Part shown: positions 1-27,922 of the stretch, in pieces
Numbering within the stretch: position 1 is the first letter of the stretch
Layout: every line of letters starts with the position of its first letter
Source of the DNA: a virus
Virus record (IMG/VR): IMGVR_UViG_3300021185_002019
Span: 1-27,922 of that record
Reading direction: 5' to 3' (one strand)
Length of the DNA stretch: 27,922 nucleotides
Position numbers and translations under genes: made by a program
Notes under the pieces: generated by a model
Told to the model about the DNA's origin: nothing
Seen by the model: the letters and a program-made list of their open reading frames with translations, nothing else
The model's database searches: none

Positions 1-295
1 CTTGTTTTGTCTTAGTTATATTGACGATTAGGTTAATAATATCGTCGGCTGTCTTAATGTATCTCTTGATTTTTGCGAACTCGTTCTTAGAGTAATCTCC
101 AACTGAAGATTTCCAATCGGGTTGATGGACTAGAGTCACATCAGAAAAAGTACTTATTTCTTCTTGTCTTCGCTGTTCGGCTTTTGTACCTGAACCTGCT
201 TTAATATATGAGATAAAGTGATATTCATTCGTGTCAGATTGCCAGACACAAATACCAGGGGAATTAAGCGAGAAGTCAACTGTAACTAGATTCAA
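1..295 (-). CDS. RuvC/RNase H-like nuclease, N-terminal part (runs off the left edge)
   Basis: An open frame of 98 codons runs from a TTG at 293-295 to the window edge without a stop. Read from that TTG, the protein begins MNLVTVDFSLNSPGICVW. This resembles the first beta strand of RuvC-type and other RNase H-fold nucleases (pattern hydrophobic-x-hydrophobic-D-x-S-L-x-S-x-G), where the first Asp binds metal; here that is Asp7. Phage enzymes of this kind resolve Holliday junctions or other branched DNA before packaging. The other catalytic acids would lie beyond the window, so activity cannot be judged. I chose TTG because it places the strand at the N-terminus, as is usual for the family. A GTG at 320-322 is in frame but would add nine residues and overlap the upstream gene. 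The upstream gene's TAA ends one base before this start, so translation is probably coupled. The frame is well supported; the family is an inference from one motif. Confidence 0.55.
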   Translation of the reverse strand, partial: MNLVTVDFSLNSPGICVWQSDTNEYHFISYIKAGSGTKAEQRRQEEISTFSDVTLVHQPDWKSSVGDYSKNEFAKIKRYIKTADDIINLIVNITKTKQ

Positions 296-296
296 T

Positions 297-677
297 TTAG
301 AAACGTTTACCCATTGCAGCACCTAAAGCAGCACCGACTAATCTGGAGGTTAATAAATCGTAAAAGATACCTTTCTGAATACCAAGAACTCTGGCAATCA
401 TTTTACCAACACCTTTACCTAGAGCAAAACCGGTTAAACCACCGATGATAGAACCTAAAAGTCCTTCTTCTACTAGATCTTCTTCTAATCTATCTAAATC
501 AAATGCGCCAGTTTCTTCGTTATGATATTGTTGTACAAATTGTTCCAAAGCATGGTCCACTTTTTCTTCTAATTCTTCAGTCCATTCTGACTGTAAGCCT
601 TCTTGTAAAAGTTGCATGTCAGTATCTGTTAGTTGGGTTTCAACTAAGTACTCGTTAAATGTTTTAGTATCTCTCAT
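297..677 (-). CDS. Small glycine-zipper protein, possible internal head/prohead component
   Basis: This 126-aa protein has an acidic, helical first half (residues 1-72) and a glycine-rich hydrophobic second half. Residues 73-95 show spaced glycines (G75, G79, G80, G83, G87), and residues 112-124 repeat the pattern, like glycine-zipper segments that pack in or against membranes. The opening MRDTKTFNEYLVE resembles the short N-terminal leaders of T4-like head-internal proteins. It contains L11-V-E13, which fits the L/I-x-E cleavage pattern of T4-type prohead protease; L68-V-E70 fits as well. The role is therefore a choice between an internal head protein trimmed at maturation and a membrane-active protein. 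No homologue is recognised. The start follows an A/T-rich stretch with no Shine-Dalgarno, nine bases after the tail-tube-like gene. Confidence 0.8.
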   Translation of the reverse strand: MRDTKTFNEYLVETQLTDTDMQLLQEGLQSEWTEELEEKVDHALEQFVQQYHNEETGAFDLDRLEEDLVEEGLLGSIIGGLTGFALGKGVGKMIARVLGIQKGIFYDLLTSRLVGAALGAAMGKRF

Positions 678-687
678 GATTTATATA

Positions 688-1239
688 TCAATCTATTTCT
701 AATCTTAAATCTAGCTTATTGTAAAAGAACGTACATTCAAACGTATTGAAGTCAGCAACATTCTCTGCCATATTTAAGTTTAACTCATTTATAGAGTTCA
801 TTATTATTTTATTAAATTCCATATAGGCTACTGAACTTCCTTCTGCATCTAAAATTCTTAGAGTCATTGGTTCTATATAAGGCTCTTTAGTAGATCTAGC
901 ATAGTAGTATAAAAGAGTATCTTGCATAATCCAATAATTAATGAAGCCATCTAATAACTGCATAGTTACTGTGAATTCTCTAGAAATTGTATTTTGAATT
1001 GGCACTGCACCTCTATGGTATCTTGTAGTTCCATCGTTATCCGCTTGAGTAATTGGATCAAAAGATAAGCCTGGGATATTAAGTCCTTGAATAGAGTAGT
1101 TAATTAAATCAACTGGTTCTGCTAACAGATTACCTGGAGTTTTATTTAAGTAAGCTTTATATTTGTCTGCAACTTCTTGTGGTATAAAATTTCTAGGGAA
1201 CCTAAAATCGTATGAATTATTTCTGCTATTTAATATCAT
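688..1239 (-). CDS. Tail-tube-like virion protein (gp19/gp54-like candidate)
   Basis: This 183-aa protein probably has the single-domain beta fold of contractile-tail tube proteins. The layout fits: an N-terminal arm (1-45), strands around residues 46-60 (NYSIQGLNIPGLSF), a central strand-helix block (residues 88-113, with REFTVTM followed by DGFINYW), and a C-terminal strand pair ending FFYNKLDLRLEID. T4 gp19 and related tube or tube-initiator proteins have this strand pattern and similar length (about 160 aa for gp19), but I can identify the fold only by pattern. Its place after the fibre genes is unusual for the main tube gene, so a tube initiator, a tube-like cap or a second tube paralogue is also possible. 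It starts inside the stop codon of the 689-aa gene (TAATG), indicating coupled translation. Confidence 0.85.
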   Translation of the reverse strand: MILNSRNNSYDFRFPRNFIPQEVADKYKAYLNKTPGNLLAEPVDLINYSIQGLNIPGLSFDPITQADNDGTTRYHRGAVPIQNTISREFTVTMQLLDGFINYWIMQDTLLYYYARSTKEPYIEPMTLRILDAEGSSVAYMEFNKIIMNSINELNLNMAENVADFNTFECTFFYNKLDLRLEID

Positions 1240-3308
1240 TAGTTGCTTATGAATTTACCTTTTGTTACCATAGTCTCGTCAGTACCATTATCAATACTAA
1301 TATAAAATGTATCGGATTTCATACCTCTAATAGAGTTTGCATTTTGCTCGTTAATCTTAAATAATACTTCTCCCTGTGACATATCCACATCTTTATTATA
1401 CACGTGGTTAAATTTTAATTTAGTCTTACCATCACTAAATGATAAGATAACTAATTCGGCGTTCTCAAAAGATATTAATTCGAAATCATCACCTTTCTTT
1501 TTGCTAATTACAAATTTAATATATGTAGCAAATGGTGGAATAGTAATAGTTAAATCACCCTCATTTACAAATTCACTAGTATCTAATTCTTCAACATCTT
1601 TAATCATATCATTATTACCAGCACCTACAAGTTCTACTTTAGCAGATGATGCAACAACATTATATCTTTCAACAAATGCAGGAACATATTTAATAGTTCT
1701 AGGCAGGTTATCTGTAATAAACCCAGATATAACTTTATTAGAAGTTAAACTAGGAAGTACATTGTATACCTCAGTTAAAATATTTGGATTATCAATTTTA
1801 AGCGCCTGTAATTTTTTACCGTATTTAGCAGCTTGATTTACCGTCAATGAAGCCTTCTTTGTAATCTGAGTATTATCTGTTTGATTGTAAATTCTCATGG
1901 TTACATCAATTGAAAAGTTTACAGCGACTCCTGCATTTTGAATAACAGGTCTAAAAGTAACTGGCGTACTAAAGTCTTCATATTGTGTAAATGTGTTTTG
2001 AGTAGTCTTAATAAACGAAGTACCTACTTGTTCAAATACATCTACATCAAATATTACAACTATATCATCAGATGAAGTTTGAATTCTATTTAATATATGA
2101 CCTTCAAAGCCTGCTATAGAATTATCTTTTTCACCGTAAATCTTAAAGTAATCTCCATCGTCAGCATCTTCTACATTAACAGTAAAGTCTACATACTCAT
2201 CTTCTCTAGCAACGCTAAATTTATTCTCTTCTCCAGTATAAACATAATCGTAACCACCTTTAGTTTCTAATCTATCTAAAAGTTTAAATGAAATTCCGTA
2301 ATTAGAAAATGGATTTAAGTCACTAGAGCCTATGCTACCATCGCCATAAAATCTGTCTTCGAATTCTGAATTCTGTCCAACTAAACTTGGGATCTTAATA
2401 TTAATATATTTAGACCATAGGGTTTCTCCTAAAATAAAAGGCTTAGGATTAGATAGTTCAAAGTTACTTTGATTTAAATAAACGATTTGTGTTAAAAAGT
2501 TTTTAATCCTAGTAGTTCTTTCAACGTCTACTTCAAATAGAAAGCCTTCATATCCTCTAGCAGCAAAACTAAAACCAGATCTTAAGTGTAGTCTTACAGT
2601 ATCATATAAGATAAAGTTAATATTAGCAGTTGCTTCTGTTTGATAGTCTAATAAAGAATCTTCTCTACCACCAGTCCACTCTAATGAATTATTAATAAAA
2701 TTTTGTTGTTCGTAATTACCGGTTGAATCGTAGCCTAATAAAGCGTATTTAGTTTTATCATTTCCAGGTACGTTTACTGCATGGTATCTACCAATTGTTT
2801 GATTAATATCATTTCCTGTTTCTTCATCAGGTGTAGCGAATAAAGGATTAGCTCTAGTATCTACAATTGCCTTACCACCAATTAAACCAGGATAAGAATA
2901 ACTCACGTTACCATTTACAACTGGAGTATATTCTGCAATATTAGTTATCGCCGAAAATGAATAAACACCTAAGTTATCACTAATCTCAAATAATTCAGGT
3001 TGTGGTAATCCATTTAAATCAAATTTATATGTCTTACCATTCTGCATTAGTAAAGTTCTAGCAGCAAAGTTTTCAACTGCAAGATACCCAGATATAATAG
3101 TAACGTCAAAGTTAACTACTGCGCTACCTAATTCTGAAATCAAGTGTCTAGTATTAAATGGACTATCTTTTATAGTGTCCAAAAATTTAACCTCACTACC
3201 ATTATCATCGACCTCGATGCGATACTTCTCTTGATCGCCCTGGTCGTGGTATATAAACTCAAGTAATATATCTTGGTCTATTCTAAAATATCTTGAAGAT
3301 TCAGCCAT
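1239..3308 (-). CDS. Large virion structural protein of unknown role
   Basis: This 689-aa protein appears to be mostly beta-stranded, with no signal peptide or membrane segment. It begins MAESSRYFRIDQDILLEFIY and contains an aromatic-rich stretch at about 288-310 (KPFILGETLWSKYINIKIPS). An extended acidic region lies around 365-390. The C-terminal half (about 380-689) reads like two or three Ig-like sandwiches. One of them, near residues 455-487, ends in a strand resembling BACON-type TVTQ strands (KKASLTVNQAAKYGK). I do not recognise a named family. Its size and position between fibre-type genes and a tube-like gene suggest a baseplate or tail-tip component. It begins three bases after the 268-aa gene ends and overlaps the next gene by one base, so the three are probably co-translated. 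Confidence 0.85.
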   Translation of the reverse strand: MAESSRYFRIDQDILLEFIYHDQGDQEKYRIEVDDNGSEVKFLDTIKDSPFNTRHLISELGSAVVNFDVTIISGYLAVENFAARTLLMQNGKTYKFDLNGLPQPELFEISDNLGVYSFSAITNIAEYTPVVNGNVSYSYPGLIGGKAIVDTRANPLFATPDEETGNDINQTIGRYHAVNVPGNDKTKYALLGYDSTGNYEQQNFINNSLEWTGGREDSLLDYQTEATANINFILYDTVRLHLRSGFSFAARGYEGFLFEVDVERTTRIKNFLTQIVYLNQSNFELSNPKPFILGETLWSKYINIKIPSLVGQNSEFEDRFYGDGSIGSSDLNPFSNYGISFKLLDRLETKGGYDYVYTGEENKFSVAREDEYVDFTVNVEDADDGDYFKIYGEKDNSIAGFEGHILNRIQTSSDDIVVIFDVDVFEQVGTSFIKTTQNTFTQYEDFSTPVTFRPVIQNAGVAVNFSIDVTMRIYNQTDNTQITKKASLTVNQAAKYGKKLQALKIDNPNILTEVYNVLPSLTSNKVISGFITDNLPRTIKYVPAFVERYNVVASSAKVELVGAGNNDMIKDVEELDTSEFVNEGDLTITIPPFATYIKFVISKKKGDDFELISFENAELVILSFSDGKTKLKFNHVYNKDVDMSQGEVLFKINEQNANSIRGMKSDTFYISIDNGTDETMVTKGKFISN

Positions 3309-3311
3309 GTT

Positions 3312-4118
3312 TTAAAATTGTAAAAATTTAGGTGACCAGTAAAGCCCTACGCCAATTGATGGCCCAGTACTAATTACTTGGTTATTGTTTAAGTTAATAC
3401 CATATCCAACTCCAAAACCAACTAACCATCTAGATTTCTTTTGATCTTTTCTATTTAATCTGCTATTAACCAGGTTTATATTTTCAATATCTTTAATCTC
3501 TAATCCAGGATAGCTTGTTGATAACTTTAATCTATCAGCTCCGTTTACATTTTCAATTGCTGCCATTAGGCTTAGAGTTTGTGTCAATTCAAACTTAGTT
3601 TCTAATACTTTAAATTTTTCAAATTCATATTTAAAGGTAGAAAACCCTGTTAGTTTTCTAGAGTTACCATCACCGAAATCTTCTGATGATGCAAACGTAA
3701 CTTTAGTAGTTGTCGTATCAATAGTTTCAGTTGTAGTAGTTACATCTAAACTATCTGTAATTTCTAAGTTAGCTGAAATTAATGAGTTAACTTCTTTTAA
3801 GTCATCATTAAGTGCTAACGCCTTTTTATACTTTTTAGTCAACTTAGCTTGGCTAGATTCTAGATTTGATAAATCAAATTCATAGGATCTAATCTGAGCA
3901 AGTTGATCTCCATTATCATTTCTTAGTATTGTAACTGAGTCTTGAGCAGCCTTAAAGTTATTAAGTTGTCTACCAGCATCTTCTTGTGCTAATTTAACAT
4001 CTTGTTTTAAGTTCTCAATACTATTACATTGTCTAAGAAAAAACAAACACAAAAGAGCTCCAGCGATAAATGTCACTAGAGTTCTATTTGAAAGTATATC
4101 TTTTATTTTTGTTACCAT
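3312..4118 (-). CDS. Membrane-anchored coiled-coil protein, candidate spanin
   Basis: This 268-aa protein has a basic N-terminus (MVTKIKDILSNR), one hydrophobic segment at residues 13-28, a long predicted coiled coil (about 32-118), a Thr-rich hinge (126-138), and a beta-rich C-terminal domain. The end (229-268) is glycine-rich with alternating polar and hydrophobic residues (WLVGFGVGYGINL ... GVGLYWSPKF) and finishes in Phe, like the terminal strand of outer-membrane barrels. An inner-membrane anchor, a periplasm-spanning helix and an end suited to the outer membrane together suit a spanin, which disrupts the outer membrane in the last step of lysis. That role is inference, as no holin or endolysin is visible beside it. 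Alternatives are a tail protein with a membrane-piercing segment, or a surface-exclusion protein. No convincing lipobox surrounds Cys24 or Cys31. Confidence 0.8.
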   Translation of the reverse strand: MVTKIKDILSNRTLVTFIAGALLCLFFLRQCNSIENLKQDVKLAQEDAGRQLNNFKAAQDSVTILRNDNGDQLAQIRSYEFDLSNLESSQAKLTKKYKKALALNDDLKEVNSLISANLEITDSLDVTTTTETIDTTTTKVTFASSEDFGDGNSRKLTGFSTFKYEFEKFKVLETKFELTQTLSLMAAIENVNGADRLKLSTSYPGLEIKDIENINLVNSRLNRKDQKKSRWLVGFGVGYGINLNNNQVISTGPSIGVGLYWSPKFLQF

Positions 4119-4153
4119 ATTATTTTATTTGTTACATATTATCTTACTGATTC

Positions 4154-7111
4154 TTATGATGCTCCTGGCCAGCTACCTCCCGGTGCACATCCAGTACCTG
4201 TACCTGCTGATACAAATCCATTACCTAAACCTTGGTTTATGTTCATCTGCAGTACAGACATTGGCTGATCAGAACAGAATGTGTTTTGAGGAGTCTGGTA
4301 CGATGCACCTGTAGAATTGATACTAATATATGAACCGCCACATCCATAATTACCTTGTAATGATACAGGGAACGTGTAATTAGTGTTACCTAGATAGTAA
4401 ACACCACAGCCAGAACCATCACCTGAGCCGCCCGTTGTCGTTGTCGTCGTAGTTACACCACTACACGGCTGCGACGTGATTGGAGCTGAATGATTAGCGG
4501 TACCGTCTCCATGGAGGAATCCAGGTTCAGTACTACTTACTATTTTAAACCAGACACCGGCTGAGCCTGTATAATCAGGGTCTGTGGAAATTGCATTCCA
4601 AACTGTAGTAAACGTTGCCTTGCCTACGGACGGAGCATCATATACTGCGGTTTTAGTATTACTAGTCAGTTGACACGTACTATATTGATCGTAATTACCA
4701 TTAATAAACGTAACCGTATACGTTTGAGGATATGACGTGTCTAATACATCCACGCTAGTCTGTAAAGACCCTGTTGCGTTATTAGCTTCATCGTATGATA
4801 GTAAGCTAAATACAAGGGTTTCAGTACCTTCTAGGATTTCATCATTCTTTAATGTTATTGTATGACTACCTGTGTTACCATTCATAGTTACCCAACTACC
4901 CCAAGAAGAATTACTTGGTGAATCACCAGAGCCTGCGCCCGAAGACCAGCCTGATGTTACATCTGAGTAAGTTACTTGTCCAAGGTTCATATTCACCCAT
5001 ACACGTGTTCCGTTAGGTATGTTATTACTAGTTACATTTACTGTAACTTGTTGTCCTTCATTTACAGTTCCACTAGGGTTTGCTGATATAGCAGTATAAA
5101 CTGGCGCTGAGCTTACTGCTCCACCTGTTATTGTTACCACAATGCCATTGTTTGAAGTATTTGTAGTATGAGTTACATTAATTTTAATATTACCGTTAGC
5201 TGTAATAGAATCTACTGATGCACTACCCTGTGAAACAGAAACACTTACCTGGTTAGTACTTGTAAACTGATAACCTGATGTCGGCCTCATGTAAAAAGTT
5301 CTAGATACGCTAACACCCGCAGTTGCTATTCTAGTATCAGTATTATCTACTGGTGCACTCGGGTTATCACTAACATGTACCGTTGCATTACTTACCGTCT
5401 CACCAGCAGTCCAAGTAGTAGTATATGTTGGTGTTGCAGTCGTCGTTGAGGTAGTAGTTGTAGTTGTTGGATTATTTAATGTAAAATCAATTTGATCTGT
5501 ACAACCAATAACGTCTCCATTAGGCTTTGTGCCCAAATCATCAATAACCGCGTAATACTCTCCTGCAGCTAATGCAAATGGATTTGCTTGAATACCATCA
5601 GGTTTCAAATACACATTAAAATCATAGTTTCCAGAACCGCCCGATGCTGTCATTATATAACTACCATCTGTTCCACCGTATTCGCTAGGATTATTTTTCT
5701 CAACTTCTATTGCAGTAAAGTTTGCACAATATGTACAACTTCCATCGTCACTCGTAGCGTTAGGATCGTAGTTATCAGCATTAGCGTCTGTACAGCCTGC
5801 GCCGTAACTTGGATTCGCTTGTTGTGTAACATTTAACGTTGCTGTTGCAGAATTTTGTTGTGGGTGTCTAATTATTATACTCCCATTTCTAATACCTGCA
5901 GCATTAGCCTCTATTGTCATTGTAAGTTCAGGTTCATTATCAGATCCCATCGTACCTAAAATCTGGATCCACTCAGGTGTTGTAACATCACTTACGTTTT
6001 CAATAATCAGCCCGTCTACTGGTCCAGTTGTATAATCAATTGATCCTTGTCCTCCAGCATAAGATATGTTATTGTAATTACCACTATCTGGTCCAAATGC
6101 AATAGTCTTACTTAGCGTTGTAGTTGCTAGCGTTGTTGTTGTAGTTGCTAGCGTTGTTGTTGTTGTAGTTGTTTCACCATTCCATAAATCACCTTGATTA
6201 TCAACTTCTAAATTGCCACTTGGACTTATCTCAACTGTGTTACCCATTGGGTAACCATATTGATTTAAGCTTAAATCGTCACTAGGTGTAATACTAATAC
6301 TTACAGGATCTCCTCCGCCTTGTCCACAAGGGGACATACAGAATGATTTCCATGAAACATTTCCATTAGAATCTTTAACAGCACCCCAAAAAGTATCTCC
6401 AAAATATCTAAGCTCTCCGCCTTCTAAAACAGGACCATTAGTCTCAGGTAATCTAAATACACTACCTGTAGAATTATCTCCAAAACTAACATTAGTATTT
6501 TTAAATGTATACTTATCTAGGTTTACGAAATATTCAACTACTTCATTAGCATCTATTCCAAGTGTTTTGTTTAATTCAAATCTAGTCCAATCGGTTGTAC
6601 CGTCTGTTTGTTCAGAAGTACTAATTGTAATAGAAATATCATTTGTGGTATCGCCTCTTCTACCATGCCAATATGTTAGCAGCTCATGAGAAGGGCTTGG
6701 TCCGCCTACTGCATGTTTACCTATAGTTAAAGTAGCTCTTGACGTTGTAAAACCATCAAGGCCATTAACTTCATCAAATTCTTGATCTCCTAAGAATATT
6801 ACTGGATGGTAAACGTCATTAGATACTTTAGGTTTAAGTATTACATATTGGTTAACATTACCAGAGTTCTCGCTGACAGGAATCACTTTCCATCTAGACG
6901 AAGTTGCTCCAGTTTCACCCTGAGGTCCTATATCACCTTTTTGTCCCTTTTGACCTGTAAGTCCAACAGAACCTTGTACTCCTTCAGAGCCTTTATTTCC
7001 CTTAAGACCACCACCATTTGCTAAAATTTGGTCAAAGTTATAGTTAACCTTTTCCCACTTAATTTGGTTAGAGTCACTAGGGTGTAGTATTTCTTGAATA
7101 TTGATGGCCAT
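4154..7111 (-). CDS. Mosaic tail fibre with collagen-like, BACON-like, SprB-like and Calx-beta-like modules
   Basis: This 985-aa protein is probably a host-recognition tail fibre. Domains in order are: an attachment-like N-terminus (1-32, with I-x-E-I-L and N-Y-N-F-x-x-I-L); twelve Gly-X-Y triplets (35-70), a collagen-like trimer stalk; a beta-rich shaft (71-265); a Thr-rich linker (314-333); a BACON-like domain (335-432, with W381 and a final NVTQ); a Cys-Thr-Asp...Asp-Gly-Ser-Cys motif (439-462); a SprB-like repeat (463-548); a second Thr linker (549-560); a beta domain (565-650); a Calx-beta-like domain (672-793, with NDEILEGTETLVF); a third Thr linker (887-893); and a Gly/Cys-rich tip (894-985). 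The last five modules resemble pieces of flavobacterial surface adhesins. It begins three bases after the 3,045-aa gene, consistent with one tail-fibre operon. Which module binds the host is unknown. Confidence 0.9.
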   Translation of the reverse strand: MAINIQEILHPSDSNQIKWEKVNYNFDQILANGGGLKGNKGSEGVQGSVGLTGQKGQKGDIGPQGETGATSSRWKVIPVSENSGNVNQYVILKPKVSNDVYHPVIFLGDQEFDEVNGLDGFTTSRATLTIGKHAVGGPSPSHELLTYWHGRRGDTTNDISITISTSEQTDGTTDWTRFELNKTLGIDANEVVEYFVNLDKYTFKNTNVSFGDNSTGSVFRLPETNGPVLEGGELRYFGDTFWGAVKDSNGNVSWKSFCMSPCGQGGGDPVSISITPSDDLSLNQYGYPMGNTVEISPSGNLEVDNQGDLWNGETTTTTTTLATTTTTLATTTLSKTIAFGPDSGNYNNISYAGGQGSIDYTTGPVDGLIIENVSDVTTPEWIQILGTMGSDNEPELTMTIEANAAGIRNGSIIIRHPQQNSATATLNVTQQANPSYGAGCTDANADNYDPNATSDDGSCTYCANFTAIEVEKNNPSEYGGTDGSYIMTASGGSGNYDFNVYLKPDGIQANPFALAAGEYYAVIDDLGTKPNGDVIGCTDQIDFTLNNPTTTTTTSTTTATPTYTTTWTAGETVSNATVHVSDNPSAPVDNTDTRIATAGVSVSRTFYMRPTSGYQFTSTNQVSVSVSQGSASVDSITANGNIKINVTHTTNTSNNGIVVTITGGAVSSAPVYTAISANPSGTVNEGQQVTVNVTSNNIPNGTRVWVNMNLGQVTYSDVTSGWSSGAGSGDSPSNSSWGSWVTMNGNTGSHTITLKNDEILEGTETLVFSLLSYDEANNATGSLQTSVDVLDTSYPQTYTVTFINGNYDQYSTCQLTSNTKTAVYDAPSVGKATFTTVWNAISTDPDYTGSAGVWFKIVSSTEPGFLHGDGTANHSAPITSQPCSGVTTTTTTTGGSGDGSGCGVYYLGNTNYTFPVSLQGNYGCGGSYISINSTGASYQTPQNTFCSDQPMSVLQMNINQGLGNGFVSAGTGTGCAPGGSWPGAS
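4433..4453 (-). repeat. Thr-rich linker 3
   Basis: Residues 887-893 of the 985-aa fibre are seven consecutive threonines, just before the Gly/Cys-rich tip domain. Reading the minus strand, the codons mix ACT, ACG and ACA, so this tract is less uniform than linker 1. Confidence 0.85.
4733..5098 (-). other. Calx-beta-like domain of the 985-aa fibre
   Basis: Residues 672-793 show a V-N-E-G-Q-Q-V-T-V-N-V start, a Ser/Gly-rich loop, and the late motif L-K-N-D-E-I-L-E-G-T-E-T-L-V-F. This last part matches the acidic calcium-site strand of Calx-beta domains (D-x-x-x-E-G-x-E-x-x). Such domains are common in bacterial adhesins and bind calcium at the end of the sandwich. Confidence 0.6.
5432..5467 (-). 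repeat. Thr-rich linker 2
   Basis: Residues 549-560 of the 985-aa fibre are ten threonines interrupted by a single Ser and a single Ala. The linker separates the SprB-like domain from the next beta domain and uses the same ACN-codon pattern as linkers 1 and 3. Confidence 0.85.
5468..5725 (-). other. SprB-like repeat domain of the 985-aa fibre
   Basis: Residues 463-548 follow the SprB repeat pattern: a start strand, then G-G-T-D-G-S-Y-I-M (479-487), A-S-G-G-S-G-N-Y-D-F (489-498), an A-A-G-E-Y-Y-A-V-I-D-D turn-strand (515-525), then G-C-T-D and a final strand ending in Asn-Pro. SprB repeats build the large gliding adhesins of Flavobacteriia. Only one copy is present. Confidence 0.6.
5726..5797 (-). 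other. Cys-Thr-Asp...Asp-Gly-Ser-Cys motif of the flavobacterial adhesin type
   Basis: Residues 439-462 contain GCTDANADNYDPNAT followed by S-D-D-G-S-C-T-Y-C, with cysteines at 440, 459 and 462. The spacing and the Asn/Asp-rich middle match a short motif repeated in many secreted proteins of marine Flavobacteriia, often near type IX secretion substrates. Its function is unclear. In a phage fibre it is best read as a module acquired from a host surface protein. Confidence 0.75.
5816..6109 (-). other. BACON-like domain of the 985-aa fibre
   Basis: Residues 335-432 end in strands typical of BACON domains: a Trp followed by hydrophobics (W381-I-Q-I-L), then a strand of the type LTMTIEAN, a turn with Arg (R408-N-G-S-I-I-I-R), and a closing strand TLNVTQQ. 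BACON domains are common in secreted Bacteroidota proteins and have been linked to carbohydrate or mucin contact. The assignment rests on pattern only. Confidence 0.6.
6110..6172 (-). repeat. Thr-rich linker 1, containing a perfect 21-base tandem duplication
   Basis: This stretch encodes residues 314-334 of the 985-aa fibre: runs of seven, five and three threonines separated by Leu-Ala. At DNA level, 6117-6137 and 6138-6158 are identical 21-base units (each beginning gttgtagttgctagcgtt on the plus strand), followed by a partial third copy. The repeat is seven codons long, so the frame is kept. Confidence 0.9.
6902..7009 (-). repeat. Collagen-like Gly-X-Y repeat coding region
   Basis: Residues 35-70 of the 985-aa fibre form twelve uninterrupted Gly-X-Y triplets (GLK GNK GSE GVQ and so on to GAT). 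Charged X and Y positions (Lys, Glu, Asp, Gln) replace hydroxyproline, as in other phage collagen-like stalks. Such segments normally trimerise the fibre just past its attachment end. Confidence 0.9.
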
Positions 7112-7114
7112 GCC

Positions 7115-10100
7115 TTATGACGTTATTTTTACCATAGGTCTAATTCTATAAGAATAACCTAATCTTTTATTATATATCAACCTAAAATTAAGGGGCTTTT
7201 GTTCGTGTGATGAAAATTCAAAGTTTTGATCTGAATTATAGTTATTATCATCTAAATTACTGATTGTATCTACAATTTCTAAAGTAGAATCGCTACCTTT
7301 AAATCTTTTAGTATAAAGTTTAATCTGGTCTATATTAAAAGCGTTTATCAAATTCTTTCTAATATAAAGCTGTGCATCATCAGTTAATGTTGTCTTGTCA
7401 GCAGCTGAATTTACAGCTAATACATATTTCTTAATAGTATCTAAAACACCATCACCACTTAATTTTTTATTAATTGTAAAGTCTATGTAAAAGTCCATTA
7501 CAACTCTTTTTTTATCTTCAAATAATACAATATCTGTCTTATTTGTAGAATTAGCTAAAATATCATCTAGCTCTCCTTCTGTTTTAACTCGGTCAACTTC
7601 AAAGTTCAACATCGTGTAGCTGTCTTTTATCTTCATAATAGTAGAAGCTAAATACGATCTTTCCTCTTTAGTTTCAAATGTACCAGGAACTTCTTCGTTA
7701 ATCCCACCGGATAAAGATCTAGTATAATAGTTTTTATCCCATGAAGATTTGAATACATTCACATCTTTCTTATCAATAGCAATCTCTCCTATTAATGGGT
7801 ATAATGGTGGTTTATCAGAAGATACTGATAGTTTAATAACACCGCTAGACTTAAATTCATTTACTTTTCTATAGAAATGGTTTTTAATAATACCCCATTG
7901 AGCATCATGAGCACCTCCATCATAAATAAATCCTAAGTTAAATGCAACACCACATCTATTATATCTTCTATAATAGTCTTTAGCTAATTGAATCTCTTTT
8001 GTACTAGTTAAAGAGTGTTTATACATTTGTTCTTCTAATTCTAATTCAATAATATCGGAAGTATTTTGAAGAGTATTTGTTTTCATGTGAGTATACACGT
8101 CTGTAAAAGTTACAACCGGTGTTGTGTCAATAGTATATCCTCCATTATGTCTAATTAAGAATGGGTAGTAAACTCTAGTAAGTCCTAAATTATACCCAAT
8201 ATTACCTGAAGATAATTTAAAAGATTCTGGTTTATCATCATCCACATTAGTGTCTAACTCAGCCTTTTTAATAAATTCAACACCATCTTCTAATAAGATA
8301 ATAAATTTACTTAAACCGATACTACCATCTAACTCTACAGTAGAATATTTAATATTATCTGGATTCCTTAATAGCATATCCGCCATATCTTGTGCACCTA
8401 AAGACTCTAAAATATATTTGTATGCATTAACACCACCGCCCTTATACGTATATCTAGCATTATATTGTACATAACTAGGCAAGTCACTTAAATCAGTTGC
8501 AATACCGCCGTTTGAAAGATCTTTTGGCTGACTAGCAAGAGTTATTTGTGTTTGACTTTCTACGTTAGAAATATCAAGTTCTATTACTTTAGTTCCAAAT
8601 AATGTAGTATACTCTACGATTAAAGATCCAAATTCATCATCAGTATTTTTATTAATTTGTTCTAGGAACTGAGGTGGATTACCATCCGCGTGTTCTAGTC
8701 CATTTATTACTAAATAATCATCACCATCCGGATGAGTAAAATTAGCACCTGTTAAATCTAAATGTCCATCAATTTTAACATCAGAGTATTTAAAAGTACC
8801 TTCCTCATTATTCCATACTAAAGAATGATTTAATTCATACAATAGTTTTCTGGTTAGAGTTTGATCTGCCCATAAATCATCTATGCTTAAAGAGATAAAG
8901 AATACAACGTATTTAAATTTCTTATTTTGTATAACCTCATACTCAATTCCATTAGAATCTTGAGACGTTTTTACGTTTAATACAGTACTAAACCTATATC
9001 CATTAAATTCAGAAGATTTAACGAAATCCACTGGACTTGAAGCGTTAAACTCTTTTCTGTTTTTAAATATTACTTTTAGACCTTTAAATATTGTATCTGC
9101 AAATGCAGTATCATTACCACCATTTACTAACGTGTATTTCTTTTGTCTATTAGTTTTTACAAATGTCTTATATTTGTTATCACCCGAAGTTTCAAATCCT
9201 TCAGTAACAAAGAATCTATCAAAATAATCATAGTTAATATCCTTAAACATTGCCGGAGACATTTCAATACCATCCATGAAGTTAAGATAACTAAATGATT
9301 CATTTAATCTATATTCTGGATTAGTATAATCCCCTTGATTTTCTTTTAAATACTTTGGTAAGTTATTAATATAAAACCACTCATGGGTCATACCAACTCT
9401 ATTTCTTCCACGAACAGAAAGATCAGCCGAGAAGTTAGATCTACCAAATGCCTCATTAGCATTTAAATAATATGGTTGTTCTCTAACGGTTAAAGTATCT
9501 TTTAAAACCCACTTATTAATTGTAGGCACAACTCTAGATTGAATTGCATACTCTTTTAAATAGTTTTCTTGCAATCTATCATACTCGCTTAGTACCTGCT
9601 TTTCGTTTGCCTCATCAGTTCTTTCCTCTTCTAACACATCACTTAATCCAGTAAAATAACTTACTGGTGCTTTTAAATAATCTGAACTACCTCTATCTCC
9701 AAATGGATATATGTCACTTTGATTATCTATTTCAGGTTCATAGTTAATATTATTAGCTACTTCCCATTGTAATTCTTTTAGTTCTGAATTAGCAGTATCA
9801 TAGAAATCAAAATTCATATCATGAATATCAAATGCTGAGAATAAACCTAGCCTTACTAAGTTGTCTGCAAATACATTTACTTCTCCGTCTTCTAATGTGT
9901 TAGTTTTTTCTAAAATTAGTTTCTTGTATTCTAAAGGTAATCTTTCAATATCATCTACAATATCAATTACTTTATTGTAAACTCCTATAGAACTAGTTTC
10001 TAAATAATCGTTAACATTAATATCCGCAACAGAATCTAAACTCGCTAATACTGATTTACCTGCTGAATTTCCACCGTTAAAGAAATAAATCTTACTAAAT

Positions 10101-13100
10101 CTAAATGTATTAGAAGTACTACCTGTAAGTTGTAATCTAAGTTTATTGTTTTCAGTATATTCAATTTCATTAGCGCTGTCGACATGTACCCAGTCATTAG
10201 CGTTACCATTAGGTACTGCAATTCCGGACTGCATTAACCTGTAACCTACCACATCATTTTTTATATAAAGATGATCAGCTCCATCGTATGTTAGTGCGGT
10301 AAACCCATTATCTTTTGAGTTAATAGATTTTGTTAAAGCCTGTGCTATTTCAGCATTAGTACCCTGTGTTGAAAACGCAGTAGTATTAAAATGTCCAGCA
10401 GGTAATGCATCGGATCCAAAATACATATTGTTTTCTAAATCAAAAGGTACTTGAGTATATTCAACTCTAGCGATTGATATATTGTTAGAACCAACAGGTT
10501 CTATTATTGGATTAATTGAGTTAAGTGTAACTTTTTTCTCATATATTAAGAAATCATTACCATCTGCTTTAAAAGTTAAATTAGCATCAAATATACCAGG
10601 GTTTGAATCAATAAAATGAGATATAGTTTGCTCCATAGTATCTTTTAACTCTAACCCAAACGTATAAGTTACATTATTCCATGTATTAGAGCTTTGATCT
10701 AACGTATTAAGAGTAAGCGATAAATTATATAAATCTCCCGGATTATATCTTACAACCTTAATTCTATAATCCTGTTCTTTAGAAGGGAATATAGATATTC
10801 TATCATTATTAGCAGGAGTCTCATTAATAGTAAGTTTAACAAAATCACTTTCAGCAAGTGTGTTCTTAATTATATCAATAGATGTTCCAACTTCCGCTAG
10901 TTTAATTTCATTAGAAATTAAGTTAGTAGAATCTTCAACACGTAATTCTAAATTTGATGTATCGTAATACGAGTCTGTTGAAATCTTGTAAAAATTATTA
11001 GAAACATGAGCATATCCTAAAGTAGGAGTAGACGACATTAGTTTAACAGGTGGTATTGCTGATTCTGAATCTTCGTTAATATAAGAGTTTAATGTTTTAA
11101 ATTTAAGTAATCCATTATTAGCAGACTCTAAAGTACCATACCCTGAATCAACATCATTTACATATAATCCGAAATATCTATTTACAGCATAGTCATCTGC
11201 TCCATCATCATCAAACAAAAACTCTAAGTTAATAAGATTTGCACACGCTAATTTATTTCTTTCAAAACCTGCAGTAATTAATTCATTTTCAGAAATAATA
11301 GTCTGGTCTTGTTTTACAAAATCATCAAATAAGTATTCACCTTTATTTGTAAACCCACCTCTTACTAAGTCAATACCATTAAAATTTGTTCTTTCATTCT
11401 CTGAAAAGTTTACACTAATTGGATTGCTTGGAAATAATTCAGATTGTACATGATTTCTAAGATATGTACCTATGTTAGAATCTCTAGTTAAATCAAATGT
11501 TTTAATTAATTCACTATTCTTTAAAATTTCATTAATATTATTAAAGTTACTTTGTGTATCAAAGTCTAGCACTGCAGCTGGATCACTAACTCTAAATATT
11601 ACAAAATTAGAAGGAATATTTTTATCTAGCCAAATAGGAGCTAACATTCTAAAGTCTTCGTTATGTAGTTTAGAATAGTTATATGTTGTACCATAATGGT
11701 AATCTTCTTCTATTTGTTTTTCAAAAGATTCTTGTACTGTAAAGTCTGAGAATCTAGATTTACTAAAGTATACTATATCAGATGGAGTCTTATTGTTATT
11801 AAAGAATTTTGCTAAATCATAAGACCATTTACCTAATTTATTAACAGGCCATTTCTTATATTCAACTGACGCTAACTCTTTCGTAGCATCAATAGACTCG
11901 ATATACATAGCATCAGTACTATTAACAACTAACTTAGCATTAGTGGATAATTTAGGATTTGTTCTTAATAAAGGTTTAGATAAATTGTCTAACTCATAGT
12001 TCTTCTCTAAATTAAAATTAGGAAGTGATCTATTAATTACATCAGCATCGTTAATAGAATCTAATGTAAATGTGTTTGCGTCACCAGTATCAAGTATACA
12101 GTCGATACAGTTCTCTCTATATTCAATTACTGCGTTACTAGCAAAACCTAATTCAACCGGGTTTATTTCTACCACTCTAACATCACTGCCATACTCTGGT
12201 AAATTTAATGCAATTGTACTAGCATCATTATAGTTAACTGCAAATATTTTATGTTGTAGTGCTACACATTCCAACATGGTATCACCACTTAATTTTAAAC
12301 GTACTCCTGCATTCACACCAGGCTCTATTACGTCTATTAATTTTTTAATATATGAAGTAGAATTAGTAGCAAACGTATGTAACCCATCTACTATATAAAG
12401 GTTCCAGTATGGATCACCACCCTCAATCTTAGACACGCAAGAATAAAAGGCATAAAATACATTAGTTCTAGATGTGTCTAGGTCAGAAGTCGTACAATCG
12501 TTATTAGGAAGGCCTAAACAGAAATTCTCATGTCCGTCTGGTTGTTCAAAGTTAGCTACACAATTACCTAATATAGTATTAGTTGTTGAATATTCTAAAT
12601 TTAGCGTAGTTGCATCTGCGCCTACCCAAGAATACGTAAAATTATTAGCCGGAATACCATCAACGTATCCGGAATCATTTTCATTATCCCATATAGCAAA
12701 CTTTCTTTCGACTCCAGGTATATAGCTGTTTGGATCTGTTTCAGTTAAATCAACTCCTGACTTAATTGCAACAAACACTGTGGTTTCCCATAACCCATTA
12801 TAGTTAACAGAGTTAGCATCAGCTTCAGTCTTATATACTAAAACCTGATTTTTCATCACATATTCTAATGCACCGTAATGTGTATTAAAAAATGGAGTTG
12901 AGCCCTCCATGGTTGCAAGATCTAATCTAACATATAAATCTACTTTAGTTAAGTCATCATCTTCTAATGAACATATAGCATCTACAGATTCTCTATTTAA
13001 CTCACTGTAAAACGCATTAAATTTATATGTTCCATATTCAATCTCTATAGGACAATTCCATTCGTATACTGTTTGGGTGTCGTTTACGCTAGAAGGATTC

Positions 13101-16100
13101 CATACACCTTGGCCTTCTGCGTTTGTAGTAAATTCATAATAAATTATCTGATTAGGATCCGCATCTCTATTATCATCATTATAGAATCCAGGAGCCACAC
13201 ATAAAGATGCCGGCGCATACGTGTTTGCAATATTAGTCGGATCATTTCGATACTCAGGTTGATTAGCATAATATTGACTAGTAAATAATTGACCTCCTGC
13301 ATTTATTACAGCTTGTAAAGATACAGCTGCATCATCCGGGTTAATTACGTTTTGATAAACAGTAGCCTGAGTTACTGTATAATCTAGGGGTCCTGGTTGA
13401 CATAGGTCATTTGAATTAGTAGAGTAATTAATATCAATAGGCCATGCATAATCAAGAGTCTGTGCACAATCAAATATTTGTTCTATTGTACCGTCCGCCG
13501 CTAACTTAACCACCCTTATTACAACATTGCCTGCAACATCTTGTTGAATAGAATGCCATGGACCATCAGATCCGGGTATAAATTTATCTGAATCTTGTAA
13601 AGTATTTTCAGTGTAAAGGAAATGACCAGCTTCTAATAAGCTTACACTTTGTGCAACATCTGCATCTAAAAAAACATCTGTTGGTCTATTCTCATCACAT
13701 GCAGATGCCGAAGTAAGTTTCCCGTTTGCAGATATAGTAGTTCCACCAATAAATGATACACCTGTTATTGTTAATTGTAGTGTATACGAGTCTTCTCCAC
13801 CAAATTCATCTCTTACTTTAATAATGTAGTAGGTATCATAAGGCGTGTTTGGTTGCATATCCCAATCGCCTGATTCATAGAACCAAACACCATTGTTTTC
13901 ATTAATGCTAAAATTACCCTTTTCTTCGTTTACCGAATTATTACTACTAGCATCCCACTCTGCTGACCATGTAAGGGTATGTCCCTCTCCATCAGTAGCA
14001 GAAATAGGTACATTTGGAGTGACTGCTTCGTATTGAAGTGCATTAAAACTGATTGTATCAGTATTAGCGTTATTGTTAATCGTTATGACCGGAGGTGTGT
14101 TTAGAGCAGCCGTCATAGTTACAAATATTCTAGCACCACCTGAAGATTCACCTTCGCTATCAGTAGCCGTAAACCAAAACTCATCTACTACATCATCATC
14201 ATTTGGAGTTAGTGTATTCCCGGTATATGTATATTGTAAAACACCATTGGCTTCAGTAAACGTACCGTGAAGTCCAGTTCTATCACCAGCAGTAAATAGT
14301 ACTGCATTGGCACCATTTGCATTATCTACCCACTTGTAGATTAAAGCAGCAGGTGCGTCATTATCATCTGATGCTAAACCAGCGCTACCAAACGCAAACG
14401 GGTCAGTAGTATCTCCATTTCCTGCACCTACAATACTTATTGACTTATCAATCGCGTTCGGTGCTTCATTTGCAGGAGGTGAAACTAATAACGTTACAGT
14501 ATATTCTGGAGATTCTAAATCTCCGGAATCTTTTACTTTATATTTAAAGTTAATATTCCCAGCTTGCGTTTCACCTAACTCACTATAAGGTGTTAACTTT
14601 ATAGTTCTAGCAGGTCCGACTAATGTATATGGAAGATCGTTAGAAGTAATAGTTGTAGATGAACTATCTGAACTATCTTTTAATGTAGCGCTAAAATTAC
14701 CTACGGTTAATCCACTAATATCAGTTATTATTACATCCGGGTTATCACCGTCTTCAAGATCATTAATTGCAGTTCCAGTCCAATTAGCTGCCACTGGGCT
14801 CTTAAAATCTAAATCTAGAGCAGCTACTGAAGACTGCCATGTAATTTGTCTACTTAAATTACTTCCAATTGGTGGTTGATTACCAGCTGATTGCGTAATT
14901 GTAAACGCTGTTGTTTGTATTGAATCATCTTCTGGGTGTTCTAATTGAACTTCAACACTCCTAGGTTGTGCTCCTGTGTATGCGTTCGCTGAAAACTGTA
15001 AATTACCACCACTAGTAGTAAAGTTATCTAACGAAACATTAAGCCAAGAGTTACTACCCGCTGTATATTGAATATGAGTTCCTGTGCTAAACCCAGTTGC
15101 ATTACCCTCAATGGTAACTATTTTAGTTTGAATAGGATTACCAGTTGAATCAAATGCAAGATCATTAGTATTATTAAGACTAATTGTTTTTGCTACTGCG
15201 ACAGTAACACCGGGCGTAGGACATGATAATAGTCCTCCTGAATTATTATATCCACTACTAGGTATGTTAATGACTACATCGTAGTCTCTGCTTCCAGTTG
15301 CTGCATCAAATACAGCAGGGCTTATAGAAGATATTGTTACTCCTGCAGCGACCGTTGTATTAGCTTCTACATTTGCACCTGGGGGTCCGTCTGCAATAAC
15401 GATTTGAGCATCGCTACAGTCAAACTGTGCTAATGTGGTTTGCGCGACAGTTACCTCATTTGCGTCAATTTGACATTGAATAGCTGCGCCGCCATTATTT
15501 GAATATCCAGCAGGAACTTCGATTCCTGTAATAGTATAAGCACTACCTGGAATTAAAGTGTTTGGAGTTACTACCCAATCATTATCAGCAGGAGCTACTG
15601 CCCATTGAACCACTACAGGATCTCCGTGTGTTCCAGAATTAATCGTCGGTCCAGCTACATCACAATCATATAGCGGGTCATTCTGTACTACAGTTACATT
15701 AGTTTGAACACATGCTTTATTACCATCTACATCTCCACCGCTCCAACCGCTTGGTAGTGAAAATTTAACACGATACGTGTTTTCACCATAAACGAAGCCC
15801 GTGGATGTTGTTGCGTCTTGTACAACCTGGCCCGTAGCATCATTTAATCTAACTTCAATCAGTGATGGCATATTACCACCCTTAACGTTAGTACCGTATG
15901 TAATTGTAATTAAATCTCCTTCGGTATTCTCTCCCAATCCACTTGGATTAGCACCAATATATCCAAAATCATCCGGATCACTACAATCCCATGCCGGCAT
16001 TGACTGGACACTAAGTATGCCACCGTCAGCAGCAACTTGCCATATTTGACGACCATCGTCTTCAATCCAGAATTGATCTTGACCATCAAACGTTTGATTC

Positions 16101-16252
16101 TGGTCTACGCCTTGGTAAACGGGTTCAGATGTATTAGTACTTGCTGCGTTAACATCTTCTAATCCAGTTGTAGGTTTAGGGTTTAACCTAGCAGCATCAA
16201 CTGCCGAGTCGTAATCTGAATAACTTGTATTTCTAAATTGGTAATTAGCCAT
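7115..16252 (-). CDS. Giant tail protein: adhesin-like N-terminal modules fused to a large structural C-terminus
   Basis: This 3,045-aa protein, the largest in the window, is a single uninterrupted frame. Residues 1-86 form an N-terminal segment. Residues 87-356 hold three related Cys-pair repeats. Residues 357-456 resemble a BACON domain (W403-L-N-V-S ... TAFTITQ). Residues 458-832 are three Ig- or cadherin-like sandwiches whose closing strands share a D-x-x-G/S pattern (VKDSGDLESPEYTVTLLV, TATDSEGESSGGARIFV, VRDEFGGEDSYTLQLTI). Residues 833-1400 are unassigned, with scattered Cys. From about 1400 to the end the character changes to Asn/Asp/Lys-rich structural sequence, starting near KPLLRTNPKLSTNAKLVV (1426-1443). 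I infer that the C-terminal 1,600 residues belong to the tail or baseplate body and that the N-terminal 1,400 are a displayed adhesive region. It could be a side fibre, a baseplate hub protein or a central tail-tip fibre. No protease, hydrolase or peptidoglycan-binding motif was seen. Confidence 0.9.
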   Translation of the reverse strand: MANYQFRNTSYSDYDSAVDAARLNPKPTTGLEDVNAASTNTSEPVYQGVDQNQTFDGQDQFWIEDDGRQIWQVAADGGILSVQSMPAWDCSDPDDFGYIGANPSGLGENTEGDLITITYGTNVKGGNMPSLIEVRLNDATGQVVQDATTSTGFVYGENTYRVKFSLPSGWSGGDVDGNKACVQTNVTVVQNDPLYDCDVAGPTINSGTHGDPVVVQWAVAPADNDWVVTPNTLIPGSAYTITGIEVPAGYSNNGGAAIQCQIDANEVTVAQTTLAQFDCSDAQIVIADGPPGANVEANTTVAAGVTISSISPAVFDAATGSRDYDVVINIPSSGYNNSGGLLSCPTPGVTVAVAKTISLNNTNDLAFDSTGNPIQTKIVTIEGNATGFSTGTHIQYTAGSNSWLNVSLDNFTTSGGNLQFSANAYTGAQPRSVEVQLEHPEDDSIQTTAFTITQSAGNQPPIGSNLSRQITWQSSVAALDLDFKSPVAANWTGTAINDLEDGDNPDVIITDISGLTVGNFSATLKDSSDSSSTTITSNDLPYTLVGPARTIKLTPYSELGETQAGNINFKYKVKDSGDLESPEYTVTLLVSPPANEAPNAIDKSISIVGAGNGDTTDPFAFGSAGLASDDNDAPAALIYKWVDNANGANAVLFTAGDRTGLHGTFTEANGVLQYTYTGNTLTPNDDDVVDEFWFTATDSEGESSGGARIFVTMTAALNTPPVITINNNANTDTISFNALQYEAVTPNVPISATDGEGHTLTWSAEWDASSNNSVNEEKGNFSINENNGVWFYESGDWDMQPNTPYDTYYIIKVRDEFGGEDSYTLQLTITGVSFIGGTTISANGKLTSASACDENRPTDVFLDADVAQSVSLLEAGHFLYTENTLQDSDKFIPGSDGPWHSIQQDVAGNVVIRVVKLAADGTIEQIFDCAQTLDYAWPIDINYSTNSNDLCQPGPLDYTVTQATVYQNVINPDDAAVSLQAVINAGGQLFTSQYYANQPEYRNDPTNIANTYAPASLCVAPGFYNDDNRDADPNQIIYYEFTTNAEGQGVWNPSSVNDTQTVYEWNCPIEIEYGTYKFNAFYSELNRESVDAICSLEDDDLTKVDLYVRLDLATMEGSTPFFNTHYGALEYVMKNQVLVYKTEADANSVNYNGLWETTVFVAIKSGVDLTETDPNSYIPGVERKFAIWDNENDSGYVDGIPANNFTYSWVGADATTLNLEYSTTNTILGNCVANFEQPDGHENFCLGLPNNDCTTSDLDTSRTNVFYAFYSCVSKIEGGDPYWNLYIVDGLHTFATNSTSYIKKLIDVIEPGVNAGVRLKLSGDTMLECVALQHKIFAVNYNDASTIALNLPEYGSDVRVVEINPVELGFASNAVIEYRENCIDCILDTGDANTFTLDSINDADVINRSLPNFNLEKNYELDNLSKPLLRTNPKLSTNAKLVVNSTDAMYIESIDATKELASVEYKKWPVNKLGKWSYDLAKFFNNNKTPSDIVYFSKSRFSDFTVQESFEKQIEEDYHYGTTYNYSKLHNEDFRMLAPIWLDKNIPSNFVIFRVSDPAAVLDFDTQSNFNNINEILKNSELIKTFDLTRDSNIGTYLRNHVQSELFPSNPISVNFSENERTNFNGIDLVRGGFTNKGEYLFDDFVKQDQTIISENELITAGFERNKLACANLINLEFLFDDDGADDYAVNRYFGLYVNDVDSGYGTLESANNGLLKFKTLNSYINEDSESAIPPVKLMSSTPTLGYAHVSNNFYKISTDSYYDTSNLELRVEDSTNLISNEIKLAEVGTSIDIIKNTLAESDFVKLTINETPANNDRISIFPSKEQDYRIKVVRYNPGDLYNLSLTLNTLDQSSNTWNNVTYTFGLELKDTMEQTISHFIDSNPGIFDANLTFKADGNDFLIYEKKVTLNSINPIIEPVGSNNISIARVEYTQVPFDLENNMYFGSDALPAGHFNTTAFSTQGTNAEIAQALTKSINSKDNGFTALTYDGADHLYIKNDVVGYRLMQSGIAVPNGNANDWVHVDSANEIEYTENNKLRLQLTGSTSNTFRFSKIYFFNGGNSAGKSVLASLDSVADINVNDYLETSSIGVYNKVIDIVDDIERLPLEYKKLILEKTNTLEDGEVNVFADNLVRLGLFSAFDIHDMNFDFYDTANSELKELQWEVANNINYEPEIDNQSDIYPFGDRGSSDYLKAPVSYFTGLSDVLEEERTDEANEKQVLSEYDRLQENYLKEYAIQSRVVPTINKWVLKDTLTVREQPYYLNANEAFGRSNFSADLSVRGRNRVGMTHEWFYINNLPKYLKENQGDYTNPEYRLNESFSYLNFMDGIEMSPAMFKDINYDYFDRFFVTEGFETSGDNKYKTFVKTNRQKKYTLVNGGNDTAFADTIFKGLKVIFKNRKEFNASSPVDFVKSSEFNGYRFSTVLNVKTSQDSNGIEYEVIQNKKFKYVVFFISLSIDDLWADQTLTRKLLYELNHSLVWNNEEGTFKYSDVKIDGHLDLTGANFTHPDGDDYLVINGLEHADGNPPQFLEQINKNTDDEFGSLIVEYTTLFGTKVIELDISNVESQTQITLASQPKDLSNGGIATDLSDLPSYVQYNARYTYKGGGVNAYKYILESLGAQDMADMLLRNPDNIKYSTVELDGSIGLSKFIILLEDGVEFIKKAELDTNVDDDKPESFKLSSGNIGYNLGLTRVYYPFLIRHNGGYTIDTTPVVTFTDVYTHMKTNTLQNTSDIIELELEEQMYKHSLTSTKEIQLAKDYYRRYNRCGVAFNLGFIYDGGAHDAQWGIIKNHFYRKVNEFKSSGVIKLSVSSDKPPLYPLIGEIAIDKKDVNVFKSSWDKNYYTRSLSGGINEEVPGTFETKEERSYLASTIMKIKDSYTMLNFEVDRVKTEGELDDILANSTNKTDIVLFEDKKRVVMDFYIDFTINKKLSGDGVLDTIKKYVLAVNSAADKTTLTDDAQLYIRKNLINAFNIDQIKLYTKRFKGSDSTLEIVDTISNLDDNNYNSDQNFEFSSHEQKPLNFRLIYNKRLGYSYRIRPMVKITS
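13757..14881 (-). repeat. Three tandem Ig/cadherin-like domains of the 3,045-aa protein
   Basis: Residues about 458-592, 596-714 and 717-832 each open with a Pro- and Asn-rich start (NQPPIGSN, NEAPNAID, NTPPVITI) and close with an acidic turn followed by a strand. Domains with this N-x-x-P start and D-x-x-G end are common in bacterial adhesins as rigid calcium-stiffened stalks. Boundaries are approximate. Confidence 0.65.
14885..15184 (-). other. BACON-like domain of the 3,045-aa protein
   Basis: Residues 357-456 contain W403-L-N-V-S, then GGNLQFSANAYTGAQPRSVE and the closing strand TAFTITQSAG. The Trp, the Arg-S-V/A strand and the final T-x-T-Q order match the BACON pattern. This is the second protein in the window with such a domain. 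Confidence 0.65.
15185..15991 (-). repeat. Three divergent Cys-pair domain repeats in the 3,045-aa protein
   Basis: Residues about 88-191, 195-272 and 276-356 align by eye. Each starts with Asp-Cys (C90, C197, C279). Each has a late P-x-G-Y/W-S/N-N/G-x-G-G turn (SLPSGWSGGD, EVPAGYSNNGG, IPSSGYNNSGG), then a second Cys (C181, C260, C344), and ends in a V-T-V-V/A-Q-type strand. The Cys pairs suggest disulfide-closed sandwiches, which would form only outside the reducing cytoplasm. Confidence 0.7.
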
Positions 16253-16322
16253 TAATTATTAATATCTTTTTCCTAGAGAATGTACTCCTCTATTATATAT
16301 TCACCTAACATTAGGTTATATA
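16253..16322 (-). promoter_or_regulatory. 70-base intergenic region with an inverted repeat
   Basis: This is the longest gap between genes in the window and precedes the 3,045-aa gene. On the minus strand, just after the TAA of the 1,220-aa gene, ACCTAATGTTAGGT (16303-16316) can form a short stem. TATATA-type arms on both sides could extend it across a small bulge. A TATATAATAG stretch (about 16290-16299) follows, some 40 bases before the ATG. The repeat could slow or process the transcript, and the AT element could be a phage late promoter. No T-tract follows the stem, so it is not a typical intrinsic terminator. Confidence 0.35.
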
Positions 16323-19300
16323 TTATCTAAATAATCTGGCTGCCTTAACTGAATTTAAATTCCTTCCTTTTGGACCATACTTTGCGAATACTTCTAAGTC
16401 AAACGAAAATTGCTCGCCGTATTTGTCAAAAATGTCTAAGCCGATTTTCTTAGTATAAGTTAAGTTATTGTATGCAAGTCTAGCAAATCCACCAACTCTT
16501 CCAGTATCAATTGAATCTTCATTACCGAAGTAATCTGTCATTCTAAATTGGAATACAATATCTACAGAAACCGCATTTGACTCATTGTCCTTTCTAGCTT
16601 TAATCTGTTTAGCAGATCTTTTAGTTTCACCGCTTACCTTAAGAGTATCTGCATTTACAGGAGACATAAATAAGAATGCTCCACATGATTTACCACCTAA
16701 CATATATTGGTCATTTGCTTCGAAAGACATTTTAATAGGTCTTTCTGCTACGCCGTTACTAAATAAATCTCTTCCTTGGTGATATGCTATTTGTTGTTTA
16801 GCCTGAACTTGATTATTACTATCAGCACCAGAACCAAAAATACTAAATAAAGTTCCACCAGTTGCTAATGTTGCAGTTTTAGGCATTGAAAAGATCATAG
16901 AATCTACGACACTCATAAATGAATAACTAGTAAGATCAGAGTTGCCCGCGATTGCGCCATCATATAAGTTAGCTAAATTAGGATGATCTTTATGTACAAA
17001 TAATCCTGAGTTATAGTCATTAACTGTTACTGCACTAATAGGAGATACATTTACTTTATCTTTACTCCATTCACCAGCTCCAGAAGCATCACTATTGTTA
17101 AAATCACCAGACCATATAAAGTTATTATTATCATCTGTTGCAGGAGCACTTGATCCAAATTCACCATTACCGCTACCTGATCCTGCATTTGAAAGACCAT
17201 GTTCATAATTAACAATATTACCATCACCTTCATTTCCAATCGCAGATGTCATGTAATGTGGATTTTGGTTTGCAATATCCATATATCTACTATAGATAAA
17301 TTGACCTCTTCTCTGTGCAGATTGATAAGGAGCATCTGAAGTTTTTTCGAAGTCTTCAGATGAAATATTTTGATATTGAACAGGAACTAAATCGTAGTTA
17401 CCTTCTTCTAAATAATAATTATCTCTTTGAACTTTAGTATCAACTGCTGAGTTTGTAGCGTTTGTTTCGTTTTCGATTCCAAACTTATTTGAAGATGCAT
17501 CAGTATTTGCATTAATAGATCTATAAACGGGTTTTGATCTATCACCTACCAGTCTTGATACTAATTCTAATTTAGTTGATTTGCTATTCTCTAATTGTAG
17601 TTTAAAAGTTTTAGTAACAATATGTCCTTTTCTTACTGTTAAATCTGCAACCTCATCAACATAATACCCAGCAAATAATTGAGTCGTAGTATCTTTATTA
17701 ATATTTGTTACTGTTCCATCTTCCGATACGATCTTAACAACTAGCTCTCCAACTTCAGCTTCAACAGTACCTTTAAGACCTGCGATCTGAGCTTCAAGCT
17801 CCGCTATCTTGTCATATACAGATATTGGCTTTTGTTCTGGAGATAAGAACCCTGATGCAATATTAGTTGCAACGTGAGCATAATAATTTTCATTAGCTGT
17901 AAACGCATCACTAACGTGTGTAAATACACCCTGTCCAGTTAATTCTTCCGTAATTTGTACTTTTGCTAATTCAGCAGTATTAACTTGAACTACTGCAGCA
18001 ACATCGGTTGTATCAATCTCTTCTTCCGGGAATGAAATAGTTACCGGTTCTGACCAATCAGAAATTATTGGGTTAGCAGGGAATCCAGCCTCAGAAACAG
18101 ATTTAACTCTAATTTCTACTAGTTCACCTTGTTTAATAGCAATGTCTAATTGGTTAAAGTTAATTTCTTGTCCATCTTCAATCTTACTATCTTGCCATGT
18201 AAACTTTTTAGCAATCGTGCCGTCACTATTAAGAGTTTTTGCTCTTTGTCTTATTTTACCTTTCTTTTCATTCCAGTTTGAGAAGATAGCAGATTTATCT
18301 CTACCATCAACCGTAAACTTAAGTTGTGAAGCCTCTGCAGCTTTACCAGATGTTGATAAGTATCTATATTGTACAATAAACTGTACAACCTCTTGATCTA
18401 ATGTATCAGCAACTTGTTTTGCTGTAGGCACTTTCCAAAAACCTCTAACTCTATATTTAGGATTTATCTTCTGTGCATTTGAAGAAGATGATAACGACTG
18501 TATTTGCGTTACAATAGAGTTATATAATTTTGCCTCAGAAGCTCTTTCTTCGATTAAGGCTATTAACTCATTTTTATCTTTATCTTTTTGTACTTGAGAT
18601 GCGTATTTAGTACTAGCAATAACCGATCTCTTTTTAGTAATCGTTTCGTCTAGCTTTTTAATAGCCTCTTGTACAGATATTTTATCAGCAGATAATTTCT
18701 TAATTTTATCAGCAGCATCGTTTTCAGTTAAATGCTTATTGATTTGAACTACTTTAAAGTTCTCACCATTTAATTCCGGAGCATCTGGTGTAACACCAAC
18801 TGTTGCCGGAGGAATATTATCCTCTTTAATAGAAGTGATAAACTTACCAAAATCAGCTACATTCTCTTTATAGAATTCTGATAAGAAAATAATACTACCA
18901 TCTTCTTGTAATACTTCTAAGTCGTTTGAATAGAACGCAGCACCTGGAGACCATTTCTCAGCTAAGATTTTTGATTCAGGATCAATTGCTTTTACAAACA
19001 TCAATATTCTTTCATCAAATCCTACAGGAACCTCAATACTTAAATTGTTATCTTCTGATTTATAGATTGATAAAGTACCTCCGCCTATTTTAATTGACTC
19101 ATATCCTTCGACTAATCTAAGCTCTACCTGTCTAGTTGAAGCATCTAACTTGTCAATTATATACCTAGTGTTTTTAGAACCGCCAGTCACCATTAATTGA
19201 TCTCCTACGCGTAATAATTCAGTCTGATCTAAATCTTTAGTATTATCTGAGTATGTTAAACCATCTAATGTATATAATTTAATAGACTGTTTTACCGTGT

Positions 19301-19985
19301 TGCCATTTTCAATAACTTCTCTTTTAGAATTAGAAATTGAAAGAACATCAAATCTTCCAGTATATTGTGTAGTTCTGTAAGGCATATCTCTCATCTCTTC
19401 ATCAAGAGTATATGCTATATTGTTATTGACAATATCTCTAATTGCCGTTAAGTAATCGATGCCATCTTGGTCTCTGTAATTCTCGTTAAAGAAATCTACA
19501 GCAACTTGATTTGTTCCATCGAATAAAATTCTTTTAACAAGAATCCTTTCTGTATCATTTGGTATTTGACCACTTACATCTACCGAAGTAGTTAACATCG
19601 GGTTTAAAAAGTCTTCAGCAAAATAGTTTGCTTTAGACGAGAATGCAGTAGGTCTGGCTAATGCAGTAATATCATTTGCCGGTGTCTTTAATGAAGTAGT
19701 AATAATGTTTTGAAAAGTACCATCTGGTAATTTCACTTTTGTACTACCCTTACCTAATCCAGCTAGTGCTTTAAGATTACTATCTAATCTTTCTAGCTCT
19801 TGCTTCATATAACCAAATCCAGGAACTGATACTATTTTAGTCCCTTCGTCTGTTAGTATCTCTAATGGAATAGATTTCGCATTAGTAGTTACTGCTTCGT
19901 TGATTCTTTCAAATGTTTTTAGAGAATTAGTATTAATTTCTAAAAGCTTCTTTAAGGAATTAGATATGGAATTGTTAGTGTTCAT
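16323..19985 (-). CDS. Large tail/baseplate structural protein with coiled coils and a fibronectin III-like segment
   Basis: This 1,220-aa protein has no signal peptide or membrane segment. It begins with a Ser/Asn-rich helical stretch (1-75) that includes a heptad-like part at 57-75. Residues 100-400 appear mixed alpha/beta. A Lys/Glu-rich coiled coil spans about 410-500. A fibronectin III-like sandwich follows at about 510-655 (FWKVPTAKQ; a VVQFIVQYRYLS strand; then VEIRVKSVSEAG and ISDWSEPVTI). A second short coiled coil lies at 722-745. The C-terminal third (about 870-1220) is Asn/Gly/Ser-rich and ends in a basic tail. Fibronectin III segments are widespread in phage tail and baseplate proteins. 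I infer a baseplate-peripheral or fibre-connecting protein, but no specific T4 equivalent is recognised. It begins one base before the stop of the 645-aa gene. Confidence 0.88.
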   Translation of the reverse strand: MNTNNSISNSLKKLLEINTNSLKTFERINEAVTTNAKSIPLEILTDEGTKIVSVPGFGYMKQELERLDSNLKALAGLGKGSTKVKLPDGTFQNIITTSLKTPANDITALARPTAFSSKANYFAEDFLNPMLTTSVDVSGQIPNDTERILVKRILFDGTNQVAVDFFNENYRDQDGIDYLTAIRDIVNNNIAYTLDEEMRDMPYRTTQYTGRFDVLSISNSKREVIENGNTVKQSIKLYTLDGLTYSDNTKDLDQTELLRVGDQLMVTGGSKNTRYIIDKLDASTRQVELRLVEGYESIKIGGGTLSIYKSEDNNLSIEVPVGFDERILMFVKAIDPESKILAEKWSPGAAFYSNDLEVLQEDGSIIFLSEFYKENVADFGKFITSIKEDNIPPATVGVTPDAPELNGENFKVVQINKHLTENDAADKIKKLSADKISVQEAIKKLDETITKKRSVIASTKYASQVQKDKDKNELIALIEERASEAKLYNSIVTQIQSLSSSSNAQKINPKYRVRGFWKVPTAKQVADTLDQEVVQFIVQYRYLSTSGKAAEASQLKFTVDGRDKSAIFSNWNEKKGKIRQRAKTLNSDGTIAKKFTWQDSKIEDGQEINFNQLDIAIKQGELVEIRVKSVSEAGFPANPIISDWSEPVTISFPEEEIDTTDVAAVVQVNTAELAKVQITEELTGQGVFTHVSDAFTANENYYAHVATNIASGFLSPEQKPISVYDKIAELEAQIAGLKGTVEAEVGELVVKIVSEDGTVTNINKDTTTQLFAGYYVDEVADLTVRKGHIVTKTFKLQLENSKSTKLELVSRLVGDRSKPVYRSINANTDASSNKFGIENETNATNSAVDTKVQRDNYYLEEGNYDLVPVQYQNISSEDFEKTSDAPYQSAQRRGQFIYSRYMDIANQNPHYMTSAIGNEGDGNIVNYEHGLSNAGSGSGNGEFGSSAPATDDNNNFIWSGDFNNSDASGAGEWSKDKVNVSPISAVTVNDYNSGLFVHKDHPNLANLYDGAIAGNSDLTSYSFMSVVDSMIFSMPKTATLATGGTLFSIFGSGADSNNQVQAKQQIAYHQGRDLFSNGVAERPIKMSFEANDQYMLGGKSCGAFLFMSPVNADTLKVSGETKRSAKQIKARKDNESNAVSVDIVFQFRMTDYFGNEDSIDTGRVGGFARLAYNNLTYTKKIGLDIFDKYGEQFSFDLEVFAKYGPKGRNLNSVKAARLFR

Positions 19986-19986
19986 A

Positions 19987-21924
19987 TTATCTTAAAATAT
20001 CTACTTCAAATACATAGTTGATTGGATCTATACAAACCAATTCAATGTAAGGTTTAGTCGTTATTAACTGTGATGGGTCTATGTCCACGATGTTTTGCCA
20101 ACCTCCAGATTTATTAGTTAAAACCTTTATGTTGTTACCGTTTACATCAATAGTATTTATCGCTATTTTAAATACTTGACCTTTCTTCCATCCGTTGGTA
20201 GAATCATCAATGTATATATCTAGGCTACTATTTAGTGGCTCGTTGTTTAATATGTTATTTAGACTTAATCTATTAGTGTAAAGGTTTAATTTAGACCATA
20301 CACCATATTGATTAGCCTGTGAATTATCGAATAAGTTTGATGAGTTTAAAACACCTGTTGTGATTTTAGAAGCAATATCCCATTTATATAAATCAGATAC
20401 TACATACCCTTCAACATCATTATTAATTTTAATTTTACCAGCTATTGATTTATCAACCGTAGTACCTTTACCTGAAAATATTACATCTGTATTATATTGT
20501 AATTCTACTGGTATTGTACCATCTATTAATTGGTTAAGTTTTTCATGAGCATTATTAATTAAAGTTAATAGTGCATCTGAATCTTGTAATTGTAATGAAG
20601 AAGCTGTAAAGTCATCTTCTAATTCTTTTATTCTTGCTTCTAATTGTGCAGCTTGCGCAGTACCTAGAATAACATTTTCAATACTAGTTAATCTGTCAGC
20701 AATCTTCGCGTATCTATTATTAGCTTGTAATAGTAGATCAGTCGCATTCTCAAGCGCTGTAGTAGTGTCCATGAATAAATCCATAGAGAATGTAGTAAAA
20801 TCATTTACACTAGTCTCAACACCTACGTTATCAAGAGATGAATTAAATTTAAGATTTAACTTTAAAGAATATGCATTACCATTTAGGCCTGTTACTTCAT
20901 TAGGCTTAAATTTAATTTGTTCGTGGATTTTAGATCCAGGTCCATAAGCATCTGTAATATCATCTAATATTAAGATACCATATAAGTTTGTAGATCTATT
21001 AGCAGGTACAGAAGAGCTATATAAATCATAGTATACTAAAACGGCATTAAATCTGAACTGTTGTCCAGTCTTGGCATAATCTAATAACGATTTAACGTCT
21101 GGATTATTTTGAATCTGCTCATAAGAAGCAGTGTCCCAATCTATTTGTACAGAATTTGTAGCATTAGTTTGTACATCGTAATATGCACCCGAATTAAGAG
21201 TCCACTGATCTACAATTGGTAATAAATCAATATTAGGATCTGGGTGAGTTTGTCCCTCTCTACCTTCTATATTTACAGCGTTTACATCACTAGGATATAA
21301 TTTAGTTGCTGTTGTATTATAGTCAGTAGGCTTAAATAAGACTTGGGGTGTATAACCTACCGATGTCGGCACGTTAATGTAAACTTCATGATATGTATTT
21401 CCCTGGTATGCAACGTCATTCTCTGCGTCGATGCTACCTAAATACTTTACTACTCTATCATAATTTGATCCACCTAAAATTGCGTTATCATTCTCCGCGT
21501 AGGCTCCAGTCGAAGACTCATTAGAATCAGACGGCCTAAAATCAATTGCACCTAATGCTGATAACCACTTAAAAAAGATCTTTTCAGCATCTGATGCTAA
21601 AATAATCGGGTCATAATCATCATCATTTAAAAGAAGCTCTTCTAAATTCAATGCATAATTTTGGAATGTTTGTGCAAAATCCACATTTGGCATGCCAGCA
21701 TTGTATGGTTGCCCAGAAGCTTGTTTTAAATTTAATTCAAAATTAATTGAATTTTCATTATTAACAGATTGTGTAAAATCAGGTAAGTCTAGTAAAGCGT
21801 ATTTACTAAACTCAAAATTAATATCAGCACTGTTAAACGCCCTGGTAATATCTCTTGCTGATGAAGCAAAAGCATACATTGTGCCACCTTGCGGCTGTGG
21901 TATTCTAACTAACGGAGTTGCCAT
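19987..21924 (-). CDS. Virion structural protein with a central coiled coil
   Basis: This 645-aa protein begins MATPLVRIPQPQGGTMYAF. Its first 300 residues are a mixed, aromatic-rich region with many Asn and Asp, and it has no membrane segment. A beta-rich block (about 300-385) leads into an alpha-helical coiled coil (about 388-470, including ADRLTSIENVI and LEARIKELEDDF). A C-terminal beta domain (about 475-645) ends YIELVCIDPINYVFEVDILR. The head-coil-sandwich order resembles a trimeric fibre or baseplate connector protein. It lies between the short fibre-like gene and the 1,220-aa gene, with gaps of 22 bases and one base, and is almost certainly co-expressed with them. I recognise no named family. 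T4 gp8, gp9 or gp10 equivalents are conceivable by position only. Confidence 0.87.
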   Translation of the reverse strand: MATPLVRIPQPQGGTMYAFASSARDITRAFNSADINFEFSKYALLDLPDFTQSVNNENSINFELNLKQASGQPYNAGMPNVDFAQTFQNYALNLEELLLNDDDYDPIILASDAEKIFFKWLSALGAIDFRPSDSNESSTGAYAENDNAILGGSNYDRVVKYLGSIDAENDVAYQGNTYHEVYINVPTSVGYTPQVLFKPTDYNTTATKLYPSDVNAVNIEGREGQTHPDPNIDLLPIVDQWTLNSGAYYDVQTNATNSVQIDWDTASYEQIQNNPDVKSLLDYAKTGQQFRFNAVLVYYDLYSSSVPANRSTNLYGILILDDITDAYGPGSKIHEQIKFKPNEVTGLNGNAYSLKLNLKFNSSLDNVGVETSVNDFTTFSMDLFMDTTTALENATDLLLQANNRYAKIADRLTSIENVILGTAQAAQLEARIKELEDDFTASSLQLQDSDALLTLINNAHEKLNQLIDGTIPVELQYNTDVIFSGKGTTVDKSIAGKIKINNDVEGYVVSDLYKWDIASKITTGVLNSSNLFDNSQANQYGVWSKLNLYTNRLSLNNILNNEPLNSSLDIYIDDSTNGWKKGQVFKIAINTIDVNGNNIKVLTNKSGGWQNIVDIDPSQLITTKPYIELVCIDPINYVFEVDILR

Positions 21925-21946
21925 CTACGGTTTGGTTTTGTTTAAT

Positions 21947-22510
21947 TTACGATATTGTTGCGTTGTGTGAACCAACAACATACCATTTAGAGTTAAAACA
22001 TCTAAGTGTTACAGTTGAATTAGCTTCGTTCAGTGCTATTGTAGCAGCTCCAATTTCAGCGCCATTATTCCCTTGTACCATAACAGTAGCGGATGCTACG
22101 TTAATAAACGTAACTTCTTGTCCATCAACTCCAACCGGTACACCAAAGTTCCCAGCAATAAAGTAAGTACTCTTATTTAAACTAGAAGGTGTTGAGTTAT
22201 TGGTAAATGCTGTTGCAGATCCAGCAACTCCTGATTTGATGATTGAACCACCAAATGTCGCAGCGCTAGTAAATGTTGCAGCCGTACCAATTTGAGCACC
22301 TGATGAATTTACAACAAATAATGTTGTTCCGTCAACTACACTTAATTGTTGTGCTGTAGCAGATGTTAAACCGCTTAAGACTCCAGTCACAGGGTTTAAT
22401 AATGCTGTTACAGACGCTAATTCGTCATTTAACAATTCAAAGTTACTATTGATAACTGGTCTTGTCGATGAAACCGAGTCTGTACCTAAAATTTCAGTAA
22501 TGTTTGCCAT
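21947..22510 (-). CDS. Short tail-fibre-like protein with a docking-type N-terminus
   Basis: This 187-aa protein begins MANITEILGTDSVSSTRPVI, followed by an N-S-N-F-E-L-L-N-D-E-L helix. This kind of start (I-x-E-I-L, then N-x-N-F-x-x-L) is shared with the 985-aa fibre here and suggests a common attachment peptide. The rest is Ala/Thr/Ser/Gly-rich (40-130), with short strands reminiscent of repetitive fibre shafts, then a small C-terminal beta domain (130-187) that includes NSKWYVVGSHNATI. The C-terminal sandwich might be a receptor-binding or trimer-capping tip. Its short length suggests a decoration or short fibre. The start is preceded by A/T-rich sequence (AAAATAAATATAAAATGG) without a Shine-Dalgarno. 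Confidence 0.85.
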   Translation of the reverse strand: MANITEILGTDSVSSTRPVINSNFELLNDELASVTALLNPVTGVLSGLTSATAQQLSVVDGTTLFVVNSSGAQIGTAATFTSAATFGGSIIKSGVAGSATAFTNNSTPSSLNKSTYFIAGNFGVPVGVDGQEVTFINVASATVMVQGNNGAEIGAATIALNEANSTVTLRCFNSKWYVVGSHNATIS

Positions 22511-22517
22511 TTTATAT

Positions 22518-25319
22518 TTATTTTACTTTTAACATGTTGCGTTTTACAACGTTCTTATTTCCATACGTGTCTTCCGCTTCCAGTTGAATCGAGTAATCTC
22601 CCGGTTCTTGAAAAATGTAGGTAAGCCACATATTATTATAGTATATATCATTAATTTCTGGGTTAGTTATATTGGTGATAGTCCATATTGGCTTTCTAGC
22701 ACCGGGAAACTTAGAAATGTCAGTTGATATAGTCAAATGCGTAGATCTTTCCACTACAGCATAGTCTTTAAATACCTTTACATTATCCCATGTTGGATTA
22801 TAGTGTACAACGTGTACTTCACCACTTACCGCAGAAATATTTGATTCAGTATCTATTGTTACTGTTTCAAAATCGTAATTTTTAGAATATTCTTGTCCAG
22901 TACATAAGATGTAATAGAATTGATCTAATGAGTCTATATCATTATCACTATCTAAATCTTTAAATACAGGATTGTAATTAAACTTTGAAATCACAGGGTC
23001 TATTGACGCCTCTAATTCATTCGCGATCGCGTTCCAACCTTCTACATCATTTACACTAGTTGGTGTTGGAGACATGATTGTATGTGAGCCTATTCTTTCT
23101 ACGCCAGTTGTTGGATTCTTATGTGTAATTGCTAATATATCACCTTGTTCGATCCAATCTATTTTAAAAGATGCTGTTAAATCTGGACCAACTCTCAAGT
23201 TATCCCACCAGTTGTGTTCAGTGTCTTTCCATCTAAATCTACATTCATCCCATTGATAAGGACCTGTAGTTTCAGAATAGCCTGTATCTGAGAATAAATC
23301 TTTGTGTCTTCTTACCATTGAAAATCTTATACCCTGGTCTATTGTATCATTATGTAAATAGTTCGCCCTGTCTAAGGTTTGGTATAAAGTTGCAATAGTA
23401 TCTTCTACATTTTGGGTATTGTCTTGTGGCATATCCCAATAGCCACCTGATAGGTCCCAGTCTAATGTTTTAGAATTCCATGGAATCGCATTGCCTTCCA
23501 CATCAGTTTCTAACCATTTATAGACTCCGTATAATTCTAACTCTTTTGACTTGACTTCAAAAAGATCTGATTTTTTATAGAATGACATGTGACCAAATAA
23601 ATCATAAGTCCTCATCTCTACCGTGTATTTTCCAACGTATGGTAAAGTCATTGGTAATCTTTTATAGTCATCCGCCACAATATTGTCAGCATCTAGATAA
23701 TCAACAGGACCTCTGTACTCTTGATGGAATCCATTTGGTCCATCAACAATCCATTCAATTTCATATACCCATCTTTTATACCAATTGTTCCAAGTTACTT
23801 TTAAGTTTTGATTAGCATCAACTGCATCATCCCATACAAAAGTAGCCTCATCCCAAATATCATCCCAAGACTCTGTAGAATCTAGAATAACAGGACAGCC
23901 TATCGGTATATTAGTTTGTGAAAAGTTTTGGTTATATGATTCCATAGATCTATCATGGTAAGAATCATAAAAACTTTCAAAAATATCTTTTTCTTCAGAT
24001 CTTTGAGTATTTGTTAAACTAGCCTCGTTACCGATACCTAAGTTTAAGAAAGTATCATAGCTATTAGTTGCATCATTTTGATCTAATGTAGATTTTAAAA
24101 CCACTGAAGTATCTTCAATAAAAAGATCTCTATCTCTTGGCCATACATCAAATTTAACCCTATGTCCCTCTGAGAAGAATCCAATTGGATTTTGAATCTT
24201 CCACATGTTCATATTCTTCTGAGTGAAATAGTCGCCTTCTCCTGTAATGTCTACGATTTTAGCTTCGAGGGGTAAAAAATCTCTTTGTAATCTATTCTTT
24301 AAACCATATAATTTGATTAGGACTTCTTCTGGTGTGAAATCAAAGACTTCATCAACATTAGCAAAATCCCATTGATCGAAAGTTCCATTCGGTTCATTTA
24401 GTCTATAAACTAATGAGAACCTACTAGTTTTCTTTTGTGTTTTAGAAGGTACTTTAAATCGTAGTTTCTTTCTAGTCATCTCACCTCTTACAGATGAGTT
24501 AGGTACTGGAACTGCGTGTAGTTTACCAAAAGTCTTAGATGAGTTATCTACATTAATCCAATATTCTTTAAGCGTAATTTTATCATATCCAAAGAAATCA
24601 ATCGCATTTAAGATTGCTTTATATGTACCAACAAAAGGTTTAATATTATTAAGTTCTAATAGTAGTTCCTTTCTCTTTTGGTTTAGGAGTTGATAATCAG
24701 GGTGCATTTCAGAAATATCATGTGACTTAAATATCATAAAGTCTTCAGCTTCTAAAGATGCTCCTAAGTTAGCAAGCAATACTTTAAATCTATCATCTTC
24801 TGTTTCTACTTCACCGTAAAATTTAATTCTAGCAACTACAGTATCTCCTGCAGTAACTAATAAAGTCCTCTTATGAATACCTGGATTCTCAGATGCAAGT
24901 GCAATGTTTACTTGTAAAGCAACATTATCATGTTCAGTTATAGTTTTAAAGAAATCAGCATCTTGAGATTCAATATTACTATTAGGTGCTAATTCTAATT
25001 CTTGAGTTTTAAGCTCTTTAACAAATGCCGAACCCTTATCCATTCGCATACCATACATAATAACATCTTCAGATTCATCAGGTCTTGTTAGTTCCCATGA
25101 AAAATTAAACGTATTAATAATATCATCTGGCGATAGAGGTTTATTAATAACTAAATCGTTATTTTGAATACACTCCTCTAAAATAAAAAGATTAACTGTT
25201 TCATATAACGATGCTGATACTTCAGGTAAATATACAGTTCCTGTCCAGACATTATCTTCGTCTTGAACTAATTGTAGTTCTGAAATAGTACCATTAAAAA
25301 ATCTTAAATTATTCCACAT
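22518..25319 (-). CDS. Baseplate wedge candidate (gp7-like position) with PKD-like domains and an EF-hand loop
   Basis: This 933-aa protein follows the gp6-like gene after a small spacer gene, the place of gp7 in T4 (1,032 aa). Residues 1-200 are beta-rich. At 211-246 a helix pair with R-K-E-L-L-L-E-L ... K-P-F-V-G-T-Y-K-A-I-L resembles the core of P2 gpI-type baseplate proteins, which join the wedge to the fibres. Two PKD/Ig-like segments follow, about 500-592 (GKYTVEMRTYDLFGHMSF) and 840-933 (PGDYSIQLEAEDTYG). Residues 788-799 (DLDSDNDIDSLD) form a canonical EF-hand loop. The protein is rich in Trp and Asp, with several W-D-x-x-W-D motifs around 480-520 and 615-710. The gp7-like role is inferred from order and size, not from clear sequence identity. 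Confidence 0.87.
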   Translation of the reverse strand: MWNNLRFFNGTISELQLVQDEDNVWTGTVYLPEVSASLYETVNLFILEECIQNNDLVINKPLSPDDIINTFNFSWELTRPDESEDVIMYGMRMDKGSAFVKELKTQELELAPNSNIESQDADFFKTITEHDNVALQVNIALASENPGIHKRTLLVTAGDTVVARIKFYGEVETEDDRFKVLLANLGASLEAEDFMIFKSHDISEMHPDYQLLNQKRKELLLELNNIKPFVGTYKAILNAIDFFGYDKITLKEYWINVDNSSKTFGKLHAVPVPNSSVRGEMTRKKLRFKVPSKTQKKTSRFSLVYRLNEPNGTFDQWDFANVDEVFDFTPEEVLIKLYGLKNRLQRDFLPLEAKIVDITGEGDYFTQKNMNMWKIQNPIGFFSEGHRVKFDVWPRDRDLFIEDTSVVLKSTLDQNDATNSYDTFLNLGIGNEASLTNTQRSEEKDIFESFYDSYHDRSMESYNQNFSQTNIPIGCPVILDSTESWDDIWDEATFVWDDAVDANQNLKVTWNNWYKRWVYEIEWIVDGPNGFHQEYRGPVDYLDADNIVADDYKRLPMTLPYVGKYTVEMRTYDLFGHMSFYKKSDLFEVKSKELELYGVYKWLETDVEGNAIPWNSKTLDWDLSGGYWDMPQDNTQNVEDTIATLYQTLDRANYLHNDTIDQGIRFSMVRRHKDLFSDTGYSETTGPYQWDECRFRWKDTEHNWWDNLRVGPDLTASFKIDWIEQGDILAITHKNPTTGVERIGSHTIMSPTPTSVNDVEGWNAIANELEASIDPVISKFNYNPVFKDLDSDNDIDSLDQFYYILCTGQEYSKNYDFETVTIDTESNISAVSGEVHVVHYNPTWDNVKVFKDYAVVERSTHLTISTDISKFPGARKPIWTITNITNPEINDIYYNNMWLTYIFQEPGDYSIQLEAEDTYGNKNVVKRNMLKVK
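22923..22958 (-). other. EF-hand-type calcium-binding loop
   Basis: Residues 788-799 of the 933-aa protein have Asp at loop positions 1, 3, 5, 7, 9 and 12, with Ile at position 8, as in EF-hand and dockerin-type loops. Position 6 is Asn instead of the usual Gly, and position 12 is Asp instead of the more common Glu. Confidence 0.7.
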
Positions 25320-25320
25320 G

Positions 25321-25590
25321 TTATCTAGTTCTTTCTTCGTCTTTTTCTACGGTAAAATTACCAAAATTCTTTAAGTATCTAACCTGGTCTAAAAGCGCAA
25401 GCATGTAATCATTAACAAATAAAAGAAATTCTCTCATTGTTTGATTCCTCATAATATGTGGTGATATTTGATTCTTTAATAAACCATTCTTCTTATAGTC
25501 ATACTTGACATTAAGATTATCATCCTTTCTATGCTTAGCTATTTTATATAGCTTTTTACGCTTGTATACTAATAGATCTTTAAATAACAT
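25321..25590 (-). CDS. Small basic protein of unknown function between wedge genes
   Basis: This 89-aa protein is strongly basic in its first half (MLFKDLLVYKRKKLYKIAKH), with a hydrophobic helix at about 54-72 (REFLLFVNDYMLALLDQVRY) and an acidic-basic end. It has no signal peptide, and I recognise no family. Its start overlaps the stop of the gp6-like gene by one base (TAATG) and it ends one base before the 933-aa gene starts, so it is co-translated with baseplate components. This suggests a minor baseplate part or an assembly factor. T4 gp53 (196 aa) is much longer, and I see no evidence for homology. Confidence 0.78.
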   Translation of the reverse strand: MLFKDLLVYKRKKLYKIAKHRKDDNLNVKYDYKKNGLLKNQISPHIMRNQTMREFLLFVNDYMLALLDQVRYLKNFGNFTVEKDEERTR

Positions 25591-27419
25591 TATTTTAAGG
25601 CTTTTCTATTTCCGGCTTGTACTCTAGTGTAAATAGTTCTAGGTACAGCTACTTTATCAAAATTAACTGAAAGCGCAGCTTCTGCGTTCATTAGAGCTTC
25701 GTCAATAATTTCATCGCCATCTCTATCTTGCCATCCGCCTCTAAAGACTGCAACTTCTTCTTTTTCCATAATAATATCACCCCACTCATCTAAACCAGCT
25801 ACAGTATATGGAATAGCAGTAGTCGCGTCGACATTTACAGTCTTAACTTCTTCTATTTGCTTGAAGAAAATATATTTTTGTTTACCGTTACCTATATCTT
25901 CTAGAACCACAGGTTCTTGTGGTACTACTGTAACAGTCTTAGACTCATAATAACCTAATCTTCTAGCAGTTTCTTCTGTCTCAGATATAAATCTAACATT
26001 TACCGCATCAATACCATCGATCGATTCAAGGATATACACAATATCCGATTTAGGTAATTTATCTCTTCTTGTAATATTAAGCATATAATCACTTACTGCC
26101 TTTCTAACATTAACAAATATTTCTTGTTTCGTATAGCCTTCAAAATATCTAATATTAATATCCATGCTATATTTTCTAATTTGAGGTTTTACAAATACTA
26201 CTTCAGTTGTCACCATTTGTTGACCGCTATCCTGAATAACTTGGGACATTTTGTCATATTCATTCTGGTCAAAAAACATTTCATTCATTGGAATTGAGAA
26301 ATAGTCTTGATCTGCTAATAACTTTCTTCTAGCATCTGGAATTGCAAATATGTATATTACATTATCATCATCTAAATATTGGTCATCAGTAGTATTGTAA
26401 GCATCCACATACGAGAACATCCCGTATCTTGATAGGAAATACTCATAATTATCTGGAGTCGCTAAAACGTATGATTTTGACGCCAGTGGTGCCATTAACT
26501 TTGTAAAATTAGTTGACTCTTTATCGGCACCCATTTTAGGAGCTGATGTTACAGCTAGTTCTAAATACTCATTTAAATCAAACTCATCTCCATTAGAGTC
26601 AGATCCTTCTGCATCCCATTTAAATGTAATGTCTTGTGCATCATCTAAATTACCTTGAAATCCAGAATGTTTAATATATTCAATTTCTATTGAAGATCCA
26701 GCTGGAGGTAATGCTCCAAAATTACCAGTTCCAAAATAAACATCTAATCCACCAGAAATTCCGGTCTTAAGAATATATGCTTTTTCGTTATTCAATAGAT
26801 CATACATAGAATCATGCTTCGTCCATTTTTCACCGTTTATAGAAACACTTACTTTAGAATGATCAGTTAACGAACTTGTTTGTATATTATATGATTGCAT
26901 TGATTCTCCAGTTCCAGTGAATGTCTGCTTTTCAAATTTACCTTGAACTATCGCACACTTTACGTTATACTTATTAGCCTTTTCTAATCTAAATTTTTCT
27001 TGTGAAGATAATAAAGTATAAGTTAATCCATTTAATTCACATTGTAATTCTGATCTAGCATCAATATTTAATCCCGTACCTGCAATCTTACCAAGCTCTG
27101 CTCCAACTTTCCATCTAAACTCTATCTCACCGGTCGCTGCAAAGCCTCTAGTCGCATCATGTCCTGTTAACCTTGATATACCATATATAGATTCTGGTTG
27201 TTGAGCAGTGTATATGTTTTGCTCTACTAAAGAATCTTCTATATAGAACATTATTAGTTCACCCAGCTCAGCCATAACAGAAATAATCTGAGCAAATGGC
27301 GATGCTTCAGTAAATAAAGTATTCGCACGCTTATATACCCTTGAGATATATGTTCGAGCATCGGTCTTAATTTGATTAGCCGATATTTTTAGTGTGCTTA
27401 AAAATTTTAATTCTGCCAT
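25590..27419 (-). CDS. gp6: Baseplate wedge protein, gp6/J family
   Basis: This 609-aa protein matches the gp6/J baseplate wedge family that forms the iron ring around the tail hub and controls sheath contraction. The N-terminal part has MAELKFLSTLKISANQIK and a helical region with A-E-L-G-E-L-I-M-F-Y-I-E-D (50-62). The key family motif is at 227-257: VYFGTGNFGALPPAGSSIEI, then Y-I-K-H-S-G-F-Q-G-N, the usual F-G-x-G-x-F-G-x-x-P-x-x-G-S ... G-x-x-G-N pattern. The C-terminal wedge region includes YSMDINIRYFEGYTKQEIF and IVYILESIDGIDAVNVRFI. T4 gp6 has 660 residues, so the length is normal. A short D-R-D-G-D-E-I-I-D stretch (565-573) could bind calcium. It sits right after gp25 and is one base from overlapping the 89-aa gene. 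Confidence 0.85.
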   Translation of the reverse strand: MAELKFLSTLKISANQIKTDARTYISRVYKRANTLFTEASPFAQIISVMAELGELIMFYIEDSLVEQNIYTAQQPESIYGISRLTGHDATRGFAATGEIEFRWKVGAELGKIAGTGLNIDARSELQCELNGLTYTLLSSQEKFRLEKANKYNVKCAIVQGKFEKQTFTGTGESMQSYNIQTSSLTDHSKVSVSINGEKWTKHDSMYDLLNNEKAYILKTGISGGLDVYFGTGNFGALPPAGSSIEIEYIKHSGFQGNLDDAQDITFKWDAEGSDSNGDEFDLNEYLELAVTSAPKMGADKESTNFTKLMAPLASKSYVLATPDNYEYFLSRYGMFSYVDAYNTTDDQYLDDDNVIYIFAIPDARRKLLADQDYFSIPMNEMFFDQNEYDKMSQVIQDSGQQMVTTEVVFVKPQIRKYSMDINIRYFEGYTKQEIFVNVRKAVSDYMLNITRRDKLPKSDIVYILESIDGIDAVNVRFISETEETARRLGYYESKTVTVVPQEPVVLEDIGNGKQKYIFFKQIEEVKTVNVDATTAIPYTVAGLDEWGDIIMEKEEVAVFRGGWQDRDGDEIIDEALMNAEAALSVNFDKVAVPRTIYTRVQAGNRKALK

Positions 27420-27426
27420 TAGTTAT

Positions 27427-27783
27427 TTATCTTAAATTTACTTTGATTATATACTCGTTGTTAACAGTAATGTCAATGAACGCAACATCTCTAACTTCAC
27501 CTCGCATAAACTTAACGCTTACGCTAGTTCTATACTTGCTAGCAAGAGGTACGTGGTTAGCTAATTGCCCTTGTATTTCATTTTTAATTTGAAATTCATT
27601 TTGACCTAAACTATATACAATATCTTCTAAGTTACAACCAAATGATGGAGTACCTAAAACATCCCTCTTTCTTGTAAAAAGAACGGTTTCAATCTGTGCT
27701 AATAATTGTTCAACTTCACTTACGTTTTGAACAATGCCAGTTTGATAATTAGGGTCTCCTATGTATTTTATATAAAAATCCAT
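27427..27783 (-). CDS. gp25: Baseplate wedge protein, GPW/gp25 family
   Basis: This 118-aa protein matches the small GPW/gp25 family, which joins the tail sheath's first ring to the baseplate. The family's hallmark is a helix ending in a short loop with Arg/Lys, Gly and Pro-x-Phe-Gly. Here residues 35-60 contain L-F-T-R-K-R-D-V-L-G-T-P-S-F-G-C-N-L-E-D-I-V-Y-S-L-G. The rest is a helix (about 61-75) and a beta sheet ending V-N-N-E-Y-I-I-K-V-N-L-R. T4 gp25 has 132 residues. The gene comes just before the gp6-like gene, its partner in the wedge. It starts after an A/T-rich spacer (ATACATATATAAATGG) with no Shine-Dalgarno. Confidence 0.85.
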   Translation of the reverse strand: MDFYIKYIGDPNYQTGIVQNVSEVEQLLAQIETVLFTRKRDVLGTPSFGCNLEDIVYSLGQNEFQIKNEIQGQLANHVPLASKYRTSVSVKFMRGEVRDVAFIDITVNNEYIIKVNLR

Positions 27784-27803
27784 TTATATATGTATTCTAC
27801 TTT

Positions 27804-27922
27804 TTATGAGTGAAACATCCAGTCCACTCCTTCGTCTCCCTTTATCTCCTCAATAATTGACTCTAATTCGGTGTCTCCCATGTCTTTTATTGCGTCGTAG
27901 TCGAATTCCACATTACCAGGTA
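27804..27922 (-). CDS. C-terminal end of an unidentified acidic protein (runs off the right edge)
   Basis: An open frame enters from the right edge and ends in TAA at 27804-27806, giving 38 residues: P-G-N-V-E-F-D-Y, an acidic helix-like region (D-T-E-L-E-S-I-I-E-E-I-K), and the end D-E-G-V-D-W-M-F-H-S. Too little remains to identify the family. It lies 20 bases before the gp25-like start, in the same direction, so it is probably the previous gene of the baseplate block. Confidence 0.6.
   Translation of the reverse strand, partial: PGNVEFDYDAIKDMGDTELESIIEEIKGDEGVDWMFHS

Follow-up and report, generated by a model that had tools for sequence, protein, structure and literature searches.

A diverged gp9/gp10-type N-terminal head probably shared by a short tail protein and a collagen-stalked fibre of a relative of giant phages

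Can two tail proteins that differ over most of their length be held to a phage baseplate through one and the same N-terminal peptide? This question is raised by a 27,922-base virus record (IMGVR_UViG_3300021185_002019), hereafter the window, in which all long ORFs lie on the minus strand. In 5' to 3' gene order it encodes a gp25-like baseplate wedge protein with weak matches (P0009, 27427-27783), a gp6-like baseplate wedge protein (P0008, 25590-27419), an 89-aa protein, a 933-aa protein (P0006, 22518-25319), the 187-aa P0001 (21947-22510), proteins of 645, 1,220 and 3,045 aa, and the 985-aa fibre P0002 (4154-7111). The P0001 and P0002 genes are part of a tail module holding gp6-like and gp25-like genes, and the P0001 gene lies directly downstream of the 933-aa gene. 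Among relatives of the window gp6-like protein, 23 of 32 phage records are, by organism name, phages of Bacteroidota genera, 15 of them of Prevotella. The original prediction held that P0001 and the fibre open with a common attachment peptide for a shared baseplate site, in front of otherwise different proteins.

The P0001 head reads I4-T-E6-I7-L8, D11 and N21-S-N23-F24-E-L-L27, and the fibre head reads I5-Q-E7-I8-L9, D13 and N23-Y-N25-F26-D-Q-I29-L30. From the D to the N of the IN or VN pair the distance is 10 in both, and the two heads differ by one inserted residue and outside the core. The predicted I-x-E-I-L box, acidic residue and N-x-N-F-x-x-L are present in both proteins, except that the fibre strictly has N-x-N-F-x-x-I, with its L one residue later. 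The remainder of the two proteins differs, as had been proposed, with a downstream local score of 46 versus a shuffled mean of 53. Pairwise alignment was dropped as proof of the head resemblance, being non-significant among the 91 window protein pairs: 36 of 2000 shuffles of the pair attain its local score of 29, the best of the 91 pairs does so in 357 of the 400 shuffled sets, a score of at least 29 is also found for two other window pairs, and BLASTP of P0001 against the fibre gives an E of 1.1. In the 462-kb phage LR756500.1 the two corresponding heads are closer to each other, with a score of 41 that is reached by 2 of 5000 shuffles. As judged by sequence comparison the head resemblance is real, yet it is unproven by the two window sequences alone and takes its significance from relatives.

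Relatives of P0001 were collected by an IMG/VR scan, which found 134, with 80 loci kept. Together with the window and the window's own copy these gave 82 P0001-family ORFs, 44 of them distinct, and the conservation figures refer to an alignment of 34 family ORFs. One of the six search patterns lay inside the head (residues 23-30), so that retrieval was biased, and none lay within residues 1-14. These first fourteen residues, the proposed docking peptide (22469-22510, minus strand), are identical in all 34 aligned relatives; their codons are silently different in 27.6% of 7,854 comparisons and show no replacement, a pattern that indicates strict constraint at the protein level. A relative in record G010, outside the 34-row alignment, has L at position 13. 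Mean pairwise identity in the family is 88% for residues 15-44, 50% for residues 45-90 and 57% for residues 91-187, the head being the best-conserved part of the protein. Pfam PF07880 (T4_gp9_10_N) matched neither P0001 nor P0002 at E 0.1, and for the 34 aligned P0001-family members no PF07880 match was listed at E 10, a setting at which the HMMER filters drop most matches above 0.1. NCBIfam and PHROGs returned nothing useful for P0001. The Pfam matches of single P0001 relatives were set aside, as they are scattered over 14 families, each in one or two of the 34 members, and look like chance.

The fibre also keeps a constant front. Its relatives (30 loci) were found using the first 262 residues, with one search pattern inside the head. 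Residues 1-35 (7007-7111, minus strand) form the head, in which I3, I5, E7-I8-L9, D13, K21, N23-Y-N-F-D-Q28 and G33-G35 are invariant in 16 aligned rows. Residues 35-72 (6896-7009, minus strand) carry collagen-like Gly-X-Y repeats, with nine glycines at steps of three invariant in the same 16 rows; Pfam Collagen (PF01391) scores 19.1 bits here, under its curated cut-off of 27.2. Collagen-like stalks are trimeric in other proteins. Compared with the L082 fibre, to which the window fibre is identical, the first 100 residues align in 28 of 28 other fibre sequences, 13 sequences align near residues 300-400, and at most five align in any block past residue 500; five of the 29 fibre entries (L115, L116, L117, L123 and L124) are truncated copies of records already present. 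Thr-rich runs occur at residues 314-334, 549-566 and 887-893. More collagen-like repeats were seen tens of kb from the tail module (G001:C1, 17.5-38 kb; G010:C1, 154-159 kb), in ORFs without the head register described below.

Comparison of head profiles, from which sequences with identical first 60 residues had been removed, links the two families more closely than the single sequences do. The hhalign P was 5.9e-6 with P0001 as query and 1.3e-5 with the fibre as query, and the best of the control heads (11 N-terminal families from the same loci) reached 0.061 against P0001 and 0.019 against the fibre. With the distant LR756500.1 sequence included, the fibre-head HMM ranked the P0001 family first among the non-fibre rows of 1,749 N-termini (E 0.13); without its sequence the P0001 family dropped to E 18, behind nine other rows. 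In the reverse direction, the window fibre was absent among the 61 non-family matches listed for the P0001 head HMM. Among 728 ORFs from distant phages and LR756500.1, the P0001 head HMM placed the LR756500.1 fibre second (E 0.075), and in the search with the fibre-head HMM four unrelated rows came ahead of the P0001 relative from LR756500.1 (E 0.46).

The common spacing can be written as D-x8-[IVL]N-x-[ND]F-x2-[IVLM], a register that was formulated after seeing its examples in P0001, the fibre, T4 gp9 and T4 gp10. Across 2.0 Mb, with 1,182 distinct ORFs of 100 aa or more, it has 67 matches, each starting within the first 45 residues and all belonging to P0001 or fibre family members, T4 gp9 or T4 gp10; shuffles give 1.0 match overall and 0.15 within the first 45 residues. 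Since these loci were collected with the very proteins in question, the telling figure is the absence of other carriers. Two long relative records (212 and 167 kb, read almost whole) provide the search in related phages that had been suggested: among 967 stop-to-stop ORFs of at least 70 aa, only P0001 and the fibre have the register, once per protein in each record and four times in all. In the window, the register pattern gave no third head-bearing protein. The N-terminus of the 1,220-aa family, considered as a further head, was twice the best control (P 0.019 to the fibre and 0.0047 to gp10 heads) but lacks the register and was rejected.

Both proteins occur in 12 of 12 long relative records, which were chosen for holding P0001 or the fibre. 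LR756500.1 likewise encodes both and has the same gene order save for two extra ORFs of 415 and 370 codons. At a greater distance the picture changes: in PTm1, pT24, Lak-B5 and four other huge-phage records, all with a gp6 homologue, a scan out to 18-20 kb from gp6 gave no such head, and neither did a second stretch of Lak-B5. Thus, the motif that was expected to persist in homologues is kept in the relatives of P0001 and the fibre, but was not found near gp6 in the distant phages scanned.

The AlphaFold2 model of P0001 (mean pLDDT 81) consists of residues 1-14 at a pLDDT of about 50 or lower when folded alone, a helix at residues 17-44 (22379-22462, minus strand), short strands at 48-74 and a confident C-terminal beta domain. 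The predicted helix shows 4-3 hydrophobic spacing (I20, F24, L27, L31, V34 and L38) that runs on to residue 45, whereas in the fibre such spacing ends at the collagen-like stalk; the helix is probably a trimeric coiled coil, to judge from the model and this spacing. The beta domain (residues 91-185; 21956-22240, minus strand) is predicted to have the XD1 fold of T4 gp9, T4 gp10 and CBA120 TSP4. VIA-align gave eleven matches with Z 5.9-10.6, all on residues 89-185, and the next match had Z 4.2. They include T4 gp9 (1qex, Z 7.0, rmsd 2.8 over 83 residues), T4 gp10 (5iv5, Z 5.9), CBA120 TSP4 (7rej, Z 7.9), 24qj (Z 10.6), 6o38 (Z 9.8) and 4dny (Z 7.5). The superposition covered the XD1 part only and not the coil, and single matches under Z 8 are no proof, as a Z near 7 alone can reflect a common arrangement. 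Foldseek gave one match under E 0.001 (6o38), with T4 gp9 and gp10 absent among the best 50 matches listed. In the available part of a study of TSP4, the structural relatives named for its XD1 domain are gp9, gp10, CpaA (6O38) and StcE (4DNY) (PMC8825819); the fold matches of P0001 coincide with them, so that the same set was recovered independently.

It is the T4 proteins that suggest what such a head may be. T4 gp9 and gp10 (NC_000866.4), both with strong PF07880 matches, have the same register as P0001 and the fibre, with the spacing D-x8-[IV]N-x-[ND]F-x2-[IL], and the 4-3 hydrophobic spacing that starts at the IN or VN position is found in P0001, gp9 and gp10 and is shorter in the fibre. 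At the profile level the fibre head matches T4 gp10-type heads with P 4e-6 (7e-6 in a second comparison). The corresponding values with the P0001 head as query are 5.3e-4 and 1.3e-3; with gp10 heads as query P0001 reaches 0.0064, and the 1,220-aa control family is better (0.0047). Against gp9 heads, P0001 (P 0.02-0.03) performs like the controls (0.04). As far as these profiles indicate, the P0001 head is thus weakly linked to T4-type heads.

In other phages, too, T4-type heads appear on more than one kind of protein. A scan with gp10 residues 1-154 found 53 loci, some of them near copies, of which seven match the whole query and 41 of the 46 others match no further than residue 56; since two of the six search patterns were placed inside the head, heads were favoured. 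Six of these proteins, five of them cut at the locus end, were compared with Pfam: T4_gp9_10_N matched from its start in 6 of 6, three above the cut-off (residues 1-46, 1-55 and 1-85) and three below. In the T4 genome the head profile has exactly two copies, namely those of gp9 and gp10, and 11 other records have between one and three copies each; the count of one to three gp10-type heads per record holds for T4 and for the records behind L233, L240, L241 and L259. The near copies G018 and G021 have three head-bearing proteins whose sequences beyond the head, within the extent of the loci, lack BLAST similarity to each other, and G020 has two such proteins, likewise without similarity. This comparison of bodies took long ORFs only as far as the 3.1-kb loci extend and left out a 196-aa ORF of G020, the second ORF of G013 and both ORFs of G023. 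As T4-type heads recur on bodies unrelated by BLAST, the window pair looks like a far-diverged case of something recurrent.

Like T4 gp9, the long tail fibre socket (PF07880 plus T4_gp9_10_C, PF23618), P0001 has the register (D-x8-IN-x-[ND]F-x2-I in gp9), an XD1 domain (the middle domain of gp9, predicted in P0001) and a gene in the baseplate cluster. Unlike gp9, it ends after the XD1-like domain and has no Pfam match, and the protein upstream of it cannot be recognised as gp7 or gp8. The T4 baseplate wedge protein gp10 shares the head register and the XD1 domain, and like the window T4 has two head-bearing proteins; gp10, however, continues with T4_gp9_10_C, Gp10_D3 and Gp10_C, for which P0001 is too short and in place of which the fibre has a collagen-like stalk. 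The N-terminus of CBA120 TSP4 (AD-XD1-XD2-XD3) resembles P0001 in its XD1 fold, whereas its baseplate anchor is a triple-stranded beta-helix, according to the accessible text of PMC8825819, in contrast to the predicted helical head of P0001. The fibre is similar to collagen-like phage tail fibres (PF01391 region) in the Gly-X-Y stretch behind its head, but with a match under the Pfam cut-off and with most of its 985 aa made up of other, variable sequence.

We consider it probable, at roughly 0.6, that both heads are a diverged form of the T4 gp9/gp10-type head that docks on the baseplate wedge and nucleates a trimer, carried by a minimal gp9-like protein and by a collagen-stalked fibre. The first 30-44 residues of P0001 and the fibre would then be two copies of one head. 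Its first half, the extended peptide from I-x-E-I-L to D, would fold on a wedge partner by analogy with gp9, and its second half, IN-x-NF-x-x-L, would supply the opening turns of the parallel, three-stranded coiled coil through which the trimer is formed. After the head, P0001 would have a short beta segment and its XD1-like domain, so that it resembles gp9 or gp10 cut down to the N-terminal and middle domains, and the fibre a collagen-like stalk and a fast-changing distal part. The head would fix both trimers to the baseplate edge, and its constancy would leave the distal parts free to change. Observed here are the common register, its conservation, the co-occurrence of the two proteins and, as a prediction, the XD1-like fold; we infer the trimer state, which the heptad spacing and the collagen-like stalk suggest, as well as the docking on the wedge, the identity of the partner and the use of equivalent sites. 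For the T4 proteins, the available part of PMC3004832 describes a gp9 N-terminal domain that binds a domain of gp7, a gp10 whose first 200 residues are 23% identical to gp9, a gp12 that sits on the gp10 N-terminal domain, and a gp10-gp7 contact near Cys555. As the partner given there for the gp10 head is gp12, gp9 is the one precedent for docking through the head.

The head resembles the beginning of a trimeric coiled coil, so that it may be conserved in part because of a need to form trimers. It is even conceivable, though unlikely, that the head is a short coiled-coil nucleus that starts trimers and has no docking role, the two heads being alike because both proteins must begin a trimer. The 4-3 hydrophobic spacing that P0001 shares with gp9 and gp10 and, in shorter form, with the fibre, the predicted helix of P0001, the direct passage of the fibre head into a collagen-like stalk and the gp12-bearing role of the gp10 N-terminal domain in what is available of PMC3004832 all speak for this. 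The most constrained part of the P0001 head, however, residues 1-14 with the I-x-E-I-L box, precedes the helix and is predicted to be unfolded alone, in the two long records the register is confined to P0001 and the fibre, and the matches of other collagen-like stretches in relatives to the fibre profile begin no earlier than position 13, and mostly at 31-41. Chance resemblance between two unrelated N-termini would suit the pairwise score, which shuffled window sets so often equal, and the poor rank of the P0001 family once LR756500.1 is removed from the fibre-head HMM. Given the profile match, the conservation, the uniqueness of the register in the two long records and the better match between the LR756500.1 heads, we regard such a coincidence as very improbable.

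A stronger form of the proposed wedge-docking head would have both proteins dock on one socket, e.g. the 933-aa protein, either in competition or in fixed proportion. The single shared head, the presence of both proteins in every long record and the position of the P0001 gene right behind the 933-aa gene are consistent with a common socket. But T4 gp9 and gp10 occupy different places on the baseplate despite their shared head (PMC3004832, as far as its available text goes), so that a shared head need not mean one shared socket. Furthermore, the two heads are set apart by an inserted residue and by differences outside the core, and relatives of the 933-aa protein occur in three distant phages in which no head was found (PTm1, pT24 and Lak-B5, the latter read with code 15). 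Thus, what stands of the proposed common attachment peptide is an N-terminal head, conserved at the protein level and common to two different tail proteins, and its proposed shared baseplate site appears rather doubtful.

The 933-aa P0006 is a candidate socket by position only. Neither a PDB profile search nor hhalign supports its identification as gp7: against a 25-row gp7 profile, from which one truncated locus (L265) and sequences of up to 950 aa were left out, it gave P 0.48, and its middle part gave P 0.25-0.34 against gp7 region 640-900. The AlphaFold2 model of P0006 is poor (pLDDT 57), and T4 gp7 was absent among the best 50 matches listed for it; the protein is predicted to contain beta domains, whose arrangement around a conserved middle part the model did not resolve for that part. 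The 645-aa and 1,220-aa proteins were compared with gp6, gp8, gp9, gp10, gp11, gp12, wac and gp7 without support, the best P being 0.0015 for part of the 1,220-aa family against gp7.

If the preferred reading of a diverged wedge-docking head holds, the finding is known in kind and new in place: a gp9/gp10-type head, invisible to Pfam, on a minimal gp9-like protein and a collagen-stalked fibre. It would widen the range of the T4 gp9/gp10 arrangement to phages whose gp6 relatives come mainly from Bacteroidota phages, would explain how fibre ends can change with attachment kept, and would offer a rule, based on sequence, by which baseplate-edge proteins could be recognised in uncultured phages, many of whose tail genes are without an assigned function. 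The head, about 30 residues long, was encountered solely as the first part of the 175-position gp9/gp10 domain of Pfam, and the accessible portions of the literature searched, which included PMC3004832, PMC11406892, PMC12796354 and PMC8825819 and had the main T4 baseplate structure papers outside its scope, contain no description of it as a separate unit. It is tempting, albeit tentative, to regard this portable head as a docking code that contractile-tailed phages use in general, from T4 to the giant phages, and by which any trimer carrying it is placed on the baseplate edge. A single phage could then display two or three kinds of spike or fibre on similar sites, and from the code alone one could predict which genes of unassigned function encode them.

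Three minor observations concern other genes of these loci. The 268-aa protein at 3312-4118 of the window has a weak match to an Rz-like spanin (E 0.0011). In LR756500.1 the extra 415-codon ORF (L112:22181-23425) lies between the relatives of P0001 and of the 645-aa protein, and its start resembles, by eye and presumably, a GIY-YIG endonuclease. Finally, only residues 1428-1704 and 1953-3043 of the 3,045-aa protein (7115-16252 of the window) match its positional counterpart in LR756500.1, a gene of about 1,530 aa, so that the window copy has a long extra front part.
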